From the NCBI RefSeq assembly GCF_963675165.1, contig NC_087385.1:6268912-6332911 (forward strand): a stretch of DNA of 64,000 nucleotides. Reading direction: 5' to 3'. The notes beneath the pieces are model-generated. The model saw only the letters and a list, made by a program, of their open reading frames with translations. It had not been told where the DNA came from and did no database searches. The stretch comes from Halichondria panicea. Its lineage: Eukaryota; Porifera; Demospongiae; Suberitida; Halichondriidae. Made by a program: the position numbers and the translations under genes. How positions within the stretch are numbered: the first letter of the stretch is position 1; each line of letters starts with the position of its first letter. Shown in pieces: positions 1-64,000 of this stretch.

Positions 1-225
1 CAGGAGCCCATAAATGATGGCTTCTGTCTGAACCTGTTGCAATTGCTAGGAGACCAAGTAGAGCATTATACCCACTCATTTTAACTCCACCAAGTATGGC
101 TTAACTGAGTTGACCTTTCTTGAAAATCAATTTAAGCACTTCCCTTTCATAATTATAGCTAGCTGCATAATACAAATTTATTAATACAACATTTTGCATT
201 CGCCAACTGAACTTAATTGCCTATA

Positions 226-446
226 CCATATAGCGGGCACATTTTTGTGGGGTAAAAATTTGTTCAACTCGAACGATGATTTTCGTAAGTAGAAATTTCA
301 TTTTACTTCATTGCCTGCACTGCATTGCCTGCACTGCATTGCATGCGTCCGGTCCGGTAGGCCACACCTACGTTTTCGTGGAGGTCAGCTTGCCCATGAA
401 AATACCGAATATTTTACCCCACGAAAATCACCCGCTATATACGGCA
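226..446. repeat. MITE-like element with about 30-bp inverted ends
   Basis: The left end (CCATATAGCGGGCAC, then TTTTGTGGGGTAAAA) is matched in inverse by the right end (TTTTACCCCACGAAAA, then CACCCGCTATATACGG). The interior has no coding potential, so this is a non-autonomous DNA transposon by structure. Similar end fragments appear near 3315 and 27349, which suggests a family. Flanking target duplications could not be defined with certainty. Confidence 0.6.
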
Positions 447-892
447 TAGAAACTGGGAGATAATAATTATAGTCATGCAAAGTTGTATATATGCATGTGC
501 TTGTGCATGATGAATAACTGAGGCTTCTAAGAAATTGACTAATGGGGGTGGGGATAGGGAATTTCTAAGAATAACCTTTTGATAAATGACCTTCACAAAC
601 TGATCTCTTAGCAACAAAATAGATCCGAGTGTGAAAACCCCTTTTATGGATAATTTATGTAAACTATAAACAGTGGCTTCCCCTTGAAACGTGCTGTTTA
701 CATTGTGATGTCATCCTGCATCATACATAATTGCCATACACGACGCACAAACCCTCAAAGGCTGTTGACACACAACTCACATAATAAGGGTTAATTGCCA
801 CAAGATGACCCACAAGGGCTGTTAACACACTGCTGCATGTCTCCAGGAAATGGTATCCATGGTTTCCAATCATATTACAAGCAGGGAGAGAC

Positions 893-900
893 TATAAATA
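893..900 (+). promoter_or_regulatory. TATA box of sushi gene 1
   Basis: TATAAATA lies about 155 bp upstream of the ATG at 1054, with a CCAAT-like motif about 30 bp further upstream. The following leader shares a nearly identical 30-bp stretch (around 957-986) with the leader of the decayed copy (around 3908-3938), which also has a TATA-like box. This shows that the promoter was duplicated with the gene. Strong TATA boxes often mark inducible or cell-type-specific genes (inference). Confidence 0.6.
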
Positions 901-1053
901 GGTCTATGCAGTCCTCATGCAGACAATCAATTCAACCTCATCCTCACCTCAAGGAGCAGCAAATCAACGACTTCAATCTCCAACTCAGGAGCTACAAAGA
1001 AAAAACTTAACAACAGTACCTCAACTGTGTTCTAACTCAGCATCATCATTACA

Positions 1054-2405
1054 ATGGCTTTTGCAACCACCATGTGGATGTCCCTCTTCAGTGCTCTGTT
1101 CGCAGCAGCTGCAGTTTATGCAGCAATTGACGGTAACTTATTGCATGGTGCAAAGATAATTATTGTAAACTTCATGCGGCCGCTTATTGTTATTATAATA
1201 ATTATGTAATGTATAGGAATTTGTATAGAGCTTGTCATAATTATAATAATGATGCTTATTTTCAGATTGTGCTACACTTCTCCCACCCACTGACGGCAAT
1301 GTCCAGTTGGCATTCTCCAAATCTAATCAGCTGTTGGCCATCTTCACTTGTGATGAAGGCTATGCTGCTGTGGGAGAGACGATCCTTTCTTGTGTTGATG
1401 GAGAGTGGGACAAGATACCACCACTGTGTGCCTGTGAGTGAATATTTGTGCATTACTAAAACAACTTATAGCTTATAATTGATTATTAATGTTGAAATCT
1501 ATTGACTGTTGAATTGTATGTCTTTATAGCACTGGATGAATGTGAACTTAGTATTAAAAATTCTGAAGAAATCGACACTTTGTCACACAGTAAGTTTCCA
1601 CATTTTATCACTGAATTGCTAAATTACGTCAAATTTTAACATAGAATGTCCCAAACTGATTTCTCCACGATTTGGGAGGATGGATAACAGTTTGGTAAAT
1701 GAAGGGAAAATGGAAGTGGCCACCTTTAACTGTTTCAAAGGCTACCGTCTCAATGGACCCTCAACTATTTACTGTGAAGAACGTTATTGGAGTGAAGAAT
1801 TTGTACCAGAGTGTAAACGTGAGTTGTACACAAACACATCAGATAAATTTTTACATGACTTACTTTTGCAACAGCTGTTTACTGTGGTGCACCTGAGGCT
1901 CCACTGAATGGCACTGTCGAGTTCAAGGACACTCACTTCATGGCTACTGCTCACTACAAGTGTGACGCCTGCCATATTAGGAAGGGCTACGAGCAGAGGA
2001 GCTGCAAACCCAGCGGACTGTGGTCAAAATCCGTGCCAGAGTGTGTGCTTATGAATGGTAAAGAAAGCAATAGATCATTATCATATACCATTCATATACT
2101 CAGTCTTATAAATATACTTATTAAAAAACACATTTTAAACCTACTAATAATAATTATGTGCATACTGTTACCATAATTAATTTGTTGTACATGCAGAACC
2201 AGTGTGCTCAGTACTTGATCTTGAGGTACCTGAACAAGGGTTTGTTCCTCAAGATAGTGACATGATCACCAGTATGACATGTGGAGAGAGTGTGGAGGTC
2301 CAGTGTGCGAGCGGCTACCAACTAGAAGGTGCTGACACTGCAACTTGCAACTTGGATGGATCATTCACATGGAACGGCGCACAACCAAACTGTGTTGAAC
2401 TTTAA
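1054..2405 (+). CDS. Secreted four-sushi-domain (CCP) protein, gene 1
   Basis: Six exons join in phase 1: 1054-1132, 1266-1433, 1530-1589, 1645-1818, 1875-2057 and 2197-2405, giving about 290 residues. Exon 1 is a signal peptide (MAFATTMWMSLFSALFAAAA, cleavage near VYA). Exons 2, 4, 5 and 6 each encode one sushi/CCP-like module with paired cysteines, a Gly-Tyr core and a Trp before the last Cys. Exon 3 is a short acidic linker with one Cys. The third module is unusual in carrying CDAC, which adds a cysteine. One module per exon with phase-1 borders is typical of shuffled extracellular domains. No transmembrane segment follows, so the product is probably secreted; its ligand is unknown. Paralogues lie at 3995-5066 and 5488-7149. 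Confidence 0.8.
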
Positions 2406-2478
2406 TCTCAGTTATCAATCTATTCCTTGTATAGCTCATACAAGTAGTGAAACGTGTTGTCTCTTGTTCTGTCTATAG

Positions 2479-2590
2479 ACATTGTTAAAAAACTTCAAAC
2501 TCCATCAATGTCAAATGAGAATATCACAGCAGTAAGGAATGCTATAGACTACCTAGATTCTTGCTTACCTTTAATAGCCAAGCAAGCAAG
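2479..2590 (+). other. Orphan exon-like segment downstream of sushi gene 1
   Basis: The segment is open, begins after CTATAG and ends before GTATAATT. It reads DIVKKLQTPSMSNENITAV and continues to about 37 residues with an N-glycosylation site. It would accept a phase-1 upstream join, the phase used throughout the sushi genes. The preceding exon ends in a stop without a donor, so the segment is not connected in the model. It may be an alternative 3' exon or a remnant of a longer ancestral protein. The helical, Asn-rich look recalls stalks before GPS/GAIN regions, but this is only a guess. Confidence 0.3.
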
Positions 2591-2599
2591 GTATAATTA

Positions 2600-3860
2600 T
2601 TCTATCGTATAAACCAGGAGTGCACTCCTGTATTATTGTCTCCTCAGTGGACATCTCGCTAGTCATGCAACACCATGAAAATACCATGGTAACCAGTACT
2701 GTAGCTACGATCCTTGAATTTCCTCTGAACATTTGAAGCAATGAAGCGATTATCTATTTTATTAAGATCATTGACTCTGTACACAGCTAGGTATACATGT
2801 ATATACATGTTATGCCGCTGCACTGTGTCATTTTGCTGAGAACCAGCAACTGTCTGCATGCTTACAAACTATTTGGTAGCATAATTGAACTTGCATGGGT
2901 AATAAAAATTAATGCTTTCCTGAAAACTATAATTTACCAAATGTCTTGTATGACTGGTTCTTTTCACTCTATGGGATTGAGATACGAATACCGGGAACGC
3001 CCAGGAGTTCAATTGAAGAATAGTATAAGAGTCTTTATGGCCCTCAGGGTGAATACTAGAGGGAGTCTGATGGTGGGTACAACACGTGGGGGTAGAGTCA
3101 CACGAGTACAACGACTAAAACTGCATGGGCTATATATATACATGCAGGGACAAATTATTAGCATATACGAATAGATATTGCTTAATTATACCAGGAGCAC
3201 ACGAGGAGATGGAGCGTCCTACAACGCAGATTCTGTATCGTCCTGCTCTGCAAACATTGCCATGTCAAACTGCTAAGTGCTGCTAACATTATTCATTGTA
3301 CTTAATGATATTGTATAGCGGGTAATTTCGTTGGTGCGAACCTAATACAATGCATGTACATGACAGAATGTATGCACTGATGTATATGCATTTGAATGCT
3401 CATAATAAGAATAATGGGAAGGACTATTTTATTATCGATAAAAACAACTACAGATTAGCTATGACTCATTATGACTGAAACATACAATTAAGCCACACAG
3501 TTTCCAAATATGGTAGTTGGAGTGTGCAGCAAAACCTTATAGTGTTGTCATTATACGAGCAGTGTAAACAAACAAAGGCTGTGGTTGAGTTCAATTAGTC
3601 AGGAGGAAGTAAACATTGACCTCCACCCACTCAAAGCCAGTAAATTGTTGACCAAGCCTAATTAACGGTTGGTTTCCAAGGAGAGCATTTGTTTTTCAAA
3701 ATATGTGCTCTAAAAAATACTCGAGAAGTGACGCTGCATGGTCTTCATCCTATGCGTAGGAGTTAATTTGGTTGAATGATGTATGACACAAATCACCACA
3801 ATTAGAGGATTATTAAACCTTGCAAGTCAGAAACTTCGTACTTTAGACTCGTAGGGCTAT
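2600..3860. other. Intergenic region without recognisable gene
   Basis: Between the first sushi gene and the decayed copy I see only short random open frames and AT-rich sequence. A fragment at about 3315 (TATAGCGGGTAATTTCGTTGG) resembles one end of the MITE family at 226-446. No splice-consistent exon chain was found. Confidence 0.6.
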
Positions 3861-3869
3861 TATACTGAC

Positions 3870-3877
3870 TATAAAAA
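3870..3877 (+). promoter_or_regulatory. TATA-like box of the decayed sushi copy
   Basis: TATAAAAA lies about 125 bp before the relic start codon at 3995, in the same arrangement as for gene 1. It is followed by the shared leader sequence. The promoter may still be active even though the reading frame is broken (inference). Confidence 0.45.
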
Positions 3878-3994
3878 GAGAGAAAACCATCAACCCTTCA
3901 AGTATAGCAGCAAATCAACGACTTCAATCTCCAACTCGGAGTTAGAAAGAAGACATTTACAGCAGTACCTTAACTGTGATCACCATCTTCAATA

Positions 3995-5066
3995 ATGGCT
4001 CTTAGAACTTCTTGTGGCTGTACTCTCTCCTTGCAGCAGCTGCAGTCAATGCTGGCATCGGAGGTGAGAATCCCCTTAATTACGCGGCATAACTATAAAG
4101 ATGCATGAAACAACGTACACAAGAAAAGTATCAAGTATACACGCACGGTCATGGAAATAAATTGTCACTTTACCTTTTCAGATTGTGCCACTCTTCTCCC
4201 ACCCACGTGTCCCAAACTGACTTCTCCACGATTTGGGGAGGATGGATAACAGTTTGGTAAACGAAGGGAACATGGAAGTGGCCACCTTCAACTGTTTCAA
4301 AGGCTACCGTCTCAATGGACCCTCAACTATTTACTATGAAGAAGGTTATTGGAGTGAAGAATTTGTACCAGAGTGCAAACGTGAGTTGTTCATAAAAAAC
4401 TTATGATTCTGAATTTTACTTTTGCCGGCAACAGCTGTTGACTGTGGTGCACCAGAGGCTCCACTGAACGGCATTGTCGAGTTCAAGGACACTCACTTCA
4501 TGGCTACTGCTCACTACAAGTGTGACGCCTGCCATATTAGGAATGGCTACGAGCAGAGGAACTGCAAACCCAGCGGACTGTGGTCGAAATCCGTGCCAGA
4601 GTGTGTGCTTATGAATGGTAAAGAAAGCAATGGATCATTATCATATACCATTCATATAATGTACTTACTATACATAATTTATATTCATACATTACAGCGC
4701 CCTATTTATTGTATACAGATATACTCCGGTGTGCTCAGTACTTGACCTTGAGGTACCTGAACAAGGGTTTGTTCCTCAAGATAGTGACATGATCCAGAGG
4801 AGGTACGACATCTGCGTGTCATCCGCATGTCTTTAACACACACATTCCGAACTTTGACCTAAGGAATGTGCGTGTTAAAGACACGCGGATGACACGCGGA
4901 TGTCGTACCTCCTCTGGACATGATCACCAGTATGACATGTGGAGAGAGTGTGAAGGCCCAGTGTGAGAGCGGCTACCAACTAGAAGGTGCTGACACTGCA
5001 ACTTGCAACTTGGATGGATCATTCACATGGAACGGCCCGCAACCAAACTGTATAGAACTTGAATAG
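3995..5066 (+). pseudogene. Decayed copy of the sushi gene
   Basis: The copy is close in sequence to gene 1 over most of its exons. The signal-peptide exon is out of frame with respect to gene 1. The first sushi exon and the linker exon are missing: the start of exon 2 runs straight into the start of exon 4. That fused exon has an extra G in GATTTGGGGAGG that leads to a stop, and one module cysteine codon (TGT) has become TAT. The third module (around 4434-4617) is intact. The last exon begins out of frame and is split by a 122-bp transposon-like insertion. Taken together this is a pseudogene, although a short product from the one intact exon cannot be excluded. Confidence 0.75.
4795..4916. 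mobile_element. 122-bp MITE with 9-bp target duplication
   Basis: Nearly the whole element is a hairpin. Its ends read CAGAGGAGGTACGACATC and the inverse, with arms of about 50 bp differing at a few positions. It is flanked on both sides by GACATGATC (4786-4794 and 4917-4925). The unoccupied site is visible in the paralogous last exon of gene 1, which has a single GACATGATC. Long terminal inverted repeats plus a 9-bp duplication fit a Mutator-like MITE. The CAGAGG end also fits hAT elements if the duplication is read as 8 bp. Confidence 0.85.
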
Positions 5067-5487
5067 AACCCCTTGTATAGCTTATGCAAGAAGATGACTC
5101 ATTGCTTATAATTAATAGTTCAATGAAATTGTTGATGTAAAGATACTGTGACAAATCAATTACGCTAGTTGATTATTTTATATACACTGTGGCCATGATA
5201 TTCTGTTAACTGACAACCTATAGAGGATAGTACAGGGAACAAAATAATGTTTTTAGCTGACCGTCAATATTGGGAATACTATAAACGAAACAGCATGGTC
5301 ATACTTGGAATAATGAGTCTGTAGAATGTAAACACAGCACATAAAACCACATTCTCAGCACTGCTCCAGCCTACATAAGATAGAGGTGTGTCATCACTCA
5401 CAGTCAGTGCATGCATGCAGAGCTTTTGTCTTCTTAGCTGAGAATATTTATTATATAGACGTACAAAAGCAGAGAAACAGTGCTAGT

Positions 5488-7149
5488 ATGAGTTGCAGGT
5501 GCGGCATGCAACACAGCGTAGGAAAGATAATACTTGTAACGTTGGCAATAGTAACTATCACATTCAGCCAAAAGGAATCTGATAATAAAGGTATGTTAGG
5601 TATATACCTATCAATAATTCAAGACTGTGGACAGTTACTATTACACATTCACTTTACAGACAGCAATGATTGCATAAAAGATATCATTAGTGATCCTAAC
5701 AAAGTAACAGGTGAGTGGTCAATACTGCAGTGCTAGAAATATGCGTTTTGGTCAAATTGAAGGCTCAGAAAATGATTTATGCATGCGATGTAACTTATTT
5801 CCGCCATGATCTTATGCAATGGGGATTGTACAGACCTCGAATTAACTGTGCGTTTTATCGCTCTTATAAATAATATTAGTTAGTTAGCATTCATTTCTAG
5901 CACTGATACGGTATCAAGGGCGTATCGACCGCCGCCCTTGACGGTATACAAATGCTTCAGTTTTCAGTTTTGTACATCAACACTGCCTACACAAATTATA
6001 ATAGATGCATGCATTACTGCATCTGTTCATGCAGGGTGTGGACAACTAACATCACCAAAAAACGGGCGTTTGGATCTAATGATTGGACTTGAAACGGACT
6101 CAGAAAAAGAACCAGAGAAAGCGTTCTTTTCCTGCGATCCTGGCTACCATCTTATTGGACCTACGACGATCACTTGCAGGGATAGTAGCTGGGAGGGAAA
6201 AGAGCCTGTCTGTCAGCGTAAGCCAAACCACCCAGGCAGCTGTTTCAAGATTAGCATACAGCCATGCAAACTATATGTTTTGACTGAAAGAGTGATCGTA
6301 TTATTTAATTAAAGTGGTAGTAATTGCCCAACCCACATACCAACGGATACATTTGCGTTGGATGTTTTAATGGGTGTGAGCAACCCGGCATACACAGACT
6401 TCATTTTATCACTACACACAGTCAATCAGTTTCTTATTCCATTTTCCAAAAAATGCTTACTCAGAAGTCAACACTTTAACTATAACCTACACACAATCAC
6501 ATCTACACACTAAATATACTAAAAGCATGTCAAGAACTTGTTTAATTATACACACAGCTGTAGATTGTGGGCCTCCTAAAGCACCACAAAATGGCCGAGT
6601 AGACTACCAGATCACGACATATCAATCGAAGGCTTATTACCACTGCGATGCTTGCGCTACATTAGTGGGAGTTCAGAGAATATCGTGCAAGAAAAGTGGT
6701 CTCTGGTCTAAGACATTACCCAAGTGCGTCTTTGATAAAGGTACAACCCATGCACTAACGATCAATACATTTTAAGGCTCCAGTTTTTCCTCACTCCATT
6801 ATATTCTGGCCTCTAGCTTACTAAGCCTTTGATGGTCCGTATCAACATAATATATATGCTACACATGCATGTACCAACATCTGTCAAGCCAATCCTTACA
6901 CACATGCCCTCCCCTCCCCCACAACATGCAGAGTGCCCCCCAATCACGCTTCCCAAGAACTCCAAGGTATCCAGACTTGACACGACAGACAATAAGCCGA
7001 GAGTCACCAAGTGTGGGGAGAGAGTAGAGATAGATTGCTTCGGTGGCTACAAACTAATCGAGGCAGGCATTGCTACATGCCAGCCCGACGGTACCTACAC
7101 ATGGCTAGGTGGCACACCAGCATACTGTCGACGATTGAACTGGACCTAA
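5488..7149 (+). CDS. Secreted three-sushi-domain (CCP) protein, gene 3
   Basis: Five exons join in phase 1: 5488-5590, 5660-5710, 6035-6217, 6558-6740 and 6932-7149, giving 245 residues. Exon 1 supplies a signal peptide (hydrophobic core VGKIILVTLAIVTITF). Exon 2 is a short linker with one Cys. Exons 3-5 each hold a sushi-like module (GCGQLTSPKNG, VDCGPPKAPQNG and ECPPITLPKNS starts). The second module keeps the family's odd CDAC pair. Compared with gene 1 it lacks one N-terminal module. It is probably secreted; the function is unknown. It ends about 205 bp from the 3' end of NUP160, which converges from the other strand. Confidence 0.8.
5905..5946. repeat. Short imperfect palindrome in intron of sushi gene 3
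   Basis: TACGGTATCAAGGGCG is followed after a few bases by CGCCCTTGACGGTATA, forming a hairpin of about 16-bp arms inside the second intron. It has no coding content and may be a remnant of a foldback element. Confidence 0.4.
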
Positions 7150-7354
7150 CAGTCTGCTGACCATGCCGCAATATCACATGCCATGAACGCTATGTATACA
7201 ACTTGTATTTAATATTTAATCCAGTGTAACTAATTGAAACCTCATTTCTTTATAATTATTATCAAATACATCATATGTGAACCATGTCAAAATCTATGTA
7301 CATCATATAAGTTATAAATTAGGTAAGAGAGGGGAAATGAATGTTTAGTTTAGT

Positions 7355-10300
7355 TCAGTAAGTTGCTAAGCTCATGTACGATCGACGCACCCCCTCCTGC
7401 TCCATGGTAACGGACGTCTTCTCCACAAGGTGTAGGTATTCTTTCAGCTTGGTAGTCAACTCTTCTGACAGCTGTGAGGCCGAGGAGGAATAATGTACTA
7501 GCAATGAGTTCAAAGTAGAGGGTCTCAACTATAAAGCTAAGAATGCATTGTACAAGTAGAGCCTTCACAATTTAAACCTTTACCCAATATGAAATTTTAT
7601 AAGCTCCTGCTGAGATCAAAGGCAGCCATATACATAATTTGTATGCACAGTTGTGTACTATATGTACAAGCCTCTGCATTAGCCCATGCAGTGTGTGTGT
7701 GTATACGGATGATACCTGTTCCAGGATTGTACGGGGTGGGGCTTTACTCAGGGCCAGCTGCAAGTGGTCCAATGCCGAGTAAGGTAGCCAGACACTCGGG
7801 TGGTGCGCATGCAACGCCGTCTGTATGGGAGAGAAACATACCACTGACATAACTTTGTTGGGGACTAGCTGTTACACAAAAGAAAACACACCAAATAAGT
7901 ACTGAAATTTGTTAGCTTGATTCAAAGCACGCATAGTTTCATACCTTGATTCCGTAGACCTCTTTCCCGTGACCCATCACACTGTCAATGTACTCCAGTG
8001 CCACTCTAGTGGCCGGCTCGAGCAGGTCAAAGGTCAGATACAGCTTCAGCAACTCAGCAGGATTGATCACCTGTAACAGTAGTACGATAACCATGACAGT
8101 ATTGTACAAGCCCACCTTCCACTGAACCAATTTGAGTATACATACTACATGTAGCTGTCATTATAATAAAATTAAAGGTACACAAGATAACCCTTTGCCA
8201 TCTCTAAAATGCTTAGTTTTCCATTCTCCCAGTATTCGTACCTTATACTTGTCCACTAGCCACTGTGGCAGCTGAGAGCCCATGGACAGTAGTTTCTTAG
8301 CAACACACTTTTGTAGCACATAGCCAGCTGAGGGATCATGTGACTCCAGGTAAGCACGCAGCATGTTCCATGCCTTGTCTGCAATCCTGTTTGAGAAGCA
8401 CATTTAAAAACACAAATGTAATATACTACATGTAGAATTTCATACAAAGCATAATAATTATGCAGTTTTGGAAAAGTGCTGATCGAATTATGACTTGTAG
8501 TGATTATGCCACAATTAACTTTGATGACGCCATTTGGAAAGGTCGCTTTCATAAAATCCTAAAATCGTTGAAATTGGATCCACAGAGTTCAAGTTATGGC
8601 ACCTGAAAGAGTCTCCGAACCACTGAGATCGTACTATTATAAACGAGGGGGGGTAGTTGAATATCTTTCAACAGCCTTAACTTGAGTAATGTTGATCTAA
8701 TGTCAACAATTTTATGATTTTCTGAAAGCTTAGAAAAAAACCTTTCAAATGATGTGTTTCAATCGAAAATTTCGTTGGGACCAGAATTTGTCATTTTTCG
8801 CCCTTGGACCATGGTGTGGCCAAATTGGCAAATAGTTTTATTGCTCAGATATGAACTTTGATGAGACTATTTCAAAGGTCTCTTTCTAAGCTTTCAGAAA
8901 ATCAGAATATCGTTGAAATTGGATCCACGGAATTAAAGTTATGGCAGCTGAAAAGTCCCACTGATCTATTGGGTAGTTAAACAGCCATAACTTTAGTACT
9001 GATTATCCAATATCAAATTGTTTAGGATTTTCTGAAAGCTTAGAAAGAGACCTTTCAAATGATTTGTTTCAATACAAAATTTCGTTGTGGACAAAGTTTG
9101 TCTTTTCGGCCTTGGGCTATTAGGTCCCTTATGCTCACGTATTTTCCCTGACTGTGGTATGGGTGGAGCTCTCGTTGAGTCCAAGCCAGTCCCAGGAGGT
9201 GGTGTTGGCGGATGTCCCTCGAAATGACACCACGTTCACAGAGAGATGGACACACCTTCAGGAAACACACAGTACATGTACATACAACACAGTCAGGCAG
9301 TGTGTGTAGCATACACGACTGTATGTCTTGTGCACGCTGTACAATACATGTACGGGGACTAGTTGACAATGCTCTAGATACGAAAAGGGAAGAGGGTGCA
9401 TAGCATACATAATTATGCTAATAGAACAACATATTAATAGACAGCAGGTAGCTAGGGCACTTCTAAAGCATAATTTATATCAATACAGTATATACAGTGA
9501 TATTTAGCAACCACATTCATGCAGCTAGGCCAACCTTCCCTAAGCTTACTTGGATGCCAGAGCCTCAAAGATGGGTGTCAGAGAGAGAGAGAAGCGCTCC
9601 ACGATGGTGAGGGCCTTGTCAAACAGTCCCACCTGCAGCAGGAGGGAGATGACCTCCTCTGTACTCACAAACGGATCTGGGGAGGGAGGAAGACAGCTGT
9701 TACTGTGCATGGCTACTAATAAAAGTGATTGTCTACAGGAACTAAATGTGGTGCTGGTGGGTCATATCAGGAGTCATACACAAAATGCTGTGGATGTGAT
9801 GGCTCGGATTGTTGCACAGTAGTGCTAGGACAACCACATCATATCCTGTAGAGCTTTACTGGGAGAATATAGTGCTTGTAGTGCAGTAATACTCGAGTAA
9901 AGCTCTACAGGATGTGGTTGTCCACACAGTAAGAGCTCTACAGGATATGATGTGGTTGTCTTAGCACTACAGGATGTGGTTTTCCACACGTGATTAGAAC
10001 TAATTGTAGTGATTACAAATAAACAAACCAAAGGTTAACTAATGGCTGTGTCCCCTTCTGAGCAGACCTGCCGCTCTCCTGAGTTTCTGGCTTTACAAAG
10101 ATCTTGCGCGACTCTAATCATAGGCATTACAATGGATCCCAATTCGGTATGTATTGCTTTGGTCAGTGAAGGGCTTATACCGGCTATTGTCAGGGAATAC
10201 TGTTTAAGTTCGAAATTACCTACTGAAAAGGGTCTGAAGCTCTTTGAAACCATAATGAGTCAAGTTAAAATAGAACCAGCTGTGTATCACACGATCATGG

Positions 10301-13300
10301 CAAAGTTGGAGGCCTATGATTGGCTGAAAAATTGCCTGAACAAATTACGAAGAAACTACGAGGCAGAAAAGGCCAGAGCAGTACAAAAGGCAAAAGTACA
10401 TGTATATGGTGTACAAAAAAAAACACAGGCATTTGATCTCGAGGTTAAGATAGAAGAAGAAGTGTATGCCCTGGACAAAATCCCAGCTGTCGATTCTAAG
10501 ATAGTAATTTTAGAAACAGAAAACCGTTTTCAATTTACTGACTTTGTTACCGAAATGCCAGGTTTTATCAGGCAACTGAAAAATGCAATAATAGCCACTG
10601 GACCAAGATTCACACAAGAGCAGAGAAATGTACATAGATTAATGCATGACATTTTCAGCCTATATGATAAATCAGCTGCAAAAATCGACACTTGCTTAAG
10701 AATTCTTAGATGTGTGGCAAAAGGGTTCCTTTTTACCGAAAATACGACAATTGAACAACTACTGGAAACTGAACATACTTTTTCAAAGATTGCTAGCAAG
10801 ATGCAGGAATTCGCTCTTCAGGCTATGTGTAACTTCAAGAACGTAAAAGAAAAATGTATACAAAGTGAAAAAATGTTGACACTCCGAAGAAACGAAGAAT
10901 GTGTACATGTAGAAGCCATTAACACTGCGATTTTTACCCTCAACCATTTTTCTTTTATTACGGAGCATGGAGAACTCTTTTGGAAGGACATGTCCGATCA
11001 CTGCTCCATATTAGCTGATCCTATACTAACATCTCAAATTGAGAAAGCACTGCAGTATCCTGAAGAGAAACAACTCGAGCTGTGGACATCCAACGGTTTC
11101 AACCGACATGTAATTAAGTATTATGCCAGCTGCGTTATCCTGCAAAAAGTCAGCACTGATTACATTGATGTTATTGAGCAAGAGCGAACAAATCTACAGC
11201 ATTCTATTTATGAAAATCCTTCGATAAAAGAGTCCCGTTCAAATCTAAAAAAGATGAGAGAGAAAATGTTCCGTGGTATCAAGCGCGACGACCTACAGGA
11301 TGAAAGCTCAGGAGGAGATGAAAGCATTGAAGGAGAAACAATGGAAGTTAATTAATAAGCTATATTATGAACACAGAATTCAAAACATATTCAGAGCATT
11401 ACGGTTTTAGTTTTAATCACACTCACTTTAATTGATGCAATTATTACTGCACTAGAATCTAATAGTAAAAATAGTAAAAATAGTATGTACTGTATTACTA
11501 GAATGTTTTGCGAGAATCAAACATTTGCAAATTTTGCGAGGGTTGATCCATCGCAACAATAAAATCCGCAAAACCTAAATTATTACTAGTAAATACACAC
11601 GATCCTTGCCAGACCGCAATAGTTAGATCGCTAAATTTTCTGCTGATTTGGCTCATTCGCAAAGGCTTTTCACCAGCAAATTATTCTAGTAATACGGTAC
11701 ATCACATTGGGGACTAGTAATTGCATGCTGTCAGTCGTCAAGTTGTGTACTTGCACCAGGGAGAGGGGGGGGTGTTGTTTCGAATAACACTTTGTACAAT
11801 TAGAAGCCTTACCATTTGCGTTACTATATTTACTGCATGAAGTACGGCAACACCAAAAAATATGTACATAAAACAAACGAAGCTTTAACATCAAAATCGG
11901 CAACTATTAACTTCTTGTGTGAAGGTTATCCATGCTGTAAACGCAGCGCTATGGAATCCAGGTAAGTAGAATCCTTTGTCACAAACAAACCAGACGACTA
12001 CTATACCCGCTGGCCTCGGCACGACCTCGAGTAATTAAACTATCAGCAGTAGAGTACTAGAGTAACAGAGACATTGTGACTGTCACTCACTGGCCAGCTG
12101 TGTGGTGAGTGATGGCTCCCTCTGGACCAGACTCAGCTTGGCCCTCACTAACAAGTACTCTCTCTCTATGTCTGCCATCGTCAACACCACCACCTTCGTC
12201 TTAGAGCCTGTGAGGGGGTAGATCACATGATCAACTTAGTGGAAATCGTCGTACATTTAGCACCATTGATAGATTTACACACTCTACACAAGTACTGACT
12301 ACACTCACTTTTTTGTGTTCTCTTTCTCCTTGAAACTGAACTGCCACTAACAGCAATCTGCAGAGTACAAAGCACTGTATAAACACATGTTCAGGGTACT
12401 TACACTAATCAAGATGGTCTAGAGGCTCCTTAGTACACACATAATTATAAGAGGAGAGTATAAGATACACAAAAGGTCACCTCCTCTGCCTCCACTGGCC
12501 GGACCACCCAGGCATACTTGGGGTCTGTCAGCCTCAGAGAGTTGAGGGCCATGCAGTAACAGTTAGCCTACAAGAAGGAAACAATCACTCAACACAGGTT
12601 ACAAAGATGATGGATTCATCTCTTTTTTACATGAACTGTACATATACTAAAATACTGTACACATAATTACAGCTAGTCTGACCTGTTTGTGCAGTGACTT
12701 TGGCCCTGGGGCCTCCCTACCCAGCCTCAGGCCGTGCTCATACATCACATAGGCAGCTGCAAAGAGAACATACATGGTCTATATAGAATGCTCAGAATGC
12801 TGGCTGGCTATAGCCTTTACCTTTCCTGTGGTTACCCCTAGTGGTGTGGAAGCAGTAGAGGAGGTCGTAGTAGGAGTGGCCTGTCACGTCCACTGTGCGG
12901 GCACGCAACTCTATCACCTTCTCAACCTGCAGTACCACAGTGGGACAATAATTACCAAATCGTCATGAGAACAGGCAAACACTAGTACAGCTGTTCCCTC
13001 ACCTCTTCCTCAAGACCAGAGTAAGTGAAATCACAGAGCTCTTTGAGTCTCCTCTGCTCTGTTAACACGACCACCAGTCGACGCAAACATTCACTCTTCC
13101 TGGAAGGAAAGAGGTACTTCGGTCAAGAGGAGGTACAATGGAGGCCAGTGTCTGTAAGACAGTCCTCACCTGACAGGGTCTGGGTTGCCCATCATGGCGT
13201 CGTAGGCCTCCCTACCGTGGCCTAGCTCCAGGTGGTGCTTGAACAGGCTGGACCACAGGATCGCCTGCACACAGAGGAGGGGCACACGAGGTTAGAGGGC

Positions 13301-14478
13301 TGACTCCAGAGAACAAGTCTTAAACGTACATGTACGTCTCTCTTTAAGGCATGCTATAAATAGTGGACTTGACTTAGTACATTTGTTGCAACTATCAAGT
13401 GCATACAGTGAGTACAATGTACAGATTGTTTTGACTGAGGATACTTATACAGATACATGTACATGTACTCAGTTACCAGGAAAGTACTGGAGTGTCTAGT
13501 ACACGTACACGTAGCTATAACACCTACCGTATATGGGTCATCCTTGCTGACCACACTAGTTGCTGACTCAGCAATCTTGATAACGTAACTGGGAGATGGG
13601 AACTGCTCAAAGAGACGCATCACTCTGATGTAGTAGCGAACCATCACCCCTCCATCACCCTCACCACACACACGCTCCAGACACACCTCAGAGCTGTCAC
13701 CTTGACAATAGGAGAAAAGAAAACACTTACACTACGTACTAAACATTTAAACAGTTCATACAAACAAACTGAGGGCCAGCATGCACATCACATGACTTGT
13801 ACATGTATGTGAAGAGGTAACCATCTGGTTATGGAAGGTTCAAGCTTACCAACTCCAGCAGCTGCCTGTGTGAAGCAGGTGAGGGCCTTGTCCAGCTCCC
13901 CATTACCAAGGAAACCCTGTCCTAGGAGGAACTCCAGAGAGTACCAGTCAGCAGAGGAATACAGCCTCACTCCAGTCACAAAGTCCTAGAGAGGGAGGGA
14001 AGGAGAGGTTGTAAGACACACACTGGCAGTGGTTAAAAGGTCAAGAGATAATTACGCCATCTGCGGCAGAGAAGACCTCAATGTTTATATAGTGAGAACT
14101 GTTACTATGTATAGTAGATACTGCAGAGGGAGCTAGTACCTGTATGTAGTAGTACTGGCAGTTGGCCAACAGGAACTCACAAACGCAGCAGGCTGAAGAG
14201 ATGGGCCATCTGTGACAACTGGTCAAAGAGAACAGCATGTTTACATGTACAAGCTGAGTTTGTACACTAATAGAAAAAATAGGTCAGCACAAGGAGTGTT
14301 GGATACAATGCTTTGAGGAGTGTGCGGGTGATGAGTGGGGCCAGCTCTCCCCAGTGTGGGTGGAGGGGCGTGGTCAAAGAGGAGACACGCCCACTCAGAG
14401 CAGACGGTATTTCAGCACGACCATAGGTGGACACAAACAATTCTGCCAGAGTGGTGGAGCGATCTGCTTGTGTGTGTG

Positions 14479-14522
<44 letters not shown>

Positions 14523-17500
14523 AGGGGCCTGCACTGTACTGCACTTACAAGTACATAAGGTCATTCGATACTTACCTGACATGTTTCTGGTTGCCTTCTT
14601 GGGTGTGATTTCCAGAGAGGAAAGTAGTTTCAAATTCACCTCACTATAAAATGATAAATCAGCGATAAATCATCTCATTGAACTTGCAGTACGAGGTATT
14701 AGTCTAGGTGGCCACACTCACAATGCTCCGTGTGTGTGTGTGAGGGTGGGTCTGGTGACGAGCCAGGTGAGGGTGTGGTAGCAATGGAGGAGCTGAGCAA
14801 ACGCTGGAATGTGTCTCTGAGTCATGTCCGGGAATCCCTGTATAAATAAATAGAAGTGTGTAAAGTCAAATTTTGCTATTGAATTGGTAAACAGATAGAG
14901 CAAAGTTACAAGACAATGAATGCATGCTAAACTTGCTAGAATACAATGCAAGTTACTGCTGCTATCTAACTGCCTCCTACACCACCCCTCACCCCTCACA
15001 CCTCACACACCCCTCACACACCTGTGTTTTCTCTGAGAGCCCCAGTGAGCACAACACAATGAGCACATCTCTGCACAAACACAGCCGAGACTGACACACC
15101 CCCTGGAGAGACGAGCCCAACATCACCGTGGCAACAGAACTGGCGCACAATTGTGACACAGTAGTCAGAAGATCAGAATCTGCAAAAATTTGGTTTTCCA
15201 AGCAATTCAATATGCACTTATCTTTACGGACATCAAAATTAGTTATGCTCATTAATTTTGAGGAAAGAAACTGAATTATAAGAGAGAGTACAACAACACA
15301 CAATCCATAGCATACAATGGTGGTCACCTATCTCAGTCTCCTGATCCATGTCCTCCGAGGGTGAGGGGTCCAACACAGAGAGGAGGTGGTCCAGCACAGG
15401 GGAGAGGTCCGGGACGGAGGAGACAATGGACGACAAGAAGTCATCTCCTCCACTGGAAGGAATGAATATCAAACGCTTTCAATATTAAGTTTGCAGCGTT
15501 GATATGACTCACTCTTCATGAAGAGCAGCGGCAATTTCCATCGCCATGGAGATTGGTGTGTTTCCATGGTTTCTGAGATCGAGTAGGAAAGAGTCCAGGA
15601 CATCTTTATTCAGCTGCACAAGAAACCAATATTAGGATGATGAGCTATTCCTAGTTCATGCCACACCTGACTGATGGTCTCGCTGACTCCGTGGATAAAG
15701 GTTCTAACATCACTACCCACGACAGCTGGGCCTGCAGGTCATGTGATAATGACTAACTTCACACACACACAGTTAACGATGAGCCAACGGCCATATATTT
15801 ATAAACAGCTCGTCTTTTGCAAGGTGTGGCTAACTCCATGCATGTAATACTAATCTGCCAAAAGAATTTGGGTTACAGCTAGTTGGGGTATATACGCATA
15901 TTCAAACCCAGGACCATAGTAATATTGATATGGCACATCATCACATGATCACCACACGTACTTCCAAGCTCACAGCCACTGCTCAGATAGTCGGTTAGTT
16001 TCACTGGCTGCACAAAGGACACCATTCCCTTCTTAACCAGCATGCCCAGCCCAGTACTGGGGTCTTGATGCAGGCCCATCGGCTGATAGAGTAGCTGGTG
16101 ATACTCCAGACAGCAACGGTAGAACTTGGACCAACACTTCTCACTCAAGTCTCTGTACTCGTCGTGTTGAAGCTCATCAGAGCTGGCCAACTGCTGCAGC
16201 TGAATGTGTGTGTGTGTGTGTGTGTGGGGGGGGGGGCGTTAATACACTCGATAGGACTGGATTATAGCCAAGTTGCATTAATACACTCGATTATAGCCAA
16301 GTTGTTTACCAACAAGTTGATGGTCTTTATTCATGCATTTAATGATTTTGTAAATGGATAAATACAACAAGGGTGTGATAAGCTAAGAATGCACAATTTA
16401 CATTGATTTTGCCACCAATTAATTTTAATCTAATAAACGAGGATCAACAAAAGTTTGGCACAAACAACTCTATCTAAATTTACAAGTCACATTCTTGCAC
16501 AACGTACCTCAGCCTCCACTTGTCGTGTTACCATGTCAACGAGGTCCTCTCTACTGATATCTGCCTCACTCAGTCTGACACCATACAGCTGTGGGGGGGG
16601 GGGGGGGGAGTGAGTTATAATCAGTAGGACACCTAATAAACTGGCTGCTGAATTCTATTGTTTTGTTTGTGCAAACCTCGAGAGCCTTGCAAATGGATGC
16701 AATGCTGAATCTCCCAGGATGAAACAGAGAGTCCAAGTACACTTCCTAAACACAGACAAACAGTATTGGTGAATAAAAATTGCTTTTTACATGAGGGGAA
16801 GGTAATCAAGACAACCACCAATTGTACATTCGGCACTTCTAGGTTTCCCAGTGAGGCACTGCAAAAAGGTTCTATACCTTGCAACAGCCATAACTTAATT
16901 TTGAATGGTCCAAATACAATGATTTTCTGATTTTCTGAAAGCTTAGAAGGAGCTCTTTCAGATCACATGCTCAAATCTCAAATTTAAAACAGGCCATAAT
17001 TTCTCATTTTCAGGAAAAGATCATGGCCCATGGTATTTTGTCAAAAACAGGCCCAAAATAGAATTTGATTTTTTTTTTTTTTTTTTAACACACCATCTGA
17101 AAGGCCTCTCTCTAAGCTTTCAGAAAATCATAAAATTAACGTCATTGGACCATTGGAACTAATGTTATGGTCGTTCAAAAGATTCAAACAGGCTCTAGGT
17201 TTCCCAGTGTATTTCAGGCCAAAGAAACCAACATAGCTGGTACTAGTACAGACCTCCGGGTTGCTCTGTGGCAGCACAAGGACTTGGTCGGGTGGAGACT
17301 CTTCGAGGGGGACGTCCCTCCAATTAGTGGGGGCCTCACTACACATGCAGGGGCAATGCATATAATAAGAGCACTGTGTCCACACTCTGTCCTCACCACT
17401 CGTAGACAGCCTGCTTGATGACAGGTTCCTCCCTCCCCTCCCTCCCACGACACTGCCACACACCCCACATCTCCGTATTGGTCAGGTAGAAGTCAACCAG

Positions 17501-18477
17501 TGATGAACTCTACACAGGGTCAACACTTTAATGTAATGGAGGGGTGCCAAGGGTGCAAAGTTCAAGCATGCAGATGTACTTTGTACCTGTGGACATCTGT
17601 AAGTATTGATGGGCTGCAGGAGAAGTTGGCTTTCCACGAGAAGCAGTTGGAAAATGGAAACCTGTCAAACAGCCGTAACTAGATCAGTCAGTAGTTCACC
17701 ACGCTAGAGAGGGGCTCACCTGTGAGACCGGTCCCACTCGCATGTGCATGGCAAAACGAAGAGAAGTAGATGTACCAAAGGGAGCCTTCTTTAACACCAG
17801 TTGGTCCTCTGAGTGTGAAGAAATGGCATATAATACATAGCAAGTAGTTTCTGCAGGCTATGAAATCAATTCTACCCACCACACAAAAAGTACCTTTTGT
17901 GTTCGACTCTTTGTCTCCTTGCAAGTAGTCGGTTAGATTGTGAGTGAGTACACACTGGCCCGGCTACATGGAGGGAAATATGATTACTTAACCCACCATT
18001 ATGATGAAAACGCCCACTTACGTCCATTGTCCAGACTTTGAGATGCAGACCTCGACACAGAGCGAGAATGACCGTATCCTCACTGAAAGAGTGCAGGACT
18101 AACGAGATGGGAGCATCCTCTGTCTCCTTGACGGACAGGAAGCTGTTCCAGAGCTTGTTCATAACAGAAGATTCCTTCAGTTCACTGCGTACAGGTAGAC
18201 CTGGGGAATAGGAGCATTAATGTCTGTAGTGTGGTTAGGGGGAGGGAAATAACCAAATTTTAATCTAGCGTACAAATATAAAATGAGAACAAAGACAAAT
18301 TTACAGCCTTTGGTTTCTTCAAAGGTATGTGTGCATGTGCCCCTCCCCCCTCACCATGGGTGCCAGGAGGAGGCAGCTGGACAGTGAAGATGGAGCCTGA
18401 GAGTAAAGGGTAGGCAAAGGTAGCACATCCATCACTGGACAACAAGTTAGCACAGCTGGACAACGGGGCAGCCCTGT

Positions 18478-18520
<43 letters not shown>

Positions 18521-19358
18521 AGTGCATAATGAATAGAGGTCCCACAATTGCAAACACAAGTAGCAGCTCGCTATAAATATCACCACCATTTTTACTGTAC
18601 ATGCTAGCACATTCATAATTGTGTAGGAACTTAGTTACTTGTCTTGAATCCCAAACACTGCTGCTATGTTGGCTCCAAGAAAACTGTCCTCCCTACAGAA
18701 GGCCAGTACTGAGGGCACCTGACCCTCACCAACAGCACTCAGAGCTGGGTCCTGTGGCAGGTAGGGTATCTAAGCAGTGAGGAGTAGGCACAGTGTATGC
18801 ATTACCTTAGCGATGACCTCGGGATGTGGTAAGACAAGTCGATATGCAGCCAGTGTGGTGGAGAACATGAGGACCACACTGGAGCTGTCCACCTCGGCCA
18901 TGTCTGCCCCTAGGAACGCCGCAGAGGAGGGCTCCAACACCAGCCTCAGGGCATGCCCCACCAGGTTGAAGTCCATTGAGAGCTCCAATAGACAGAGAGC
19001 ACCATTGTCATACTGCCTATAGTGTGAACACATAGACCACCAATTAACGATAATACCTCCCTCTAGATCTAATAATTTATATATTTGATTGTGCATTTGT
19101 ATCTGTATCAGTGTACGTGTCGATCCAGAGCTTTAGATCCACTCACCATAGGATAGATCTATTCCTGCAGGTGGATGTGAGCACCCCACTGTCCCTATAG
19201 CTGAACCCCCCAGCATTGCTGACAGCAATCACAGCTTTGGGGGGTTGATTAAAGCTTGATACAGTTCTAAGCTTCACTTCTCTCCAGGGAAAGCTTGTCA
19301 GGGAGAACCGAGTAGCTGCCACCTCTCTGTAGAGCACTGCTTCCTTGATAACCTCCAT
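7355..19358 (-). CDS. NUP160: Nuclear pore complex protein NUP160
   Basis: NUP160 is a scaffold subunit of the Y-shaped (NUP107-160) nuclear pore complex. The family has an N-terminal beta-propeller followed by an alpha-solenoid. Many short exons read in order along the minus strand. The start at 19358 (MEVIKEAVLYREVAA) leads into GGFSYRDSGVLTSTCRNRSI, matching the vertebrate GGFYYVESGKLF region. Later anchors are CANLLSSDGCATFAYPLLSG (18478-18346), ALCRGLHLKVW (about 18050), CWSKFYRCCLEYHQLL (about 16110), EEVISLLLQVGLFDKAL (about 9620), AWNMLRAYLES (about 8360), HPSVWLPYSALDHLQLAL (about 7790), and a last exon 7355-7471 ending in SYMSLATY and a stop. Conservation spans the whole human protein. 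Introns are short except for one of about 2.4 kb (roughly 9680-12085) that hosts another gene. The exon chain was not resolved base by base in the middle. Confidence 0.9.
8560..9125. repeat. Dispersed foldback repeat (TTTTCTGAAAGCTTAG family), NUP160 intron copy
   Basis: Three related segments alternate in orientation. TTTTCTGAAAGCTTAGAAA at about 8718 and about 9030 is mirrored by TCTAAGCTTTCAGAAAAT at about 8885. Shared companions are CCTTTCAAATGAT and a CCATAACTT/AAGTTATGG segment. The same family recurs at 16885-17180 and 52797-53490, and its beginning at about 41675. No open frame runs through it, so it is a non-coding interspersed repeat. Confidence 0.7.
9828..9990. repeat. Inverted and direct repeats in NUP160 intron
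   Basis: GACAACCACATCATATCCTG with GTAGAGCTTTAC near 9831 is met in inverse by GTAAAGCTCTACAGGATGTG near 9897. A second partial copy (CTACAGGATATGATGTGGTT) lies near 9938 and a third fragment near 9966. The structure is that of a foldback element with extra copies of one arm. It sits just upstream of the nested gene at 10042. Confidence 0.6.
10042..11355 (+). CDS. Intronless protein with N-terminal death-fold-like domain, nested in NUP160
   Basis: One uninterrupted frame of 437 residues lies antisense within a NUP160 intron. The start may be 10042 or the in-frame ATG at 10132 (MDPNSVCIALVSEG), where the recognisable domain begins. Residues 31-105 look like a small helical bundle of the CARD/death-fold type: LVSEGLIPAIV, then a charged helix, VKIEPAVYHTIMAKLE and WLKNCLNKLRR. 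This resembles the divergent CARD-like domains common in sponges and cnidarians. Residues 170-400 are predicted helical, with long amphipathic stretches and a Trp-containing segment (GELFWKDMSDHC), without a family I can name. The C-terminus is Ser/Glu-rich. There is no signal peptide or clear membrane span. Absence of introns in an intron-rich locus suggests a retrocopy or an intronless family. The CARD-like call is inference. Confidence 0.65.
   Translation: MAVSPSEQTCRSPEFLALQRSCATLIIGITMDPNSVCIALVSEGLIPAIVREYCLSSKLPTEKGLKLFETIMSQVKIEPAVYHTIMAKLEAYDWLKNCLNKLRRNYEAEKARAVQKAKVHVYGVQKKTQAFDLEVKIEEEVYALDKIPAVDSKIVILETENRFQFTDFVTEMPGFIRQLKNAIIATGPRFTQEQRNVHRLMHDIFSLYDKSAAKIDTCLRILRCVAKGFLFTENTTIEQLLETEHTFSKIASKMQEFALQAMCNFKNVKEKCIQSEKMLTLRRNEECVHVEAINTAIFTLNHFSFITEHGELFWKDMSDHCSILADPILTSQIEKALQYPEEKQLELWTSNGFNRHVIKYYASCVILQKVSTDYIDVIEQERTNLQHSIYENPSIKESRSNLKKMREKMFRGIKRDDLQDESSGGDESIEGETMEVN
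14472..14521. repeat. (GT)n microsatellite
   Basis: This is a dinucleotide run in a NUP160 intron. Frames through it are artefacts. Confidence 0.9.
16885..17180. repeat. Dispersed foldback repeat, second NUP160 intron copy
   Basis: It contains CAGCCATAACTTAATTTTGA and TTTTCTGAAAGCTTAGAAGG near the left end, and the inverse TCTCTAAGCTTTCAGAAAAT near the right end, separated by a short T-run. It belongs to the same family as 8560-9125 and 52797-53490. Confidence 0.65.
18479..18519. repeat. (CA)n microsatellite
   Basis: This dinucleotide run lies directly upstream of a NUP160 exon on the minus strand, where it forms part of the intron. Confidence 0.9.
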
Positions 19359-19749
19359 TTCCTGTGTATGCAGCCAACAATAGACTATAACTAGCTACAA
19401 CTTCGAGGTGTTTACAACGTTAAGCTTTGCCATGCTGGGTTCAAAGGTCATCTACAATACACACTGTATTGTGCAAAGCTGCGCATGTTGTGCACAGCTT
19501 TGCACATGCGCAGCTTTGCACATGCGCATTACACTTTTCAATCATTAAATTTTTGACAAATAAAATAATGTTACATGTATAATTATACTGCATGTAAGCT
19601 GGTTTAAAAAACAACAAGATTGGGTACAGACACAAGGATAAAGTCCACTGCCTTTCTATGACACAAAATAAGTGGTATTTTTGCTGCTTGTCGACTAAAA
19701 TAATTATATAGACAAAAAAACAATAACATGAAATGGACCTGGCTTTGTT
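19359..19749. other. Intergenic spacer between NUP160 and the APP-like gene
   Basis: This 391-bp spacer holds the NUP160 upstream region and the 3' flank of the APP-like gene, both on the minus strand. It contains a short direct repeat of GCACATGCGCAGCTTTGCAC type around 19490-19530. A short frame ATGGCAAAGCTTAAC at about 19433 could be an upstream start for NUP160, but its donor is weak. Confidence 0.5.
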
Positions 19750-22700
19750 CTATACGTCTTTCACGTCATCAAAGAACTTGTAGGTTGGGTTGACATACCC
19801 TGACTGCTTCATGACAGCAATCTTCTCCTGTTCAGAGAGCAGAGGTGTGTCTTTCTTTGTCGACTTTGGTCTGGAGAGCTTGAGTCTAGTGACGATGATG
19901 ATGAGTACCACCAGCGTGATGGTGAGTAGAATACCCAGAGTGGCAAAGAAGTAAATAAAGAACATTGTCTTGAAGTCGTGCTTTTCATGATGCTCATGGG
20001 TGGGTTCTGAACAGGAGAGATTGAAAATTAATGTGTATTCAATATTAGGAAAGGAACTTTAATTACAGTGTATACAAGTACATCTATATAGGGAAGTACT
20101 CACCAGCCGTTGTGGTTATGCCATCAAACACAATGACCTCCTCCCCTGCACCTACAAAGAAACAACAAACAAATGAAGAATCTTGCTGTACAAATTGACC
20201 AACTACACGCCCTACACTCATTCTTGGAGCTGACCACTAACATAACTGTGTACACTATAGTTGGCTGCATACCTGCTGCATCAATCTTTATTCCATTAGC
20301 ATCAGCATCAATCTGCACATCAACGCCAGGCAGGTCAAGGTCAATGCTTAATCCCGGATCACTACTCTCCTCCAACTTTGATTGGCTTCTCAACTGCTGA
20401 GGTTTGTTTTTCCCTTCGGCCGCTTCTTTCATTTTCTCTACTTTCTCATAGGCGTCTTTGCCAATGCCAGGATATTCTTGCTCTGCAGAGACTGTGCATA
20501 CATTAATTACGGTTAATGTTTACATTCTTTCTGTCTGAAAATGAGGCTTCACATAAATCATACTTGTCAACATAAATACAATATACATGTATTTGCTAAT
20601 GACTTACCTTTTGGTTCGTCCTTATCATTCATGGGAAGGATGACTGGTCCTGGCTCAAAAGAGTTCACGAACTCCTTCACTAGGTCAAGCTTTGGATCCT
20701 TTGTTGTTGTTGACTCTTTAGGTAGTTCCGTTGGCTCGGATGTGGTTGGAAGCTTAGATCGAGTGATTGGTGGTTTGCTAGGGTCAGTTTGTGGTGACGG
20801 CTTTGTCTCTTTCTCTATCTCCGTATATTTCACAGGGACAGTTGCGGTGGGTTTCTCTTCAGTTTTTTCAACTTTCTTTGGAGGGTTTGTATTCTCTCCT
20901 TTCCCACTAGCCTCATAGTTCTCATCTTCATCCCCTTCAAGATCCTCCGGGGGACTCTCTGCCTCGGGTGTTGTCGATGGTTTTGGCTCTATCACAATTA
21001 CGTTCGTGGGTATTTCGTTGACAACTGGCTTCTCAGGCAACTGTACTATAACCTTCTCTTTGGGTTCCTGTGCCAGCTGCTCTGCTAGAGTGTTGAACTT
21101 AGTGATGAACTCAATCAGGATGATAACTTCGGTGCCGTAGCAAAGATCGTAGTACATACCAGCTCGCTCGAAATGCTCCCTCTTGTTATTCTTCTCCATA
21201 TAAGTAATGCAAGAGCTGAGTCCATTCTGAAGCTGGCTCTGATATTCAGACATCTCAAATAACAGTTGAGAAAATCGTATTTTATCAACTTGAAGTTGTG
21301 TGGTGGCGTAATCCATGACCAGTTGAAGCCTGTCGTCCATGTAAAGCTTTATATCGTCATCGCAGCGAGTCTGCATACGACTCAGTTTACGGTAATGGTT
21401 CACTTCGATATCTTTGAACGCTTTCCGAAAATTCGCCTCGACGTCTTTCTTATTTTCAAAAGCTAGCTCTTCAAATTCAGGCTGATTTACAGTCTGCTTG
21501 GTCTGCTTGAAATATCGCGTCAATTTATCGAGTTTATCTATGAATTTCAACTCTTCTTTTTTGTTTAAAATTTCACATTTCATTCTTTCTTTGTGGATGT
21601 ACTCGATGATTTCGTATCCAAACATTATTTCCATGTCGTCGTTTCCACTGGAGAAAGTCAAGAACTCAAGTGGGACCACATCTGTCAAAGTGTGTGGGGG
21701 AGGAATGGACACGATAATTATGGCATTGGATACTTGTGGTGGTTTGTAGAAACAAGGTACATGACGTATAGTGAATGCACTTAAGTAGCCTAAGCCAAGA
21801 TATGTGGGAATCTAGGGCACGAGAAACTATGCAACATTGAGCACTTAAATTGTTGCATGCTTGTTATTGCAATTGATTGCTTGCAGCTATACACCGTAAA
21901 ATGTCAATATAGTCACAGTGAAATGCAGCAGCTTGTAGACTACAATGGAAGGTTTATTGTGAGGCTATACAGACAAAGCGGTACTCAGTTTTGACAACAG
22001 AGCCCCTAAACACAGCACTTAGCAATCCCTTGTGTAAGCTGTTGCTACACTATTGTCAAGTGGACCTGCGCCTCTATCAAAGCTGCCTCTATCAAAGCCA
22101 CCTCTTGAGCCCAAACCACAAATTAACGGCTATAGCGTATAAGGTGTTAGCAAAGCACAAGCTACGTTAGTGAATAAAAGTGGCTCGATCACACAAACAA
22201 ATCAAGTAATACCAGAGATATTTGCAAGTGACGCTCCCATCAATGTTTACATAGCTGCTTCATTAGTTCATTAGTTCATCTTCGGTAATTGTGACTAGAA
22301 GGATATGTTAATAGCATAGCAGTGTCTAGAAACTTAACGTTGAGATTTATTAGGAATGCATGATACACTTAGCTGCCGACTAATTGTATGGTTTATAAAA
22401 TGCTTCCCTCAATACTACAATCTAAGTGGTAGAGTGGGTGGAAGACACATCTTCTGTCTTGTGATGATATGACATTCCAATCAGACCAGGAAAGGTCAAC
22501 TGGTACAATGCAAAGCTTAATGAGGAATAATGAATTCGATATATTTTTCGTTGTACACACATCATTTCAGTTAATAATTTTGCTGAATGAAATCTACTTA
22601 ATGAGTGTTGCACAACACTGAGTCTATAGGCAGCAGAGATACTATACTTGGGATCAAACAACAGATGAATACAGCTACCACCTTTCTCTTGCAATTAAAA

Positions 22701-24072
22701 TCATAACCAAGACTTCAGAGAATTCCACCTGGAAGCTACCCGCTATATATTCATGAACTGACATTGCACCCGAACACGTGGGAAACACTCCCTCTAGTCA
22801 ATGAATTGCAGTGCACATCAACTGACACAAGACTAACTCAGTCAAAGGGTCTCCATTATATGGCTATAACAATACTGTCCTTATACTCTAGCTTATTCAA
22901 AGAAACGATGCCTAATGGTGGGTTAATTGTAATTGCCTCGCGCCTAATTGGCCTCCTTCTCAGGTTACACAGCATGCATGTATAAACATAATAGTATTGC
23001 ACTGAAACGACACATCCACAAGTGTATAGACTAGTGCCAATGTGACGGCATGCGAATTACAGAGAGCAATAATAAATTTGAGCAAGTTCCACCTAACAAC
23101 CTGAACTTGGCAGTTTTCAGCACATTAGCAGTAGGTCTAGTATGTAGCAGCAATCGTCACTCTCTCTTTATGAACTTATAGAAATCTTATGATCACACCA
23201 TAACTCACTTGTATCATACTTTTCTTCGAACCTCGCTTCCTGTAGAAAAAAGTAAATGCAGATATAAATGTCATGACTGCAGTGGGTTCAAACATATCTG
23301 CGTGTGGTAAACCTAAGAATGCGTTTGAATATTTGAGGTACAATTAAGAGGGCATGTAGATTATTATGGACTACATTCACTTTTGGACCAAATAAGTTAA
23401 TAGTGTTGGCCCAAATGAAGGATGGCTTTGTCTCTGTGAGCACTATTTACTAGACTAGACTAGTGTGCAGGTTACCATGAGAGCAAAACGAGCATCAACA
23501 GTCTAAAGGTATAGACAACTAACACAATAAGTGTGCAGGTTACCGTGAGAGGTTACCATGAGAGCAAAACGAGCATCAACATGCAGCTTAGAGGTATAGA
23601 CAACTCTAACAATGCCACGTTGTTCCTTGCAGCTTCAATAAACATTGACAGTAAACAAATGGCTTGTGGTGGTTTATATGCTGGTAAACTTGGCAAAAAA
23701 CGTGCCAATATATGATTGTAGTGCAGAGACATGAATCAAGCAGACACACGCTGACAATGCTATCAGCATTCCTGAACACTCCACAATACACACAGAAGCC
23801 AAGGTTGTGGTTAAGTTTGGCCTTTGCAGAACAATTAATAGGTCTATGCAATGTAAAATTAACCGTGCAGTCTGTTATATATACAGTGTAGGAAACATGA
23901 GCTAGTTGGCGGGTAGATATTCGATTGTCTATATTGAATGGAGTTGACATCTCATGTTTCGTAGAACAACAAACATAAATCTATCCAGTATCTTCCAGAT
24001 ACTCACCGCTTCTCCATGAGCAGTAGCCAGTAGAATACTGAAGAGTACTAGGAGAGATCCTAGTCTGAGCAT
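19750..24072 (-). CDS. APP-like (amyloid precursor protein family) type I membrane protein
   Basis: Six exons join in compatible phases: 24072-24007, 23239-23209, 21681-20608, 20491-20273, 20151-20104 and 20006-19750, giving about 564 residues. Residues 1-22 are a signal peptide (MLRLGSLLVLFSILLATAHG). Residues about 45-240 are a long charged helical region aligning with the APP E2 domain; the clearest match is MDDRLQLVMDYATTQLQ against human LNDRRRLALENYITALQ. Residues about 245-480 form a Pro/Thr/Glu-rich acidic linker. Residues 494-518 are one membrane span. The 46-residue tail ends SGYVNPTYKFFDDVKDV, matching NGYENPTYKFFEQMQN of APP, including the NPTY signal that binds PTB-domain adaptors. 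APP-family proteins are cell-surface adhesion/trafficking receptors cleaved by secretases. No E1 (growth-factor-like plus copper-binding) cysteine-rich region is found. The large introns contain no missing exon that I could see, so the E2-only form may be real. Confidence 0.8.
23464..23611. repeat. Tandem duplication in intron of the APP-like gene
   Basis: A segment of about 70 bp (GTGTGCAGGTTACC, GAGAGCAAAACGAGCATCAA, GGTATAGACAACT) occurs twice in direct orientation. The second copy contains an added repeat of GAGAGGTTACCAT. It is non-coding. Confidence 0.6.
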
Positions 24073-24563
24073 CTTGCAGTGAGACTGAACCCTTTGACTG
24101 CTTGCAAACTTGCTGTGTGTTGCTTTAAAAAATTGGTCTGAGGTCACACTGCACTGAGTGAATGCAACAACAGTCCTGCAGTTGCGATCTAGCTTGGTGG
24201 GCTTATTATATGCTGTACTACTCTTTCTCACTTAGATATATGCTGCACTTTCTCACTTAGTAGCTAGTTCTCAGGGACTAGTACTATGTATGTATGTGAC
24301 AGCCTAGTGTGGCGTCACGCCCATCTTTGTCTAAATTGCAGAACTCGACTGGAGACCACTCCCTTTTTGTTGTTGGCCTGATTGGGTAATGAATATAATT
24401 ATTACCGGTTTATGTTTGCATTTGCAATGCAGGATTCCACTAATTGTAGCAATAGCTGCTTATCATTTTTATGACATGTTCCATCAGATTTTGCTTATTA
24501 ATGGGGGTACGTGTGCAACCTAGGTAACCATACTACACCCTTATACCTAGGCTTACTGAGTAT

Positions 24564-24743
24564 ATGATGAGTTCTGTTCACTTCAGTCAATGGAGGGTGT
24601 TCAACTTGTCCCACTTGGGTAGAAATGCTAGGCCAGCTATGGAGAGGGTACAGGCTAGGGAGGCTCATCTCTACCATCTGAGGGACACAGTGTGGAGGAA
24701 CCTAGCTGGTACTGATATTCAATTGCTCAGTGGGAGCACATGA
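24564..24743 (+). other. Small open frame of doubtful status (59 residues)
   Basis: The frame starts MMSSVHFSQWRVFNLSHLGR and has balanced composition (NARPAMERVQAREAHLYHLR), unlike the surrounding AT-rich sequence. An exon-like segment follows (after GCTCAG at about 24730, before GTAAGG at about 24771) reading WEHMIHNELQERQ. The two could be exons of a short or decayed gene, but the gap between plausible splice sites is too small for a normal intron. No family was recognised. Confidence 0.25.
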
Positions 24744-24906
24744 TCCATAATGAACTTCAGGAAAGACAGGTAAGGGAGTGCATGGAGATGCTTTCATGGC
24801 TGTGTATAAGTTGACAATGTTGTAGTACTTACTGATTGGTGGTGGTTGACATAATGAGCAGCTGCTCTGCCATGGTGCTTATATATCACTCAGTGTGCGT
24901 GGTGAC

Positions 24907-25022
<116 letters not shown>

Positions 25023-25528
25023 GTGCACCATTAGCATTGGTTTTGGCTTGTGTGCATTGCTTTAAACAACCTGTCTCCTTACTAGAGTAGGGATGTGTAT
25101 ATTAGGGTAGTCATCTTTACTGAATAGATTGTAAATAGAAGTTGTAGTCTGGCCCCTGATATAATTATATGCTGCAGGAGGTGCGCTCTGCCGGATTGCC
25201 AATGCACATGCATATAATCATGCCACCAACTCGGATTAATTTGGCAGGCAGAATTATCATACATGTATAATAATTATGTCAGTTATTATACTATAGTCTA
25301 GAGGATATATTCAATGAAGGGGAGGTGGGCGTGGGACGAGGCTACTTAAGGGGATCTATAGATAGCAGCCTGCAGACATGTGAAAGTGCTTTTTATATGA
25401 TATGTTAGAGTAGTAAATGGATAGTACAGCTTAATGTTTAAATGTAGAACTACTCAAGATAAGTAAAACCTGTTTTCCAGGTTGCACTTGCAATATTCAA
25501 TGAATCTCATCTTGTGCTGTGCATTCTG

Positions 25529-25554
25529 ATTGGTCCCTGGAGAAGGTATATAAA
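25529..25554 (+). promoter_or_regulatory. CCAAT and TATA promoter of the collagen-like gene
   Basis: ATTGG (inverse CCAAT) at 25529-25533 is followed by TATATAAA at 25547-25554. Transcription would begin near 25580, leaving a leader of about 225 bases rich in short ACTCACC-type direct repeats before the ATG at 25806. Confidence 0.6.
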
Positions 25555-25805
25555 GGATATGCACATTACCATTCTTTAGTTCATATCTCAAGATTGTTCT
25601 AGATTCACCGAAAGGTTTCCAAGTTTGTTCCGCAAGGTTTCATCCAAGTTCACTACTCTCACTCAGTTCTCTGATTGAAGCTCTACCAGCTATATCTAAT
25701 CTCAACCCAACCAGCTACATCTCATCTCACCTCAACCAGCTACATCGCTCAACTCAACCAACTCACCACTCACCACTCACTCACCACTCGATCTACTGTG
25801 TCCTG

Positions 25806-28800
25806 ATGGCGGCTCGGCGACAGCCTGCTATGCCACCACCACTGTGTCTGCCCCGGCAGCAGTTGACATACGACCGCCACAACAACCCAGTAAGATTTTA
25901 AACTACTATTAACTTAATCACACATGCATGTACAATATAATTATTGGCAATGCATAAGCTTATAATAATGCTGATGGCATGCAGGACACTCATTTACTTG
26001 GTATATTTATTTGGTGCAGATTCTCACCAAGAAGATGGTAGTGGCTGTCCTGCAATGTTCTAAGCGCCGGCAGATTAATGCTAAACTGTACTGTCTGCAG
26101 TGTTATATGAATGCGGCAGGACGAGTTAACGTAAGTATAATAATGCAGATACACCTAGTTATAATAATGTATATATACACAGTAAAATCTTAATTACTGT
26201 CAGTACAATTATTGTGCCATGGGACAGTGTGTTTGTCAGAGCATTACTTACTGTTGCATATAGTTAATGGGCTTGTAATTGAACATTCATTTTTGTAGTT
26301 CACATCTACGAAATCCGCGAAAATATTGAATTACCCGGTTTACAGTGTTTTCTTAGATAGGTTTACAGTGTTTTCTTAGATATTTATTTCTCTGATTTCA
26401 CGTTTATTATTACGAATTTAATTTTACATTGTACATTAATTTTACCTTATAAGGCTATAATAACAATAGGAAGATAACGTTTTATGGCATTAATTTAGCT
26501 GTCACAATATCAACATTATTGTAATTATTATTACTAAGGGCGTATGTATACGTCTTTGCTATTACCCCTAACAAATTTTGCGCTTGCTAATAAAGTGAAT
26601 GTCACGCGTCATATTTATGCATCATTTTTAGGTACACATGCGCAAGCGAGGTATATGGTAGTGTGTTTGTGTGTCTGTGTGTGTGTAGGCTGTAGACATT
26701 TTTAGGTGCACATGCGCAAGCGAGGTATACGGTAGTGTGTTTGTGTGTCTGTCTGTGTGTAGACTGCTCAAGGATGAATCAAGTGCAAGTAAGAGTTTCT
26801 ATAGGCTTCTAGTCATGTTTACTTGGATTCTAATTCGTGGATTTGCAAAATAATACTTCGTTCTCGAGTTATGCCTACTTGGAATGCCTTTTCAGAAGAG
26901 CACGTAGCCAAACTTGTTTACCGAGTGTTGCTACTCTACTTCTATAGTAGTTAGCTCTGCACTAGAACGCTAGCTATTGGTAGCTGCAAGAGTGAGAAGA
27001 GAGAATCATGGTCGATCATTACCCACTCTCTGAGTTTTTGCATGCAGCAAAATTAAATTGTTTATCATGCTATTAGTAGCTTTATGTTATGTAGCTTTGG
27101 CATCTCCACCGAGCTTTCATTTTTTCTGAAGTGACAAAAGAAATCTAATTAAAGTTTTTCATAGCTGACATGCACACTTCTTTCTATACACAGATGGTGT
27201 TCTCTTGGAAGGGGGAGGATGTCCCAGTTTGGGATTATAAGGATCACTGCGCCCGTGAGGCGACCCGGTACATGAAGCACGTTCAAGACGACCATCGTAA
27301 GCATCATACTTTAATAATTGTACAAAAGCATAATAAATAGTTTATATGCCGTATAACGGGAAGTTTTTGTGTGCAAATATTTTTCGTTTTTCGAGGGCAG
27401 AGCAGTTAATGCGAATTAAAACTGGGATAAACTACCACACACTGGCATTTCACTATTGGTGGGTGTGGTTTCCTGGCATTGAAACTCACAAAGTTTTCTG
27501 CTGAAGAAACTTGAGCCAAAAAACAATAATTTGCACCTACTTTCCTGCTATACAACGTATATATACAAGATGGTAAATCAAAGCTTTTTAATTTAAATAT
27601 TGATGCACGTTCAAGGTTGCTAATGCCCCATTTTATTTCTGCAGGCCCACTCCATCCCAATCCACTGAATGTGAGGTTCCTCGCCTGGCAACTGCGGGAC
27701 TTAGGTTTCTGTCGGTGGAATAGAAATAGGGTATTCCCTCCAGCTCCCATCATTCCACCTGCCCCAGTTCGGCATGCTAGAAGAGGCCCCATTGGTCCTC
27801 AGGGTCCAATAGGTCCAATAGGTCCAATAGGTCCAATAGGTCCAATAGGGCCAATAGCTATAGGGCCAATCGGTCCACAGGGCCATCAAGGTGCCCAAGG
27901 AGACCAAGGCCCACAAGGAGAGCAAGGCGAGCAAGGAGCACAAGGTCCACCTGGTGCCCAAGGCTCACAGGGGCCCCAAGGCCCACCAGGAGGAGGAGGA
28001 GCCCCACCTGGAGGAGGAGGAGGCCCACCAGGAGGAGGCGGAGGCCCACCAGGAGGAGGAGGAGGCGGAGGAGGCCTAAGTCTTCTACGGGGCCCACAAG
28101 GCCCACAGGGTAATGATGGTGAGCAAGGTATGCAGGGCCCACCAGGCATCAATGGTGATCGCGGTCCTAGAGGCGCTCCAGGATTACCTGGAGCGGTGGG
28201 ACGAACAGCACCCAGTATTGTAGGACCACGTGGAAACCGTGGTCCACAAGGACACAATGGAGCAAGAGGTCTCCAAGGTCCACCGGGACAGCAAGGTCTC
28301 CAAGGTCTCCGAGGACCACCTGGCCAAGATGGACCGTATGGACCAACTGGAGCTACGGGACAAAAAGGCGACAGGGGGAAGCTCGGTGCCAAAGGTGAGA
28401 GAGGTCTAGATGGTCCGAGAGGGATGAGAGGAGAGAAAGGAGAAGATGGAGATGGCGAAGATTCCAAGCAAAAGATAGTAAGTTTCTAATGCATTAGTCG
28501 ATTATTTTTCACCGATTGTTTTCCTCTTCTTGCAGTATCTGTTGACTGTGGTGGTGAGGGAGTTAATGAAGACTCAACCGCTGCCTTTGTCAGTTACCCT
28601 GACTAATGCCTTGGTCGCTCTAGGAGTTATGGACGACCAGGGAGATAGGCAGCAAAAACAAACTGCCCCTCTCCGTCGATCCGTGGTGTCGGGATCCTAC
28701 CCACCTCGGTCGGCAGGTGGGGGTACAAGTCGAGATGGATGTGGTGTTAGTGGGGGAGGTGGGACGAGTGGGAGTGGTGGTGGTAGCGGGGGCGGTGGGA

Positions 28801-29361
28801 CTAGTGGTGGTGGGAGTGGTGGTGGTGGGACTGGGACTAGGGGTGGTGGGACTAGTGGTGGTGTGACTGGGACTAGTGGTGGTGGGACTAGTGGTGGTGT
28901 GACTGGGACTAGGGGTGGTGGTGGGACTAGTGGTGGTGTGACTAGGGGTGGCGGAACAAGTGGTGGCGGGGGTGGTGGGACTAGTGGTGGTGTGACTAGG
29001 GGTGGCAGAACAAGTGGTGGCGGGGGTGGTGTGACGGATAGTGGTGGCTCAAGTGGAGAGGAGGAGGGTCTCCCACAACTGGATGGATCAATCGACATGT
29101 GAGTCAATGACTTCAGTTTTGTGTACATCATACATACCTTGCATGCATGCTGCCAACTTTAAGTTTATCTGTATATCTGTTCCACACACAGAAATTATAA
29201 TCGACGTAAAAGGAAAGCATGCAGTATGAGAAGTATTAATAAAAAAAGGTGAGTAAATGCATTAATAACATTGTTTCCACAACAAAATATGTCGCCAAAT
29301 TAATAAATAAGAATTTAATTATCTCTTTCTTTTCTTCCACGTGCACAGAAGAACTATATGA
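25806..29361 (+). CDS. Collagen-like protein without signal peptide, with Cys/His N-terminus and basic C-terminus
   Basis: Seven exons join in frame: 25806-25889, 26020-26130, 27194-27296, 27645-28477, 28536-29098, 29192-29248 and 29349-29361, giving 587 residues. Residues 1-28 are polar and not a signal peptide. Residues 36-100 are Cys/His-rich ([37 protein letters not shown]), perhaps a metal-binding fold. Residues about 147-370 are Gly-X-Y collagen repeats ([11 protein letters not shown] onward), interrupted once by a Gly/Pro-rich stretch. A non-collagenous segment follows, then about 115 residues of Gly/Ser/Thr repeats ([10 protein letters not shown] type). The C-terminus is strongly basic ([20 protein letters not shown]), like a nuclear localisation signal. 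Ordinary collagens are secreted, so this combination is odd. The protein may be nuclear or cytoplasmic, or an upstream signal exon was missed. Function is unknown. Confidence 0.7.
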
Positions 29362-29914
29362 ATCCCTGTTTTCGACCCATGAAGGGACACACAAGGCAGT
29401 GCTCGACATTGGTTGATCAGGTTTTGTTGATGGGTAGGGGAAGGTTGGATCATAACGATAAGGGTGGTAGGCGGGTAGGGGGAAGATGGCTGTTGTGAGC
29501 ATATGGGTCCCAGACAAATTAATTTCCTTTTCTTATAATTATAATTATAATTTAATAAAACATAGGCATAGACCACACGCAAAATAATTACTCCGAACAT
29601 ATCGCTAGCGCCAATTATAATTCGAGTTAAGGCAGACCATGTGCAAAAATGAATGCATAAATTATAACGTTGTTAATCTATCACTTAACGCTTATAACCA
29701 TCATGTGTTCATCCCCTCATGCTTCAATTGTTCACTTTTTGTGTGCATATCACCATTTTTTTCCCCGTCTGTTGTAATCCTCTTCTACTTGACGAGCAAG
29801 TTCAGGCTGATGGAACTCTCAATTGCAAACTGTGACATGTGGATCAACACAACACTTAGGCCATCATAACTACCAAAATCATCATAGCTGAACTGAACTC
29901 TGGTCAACAATTCT
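29362..29914. other. 3' flank of the collagen-like gene
   Basis: This is AT-rich sequence with only short random frames. A G-rich stretch (GGTAGGGGGAAGATGG) lies near 29474. No gene was seen before the tandem array begins. Confidence 0.5.
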
Positions 29915-32900
29915 GCCCTCTATTCTGGTGGATAAAGTATGCTATCGCTAATCTCGATGCCAATGAACTGCCCTCTATTCTGGTGGATGAAGTATGCCAT
30001 CGCTAATCTCGATGCCAATGAACTGCCCTCCATCTGGTGGATGAAGTATGCCATCGCTAATCTCGATGCCAATGACCTGCCCTCTATCTGGTGGATAAAG
30101 TATGCCATCGCTAATCTCGACGCCAATGAACTGCCCTCTATTAAGTATGCCATCGCTAACCTCAATGCCAATGACCTCTATTCTGGTGGATAAAGTATGC
30201 CATCACTAATCTCGATGCCAATGAAGTCTGCCCTCTATTCTGGTGGATAAAGTATGCCATCACTAATCTCAATGCCAATGAAGTCTGCCCTCTATTCTGG
30301 TGGATAAAGTATGCCATCGCTAATCTCGATGCCAATGAACTGCCCTCTATTCTGGTGGATAAAGTATGCCATCGCTAATCTCAATGCCAATGACCTCTAT
30401 TCTGGTGGATAAAGTATGCCATCGCTAATCTCGATGCCAATGAAGTCTGCCCTCTATTCTGGTGGATAAAGTATGCCATTGCTAATCTCGATGCCAATGA
30501 AGTCTGCCATCTATTCTGGTGGATAAAGTATGCCATCGCTAATCTCGATGCCAATGATCTGCCCTCTATCTGCTGGATAAAGTATGCCATCGGTAATCTC
30601 AATGCCAATGACCTGCCCTCTATCTGGTGGATAAAGTATGCCATCGCTGCCAATGAACTGCCAATGCCAATGACCTCTATTCTGGTGGATAAAGTATGCC
30701 ATCACTAATCTCAATGCCAATGACCTGCCCTCTATCTGGTGGATAAAGTATGCCATCTGCTAATCTCAATGCCATCGCTAATCTCGATGCCAATGAAGTC
30801 TTCCCTCTATTCTGGTGGATAAAGTATGCCATCGCTAATCTCAATGCCAATGAAGTGCCCTCTAATTCTGGTGGATAAAGTATGCCATCACTAATCTCGA
30901 TGCCAATGAACTGCCCTCTATTCTGGTGGATAAAGTATGCCATCGCTAATCTCAATGCCAATGAAGTCTACCCTCTATTCTGGTGGATGAAGTATGCCAT
31001 CGCTAATCTCGATGCCAATGAACTGCCCTCTATTCTGGTGGATAAAGTATGCCATCGCTAATCTCGATGCCAATGAACTGCCCTCTATTCTGGTGGATGA
31101 AGTATGCCATCGCTAATCTCGATGCCAATGAACTGCCCTCTATTCTGGTGGATGAAGTATGCCATCGCTAATCTCGATGCCAATGAACTGCCCTCTATTC
31201 TGGTGGATGAAGTATGCCATCGCTAATCTCGATGCCAATGAACTGCCCTCTATTCTGGTGGATGAAGTATGCCATCGCTAATCTCGATGCCAATGAAGTC
31301 TACCGTCTATTCTGGTGGATAAAGTATGCCATCGCTAATCTCGATGCCAATGAACTGCCCTCTATTCTGGTGGATAAAATATGCCATCGCTAATCTCGAT
31401 GCCAATGAACTGCCCTCTATTCTGGTGGATAAAGTATGCCATCGCTAATCTCGATGCCAATGAACTGCCCTCTATTCTGGTGGATAAAGTATGCCATCGC
31501 TAATCTCGATGCCAATGAACTGCCCTCTATTCTGGTGGATAAAGTATGCCATCGCTAATCTCGATGCCAATGAAGTCTACCCTCTATTCTGGTGGATAAA
31601 GTATGCCATCGCTAATCTCGATGCCAATGAAGTCTACCCTCTATTCTGGTGGATAAAGTATGCCATCGCTAATCTCGATGCCAATGAACTGCCCTCTATT
31701 CTGGTGGATAAAGTATGCCATCGCTAATCTCGATGCCAATGAACTGCCCTCTATTCTGGTGGATGAAGTATACCATCGCTAATCTCGATGCCAATGAAGT
31801 CTACCCTCTATTCTGGTGGATAAAGTATGCCATCGCTAATCTCGATGCCAATGAACTGCCCTCTATTCTGGTGGATAAAGTATGCCATCGCTAATCTCGA
31901 TGCCAATGAACTGCCCTCTATTCTGGTGGATAAAGTATGCCATCGCTAATCTCGATGCCAATGAACTGCCCTCTATTCTGGTGGATAAAGTATGCCATCG
32001 CTAATCTCGATGCCAATGAACTTCCCTCTTTTCTGGTGGATAAAGTGTGCCATCGCTAATCTCGATGCCAATGAAGTCTACCCTCTATTCTGGTGGATAA
32101 AGTATGCCATCGCTAATCTCGATGCCAATGAACTGCCCTCTATTCTGGTGGATAAAGTATGCCATCGCTAATCACGATGCCAATGAAGTCTGCCCTCTAT
32201 TCTGGTGGATAAAGTATGCCATCGCTAATCTCGATGCCAATGAACTGCCCTCTATTCTGGTGGATAAAGTATGCCATCGCTAATCTCGATGCCAATGGAG
32301 TCTGCCCTCTATTCTGGTGGATAAAGTATGCCATCGCTAATCTCGATGCCAGTGAAGTCTACCCTCTATTCTGGTGGATAAAGTATGCCATCGCTAATCT
32401 CGATGCCAATGAACTGCCCTCTATTCTGGTGGATAAAGTATGCCATCGCTAATCTCGATGCCAATGAACTGCCCTCTATTCTGGTGGATAAAGTATGCCA
32501 TTGCTAATCTCAATGCCAATGAAATCTACCCTCTATTCTGGTGGATAAAGTATGCCATTGCTAATCTCAATGCCAATGAAGTCTACCCTCTATTCTGGTG
32601 GATAAAGTATGCCATCGCTAATCTCAATGCCAATGACCTCTATTCTGGTGGATAAAGTATGCCATCGCTAATCTCGATGCCAATGAAGTCTACCCTCTAT
32701 TCTGGTGGATAAAGTATGCCATTGCTAATCTCAATGCCAATGAAATCTACCCTCTATTCTGGTGGATAAAGTATGCCATCACTAATCTCGATGCCAATGA
32801 AGTCTGCCATCTATTCTGGTGGATAAAGTATGCCATCGCTAATCTCGATGCCAATGAACTGCCCTCTTATATATTCTGGTGGATAAAGTTATACCATGCA

Positions 32901-33165
32901 TCGCTAATCTCAATGCCAATGACCTCTATTCTGGTGGATAAAGTATGCCATCGCTAATCTCGATGCCAATGAAGTCTGCCCTCTATTCTGGTGGATAAAG
33001 TATGCCATTGCTAATCTCGATGCCAATTAAGTATTCTGGTGGATAAAGTATGCCATCGCTAATCTCGATGCCAATGAAGTCTGCCCTCTATCCTGGTGGA
33101 TAAAGTATGCCATCGCTTATCTCGATGCCAATGAAGTCTGCCCTCTATTCTGGTAGATAAAGTCT
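29915..33165. repeat. Minisatellite array, unit about 55 bp
   Basis: The unit starts TATTCTGGTGGATAAAGTAT, continues GCCATCGCTAATCTCGATGC and ends CAATGAACTGCCCTC, 55 bp in the commonest form. A 57-bp variant has AAGTCTACCCTC at its end, and shorter forms occur near 30170 and 30640. About 58 copies lie head to tail. Copies in the centre (31030-32450) are nearly identical, while those at both edges are more diverged, which fits turnover by unequal exchange. Unit length is not a multiple of three, so open frames through it are not conserved coding sequence. Confidence 0.95.
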
Positions 33166-35480
33166 ACAATGATCTCAAATTTTTTTTGAATGCCGTCCAA
33201 TTTTTTTTCACTAATCTGAAGCCACACCTTCTCAATGAAGTCTGCCCACCACCTGGTGAATACTGTATGATGTCTCAATATATGATTTACTCATCATCAT
33301 AATTATCATTTTCACCTTTCTGCCATCTACAATTTCAAAGCATAATGCATGTGGTCTGCCAAAAATAATTAATTGCCATAAAAATGTTTGCAAGCCGCCA
33401 AGTAGCATGATTAAGATGTTTGTGATTTCTGCCATTGTTATAAGACTATTATGATGCCCTGTCCAAACTGTGAGACAGCCCTATCTGGATGGCTCTCTTC
33501 GAACTGTGGACTCCTATCTCCTCTATCTGAACTGTGAACAGCTCTCTCCTATCCGAACTGCTTTCTCCAAACTGGTAAGACGGCCCCTGTAAGATGGCTA
33601 GCAACCATCAGCCCCACAGCTGGAAGATGTCAACGTTGACCAGTCCCATGCACTCATGGCTCTAGAAAAAATGGCTTGTGTTACTCTGCCGCCATCTTGT
33701 CAACCAAGTCTTCTCTACACCTGGTCGATAAAATAAAGCGTGCCGTTTCATATTTGATGATGGCTTATTCTTCATTTTCACCTTTTGCCATCTACTAAAA
33801 CAAAGCATAATGCGTGCGTGTGGTCTGCCAAAACTAAAAAAACTAAATTAGCAAGCATGGTGAACTTTGTTGCCTATTATGATGGCTTGCGTCTCTTTGC
33901 CTTGGACTGCTTCCTTCTCTGGATAACTGTTATAATGTCCTCCCCTTTTTCCTTGGAGAATCACAAACTGTTAAGATGGCCTTCTTCTTGCCGCCTTGGA
34001 TGGCCTACTTCGCTGCCCATGAACCCAACAAATGACCCAAAACAGTGTTTTCCTTATTTTTTCCCAAACAACTTTTTTCCCAACAAGCCCTAGGCTAAGC
34101 ATAATTTATAATTTATAATGGTAGTGTAATTATAGGTGTTTAATTTATAATTGTTGCCGTAGGTTTGCCATGGGTTGCTAGGGGGAGCTGGGGAGCGTGG
34201 AGTGGGGGTAGGGGTCAATCCTCACTGGTGTGTCGGTGTCGTAGAGCGGGGGGCTGGACTGGCCTTAAATGTGGACTGTAGAAGTTGCAGGCGTGGCTAG
34301 TGGGTACTGCCTAGTGGCCATAACCGGATGCTTAAAATGAAACTTAAAGCACCATTTTATGATTGTTGCTTTGCCCATAACCAATGAACTATAAACTCAT
34401 CATAACATGCATGTTGTATAAGTATCGTCTTCTAGTCTTAGGATCAGTTAGATTGAATCAGATACAGAACTAGTTGCATTTTGCATCGCTTATAGCTATA
34501 TAGCTTGCATGCTCACACCTAGCTATATATAGTTTGCATTCGCTTTAAAGCTATTAAAGTGGCTTAATTTACATGCTTATAGCTAGTGGCTTAGTTAGCA
34601 TGCTCATAGCTAGTGGCTTAGTTAGCATGCTCATAGCTATTATATAGTAGCTTGTAATTTGTATGCTCATAATAATATAGATCTAGTGGCATAGTAATAA
34701 TAGCTAGACATAGTATAATAGTAGCATAGTAATATAGCTTCATGTAGTGGCTTAATTTGTATGCTTGTAGCTAGTGGCTTATACTCCGGGTTAGCTAGAT
34801 ATATAGATCATAAATCTAGCTAGAGTTGAGTGGAATTACAAAACCCTTTGGTAGGTTTGGTTTTGTAGTTCCGTTCATTGGTTTGAGTGGTAGGCATATT
34901 TCATGCATGGTGTCAAAGGGTTTCTGCGGCTGAAGGATGGCACTAGCTGCTACCTAGGCTGCATATGTGCCTGTAGCTTCACATGAGGTCGTACCAGGTA
35001 ACCCTGTGACATGCATCGGTGGGGGGAGACCTGGGTGATGGGGGCTAGGGGGGCTAGGTGGGGGCAGGGGGGCAGGGGGTAGGCGGTTTTAATATAGTTG
35101 CATGTGGGGGTTACTGCGGGGGTAGGCAGTAATATAGTTGCATATGGGAGTTACTGTGGGGGTAGGCAGTTTGAAGTTGCATACTTAACCGATCGAGAGC
35201 ACTGCCGTGTCCCGGATTACCACCAACTTCCCCAAATATAATTGCAACACTGGAGTGACATGATGGCATAAAGTGAGTGATAATAATGCCTTGATCGATG
35301 GTGGCTGTAACATATTGTTACTTGATGATTGTCGTATGCATAAGATGCTTCCTCCATCGAAGTACTGGCAATTCTTTCAAATGTATATGGTCTTTGTACC
35401 ATATTCGTAAGATGCCTCTTGTCAAGTGCCTTTATTAACACTGCATTTCCCCAATTAAGTGACAATTCTTGTCAACTTAC
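33166..35480. other. Non-coding region between arrays, with smaller duplications
   Basis: A segment around 33296-33385 (TCATTTTCACCTTTCTGCCA, AAAGCATAATGCATG, TGGTCTGCCAAAA) recurs diverged at about 33770-33850. Around 33440-33600 short repeats of GAACTGTGA type occur. Around 34540-34640 the phrase TTAGTTAGCATGCTCATAGC repeats. Around 35030-35170 there is a G-rich stretch with direct repeats. No gene was seen. Confidence 0.5.
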
Positions 35481-35489
35481 TGTCTAGGT

Positions 35490-36175
35490 ACCATTGTCTT
35501 ATTGACAGTATAAGATGCCTTCACCAAGCATCCAATTAAGTGGCAATTCATTCCAACTTATGGTCTAGGTACCATTGTCTTATTGACAGTATAAGATGCC
35601 TCCACCAAGCATCCAATTAAGTGGCAATTCATTCCAACTTATGGTCTAGGTACCATTGTCTTATTGACGGTATAAGATGCCTCCACCAAGCATCCAATTA
35701 AGTGGCAATTCATTCCAACTTATGGTCTAGGTACCATTGTCTTATTGACGGTCTAAAATGCCTTCACCAAGCATCCAATTAAGTGGCAATTCATTCCAAC
35801 TTATGGTCTAGGTACCATTGTCTTATTGACGGTATAAGATGCCTCCACCAAGCATCCAATTAAGTGGCAATTCATTCCAACTTATGGTCTAGGTACCATT
35901 GTCTTATTGACGGTATAAGATGCCTCCACCAAGTCCAATTAAGTGGCAATTCATTCCAACTTATGGTCTAGGTTATTGACGGGTATAAGATGCCTCCACC
36001 AAGCATCCAATTAAGTGGCAATTCATTCCAACTTATGGTCTAGGTACCATTGTCTTATTGACGGGTATAAGATGCCTCCACCAAGCATCCAATTATGGCA
36101 ATTCATTCCAACTTATGGTCTAGGTACCATTGTCTTATTGACGGTATAAGATGCCTCCACCAAGCATCCAATTAA
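35490..36175. repeat. Tandem array, unit 81 bp
   Basis: The unit contains TATGGTCTAGGTACCATTGT, CTTATTGACGGTATAAGATG, CCTCCACCAAGCATCCAATT and AAGTGGCAATTCATTCCAAC. Spacing of 81 bp was measured between successive TGGTCTAGGT sites. About eight copies lie head to tail, some with short deletions near 35935-36110. A diverged partial copy lies just upstream at about 35400-35490. Confidence 0.9.
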
Positions 36176-36339
36176 GTATCGATCGATTGATACCACCATT
36201 ATCATTGGACGCTACTGACTGCCGGAAATGATCCTTCTCTGCCAAGGCCACACTCTCACAGCTCCCAAGTTCTAAGTTCTGTCTGGTCAGTAAGTGGTTT
36301 GGTTCTACTCCCGTTTGAGTACTCACATTGATCTGTCAA

Positions 36340-36835
36340 GCTGAGTAAGGCTCCGGCCGCTCTGTGGTGAGTAAGGCTCTGGCCTATGCTCTGTGGTGAG
36401 TAAGGCTCTGGCCTATGCTCTGTGGTGAGTAAGGCTCTGGCCTATGCATATGGTTCTCTGTGGTGAGTAAGGCTCTGGCCTATGCATGGTGCTCTGTGGT
36501 GAGTAAGGCTCCGGCCTATGCTCTGTGGTAAGGCTCCGGCCTATGCTCTGTGGTGAGTAAGGCTCTGGCCTATGCATATGGTGCTCTGTGGTGAGTAAGG
36601 CTCTGGCCTATGCACATGGTGCTCTGTGGTGAGTAAGGCTCTGGCCTATGCATATAGTGCTCTGTGGTGAGTAAGGCTCTGGCCTATGCATATGGTGCTC
36701 TGTGGTGAGTAAGGCTCTGGCCTATGCATATGGTGCTCTGTGATGAGTAAGGCTCTGGCGTATGCATATGGTGCTCTGTACTGTGATGAGTAAGGCTCTG
36801 GCTGAGTAAGGCTCCGGCCTAGGTATCTCTCAAAG
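36340..36835. repeat. Tandem array, unit 38 bp with shorter variants
   Basis: The unit reads GGTGCTCTGTGGTGAGTAAG followed by GCTCTGGCCTATGCATAT. Variants of about 27 bp lack the CATATGGTG part. About fourteen copies are present. Frames through it are repetitive and not convincing as coding. Confidence 0.9.
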
Positions 36836-37099
36836 TCACTGCACACTGTCTGGTCTTAAGTGATCTATACTGACTGTGTGGTATTGACCGATGCAACAAC
36901 TGACCGCAACCCTCTGGTTGTGGTGATATGAATGGTGTGGCCCTATTAACAACTAAGAGGTGGCCCTAACAAAGGTGGCCCTAACTAACAACAGAGGTGG
37001 CCCATTGATTCTATCGATCCACGACAGAAACCTATGTTCCCAGTGCCTCAATGAGGAGCTGAGCAGGATGTGGAGCGGGGCAAGTGGCAGCAGCTGGAT

Positions 37100-39660
37100 C
37101 CACCACCATCTCCATCATCCCATCTCTCAACCAAGACACTCTGATCTTCTCCATCTCTGCTGGAGTCCCTATCCACTCGGGGGTGTTCATCCCAGCTGAA
37201 GAAGGCTTCGGCCTCGCAGCTGAGTCTCCTGTCCATGCACTCATGGCAGGGGCGGCTCTGTTCACTCCCAAAGGCTTCGGCCCGGATCGGAGCACTGTTC
37301 TCTCATGTTCACCGGCCCTGAAGGGGTATGTGATCATTGTGTACATTCACTCCCAAAGGCTTCGGCCTGAAGGCTCTGATGTTCACCGGCCTCTCTGATC
37401 TCTGCTGGAGTCCCTATCCACTCGGGGGTGTTCATCCCAGCTGAAGAAGGCTTCGGCCTCGCAGCTGAGTCCCCTGTCCATGCACTCATGGCAGGGGCAG
37501 GCTCTGTTCACTCCCAAAGGCTTCGGCCCGGAAGCACTGTTCTCTCGTGTTCACCGGCCCTGAAGGGGTATGTTAATCTCATTGTGTACATTCACTCCCA
37601 AAGGCTTCGGCCTGAAGGTTCTGATGTTCACCGGCCTCTCTGATCTCTGCTGGAGTCCCTATCCACTCGGGGGTGTTCATCCCAGCTGAAGAAGGCTTCG
37701 GCCTCGCAGCTGAGTCCCCTGTCCATGCACTCATGGCAGGGGCGGCTCTGTTCACTCCCAAAGGCTTCGGCCCGGAAGCACTGTTCTCTCGTGTTCACCG
37801 GCCCTGAAGGGGTATGTTAATCTCATTGTGTACATTCACTCCCAAAGGCTTCGGCCTGAAGGCTCTGATGTTCACCGGCCTCTCTGATCTCTGCTGGAGT
37901 CCCTATCCACTCGGGGGTGTTCATCCCAGCTGAAGAAGGCTTCGGCCTCGCAGCTGAGTCCCCTGTCCATGCACTCATGGCAGGGGCGGCTCTGTTCACT
38001 CCCAAAGGCTTCGGCCCGGAAGCACTCTTCTCTCATGTTCACCGGCCCTGAAGGGGTATGTGTTAATCTCATTGTGTACATTCACTCCCAAAGGCTTCGG
38101 CCTGAAGGCTCTGATGTTCACCGGCCTCTCTGATCTCTGCTGGAGTCCCTATCCACTCGGGGGTGTTCATCCCAGCTGAAGAAGGCTTCGGCCTCGCAGC
38201 TGAGTCCCCTGTCCATGCACTCATGGCAGGGGCGGCTCTGTTCACTCCCAAAAGCTTCGGCCTGGAAGCACTGTTCTCTCGTGTTCACCGGCCCTGAAGG
38301 GGTATGTGTTAATCTCATTGTGTACATTCACTCCCAAAGGCTTCGGCCTGAAGGTTCTGATGTTCACCGGCCTCTCTGATCTCTGCTGGAGTCCCTATCC
38401 ACTCGGGGGTGTTCATCCCAGCTGAAGAAGGCTTCGGCCTCGCAGCTGAGTCTCCTGTCCATGCACTCATGGCAGGGGCGGCTCTGTTCACTCCCAAAAG
38501 CTTCGGCCCGGAGGCACTGTTCTCTCATGTTCACCGGCCCTGAAGGGGTATGTGTTAATCTCATTGTGTACATTCACTCCCAAAGGCTTCGGCCTGAAGG
38601 CTCTGATGTTCACCGGCCTCTTTGATCTCTGCTGGAGTCCCTATCCACTCGGGGGTGTTCATCCCAGCTGAAGAAGGCTTCGGCCTCGCAGCTGAGTCCC
38701 CTGTCCATGCACTCATGGCAGGGGCGGCTCTGTTCACTCCCAAAGGCTTCGGCCCGGATCGGAGGCAGCACTGTTCTCTCATGTTCACCGGCCCTGAAGG
38801 GGTATGTGATCATTGTGTACATTCACTCCCAAAGGCTTCGGCCTGAAGGCTCTGATGTTCACCGGCCTCTCTGATCTCTGCTGGAGTCCCTATCCACTCG
38901 GGGGTGTTCATCCCAGCTGAAGAAGGTTTCGGCCTCGCAGCTGAGTCCCCTGTCCATGCACTCATGGCAGGGGCGGCTCTGTTCACTCCCAAAAGCTTCG
39001 GCCCGGAGGCACTGTTCTCTCATGTTCACCGGCCCTGAAGGGGTATGTGTTAATCTCATTGTGTACATTCACTCCCAAAGGCTTCGGCCTGAAGGTTCTG
39101 ATGTTCACCGGCCTCTCTGATCTCTGCTGGAGTCCCTATCCACTCGGGGGTGTTCATCCCAGCTGAAGAAGGCTTCGGCCTCGCAGCTGAGTCCCCTGTC
39201 CATGCACTCATGGCAGGGGCGGCTCTGTTCACTCCCAAAAGCTTCGGCCCGGAGGCACTGTTCTCTCATGTTCACCGGCCCTGAAGGGGTATGTGTTAAT
39301 CTCATTGTGTACATTCACTCCCAAAGGCTTCGGCCTGAAGGCTCTGATGTTCACCGGCCTCCTCTATCTCTGCTGGAGTCCCTATCCACTCGGGGGTGTT
39401 CATCCCAGCTGAAGAAGGCTTCGGCCTCGCAGCTGAGTCTCCTGTCCATGCACTCATGGCAGGGGCAGGCTCTGTTCACTCCCAAAGGCTTCGGCCTGGA
39501 GGCACTGTTGTTCTCTCTGACGTTCACCGGCCCTGAAGGCTTCGGCCGGGCATGTGTTCATGTTCATCCCAGCTGAAGAAGGCTTCGGCCTCGCAGCTGA
39601 GTCCCCTGTCCATGCACTCATGGCAGGGGCAGGCTCTTCTGTTCACCCCGATCTGAAGAA
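37100..39660. repeat. Tandem array, unit 246 bp, with internal GGCTTCGGCC motifs
   Basis: Copies recur at 246-bp spacing (for example 37823, 38069 and 38315), about ten in all, with high identity. Each unit contains three AAGGCTTCGGCC-like motifs, CACTCGGGGGTGTTCATCCC and TTCACCGGCCCTGAAGGGGT, so the unit itself grew from shorter repeats. 246 is a multiple of three, and the minus strand keeps a 60-residue frame in most units (MGVNRAAPAMSAWTG start). That frame ends at stops inside every unit and looks incidental. GC content is much higher than in the flanks. Confidence 0.92.
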
Positions 39661-39729
39661 GGCGGCCAGACCATCGGCCCCACAGCAGAAGGTGGACTTA
39701 GCCATGGGTTTTACAGACGGGGAAAGGGA

Positions 39730-41540
39730 ATTGTTCATATGGTATAGCTGTTGGTGTACACAGCGATTATGTAATAACACAATGCTTAACCGTCTTATTC
39801 TTCTGCCCCCAGGAACATTTAATGGATCTTTCTAACGAGCGGACTGATCTGTCATCATATGGACTGGTAAAGAGTTACTTCATTAACTATGTGTGCATAT
39901 TCTGATGGGATGTGATTACATTCTGATGGCTAAAAGTCACTTCTCCAAGATCTCTTTTGGTGTATGAAGTATCCTTATAATGATGCGTTTGGCTTGATCT
40001 TTTTATTATGAGAAGTGTTCATACATCTTGGTTCCATGTGCAACATCCAATTCAGCCTCTATATAGGCCATAGATTCAACTGCTTTTACACAATGTGTAT
40101 GCTCCTATTATTTTTATGCAGACAGATCTGAAGATAGAAAGACGAGACAATATACAATTATGGTGGGAACATTTGTATTGGCTGACGTACAGCTTATGGA
40201 GTCACTGGCACAACCTGTCTACTTTAGCTGACCAAAAACTTAATTGTGAGGCAAAAAATACGATTCTATGTTCAGGCCCATACCGACATAGGAGCCGGGT
40301 TAATTCCATATTGATCTCACCAGGATCACTTAATTATATTTATCGTGGCAATCAAAACTATTGTATACACTATATAGGACATTTTTCATTTTATCTGGTG
40401 CTTGGATCTTTCTTTCTTTTTCTAGAAGTTGAAGTAGCCATGACGTCATCAGATCTCTATACGTATACGTCTATACCTTGTGGTGAGAACACACAAAGGT
40501 CTTCGGTACAAAAGGATTGCCGGTGTATGTAAGTGTACGTATGGGGGTGTGCTAACAAAGTAGTGTTCCATTGAACCCTCCGCACTTGGAATACGGTGGT
40601 TTGTAGCAAATAATAACTAGTATATCCTTTCATTAAATTCTGGTGTTAACACGATGATCCTTGTGTTTGCATGTGTATTTTCAGAAAGTGGTATACACAG
40701 TGATTATGATAACAAAATGCTTAACTGTTTCTGCTAGCTGCCCCCATACAGGAAATGAATCTTCCTAACGAGCGGACTGATGGACTGGTAAAGAGTTAAC
40801 AACGTACTGGTAACTGCATAACATGTACACACCACACACACACACCACACACACCACACACCACACACACACACACTGACAGGACATGGACTCTTTGGCT
40901 CGTAAGTCAACCCACACAGTGACAATGAACAAGACCGCCTCCAACACAAGTCACAAGAGTAAGGCCACGATCTCAGCAATGATTAATAGAACAAAGTTGG
41001 TGACCTAGCGTTATTTTAAAGACAATTCAGCCTGGGGACGAGGATAGCTCAGTCTATGAAATTTTATGACCCATTTTGGCTTTATCTTTTGAATATTTTC
41101 GTAATTAAGAAGATCGTAATTAAGATCATAACATTTTTGGGTTCTATAATAATTAATGCATGCATATCCTGTTATAAGCCATGGATTCAAATGTTTTTAC
41201 AACATGTATAATATACATGTAACATGCCTCCACAGCAGACTTCTATTTTATGCAGATCAGATATCTGAAGCTCTACATTGCACTCCACGAGACAATAATA
41301 ATTATGGTGGGTATTAACACTATTGGTTGATAACAGAACTGACAATTCATTTTTAGAGGGAAAATAATGTTCAGGCCTACCATGTAACCAACACAGGGGC
41401 AGGGTTAAATTGGGTGGATTATCTTTTGTTCTATGCAATCGCTCTTCTTAGCTTGAAAGCTTCCATTGAATTTAAGGTTTTAACATAACGATCCTTAATT
41501 GTGTGTTTGCGTAAGTACTAGCCTCTCAACTAACTGCGAG
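39730..41540. repeat. Diverged tandem duplication, unit about 950 bp, non-coding
   Basis: Sequence at about 39750-40560 is repeated at about 40690-41500. Shared landmarks in order are a GTACACAGCGATTATG-like segment, CTAACGAGCGGACTGAT, GGACTGGTAAAGAGTTA, a GAGACAATA-ATTATGGTGGG segment and ATGTTCAGGCC. Spacing between landmarks differs, so the two halves have diverged by insertions. A 145-residue open frame at 40095-40532 is not preserved in the second half and is probably not a gene. Confidence 0.6.
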
Positions 41541-41559
41541 CTACATAATTATTATCTGT

Positions 41560-42177
41560 GTACTTAAAATAATGGTCTGACTCTTAAGCCCCTCCAAAAC
41601 CAACTGTAAGCTATAGATCTATTATGCTGCTTGTACTATTTTATCCCAGGAAGGAGGGGGGGGGGGTTATAACATCTTTCAACAGCCATAACTTTAGTAC
41701 CGTTGATCCATTAATGTATAGACAAATTAATGGCATATAATTAAGAACATTACAGTTTAGTGAAGTATAATTCATTTTTATTGTTGCAATCTGTGCTAAT
41801 GCCTCTCAGCATGTTTTGCTTCGCTCCAAAAGTATGTAGTGTTTAATATTCGTCTTTGTATAATTAATTTTGTGTTACGAAATACGTTTGAATTCCATAC
41901 AGTGTTATACAAGACAAGCTGTAATACAAGTGGAACAGATCGTATGGCTGGCTTGATATAATCATCGAGGATAGAAGCTAGTATTGTGCATGTCTTGTCA
42001 ATGAATAATTAAAAAGGGGATGGATTTGCAAAGAGGTCAGAGTTCACAATGGCTGTATTGCTATTGAAGGAAGTCGCTGACAATACAGGATGTAAGATTT
42101 ACCACATTAATACAATGCAGTGGAACATAATAATAAGTTGCAATTGCTTTGAAAGCTATAGTTTGATGATGTAGTTC
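41560..42177. other. Intergenic region before RSPH1
   Basis: A G-run near 41655 is followed by ACATCTTTCAACAGCCATAA, a fragment of the dispersed foldback family. The remainder is AT-rich without coding character. Confidence 0.5.
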
Positions 42178-43343
42178 TTATTTTGGAGTGGAGAACACTT
42201 CAGCTCCCCTCCACCTCACAGTGGTGACCGCTGGGACATCTTCGTCATCATTCTCCTCAACCGGCTGCAGTGAGGAAGAGAGGCGGAACACATTGTCAAA
42301 AAGTATACACGTATTCATCAAAGGGACAGAGGCAAACATTGATTAGTCTAGGATATTACTGATGGGGTAGAGTATATACATGTACATGACTTACTGCAGC
42401 ACTTTCCAGAAAGTAGTCTCCATTTTGCTGACATCCAACACTGAATGTGTACTTGCCAGCCCCGTGAGGCTGTAGTATTATATAGTATTATAAAATAATT
42501 GATGTATACTTTGCTCAGCTTCTCACCTGGTCTGCAGTAAAGATGCCCTTATAGCTGTAGTTTGAAAGTATGATCTCTCCAGTGCCTTCTCTCCGTCCAT
42601 TCAACCATGCTCCCCCGTACTTTGCCCCGGAGCTGGCATACGTGTAGGTCCCTTGGCCGTGTCGAAGGTTATTGTTCCACTCTCCCTCATAAGTATCTCC
42701 ATTACTATAAGTGTACGTCCCAAAACCATGCTTCAGATCTCCCTCCCATTCACCTGGAAAAACAACACAATTTCAGGCTCTATTAGACTTGCAATTTCTG
42801 CTGAAAAGATTCTAAATTAGTCTTACAATTTTGTCGTAAATGGCAAAACAATGAGCCATGACCATTTACATGTGTGCACACTCTACTGTACTATACACCT
42901 GTGTGAGAAGTAACAATAGTGTACCTTCATACTTAGATCCGTCTGGGTAATGAAAGAGACCTTGACCATGCTTCCTATTCTCCTCGTACTCTCCAATGTA
43001 GCGGGCTCCTGACTTGAACTTGTATGTTCCCTTCAACATTAATTTACATGTATTCAAAATGAAATCATTAACTGTATTATTATGTTCCTCATATTAAACA
43101 GGAATGAGCTTACCTGCCCATTTCGCTTTCCACTGGCATAGTATCCATCGTACACATCTCCATTAGGGAGCTCAGCCAGTCCTTTACCATGACGCTCTCC
43201 ACCCTCATTCCTCTCACCCTCATAGCTCTGGATAAATGTCAGCAGTATGTGTGAATTGTACTAATCACTAGGTTCTGAGGGAATAACTCACTCCAAGATT
43301 GGGACCTTGGTCCTCCATATCTTCTGAATCAATATCAGACATT
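42178..43343 (-). CDS. RSPH1: Radial spoke head protein 1 homologue (MORN repeats)
   Basis: The start [17 protein letters not shown] is followed by [16 protein letters not shown], aligning with the human RSPH1 N-terminus. About five MORN motifs follow across short exons: [62 protein letters not shown] and a [11 protein letters not shown] unit. Next come [14 protein letters not shown] and a short end ([10 protein letters not shown], then EVFSTPK and stop). The protein is about 215 residues, lacking most of the acidic C-terminal tail of human RSPH1 (about 309). RSPH1 is part of the radial spoke head in motile cilia, which suits an animal with flagellated cells. It shares a promoter region of about 244 bp with UROS. 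Confidence 0.88.
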
Positions 43344-43587
43344 GTGTAAATTCAATCTTCTGTTCACTTATCTTCAAAGAGCTATATAATACAAAGCCAA
43401 TTTTTATTCTGATCTTTGTGTTTGCTTGAGTTGCCAGTAGCAACAACACTCACACACAAGAGGGGGCGTATTTTCATTGACGTTAGGGGAAAGGTCGTTG
43501 TTAGAACGAAAACCTTTGTATAGTCTATAGACGATCCTTTCCCTAAACAAAATGCAACAATTTCTATAGGCGATCTTTTCCCGATTG
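43344..43587. promoter_or_regulatory. Bidirectional promoter region RSPH1/UROS
   Basis: The two start codons lie 244 bp apart on opposite strands. The interval has two related GGCGATCTTTTCCC and ACGATCCTTTCCC segments near 43530 and 43570. No TATA box is evident. Shared regulation is inference. Confidence 0.4.
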
Positions 43588-45032
43588 ATGGCTTCTGCAG
43601 ATGGTTCTCTTGCTGTAGCTGCTCAGAGCAGAATTGCAGTTCTCCTGAGAGCTCCAAAAGGACCAGAGGACCCTTATTATAATGTAAGTGAACCAACTGC
43701 TTCAGTTAAAGTGGTATCCATTCTGCACACACAGTACATCTGTGACGACAATAATTTATTTCGTTGTTGTATATTCAATAAAACCGTGCGTGTATTCCCA
43801 CTAGGCATTGTCAGTTGCTGGTTTCCAGTCTGTTCACTTCATACCAGTCTTGCATTATGAGCACATGAATCAGGATGAGCTACAATCTGATATACTGAGC
43901 AGCGACAAATTTTCAGGTGACATTACGATTTTATAAACCTCAATTCAGTAATTCTAACAATTGGTATAATCTTTCTTCTGCATAGTATTTGTTCCTCGTT
44001 ACCAATGTAATGTATAGCTGTATCAGTTTGTTGTACTTAGCTACTGACATTGGTTGATAGTGCAGGTATTGTGTTCACCAGTGGGACGGCGGTTGAGGTG
44101 TGTGTCTCTTCCCTCACTGAGCACGAGAGGGGCAGGGTGACAGAGAGGTGGAAGCAACTACCTGTGTTCGTTGTGGGCAAAGCTACTGCACAAGCTGGTA
44201 AGCGTGAGAAAATATAACCTCAATCGTTCTCTGTTGGTGGATGTGTTCAATGGGATAATCGAATCCTTGTGTTTGGGCCTCACAGTAACTTCTCCTCATT
44301 ATAGTCAGAGGGCTTGGTCTGAGTCCTACCGGCTCACACAGTGGAAATGCTGAGACACTGAGCAAGCTGATCATTGAGCGTAAGTGGCCCAAACTGTTTA
44401 CCTTTACTTTTAGTCGTTACTTCTGGTATTATTCAGATTTCTGCCCTGGTGTGCCCACCAAGCCACTACTGTTTCCCTGTGGTGCCCTGAGGAGAGAGAC
44501 ACTCCCCGTGGCACTGGAGGGAGCTGGTCTACCCCTCAAGTGCCTCGCCTGTTACAAGACACTCCCTCACCCCGACTTACAGGGCAGACTGAGAGAGCTA
44601 TCTCCACAGGTTACACTAGTGTGTGTGTAGAACTTAGGTTGACATATCTCGATAACAAATACTCATAATAATCATAGTGCAATGGATGGAACAGAAAACA
44701 TCGGTGTCACTGAATATATCGTGACACCGATGTTTTCTGTTCCATACAGGCAGAGGTGGAGAGTGTGTGGGTGGTGTTCTACAGTCCTTCAGGAGTCAAC
44801 TTTGCTCTGGATTGTGTACTAAAAACATTCAAGTCTGGATTTAAGGCATGCATGTGAAATAATGTGTTCTGTGTATTCGCTACATTTACATGCTCCCTGA
44901 CCATTGTAGGTAGCTGCGATTGGTGCTACTACTGGTGACAGTCTGAGCAAGGCTGGACGTAGACCTGATGCAGTGGCCAAGCTACCCAACCATGACTCAC
45001 TAACTGAAGCTATCCTCGAATGCTGTATATAA
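43588..45032 (+). CDS. UROS: Uroporphyrinogen-III synthase
   Basis: The enzyme cyclises hydroxymethylbilane to uroporphyrinogen III in cytosolic heme synthesis. Seven exons join in frame: 43588-43683, 43805-43916, 44066-44197, 44305-44379, 44437-44609, 44750-44845 and 44910-45032. Family landmarks in order are IAVLLRAPKGPEDPYY, HFIPVLHYE, IVFTSGTAVE, PVFVVGKATAQA, SGNAETLSKLI, LLFPCGALRRETLP, WVVFYSPSGVNFAL and VAAIGATTGDSL. All are the expected UROS order, and the length of about 268 residues fits the family (human 265). The ATG at 43588 gives a natural N-terminus. The sixth intron appears to use a GC donor (TTTAAG before GCATGC) with a normal AG acceptor. The gene converges on POLR3B with about 205 bp between stop codons. 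Confidence 0.9.
44685..44745. repeat. Perfect hairpin in UROS intron 5
   Basis: Arms of about 24 bp (TGGAACAGAAAACATCGGTG then TCAC, and its inverse) are separated by a 10-base loop. The right arm runs up to the 3' splice site of exon 6 (acceptor AG at 44748-44749). It looks like a recent small palindromic insertion. Confidence 0.85.
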
Positions 45033-45237
45033 TTATATAGTTCATGATAAATTCAACTTTTATAGTGACAATTTATTTTTATAACAATTAATTTGTACAT
45101 CAATCAAAGAAAAAACAACAGCAATTATTTTGATAAATAAATATTTGTTGAACACATGATCACATAATTATGAGCAAAAAAATTCTAGGGATTATAAGTA
45201 CAAATGAATGGATTCAAGTAACTAATATGGCATGTGA

Positions 45238-48200
45238 TTAGTCCATGTAGTTAGTGAGTGAGATACGGGGAACAATGTTCATAGACTGGAGCTCTTGAAA
45301 GAGAAGCTTGCAAGCATAGGGTATCTTGAGTGATGAGATCTCACCAGACGACTTACAGTAATGGCACCTGCAAAGGGAAATATATTATCAAACAATGTTC
45401 TGTCAAAAAGCAATTCGGAATGAACTCAATTTGAACTCAATTTGAACTCTCAATGTATATGCACACAACACGGATATATAAAGGCTGGTCATCATTATGC
45501 ATTATAGGCAATAAGTATTTCTAAATGCAATCAAAATAGGTATGCAATCAAAATAGGTATGCAATCAAAATAGGTATAATAATTATAGCTATGTCAACTC
45601 ACCATCCTGAATATCCGAGCAGTCCACACTTGCCACACACGTCGACCTCAAAGCTGTCACTGGAAATCATGAGTCTCTCGAGGAGGAGCATGCTGGCCCC
45701 GTATCCAATCAAACAGTCCCTCTCCATCTCGCCCAGACGTAGACCACCCTCCCTCGAGCGTCCTTCCGTCGGTTGCCTCGTCAGAACAGCACGTGGGCCT
45801 TTAGAGCGAGCGTGCATCTTGTCCAACACCATATGCTTCAGCTTCTGGTAGTAAACCGGGCCAAAGAAAACGTACACACTTAGAGGCTCTCCAGTGATTC
45901 CTGAGGTGAGGTAGTCCTTCCCAGCGTAATTGAAGCCGTAACGAATGAGGTCAGCAGATATATCCTCTACTTTGTCTCCACCAAACGCAGTACCGTAATG
46001 AAACTTTCCATCGAGAACACCAGCTTTTCCGGCAAGCAGTTCAATGAGTTTCCCCACTGTCATACGAGAGGGGAAGCCGTGGGGATTCATGACTATGTCA
46101 GGACAGATCCCAAGATCATTGAAAGGCATGTCCTCTTGATTGGCAATCATCCCACACACTCCCTTCTGTCCGTGTCGACTGCTAAACTTGTCTCCAAGTT
46201 CCGGCCTCCTAGTAGATCGAAGGAGCATCTTGATGAGGTACGACTCTTCAGTGTTTGAGGTGATGAGTACACGCTCCATGGAGGCCTCAGTGGGTCCCTT
46301 GTACGACTGTGGTGTATCTTTGTACTCCAGAGTACCAGGCGTCTGCTGCTGCATTGACTGTGTGGCAAGGGGCACAGATTTGTTCACCAGGATTTGCTTG
46401 TTTTGGATTCTCTCTCCGGGTGCACAAATTCCATCCTGGTCCAGAACGGAATGTCTCCAGATTGGCTTCCCCGTATCTGCTTCTCGACTCGGACCCATAA
46501 TTCGATCGTACGTCTGGTTGGCATAGCGTTTCAGTGAGCACGTCTGCTTACGATAGACAAGGCATCGACCAAAGCCACGATCGAGAGAGGACTTGTTGAG
46601 AATGAGAGCATCTTCAATGTCGTAACCACTGTAACTCATGACTGCAACGGAGGCGTTTTGACCGGCTGGCAATTTATCAAACTGTATCAAGTCGATCGTT
46701 TTCGATTTGACGAGGGGAGCTTGGGGGTACACGAGTAGGTACATGATCGTGTCGATACGATTGAGTTGGTTGTAGGCAATGGTACCCATGGCTTGCTTGC
46801 CCATAGCACACTGATAGGTGTTTCGTGGTGACTGATTGTGGTGGGGGTATGGGATGAGACCAGCACACACACCCAGAATCGTGAACGGCTCTATCTCGAG
46901 ATGAGTTGTGCCCTCGTAAATCTCAGACTCATACAAGGCGATATTGCAATCGTTTTCCTCATTCACATCGAGATACTCCACCAGGCCTTGACGGAGGAAA
47001 TCTTCAAATTCCATTCCATTAGAGAGCATTTTAATGTGACCCTCTGTCACACGCGGCTTCCAGTTCTCCACAATAATGTACGGCCTACAGACACGCCCAC
47101 CATCGGACGCTATGAACACACACCTCTGTCGATGATTGGGGCATATTGAAACAAATTCGTTAAGTCGACCAGATCGTCTCATGAGTCTAAACATGCGAAT
47201 GAGGCGCTGATAGTCCGTAATCACGCCTAGAATGTTCCCGTTCAGAAAGACAATGTACACCGAGGGAAGACTCAGTTCCTCTCCAGACAGATACTGGATA
47301 TCTTCAACGCCGAGGTTAAACGCCAATCGTTGAATTGGACCCTCCTCTTGATCGGTGGTGATGTGAGTCATGAGAGCCAGGTTTTTCACAAGACCGCAAG
47401 CTTCTCCTTCGGGAGTGTCTGATGGGCAGAGCATGCCCCATTGTGAGGGTTGAAGAGATCGAGGTCCACTCACTTTACGCGTTTTTTCAAACTGACTGGA
47501 TATCCTGGTCATGTGACCGAGAGCGGAGATGAAAGAGAGACGTGTGAGTACTTGAGTGACTCCAGAACGATCCATTTTGAACCGCTTGACAGACCAGTTG
47601 CCAGTGGAGATGGCGTTAGCTAGACCGTTGGTAATTTGATCCTGACGCATGTGGCGTACTATGTCGAAGACTTGTGTACGTTGCTTAGGGATAATCTGAT
47701 CAGCAATTCTTTGTAGCTCTGAATTAAACTTCTTGAATAGATCTTCAAAGAGCAATGCCACAAGCTGTAGGAAAAGATAAGAGTATAAAATTAATAATGA
47801 CAGAAATAGTCACAGTGGTAGTGTAGAGCGTGGTATTACACAATAATTAATTATGCGTATTACTTATTAATTATTAGCAAGCCAGCCAGTTAAGGTAACA
47901 AAATTCACATCTCAGTATAATTATTAATAGATAAAATTATTGCCCCTCACCTGACCAGCGAGCTCAAGCCTCTTGTTGCCATAGTAATCCCTGTCGTCCA
48001 ATCGCACTTTATCCTCCTGGGCCTCGATCACCCTCCGCAACATGAGCGCCAGGTACACACACTTCATCCGAAAGTTGTACTTAACCACCGGAACATGAGC
48101 CAACACAACTCCTGCCAAAATGTCCACGGCTTCATCAACCTTGGACTTGTGCTTCGACCAAGCCGTGCGTCTTGCTTTTCCACCGAGATACTGCAGAGCT

Positions 48201-49072
48201 TGCATTTGAGTGAACACCTTCAGGTTGGCACATTCTTCGAGAGAGGGAGCAAACGACGAAAGAATGTCTTCGCCACTTCCGACTAGTTGAACAATTTCTT
48301 GATCAGAAACAACACCCATGGCTTTGAAAAGGACAACAACTGGTATGTTCTCAGCAAAGGAGTTGTGCTTAAGGTAGTATCTGCCGCCCTTGGAGATGAG
48401 ATTTGTGCGACTCTTTCGCTCGTGTGTGGAACTAGTTACAGAGCACTCGACTACACCCTTTCTATCAACATCGACAATCATACGATTCTTTGAGAGCTGC
48501 TCTTGAATGAGAATGACTTTTTCAACTCCTCGCACAACAAAATAACCTCCTGGATCAATCGGGCACTCGTTCAGCTTTGCCAACTCTTTAGGTGACTTCC
48601 CTGTCAAGATACAATTGGAGCTCCTGAGCATGATGGGCATTCGTCCAATGGGGAGAGCCTTGCGAATGACTCTCTGCGTTCCTCGGGTGTACTCAATATC
48701 GACTGTGATTGGAGCAGCGTAGGCCATGTCTCGGAGACGACACTCGTGAGGGGATATGGGTTTGGTTACGTTGAACGACTCCTCTACGTCTGGGTTACCC
48801 ACGGATATATTGAGGTACTTGAGGTAAAAATTAGGGTCAGCAATCGACGTCACCATCTCATTTGCTTTCATAATCTTCTTGATCTCGACGTTTATAAAGT
48901 AGTTAAACGAATCGATGTGCTGTTTCACGAGGCCTTTCACTTTGAGGAAGGCCGGCAGCAGTTTCCATTTGTCTCGCACGGTGTTAATGGGTTTGGAGAG
49001 GTCTTCGCCATTTTCGAAGAGACATTCTGGGAATAAAGAGCGATCTATCTTGTCTGGGTGGGGGGTCTCCAT
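45238..49072 (-). CDS. POLR3B: DNA-directed RNA polymerase III subunit RPC2
   Basis: This is the second-largest catalytic subunit of RNA polymerase III, which makes tRNA, 5S rRNA and U6 RNA. Three exons join in frame: 49072-47951, 47764-45603 and 45367-45238, giving about 1,137 residues (human 1,133). The N-terminus is [16 protein letters not shown], followed by [20 protein letters not shown]. Typical beta-subunit motifs follow: [85 protein letters not shown] and [20 protein letters not shown]. The C-terminal zinc site is CGKCG plus CHYC across the last splice. The RPC2-specific N-terminus rules out the Pol I and Pol II paralogues. Only two introns, in contrast to its neighbours. Confidence 0.97.
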
Positions 49073-49388
49073 CTACAAGGGGGGGAGGGGCAGGTAGCAT
49101 GACTTGCAGTATTCAATGGACTGTGATTGTATGCAGGATCATGAATCAGTGTGAGTGTGTGCATCACTGTAGCTAGTTTGGTACATACCTAGCATGTGCT
49201 GATTGCATGTGCTGATTGCATGTGTGTAAAGATGAAGAGACTGTTCAATAGCTTTTGGTAGTTCTTACTTTGCAGCAGCCATGTGGAGAGTGAACACGCC
49301 CATTTCCTGCAGGTTAGAAGGCGTGTCTGAAGCTCAAAGCTAGGGAGAGAAAGCTAAGAAACTGAAACACAACAGCTAGCTTGCTATC

Positions 49389-50853
49389 ATGGGTATGAGT
49401 GTGTACGTGGTAAACAAGGCTGGAGGGCTTATCTTCTCCCACGACCAGCCCAGCCCCAAAGCAGAGGTGGAGACCACCTTCAACTACCCACTACGTATGG
49501 TCCTGGAGGAAGTGGATAGAAACATTGTGGTCAAGTTTGGTGAGCAGCATGGAATACAAGGTAAGCTTTCTGGAGTTGTTAACCTGTCTAATTGTCACTG
49601 TACTATCCACCATCTAGATAGTAGCCATCACACAGTGTCATATTTTAGCCTGCTACAGTATCTAGCTGTAGTTTTCTACATGTTGAAAACACTGTACACA
49701 CGTATTAATAATGTGGCTACCTCCCTCACTGATACAGTTGGCTACTCGCTGACCTCAATCAATGGTACTGCACTAGCCAACAAGTGCCTTCCCGACGGCA
49801 CCAATGCTATGAAAGTGATAGAAGACCGAAGCAAATACCCTCTGACCCTCAAATTCACCAGACTGAGAGTGTCCATCAACGAGAGGATTATGTTGCTCAG
49901 CATGCTTCACTCGTGAGTAGTCTTTTTACTGTTGAAAAGCACACTCCCAAACTCTACTAAAGTTAGTTGTAGCTAGGAGGTCTTGCGATTATGTATTTTG
50001 TCCGTCTCACACACCTTACCCTAAGCATAGTTTTCTTCTGCAGGATCTATGCCATATCAGTGAAGCTCTCTCCAGAGAAGCGTTCGTCTGGAATACAATG
50101 CCTTGAGGCCAATAACTTTAAGATTTACTGCTTTCAAACACTCACTGGTCAGTGCCCTCTATGCTCTAACCCTCTCCCCCTCTCTCTCCTTACTTTACTA
50201 TTAATAGGAAAAAAAATTATTCCCTAGCATGCATTTAAATTAGTGTACATGATCAATATTTCTGTTGCGTACCACGACAGTTAAGTAAGCACTATACATT
50301 TGCTATAGTGATTGTGATTTCATCATACTTATCTCCCATCTCTCCTCAGGTGTCAAGTTCATTGTGATGGCAGACTCGACGCATCAGAAAGTCGAGGAGC
50401 TTCTGGCTAAGGTTTATGAACTGTATTCAGATTATGTCCTCAAGAACCCATTTTATTCAGTGGACATGCCCATCAGGTGGGAGCATTGTGATTGGCTGGG
50501 TGCAGTAGTACTGTTAGTTGTTGTCCTTGGCAGGTTTATTGAGAAGCAGAATTCCACTCATAATTATTGTGCTGCTCTGTCTTCCATTCTCGCCGCAAAA
50601 AAACCATTAACTATTAACTTTAAGATGCCTTTTTAGCCCTTTGAATGGCCTATCATCTGATGAGGACTATCTTATTATCTTATAATGAATGTGTTGCTGA
50701 ATTTGTTAGCTTTTAGTATCGAATTATTCATCATCTCCCCCCCCCCCCCCCCCCCTGTACAGATGTGAACTTTTCGCATCAGGGTTGGTCAAGCTGTTGG
50801 ACACTACTGAGAGAGACCAAAGAGGCAGTTATCAAGGAACAACTTCCGCATAA
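49389..50853 (+). CDS. TRAPPC4: Trafficking protein particle complex subunit 4 (TRAPPC4)
   Basis: TRAPPC4 is a longin-fold core subunit of the TRAPP vesicle-tethering and Rab-GEF complexes at the Golgi. Five exons join in frame: 49389-49560, 49738-49912, 50044-50147, 50350-50476 and 50763-50853. Landmarks are [12 protein letters not shown] near the start, [20 protein letters not shown] (the PDZ-like insert of this subunit), [46 protein letters not shown] and [19 protein letters not shown]. The length of about 222 residues is close to human (219). It lies head to head with POLR3B, 316 bp between starts, and tail to tail with RBBP5. Confidence 0.95.
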
Positions 50854-51009
50854 ACAAAATGAATTGCTGTTTTTTATGTTTGCAATTGCACTGAAGTTAT
50901 TATTAAATGGAATTTAACAAAGTACATGTATGCACAATGAACATGTATTAATATCATATATTATACAGTAGACTATAAGTTCCTTTGGCCTCATTGGATT
51001 TGCTGCCGA

Positions 51010-54000
51010 TCAATTGTGAGCTTCTTCGATTGTTTGTTCATCACTAGCTTTTTCAGTCTCTATTGTATTTGTCTCCACACTTATCGGACCTTCAGGAACG
51101 CTGTCTTTGGGTGCATCAGTTACAAATGTACTCTCTTCTTGAGTGTTTGAAGATTCGAGAGATTTTATATCACAGTCTGTGACTTTAGGTACTTTTGGCT
51201 CAGGTGGTTTATCATCACTATCCCCCTCCACGGTAGGTCTCTTCCTGCTTCCATCACTGTCCACTGGGAGCTCATTAAGAGTAGGCTGTGTGTGTGTGGG
51301 GTGGGGTGGGGGTGGGGGTGTATGTGTGTGTGGGGGTGGGGTGTACATAGTAAACAGGAGTAGAATGTACTACACATATCTAACAGAGTAAAGATATTTT
51401 ACTAAGTACAGGGGGTGGGGGTACAGCACAAGAGACATGTACACTGCAAGAGTATGAGTAGAAACTCTATTATAAGGTTTCACAATATTATATGTAGGAA
51501 TAGCAACTATTGCATAGCCACTGACCTCTAGCTGACCCCATCCCGGTTCCTCTGGGTCTTCAATCTCTGGGGCCATCGGTAGCCAGTCCAATGCTCCTTC
51601 ATCATCTTCATCACTGAGTATACGAGATATACTGATTAATACTTGTGCGTTCACAAACCAACTGTATCACATGATCATATGGTTTACCTGCTGCAAAATG
51701 CAGGAATGGGTTGTACTCCAAGCACATCAAAAGAAGACGCATCTTCTCCACCTTTGTTGCCATCCTTCATAAGTGTACTGTCTTCATCCTCCTAAAAAAC
51801 AACAGATCCAATTATGGGTTAATGCTGAATTGTAACTGACAATATCGAATTCGTCCTCTTTCTCCACATATTCCTCGTTCTCGTCTAGTTCTCTGAAGTT
51901 GGGGGCGTAGGCACTCCACAGCTCCACGTGAGCCTGGGACCACACGTTGACCACGCCCGTTGATATGGAGAGGATGATCGGACGGACAGGGTGCCACTGG
52001 AGGGAATAGATTGTCAATGGGAGAAGTATATTAACGCCTGCAAATCTGAACTATAATTATTATGAAATAAATCGCGGTCAAAAAAGGCAAGAGCAGTATG
52101 CAAACATGTGTTAAATTTCAAATTTCAAACAACAAAGCATGCATGGCCACTCGACACTAATGTGACTCACGGCTATGTCGAGGAGTGTCTCTCCCTTCTG
52201 TCCCGTGAGCATCTTAGCGAGGGACCCGGTGGCCTTGTCCCAGATGTAGAGGGCGTGCTGTCGATGAGAACCAGCCACAATAAACTCACCATCACCCGAG
52301 AACATGCATTTCTTCCACTGAGTTCTGGAATGGAAATCAAAGCATCGATTCTCCGCTACAAACAGAATAGCCGCCACCCCCAAACACACACACATACCTG
52401 TTAACGAGGTCCTGTAGCCTCTGCAGTGCCTCCACCTCGTCCTCCGGTTGCTTCAACACTTCCTCAATATCAAATACTCGAATCACGCGGTCCGCGGAGT
52501 TCACCAGAAAGTTGCTATGACACAGATAAATACAAATCCTCATGCAATACTACACGTGGTACATACCTTCCTCTCCTGGCAAATTCAATGCTTTTAATGG
52601 CCGTTCCTGTCAGTTTAAAGGACTTGAGGACCTCGAGTGACACTGTGTCAATTATCAGCACCTGGATAGGATGACGGACAACCTAACTTGACCGATGGCT
52701 ACCCCAATCCACACACCTTTCCTTTGGAGGAGCCAGTCACCACTCGGTCGCCACGACGATCAAACGACGCCACAATGTTTAACTCTGGCTGTAAATAGGT
52801 CAAATGGTGTCATCAAAAATCATATTTGAGAGATAAAGTATTTGGCAATTTGGCGATACCATGAATAATAAATAGCCCATGGTCCGAGGCCGAAAAATGA
52901 CAAATTAGGGTCCTGAAAAAATTTTGAATTGCAATACATCATTTGAAAGGTCTCTTTCTAAGCTTTCAGAAAATCCTGAAATTTTTGACATTGGATCAAT
53001 GATACTCAAGTTAAGGCTGTTGAAAGATGTTCAACTACACTCCGTTCAATTCAATAGTTCGGCGATTCTTTTGGCTGCCATAACTTGAAGTCTGTGGATC
53101 CAATGTCAAAAATTTTCGGATTTTCTGAAAGCTTAGAAAAAAATAGGTCAAATGGTGTCATCAAAAATCATATTTGAGAGATAAAGTATTTGCCAATTTG
53201 GTGATACCATGAATAATAGCCCATGGTCCGAGGCCGAAAACTGACAAATTAGGGTCCTGAAAAAATTTTGAATTGCAACACATCATTTGAAAGGTCTCTT
53301 TCTAAGCTTTCAGAAAATCCTGAAATTTTTGACATTGGATCAATGATACTCAAGTTAAGGCTGTTGAAAGATGTTCAACTACACTCCGTTCAATTCAATA
53401 GTTCGGCGATTCTTTCGGCTGCCATAACTTGAATTCTGTGGATCCAATGTCAAAATCGGATTTTCTGAAAGCTTAGAAAAAAATAGGACAGTAAGTTAAA
53501 GGAATATGGTTGCTACCTCTCCGTCGGTTGGTAATGGAGTGTGCTTGTACTCTCCACTCTCCTCTCTACTGACTAGCACAGGGACATTCTTCATCGGACA
53601 CACAAGAAACACTTTCCTGTGGTGGATAGTTTCAATAGCAAACTTAAGGCAGGCTTTAGTATTAATCTTAGAGGATTTGTACAAGCAAATATTCTTCATT
53701 CATGCATTTAATTAATGACACACACTGGCTAGTTCTAACCAGTTTCTGGGATGGAACTGAGCCTTCAGAGCGGGTGATGGGAATCGGAACTTGTGATCAA
53801 TCTCGCCTGAGGCAATGTCCCAGAGAAATACGTTCCAGTCTGTAGACGAACTGAGCAACTTCCTCCCACTCCTGCTCCAACTGAAAGGAAAAAAATGGCC
53901 ACAGTTATTTAAAAGGCAAATTAGGAGGACATACTAAATTATAAGAATGACTTAAGGACATAAAACTCTCGCATACCTAAGAGATGTTATTGGGTGAATG

Positions 54001-54438
54001 TGTTCGCTGCATATTCTCGCTATTCCTCGAGTCATGAAGTCCCAGATGGCTATACGTCCATCGTTGCAGCCGACAGCTAGGAGAGTGCCTCGTCTATTGA
54101 AGGAGCAGGTCAATGCCTCACTACCAGAGTCGAGAATACCATCGTTGTGCTGCATGGGGTATAAGGTAGACAAGGCAGATCTTGTATCTGTGACGCAAGT
54201 AGGTAAGTAACGATGTATTAATGTATGCTTTTTAGACCTAGCTGTAGCTAGCTGGAGTCAGTTGAAGAGTATAGATTTAGATCTAGTTCAAATTCATGCA
54301 GTCACTAGATCTAGTACGGTTTATGGAGCTCACCTCAGGATAGCTTTGATCAACAGTTTCTGCATAGAGAAACAAACAAGGAGCATGCTAGATCTACTGT
54401 GAGCATGAATACAACTTACGCAGGAGCTCCAAATTCAT
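51010..54438 (-). CDS. RBBP5: Retinoblastoma-binding protein 5, WD40 subunit of COMPASS/MLL complexes
   Basis: RBBP5 is a nuclear WD40 protein needed by MLL/SET1 methyltransferases for H3K4 methylation. The first exon encodes only MNLELL (ATG at 54436-54438); the second adds TVDQSYPE. WD40 blades follow: ALTCSFNRRGTLLAVGCNDG, IAIWDFMTRGIARI, VFLVCPMKNVPVLV, KKCMFSGDGEFIVAGSHRQH, ALYIWDKATGSLAKML and WHPVRPIILSISTGVVNVW. Next come the hinge ELDENEEYVEKEDEFDI and WLPMAPEIEDPEE, the region that contacts ASH2L in the human protein. The C-terminal exon (51285-51010) is Ser/Lys/Pro-rich and differs from vertebrates. One long intron holds a duplicated dispersed repeat. Confidence 0.93.
52797..53490. 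repeat. Dispersed foldback repeat, tandemly duplicated in RBBP5 intron
   Basis: A unit of about 349 bp occurs twice in direct orientation (about 52797-53144 and 53146-53490) with very few differences. Each unit contains CTCTTTCTAAGCTTTCAGAA and the inverse TTTTCTGAAAGCTTAGAAAA near its end, plus CCATAACTTGAA. It belongs to the family at 8560-9125 and 16885-17180. Near identity points to a recent duplication. Confidence 0.8.
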
Positions 54439-54561
54439 TGTTTTCAGGTGGTAAAGATAGTCAAGATTTAAATCTAGATTTTAGTTACAAAGAGGGGTGG
54501 AGCTGCTTTACAAAAAATGTCCACCCCCCAAGATCTGAAGTCTAGAGTTGCAAGAGCCTAA

Positions 54562-56125
54562 ATGATCATTCTGTGCAGGCTGTTGTTAGCGATGATGGTG
54601 CTCCAGGTAGAGTGGTATGGAGCAAGGGGAGAGAAACAGACTTACAAGTGGGACGATCGGGGGTACATCCTCTACTGCCCCTGCATGGGTGAGGATGGGA
54701 AAATTTGCTCTGATATAATGTAATGTTCGTTCCTGTAGGTCGGTTTGGAAACCAAGCCGCACACTTTCTGGGCTCGTTAGAGTTTGCCAAGACTCTCAAC
54801 AGGACCTTTGTCATTCCACCGTGGAGGTCTTATGTACATAACGTAGGCATATACCATTGCAATCATGATAATACAGTCCTATTCATTCACACAGCTACCT
54901 TTTCATTTTTACAATCACACACACCAGAAAAATGTGCGTTTTACTGATTGGTTTGAATTGGAGCCAGTTCAATCCTATCACAAAGCTATTCTCATGGAGG
55001 ATTTTCTGGAACAATTGGCCCCCACTCATTGGCCACCTTCTCAACGAACAGGGTACTGTTACAGGGCCACAGGGATGGCCAATGAGAACGACTGTGAAAT
55101 GAAGTATGGGAATCCATTTGGACCGTTCTGGGAAGAACTGGGTGTAGACTTTGTGGACTCAAACTTTACCAGTCTTGGCTATGATGTACGGATGGATTTT
55201 GTTCGCAATCAATGGGAAACAAAGTAAGTTAATAATATTTCATCATTCGCTCTTGTATAAACTCTGAACTATTTTCATTTGCTTTTTACTATTCTTATTC
55301 AGATACCCAGCAGAGCAGCATCCAGTGATAGCATTGAAGGGAGCTCCTGCTAAGTATCCGGTACGCAAGGAACACAGACATTTGCAAAAGTATCTCAAGT
55401 GGAGCAAAAGGAAGTTGAACGAAGCCCAAGAATACATTAACAATACCATCGGAGACAACCCCTATATCGCCATTCACTTGAGGATGGGGAAAGATTGGGT
55501 ACGGCTATGCTATTCACACTATATCTACTTGTTGTTAACATTACACTTGTGATTGTAGGATACGCTATTTCCCTTTATACATTTTGATCAGTGGGGGCGA
55601 CTCAGTTTTAATGCAGGGAAGGACATTATGAACCTCTACCAAGGGTCTAATGACATGCTGACTCTGTTTTTGATGCAGGAAAAAGCATGTGAGAGTGCAG
55701 TTGGTCGAGACAGCTTCATGGAGTCTGGCCAGTGTTTGGAAGACATTCCTAATGCAAAGATAGACAAAGACGTCTGTTTGCCCTCCATGGAAGTGGTCAA
55801 ACGACATCTTCTGGCACTACTGAGGAAGACGGGAATAAAGTCTCTCTTTGTTGCCTCTGACGTAGAAGCTGAGAAGTACAACATGCAGACATACATTGGT
55901 CGAAGAGTGAGTGAATGTACAGCTTAGTCTTATAACTATAGGAACTTAATGTTCACCAACACACCAGTACTTACTAAAGCGACAAGGCGATTCCTATAAT
56001 TTGCCAGGTTGAAAAAGGAAGCTGCAACCATAGTTTAATAGCTTCCCAAATTCTCCTCTACTTCTATACCCACGGGCCCCATGCTTACACACCCACCCAC
56101 CCACCCACACACACACACACACACA

Positions 56126-56180
<55 letters not shown>

Positions 56181-56382
56181 CGGTATCTACTATCTGAGCC
56201 CCCAGCTCCCTCAGCTGGACCTAGTGGTGATGAGCAAGGCGGACTACTTCATTGGAAATTGTGTGTCCTCATTCACTGCCTTTGTCAAGAGAGACAGGGA
56301 CGTAAACAATAAGCCTACAGAATTCTTTGGTCTGGAACAGCTCAAAATCAATCATGCAAAGCAACAAAAAACTGAACTTTAG
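54562..56382 (+). CDS. POFUT1: GDP-fucose protein O-fucosyltransferase 1
   Basis: POFUT1 transfers fucose to Ser/Thr of EGF repeats, notably in Notch, inside the endoplasmic reticulum. Seven exons read in frame from the ATG at 54562 (signal peptide [20 protein letters not shown]). Landmarks are [85 protein letters not shown] (donor-binding region with the conserved Arg), and [18 protein letters not shown]. The protein ends KQQKTEL, and KTEL is a KDEL-like ER retrieval signal; human POFUT1 ends RDEF. Start codons of POFUT1 and RBBP5 are only about 123 bp apart. The last intron contains a long CA run. Confidence 0.95.
56092..56177. repeat. (CA)n microsatellite in POFUT1 intron
   Basis: A run of CCCAC units passes into CA dinucleotides and abuts the acceptor of the last POFUT1 exon. 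Confidence 0.9.
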
Positions 56383-56745
56383 TGCAGTGATATATACTGT
56401 TTCAGCCCCACCCACACATTTTGCATGTAAACATGATAATAATGATATTCATTGGCGGCTTAGATCTAGATTATCTACCGAGAATGTGTTCAAAAGTTTT
56501 GTCTCTCTCTCTCTCTCTCTCTCGCTAGCTAGCTAACTTGAGCTTGATCTAGATCTCTAGTCCAAAATAATGCTCATAATTATTAGTGACATCACTAGCG
56601 TTCTAGTGATGATGATAACGTCAGTAGAGTCCGCAAGGAGAGCTGCTATAGAAACAAGCACCAGTTTTTGCTTCCTCATTATTTCGCAAGTTGCTAGTAA
56701 GAACTGTTAAAAAGTTTCTTCTGAACTGTTGAAAAGTATTTCAAG

Positions 56746-58956
56746 ATGATCTTCTTCGATGCATGTGCCGTGCGTGCCATAGTCACTGCTGTCACTCTCC
56801 TAGTAGGATTGTCGACTCCGCCCATTCTCTTTGATCAGACGGCTAAACTGCTTTCTTGTGGTTTTTCTTCAGGTGTGTATTTTGTAATTAAAATTCCATT
56901 AAGTATTTTTGACTAGTTGCTTGTTCTCTTCCAGGTACTGAGCTGTCCACTGCTCACAGTGACCTGAAGCTACTGTCTCAAGACAGTGAGTTTACCTTCT
57001 CTCTAGAGTGGTCCTTGTTCAAGCCAAACGGACAGTGTGCAAGTGTTATCTGCACTAAGGTGAATTGCTGCGATCTAGCTAGCTGTCATTTTGCTACCTA
57101 GATCTAAATTAGTTACTTGCTTAAAGTTAGCATCATTTTCGACTGATTTTAGTTTCGTAGACACAAAATTATTATTATTCCAAATGCAGGCTGCCGATAT
57201 CCTTAATGTTGCTAGTGTGTTTGTTGCCTCTTCCTCTGAAGTCAACTCATCGCTTGTTGAATATGTCTTTGAGAGAACTGAGCAGCTCTCACCTGTGTAC
57301 AATGACCTGAAGCTCTTGTCTCTGGACAGTGAGTTCACCACCTCTCTGGATCTGGAGTGGTCCTTGTTCAAGCCAAACAGCAGGCGTTGTGTAGAAAAGG
57401 TAAGATTTCTTCAGCAATAATAAGTTTACCATAATATGACATGTTTTATTGTATCTATTGCAGACTGATGAGCAGTTGGTTGAAGGTGTCAGAGAATCTA
57501 CTCACCTCTTCATCAACTCATTCCTTGACCTCAATGTAACTACCCTCCACGTACCGATTGCTGCACACTCTGTGACTACCCACCTACCCCTACTACCTCA
57601 GCCCATCTATTACGGATTTGAGCAAATGCTAGAATTGGAACCCGAATATCCCACTGAAGTCGATGTAACCATCCTCCACGTACCGATTGCTGCCCACTCT
57701 GTTACTGGGCCCTTTGTGATGACCACCCGCCTACCTCTACTACCTCAGCCTATATATTATGGATTTGAACAAATGCTGGAATTGGAATCCGAATATCCCA
57801 CTGAAGTCGATGTAACCATCCTCCACCTACCCGTTGCTGCCCACTCGGTTACTGGGCCCTTTGTGATGACCACTCGCCTACTACCTCAGCCCATCTATTA
57901 TGGAGTTGAGCAAATGCTGGAATTAGAACCTGAATATCCCACTGAAGCCGACTCTGGTAGTCTGGCCCACCTCAAGCAACTCAAACTGTACATCCGTGAA
58001 CTGATACTCAACTCTCTACCAACTCATTGGGCCGAATGGATTGCACATAATGTAAGTCAATGTCAGTATTGAATAAATGTACAGTAGTTTACTGTACGTG
58101 TGTACTGTTCACAGCGACTCACTCTCGGGTTGATCTGTGTGAGTGTGATGTACGGGTCTCTACTCTGTCCCATTCTCCACTACTTCTGGACTCAGAACAA
58201 TGTCAGCAAGAGACTGTCAAAGGATCACAAGGTTGTATGTGGTAAGTTAGCTAATCATCTCTTAGATATACTTAAATAATTATTATTTCCTTGTAGGACT
58301 TAAACTGTCTGTGGACATGCAACTCTGTAAAATGACAATGGAAAAGAATGCACTGAACGAGAAGAGTGCTGTGCAGTTGAAAGAGCTGGAAGACTTGAAG
58401 ACACAGTTGAGGCAATGTCAGCTGCGGGAGATGGAGGCACAGGAGAAGCTGGTCTTGACCAAGAATGAACTAAGAAAGGAGAAATGGGCTGGAGGAGATA
58501 GCAGAAGACTAATCTACTCTGAGAATGCAAAGATTGTGGCAAAAGTTAATGGAAAGCTACAGAAGGCCCTAACTAGTCTGTCTTTCAGCCAAATAGCTGA
58601 ATGTAACGCTCTCCTAAAATTGAGATCGGTGGAGAAGCAACTGGAGGAGGAGAAACAGCAACGAAACAACAAAGAAATGTCATCCTCACAACTATTTGCT
58701 GAACTCCAGCAAGATCTACAGAAGACTAAACGTGTACTGAAAGGAAACCTTGAGGTTACTCAACAGAAACTGAGACTGGCCACTGACAAGGCAATTCAAC
58801 TCAAGATAAGGTAAAGTTATAATGTTGTTGTTTTTGTTGCCATGCTCATGTACATGTCCTTGTACTTTGCACAGATTATCAGATTCACTGATGACTGATT
58901 CAGGCATAGATGCAAAAGACAGTGGGATATCTCTATCAGACAAAAGCAGACAATAA
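56746..58956 (+). CDS. Unrecognised single-pass membrane protein with three-fold repeat and coiled-coil tail
   Basis: Seven exons join in frame: 56746-56872, 56934-57059, 57190-57399, 57464-58051, 58115-58241, 58297-58810 and 58875-58956, giving about 590 residues. Residues 1-25 are a signal peptide or anchor (VRAIVTAVTLLVGLSTPPIL). Exons 2 and 3 contain the same motif (SDLKLLSQDSEFTFSLEWSL and NDLKLLSLDSEFTTSLDLEW), so one arose by exon duplication. Exon 4 holds three tandem units of about 43-49 residues (LHVPIAAHSV, LPQPIYYGFEQMLELEPEYP). Exon 5 encodes a membrane span (LGLICVSVMYGSLLCPILHY). Exon 6 is a long Lys/Glu/Gln-rich coiled coil of about 160 residues. The C-terminus is MTDSGIDAKDSGISLSDKS, with two DSG motifs resembling beta-TrCP phosphodegrons. 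I do not recognise the family. It reads as a lineage-specific receptor or adhesion protein (inference). Confidence 0.75.
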
Positions 58957-59242
58957 TTTTGTAATCCGACTGCAATTGTGGACTGAGCCTGAACTGATTG
59001 ATTTGAACCCAGTATTTTGTGTGTAGTATTATAAGTGTAGTCAAGAGTTCCTAATGAACTCTTGGTGTAGTATAATTATTTGTTTACAATTTACACTTTG
59101 AATTGCAACTGAAGAGATGATGGCCAAAAAATTACAACGTGTATAAATTACATATTCTGCAAACAGCTTCTTTCTATAGCGACCTTTGCCCTACTACACT
59201 TGGTATATTAAAGAGGGGCGTGGTCGGTCTTCACATAGCTAC

Positions 59243-62082
59243 ATGAGCTCAGGACCTAGATCTAGGTTTCTCCTTCAGATCAGCGCTCTAACAATGTTTT
59301 TCTTTGCATGTCTGCTGTTGTCCGGGTTAGTACTGACCAGTGGCCAAAGTGAGAGCAATGCTACTCTCTCTGACATCAAGATTTGGCCATGCAGTGGAAC
59401 CACTCATGAGAACGTGTCCCTGTACAAGAGTGACATCTACACAGTGGTGAACAGTGTATCTCTTTGTGGGGACAATTGGACTCCAAGCACAGCAAATGTA
59501 AACACTAGTAATGGCCTACCTACCACAACTTCTATATCTGTCTATATAATTATAATATGCAGGGCCTTGTTGTGCATGCCTATGCCGAGGCTGTGGATGG
59601 GAACAACCTGACACAATCTCCTGTGGTGTTTGTTGCTCGACAGAGGGAGGATGGAATAGTCTCCTGGACCATCCCTCTGAAACCTCAAGGGTGTGGAGAC
59701 ATAATAACATGGTTCTTTTTTAATACTGTTTCCGTGCAGATTCTCGACTCTGTTCTACCAAGTGAACCGTACAGTGTGCCCCATCTCTCCCCAGCAACCA
59801 GGCAACCTCCCCCTCCTCTATGTAGATGTCTTCAGCAGCTCACCCACGCCTGTCAACTACAGCATCTCTATAGAAGCAATCGGAGACTTTGAGATCAAGT
59901 TAGTCCTAGTTTGTTTATTGCAAAACATATGGTTTAATGCCATCATTACTCAGAGTTGTTACAGAAGAACAGGATGAAAATTCCACTTTCTTAGTGGCTG
60001 GTGCAGCAGCTCCTCAGGTGAGATCTTGCAGTACCTTGTGCGACTTATTTAATTCATTTATTCTGCAGATTCGCTATGTGAGGTTCCCTAATGACAGTGA
60101 TGTGCTGACAGTGCAGGCCAAAGCAAATAACTCTAAGTGTGTTTTCATTTCCATCCAAAACAACACAGTGAGTTAGCCATGCTTTATTCAAGTTTCAATA
60201 ACGATTTTTTTTCAGTGTCCAGTGAATGATTTGCTGAGAACTGCACAGTCTCGCGGCATCTTTCAGACCATGAGTACCTCGGCTTTCCTCACTGTCAGGG
60301 TAAGTACTTCTATAGGAAAAGCCCCGAGTGGTGTTATTGAAATCATACAGTTGTTATTGTGTGGTACTGGCTGTTTGTATTGTGGGAAAGTCCTATACCT
60401 GTGTACACCACCCTTTGTCAGCAGTAGTCAGCAGTAGTAGTATGACCCTATGAATACCCGACATGGTTATCTTTGCCCTGAAAGCACTTTATTGTAGTCT
60501 TGTGACATTATCTGTTCCACCATCATTAGGAGTAGCACATTATATATCAGACCATGAATATCTTACGCCGGGCATGGTTTCCATTTTGTCCAGGCGAGTG
60601 AAGTTCAGAACAGAGAGTTCCTCGTAATCATCATCACCACCACATTCTCTGTGTGTCACAGTAGTGACTTTGCAGAGGAAACATCTCTCAATAATGAGAC
60701 AGGTAAATACCTAAAACATTCGTATACATTATTTTCACTACCCTTTTTCCAGATCCCTTTGAGCAGATTATAGAGCTACAAGTGAAGAAACTTCTTCCCG
60801 GTAAGCCTCCGAGTGAAAGGAATATGTGTGTATTTGTAAGGCTGGCTACCCAAGGTACTAGTTAAAGGAAAGTGTGTTGCTTCACTGGTCATCATGTTTC
60901 TCCCCCATGCAGCTTCACACATCATTTGGGCCATTCTTCTTCCTCTGCTTATCTTCAGTGCAGTGGGTATGCTCGGGTCCATAGCTCCGTTCTGTTGTCT
61001 ACACATGTGAGTCCACCTACAAGAGTGAGACTTATTCATCTCATAACTCTTACTTGGCTTCAGTCGATGGACACCTTGGAGCCATTGTTCTCGAGGAAAA
61101 TCCACTGTACAAAACAATAATATTCAGTCTGAAACAGAAAAGATAATCAATACCACTGTACCAAGCTATCAGTCAACAGGTACATTTTCCCACTGACTCT
61201 TGTGTCTTTAATACACTACTTTACTCATGTTTTTAGCATCTGGCTCCGAAGAGTGTAAAGTTCAGTCTGTGACAAGAAATGATGACGAAGGTAGGTCTAT
61301 TTAAGATTGAAATGTGTGTAAGTTAAGTTTCTCAACAGTTTTGAAAAACAAGAAAATGTTGTCAGACACGTGTAAAGTTGACTATGAGAAGCTGAAAAAA
61401 CAGTATTCTGTGTATGGCTGGTAGGTGTCCTGTGCTGATCATTTCTGTACACTGTGACTATCTCTCTCTCACTGATTGCAGGAACACTTTCACTGTGGGA
61501 ATATTCTATGCTCTGCCAGCCTTCCAACTGGTCTTCTCTGAGCAGAGGGTGAGTGTTACATTGGAGTCCTCAGATCATTTAGTGTGCTGTGCTTTAGAGT
61601 ATGTATACCTAGAGAGAGAGAGTACTGAATGTTGTGAATGTGTATGGCTCCTCCTCTAGATTCAGTACTGTCCACCCTACAGCTTTTGAACTCTAGTGGC
61701 AACCAAGACCAATGCTACTACAACTTCAAGTGTGCATACCCAGTGGGTGTACTGAGCGCCTTCAACAACATCTGGAGCAATGTGGGCTATGTGATCTTGG
61801 GCTTCTTCTTTCTTGCTGTTGTGTTTTTTCGAAATAGAAAGTACAACAAACGCAGACAAGAAGCTGCAAATAAAGTCGACGTGAGTTAGTCTGGTTTTTT
61901 GAATTTGATTTATCACTCTTTCATTCAGACGCATGGAGTGCCCCAGTACTTTGGTATCTACTATGCCATGGGCATTGCTCTGATCATCGAGGGCTTCATG
62001 AGTTCCTTCTACCACATCTGCCCCACCAACGCTAACTTTCAGTTTGGTGAGTGAACAATACAATTTGCAAATTTGACGCGCG

Positions 62083-62148
<66 letters not shown>

Positions 62149-63642
62149 CACACACAGATACTGCATTCATGTTCATCATTGGAGGCATTTTCTTAGTCAA
62201 AATGTTCCAGAACAGACACCCGGATATCCACGCTAACTCTTTCCTGGCATTCTTCTCTTTTGCTGTCCTCATATTGTTCACACTATTTGGCCTGGTGAGC
62301 CCTCAGAAATATAGTGTAGAGCATATCCAATGACATATTAAGGATATCTGTATTCCTTGCAGTACTACGACCACCAACACCCAGTGGAAGTTCGAATGCT
62401 ACTCTTCCTAGTTATACTGGGAATATTGCTCGTCTTTTTTGTCTCTTTCTACCACTTTCATGAGCTGAAATTTAGTGAGTTCTTGGTATACATACATGTA
62501 CATGCATGTCTCATTACTGCCTGTCATCTACAGTAAAGGAAACACTTAGGAATCTCCGAGAGAATGTCAAGTCTTTCTGTACAACTGCTCCACAACACAA
62601 GGTAATGTCATGATGTGCATTTCTCCCTCTCTCTATAATTATCATAATTATGCAGGGACACTTTTTTACGCTCTTCAGCGCATTTATCATCAACTTAGTC
62701 ATGTAAGACATTGTGTAAGCTAGTGTACTTCTTCTGCTCTATTGAAATTAGTGTTTTGGCTCTTTAATGAATGACCTCTGTACTGTTGTATAGGGTGATA
62801 TTGATGATAGCCCTTTACAAAAAGTTGGACATTGCTACATGTGTGGTCATTTTCTTCCTCATCAATCTGTCGTTCTTCCTCTTGTTGTACATCGTAAAAA
62901 AGGTATTTTGATTATGGTCACTCCATAGTACATAGTCCCCTAATGTCAATTACCGTATCAGCTACCATGTATGCCACCGGTGACCTTTGTCCTTTGTTGA
63001 GATGGTTTAACAGAAGAAATGCATACAGTCCCTAATCAGTACCTAATCAGTGCTATGTATGTATTTGTCATAATGTCAGCTCCTGATCTGTATTTCAACA
63101 GCTGTACTATAAGGAGCCAATGACCATCCTCCCACTCGTCTTGTTCGTCCTTATTGTCTTTTTCTGGGGATTTGCGTTCTTTTTCTTCTTCACACATGTT
63201 TCAGACTGGAGTGTAAGTTGGTTCTCTGAAGTTGTAACTTGTAATTTCTTCAGCACATTCATGATATTTAACAAATACAGCAGATTTACGAAGTACACCA
63301 TTTATATTTAGTGTATGCACTGCTCGGACAGGACACCATGCTCTAGTACCATTTACATTTATTCCTTTCGTGTGCTTATAAGTTAAAGCTCCATGTATTA
63401 CAATTGCTGTAGCTCACCCCTGCTGAATCAAGGGAGCTTAATAGAGAGTGTGCTCTCCTCGGTTTTTACGACTTCCATGATATCTGGCACTTCCTATCTG
63501 CTTGTGCAATGTTCGTCACTTTTCTCGTGAGTTGGTTTTGTACTTGTACGCATAATATCAGTGTGTAAACTTTCTGCAGTTCATGCTTGTCGTGGATGAT
63601 GGAGTGGCTGATATGAAAAGAGACCAACTCAACGTCTTTTAG
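59243..63642 (+). CDS. SID-1 transmembrane family protein (SIDT1/SIDT2-like)
   Basis: SIDT proteins are multi-pass membrane proteins linked to uptake or lysosomal transport of double-stranded RNA and to lipid/cholesterol handling. A signal peptide ([18 protein letters not shown]) is followed by an N-glycosylated beta-rich ectodomain in many small exons. The C-terminal membrane part carries clear family signatures: [107 protein letters not shown], then [15 protein letters not shown] and the end MKRDQLNVF. The last nine residues match the human RRDQIPVF type. His and Asp residues of the putative metal/hydrolase site (SFYH, DIWHF) are present. The start may be 59243 or 59294. Exons between 60700 and 61400 are less certain. 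Confidence 0.9.
62083..62156. repeat. (CA)n microsatellite in SIDT intron
   Basis: This CA run ends just before the exon that begins [10 protein letters not shown], forming part of the 3' end of the intron. Confidence 0.9.
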
Positions 63643-64000
63643 CTGTGTTTGAGATACTGACATTAATGTTGTATAGACGTGTGTGTGTGTGTACATTTTT
63701 TTTACAATTGGATTTTTACGTAATTGTGTGAGCAACTTACTGACAATACAAAGTGCATGTAATTACTAGCCTCGAGACCAGGTCGATTAATCGGTCTGGT
63801 CTCTAGGCTAGTAATTACCATAAAGAGAGCCCCCCCCCCCCAGTTAAGTTGTCCACAACTGTTAAGACGCTGGCAACATACTAGCAGATGTAGCTTCTTT
63901 CCGTCCAGCATAATTAATTTGGTCTCACCATTGTCACCAACCCCTGTTTGATCAAATCTCCATCCAGAAATATTTTCAGCGCCTCATTTTTCTTTCATTT
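63643..64000. other. 3' flank of the SIDT gene
   Basis: A short GT run, the 60-bp palindrome at 63759 and a C-run near 63830 are present. No gene was seen up to the window edge. Confidence 0.5.
63759..63818. repeat. 60-bp near-perfect palindrome
   Basis: GTAATTACTAGCCTCGAGAC with CAG on the left is matched by the inverse of CTGGTCTCTAGGCTAGTAAT with TAC on the right, differing at about two positions, around a centre near GTCGATTAATCGG. The ends GTAATTACTAGCC may be the termini of a very small MITE. A target duplication was not clear. Confidence 0.75.

Follow-up and report, generated by a model that had tools for sequence, protein, structure and literature searches.

An APP-like gene with an NPTY-type tail and an E2-like domain, and with no detected E1 region, in a sponge

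APP, APLP1, APLP2, APL-1 and APPL share a common type I layout. Members of the family are recognised by a signal peptide with a single membrane span, by a Cys-rich E1 region (growth-factor-like and copper-binding), by an E2 domain and by a C-terminal cytoplasmic domain carrying YxNPTY. According to excerpts of PMC11405698, APP homologues occur in all examined species except ctenophores, placozoans included, and the YENPTY motif extends from cnidarians to bilaterians and is absent in placozoans; the Mint tree of that paper omitted sponges. In the part of PMC3660159 consulted, the APP gene is dated from cnidarian sequences. BACE is reported as absent from Amphimedon in the sections seen of PMC11117577 and PMC3865767, although PMC3865767 names Porifera in its abstract and, in a table, labels Clytia a sponge. 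In the open-licence literature, represented here by partial texts, we found no statement about a sponge APP homologue, which leaves room for one published elsewhere.

The original prediction for the gene described here had traced APP to cnidarians and bilaterians. This has to be corrected, given the placozoan homologues reported, in the same excerpts, to lack NPTY (PMC11405698). The new point is therefore apparently an NPTY-bearing APP-like protein in a sponge, and not APP beyond cnidarians and bilaterians as such.

The window analysed is a stretch of 64,000 nucleotides from Halichondria panicea. As with the placozoan homologues, the gene would place an APP-family protein in a nerveless animal, but the sponge protein retains the NPTY motif which the placozoan ones are reported to lack (PMC11405698, excerpts). 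It shares with the APP family a transmembrane-tail exon of APP type (MKQSGYVNPTYKFF against MQQNGYENPTYKFF) and an E2-like domain modelled as a two-part coiled coil ahead of an acidic linker; genes for an FE65-like adaptor and for gamma-secretase subunits are present in its genome. In contrast to that family, no E1 was found, the NPTY motif has V in place of E (16/16), and the E2-like domain lies entirely within one exon and shows conserved Cys, an acidic charge and altered heparin-contact positions. The reading we favour, with a probability of roughly 0.7, is that this sponge gene encodes a type I membrane protein related to APP but lacking E1, with a cell-surface head that would be shed, a stub cut by gamma-secretase and a tail binding an FE65-like adaptor.

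Gene model and search for an E1 region

As originally predicted, six in-phase exons on the minus strand (24072-19750) encode, in our sequence-based model, a type I membrane protein of 564 residues. Exon 1 (24007..24072) provides the start codon and the signal peptide (MLRLGSLLVLFSILLATAHGEA), with a hydrophobic N-terminus and a donor of rank 3/273. Exon 2 (23209..23239) is a 31-nt micro-exon encoding EARFEEKYDT plus 1 nt and is required for the frame. Exon 3 (20608..21681, residues 33-391) carries the entire E2-like helical domain and the acidic, Pro/Thr/Ser-rich linker, which continues through exons 4 (20273..20491) and 5 (20104..20151). Exon 6 (19750..20006) encodes the juxtamembrane part, the membrane span (19882-19965, about residues 494-521), the cytoplasmic tail KDTPLLSEQEKIAVMKQSGYVNPTYKFFDDVKDV (19753-19854) and the stop. 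All these features are on the minus strand, exon phases are 0-0-1-1-1-1 and all five introns are GT-AG. The hydropathy plot has a hydrophobic stretch at residues 1-20, a second one at about 491-525 and no others, as predicted for a type I protein with a signal peptide and a single membrane span. This agrees with the signal peptide and one membrane span claimed beforehand. The linker is 28-35% Pro, Thr and Ser. The 564-aa product contains four Cys.

Splice sites were scored with a hand-entered generic consensus. On this scale the five donors of the model occupy ranks 1-5 among 273 GT sites on the minus strand, and its acceptors ranks 1, 4, 5, 16 and 69 among 315 AG sites, the acceptor preceding 20491 being weak. 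A direct join of exon 1 to exon 3 is out of frame, so that the two must be bridged by an exon whose length is 1 mod 3, and the sole one above strict thresholds in the 2.3 kb between exons 1 and 3 is the 31-nt exon 2. These thresholds exceed the scores of two of the model's own acceptors, and a relaxed scan of introns 1 and 2 was added. There, the exon 2 donor (23209) was the only one scoring 2 or more, and all candidate exons terminated at it. The gene appears well modelled on genomic sequence. In genome-wide searches, which covered a 131-Mb assembly of 39 contigs, the E2-like exon gave a single match.

No E1 Pfam family matched the spliced protein, and in the relaxed scan of introns 1 and 2 every candidate exon encoded at most one Cys. 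Genome searches with APP_N, APP_Cu_bd and APP_E2, whose sensitivity is unproven, found no match, nor did they in 14 control genomes. Because protein matches, Cys-rich exon candidates and genome matches were all lacking, the gene as modelled is without E1, and the region is likely absent from it. In that no E1 exon was found, the splice scans support the original prediction of an E1-less gene.

These observations bear on the possibility of a normal APP whose E1 exons were missed, through alternative first-exon transcripts or divergent exons with unusual splice sites. The three APP profiles stayed silent even in the control genomes, the model rests on genomic sequence, and intron 1 holds a 124-aa open frame with 13 Cys, all of which speak for such an oversight. 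However, this frame matches no Pfam family, and it was rejected as an E1 exon. In addition, introns 1 and 2 offer exon 2's donor as the only one reaching a score of 2 and no multi-Cys exon candidate, and the signal peptide joins the E2 exon in frame via a short spacer. We regard a missed E1 as very improbable.

Open frames at 13357-19132 (-) match NUP160/120 nucleoporin domains, some of them weakly, so that the APP-like gene adjoins a NUP160-like gene; a long TG microsatellite lies upstream of it (24913-25020). The window also carries a gene for the second-largest subunit of an RNA polymerase, spread over two long open frames (45602-49072, minus strand), and plus-strand matches to the Sushi (5884-6772), collagen (27530-28486) and O-fucosyltransferase (54847-55224) families, together with a Sybindin-like match slightly below cut-off (49380-49913). 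Silicateins are sponge enzymes, and 66 cathepsin/silicatein matches were obtained in the genome with a silicatein query. Several of the fetched stretches (L010, L013, L014, L016) have Ser replacing the catalytic Cys, as CGASYAFS, CGASYAFA or CGSSYAFS, and ordinary cathepsins with CGSCWAFS occur alongside these silicatein-type genes. The genes point to a siliceous sponge, most likely a demosponge, and so support the sponge origin on which the original prediction was conditioned. Silicatein-type sites are closely set at G000:C2:655500-669200 and C6:199900-206500, which suggests gene clusters.

The APP-type tail and its candidate partners

PF10515 scored 25.8 bits on the spliced protein, slightly below its cut-off of 27, and 29.6 bits, above cut-off, in the genome search, where no second APP tail exceeded the cut-off. 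A second tail-like match, on contig C12 (E 8.4, 14.4 bits), was set aside as noise. In the protein collection, 15 relatives of the last exon were found, which we infer to come from sponges; PF10515 is precomputed for 15/15 and was above cut-off for all eight that were rescanned. Throughout the alignment of the window with these relatives (16/16 rows), GYVNPTY (G69-Y75) and F78 D79 of the tail are invariant, as are Y18 F19 F20 T22 L23 G24 of the membrane span. A profile of the 16 tails listed 30 PDB sequences, 12 of which are APP (2.8e-8 to 3.3e-5), with human APP C99 structures as the best match at 2.8e-8; the remaining 18, at 0.026 or worse, cover the membrane-span part. The predicted protein thus has, as judged by sequence comparison, an APP C-terminal cytoplasmic domain with YxNPTY, and we consider the homology to the APP tail firm and above chance. 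The conserved NPTY tail of the original prediction is borne out, and the comparison with the APP C-terminal domain, which it had named together with a structure prediction as a test of the homology, came out positive. K-D-x-P-L is also kept in 16/16 tails, mostly as KDTPLL (19837-19854, minus strand); we take this to resemble a DxxLL sorting motif, with Thr-Pro presumably falling near the position of APP Thr668.

All four gamma-secretase subunits, presenilin, nicastrin (weakly), Aph-1 and Pen-2, were found above cut-offs in the genome. About 10 kb from the main presenilin gene, a second presenilin-like stretch (G000:C15:491449-491879; one match, with internal stops in the unspliced reading) is either a duplicate or intron read-through. 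Nine PTB matches were detected, one of them adjoining a WW domain on the same strand, and the best PDB match of this WW-adjacent PTB is FE65 PTB1 (9.2e-18). A later open frame weakly matches tensin PTB domains and not FE65 PTB2. The WW-PTB exons may form one FE65-like gene.

The E2-like domain and the linker

The E2-like helical domain proper (21062..21616, minus strand, residues 55-239) was used for structure models, fold matches and alignment. Its predicted model is a two-part coiled coil, and both Foldseek searches of the PDB with the predicted structure placed APP-family E2 domains first, so that the structural check proposed with the original prediction did not refute it. No fold or sequence match of the domain reached significance by E-value. 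Pfam APP_E2 matched 0/8 proteins (the window protein and seven E2-exon proteins), profile A1 had no match among PDB sequences, and the hhalign comparison of the sponge profile with E2 sequences from three vertebrate proteins was weak (probability 2.1%, E 0.023). Out of 200 shuffles, 0 attained this hhalign score when columns were permuted, 1 with 7-blocks, 5 with 14-blocks and 7 with 28-blocks. A second protein search, with the E2 alignment as query, listed at least six proteins, with alignment member P0004 absent from the list; relatives sought in genome contigs and viral contigs gave pattern matches, none confirmed.

The hhalign register pairs residue 43 with APP695 326 and residue 145 with 423. 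Structural alignment, in which we take the PDB E2 entries to be numbered by APP695, gave the pairs 23-306, 27-310, 109-387 and 205-482, and the hhalign offsets agree with these within one residue. Ungapped identity at offset 278 was 16/112, the top of 22 offsets, with the next best at 11. Since the profile and structural registers coincide and identity peaks there, structure and sequence indicate a single alignment, although E2 structures in the PDB may already be part of what AlphaFold has learnt. The E2 resemblance of the modelled domain thus rests on predicted fold and register agreement, without significant sequence similarity. The claim of a helical domain aligning with APP E2 therefore stands for fold ranking and register, and its sequence side stays weak. 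On balance, we find it quite likely that the ectodomain is homologous to APP E2.

The same evidence weighs on another explanation, in which homology is confined to the tail. A sponge membrane protein that contains a long helical hairpin and is otherwise unrelated to APP would have acquired the APP transmembrane-tail module, or would share that module alone, and the E2 likeness would be convergence on a coiled-coil bundle. FE65 docking and gamma-secretase cutting would still be expected of such a protein. However, both Foldseek searches put E2 domains at the top, profile and structure agree on a register at which ungapped identity peaks, and the order of E2-like domain, acidic linker, membrane span and NPTY tail is that of APP. 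We consider tail-only homology unlikely.

Several properties set the domain apart from human APP E2. Its net charge is -7 in the window versus +1 in human APP E2, with values of -16 to +2 among relatives, some of which are partial. The APP heparin-contact positions K428, H432, K435, H436 and H439 are replaced by N, S, T, Y and K. Of the equivalents of the heparin-contact residues given for APLP1 E2 in the part seen of PMC8163877 (K422, H426, R429, H430 and H433), 0/5 are therefore identical in the window at offset 278. The four Cys of the domain are kept wherever relatives cover them, and no Cys occurs in the human APP E2 used for comparison; the spacing of the modelled helices makes a C139-C190 link plausible.

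Appican and proteoglycans of syndecan/glypican type are membrane-anchored proteins in which an acidic stretch is followed by SG or SGxG. The sponge linker carries an acidic stretch with SGxG, DEDENYEASGKGE (20894..20932, minus strand, residues 283-295), a predicted glycosaminoglycan attachment site which, in contrast to those proteins, sits between the E2-like domain and the APP tail. Defined as an SG that has 3 or more acidic residues no further than 8 positions away on either side, an acidic SG site is present in the linker of 7/7 proteins (the window and six relatives), as SGxG in five and SSGEE in two, and is suggestive of a proteoglycan. This conservation, and the match of a xylosyltransferase domain in the genome, make it plausible that the Ser-Gly site carries a glycosaminoglycan chain. 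The linker also contains EFVNSFEPGPVI (20639..20674, minus strand, residues 369-380), an [E/Q]PGPV motif of the FxNSxEPGPVI-like type found in 7/7 proteins, with three PG[PI]V copies in each of the relatives P0021 and P0022.

Possible function and age of the family

Since the E1 region was not found, we do not file the gene as canonical APP; it is rather an APP-related variant, which probably acts like the tail-signalling half of APP. Its outer part would form a helical, possibly dimeric, head on the cell surface, and the acidic SG motif would probably bear a glycosaminoglycan chain. The long linker would be cut by a sheddase, and the remaining membrane stub by gamma-secretase. Through GYVNPTYKFF and the preceding stretch, the tail may recruit an FE65-like WW-PTB adaptor and endocytic PTB proteins. 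The protein could thus serve a nerveless animal as a receptor in adhesion or sensing that is subject to regulated proteolysis.

How old this form is can be proposed only tentatively. An E1-less APP, composed of signal peptide, E2-like domain, glycosaminoglycan-bearing linker and NPTY tail, docked to FE65 and cut by gamma-secretase, may be what the family started from. Such a protein would already have existed, before neurons, in the last ancestor that sponges share with all other animals, and E1 would be a later addition. Conversely, E1 may have been lost in this sponge lineage from a fuller ancestral APP, which would change the evolutionary reading alone and leave the gene's description as it is. 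APP features are reported as lost or lacking in other lineages, such as the placozoan homologues without an NPTY motif (PMC11405698, excerpts), but neither the gene nor the genome searches yielded an E1 remnant; we rate such a loss as possible rather than probable.

An E2-like, NPTY-tailed protein together with an FE65-like adaptor and the gamma-secretase set in a nerveless animal would point to a tail-signalling half of APP that predates synapses and is workable without E1. The normal function of APP is unsettled, and sponges make the question of APP's first job testable.
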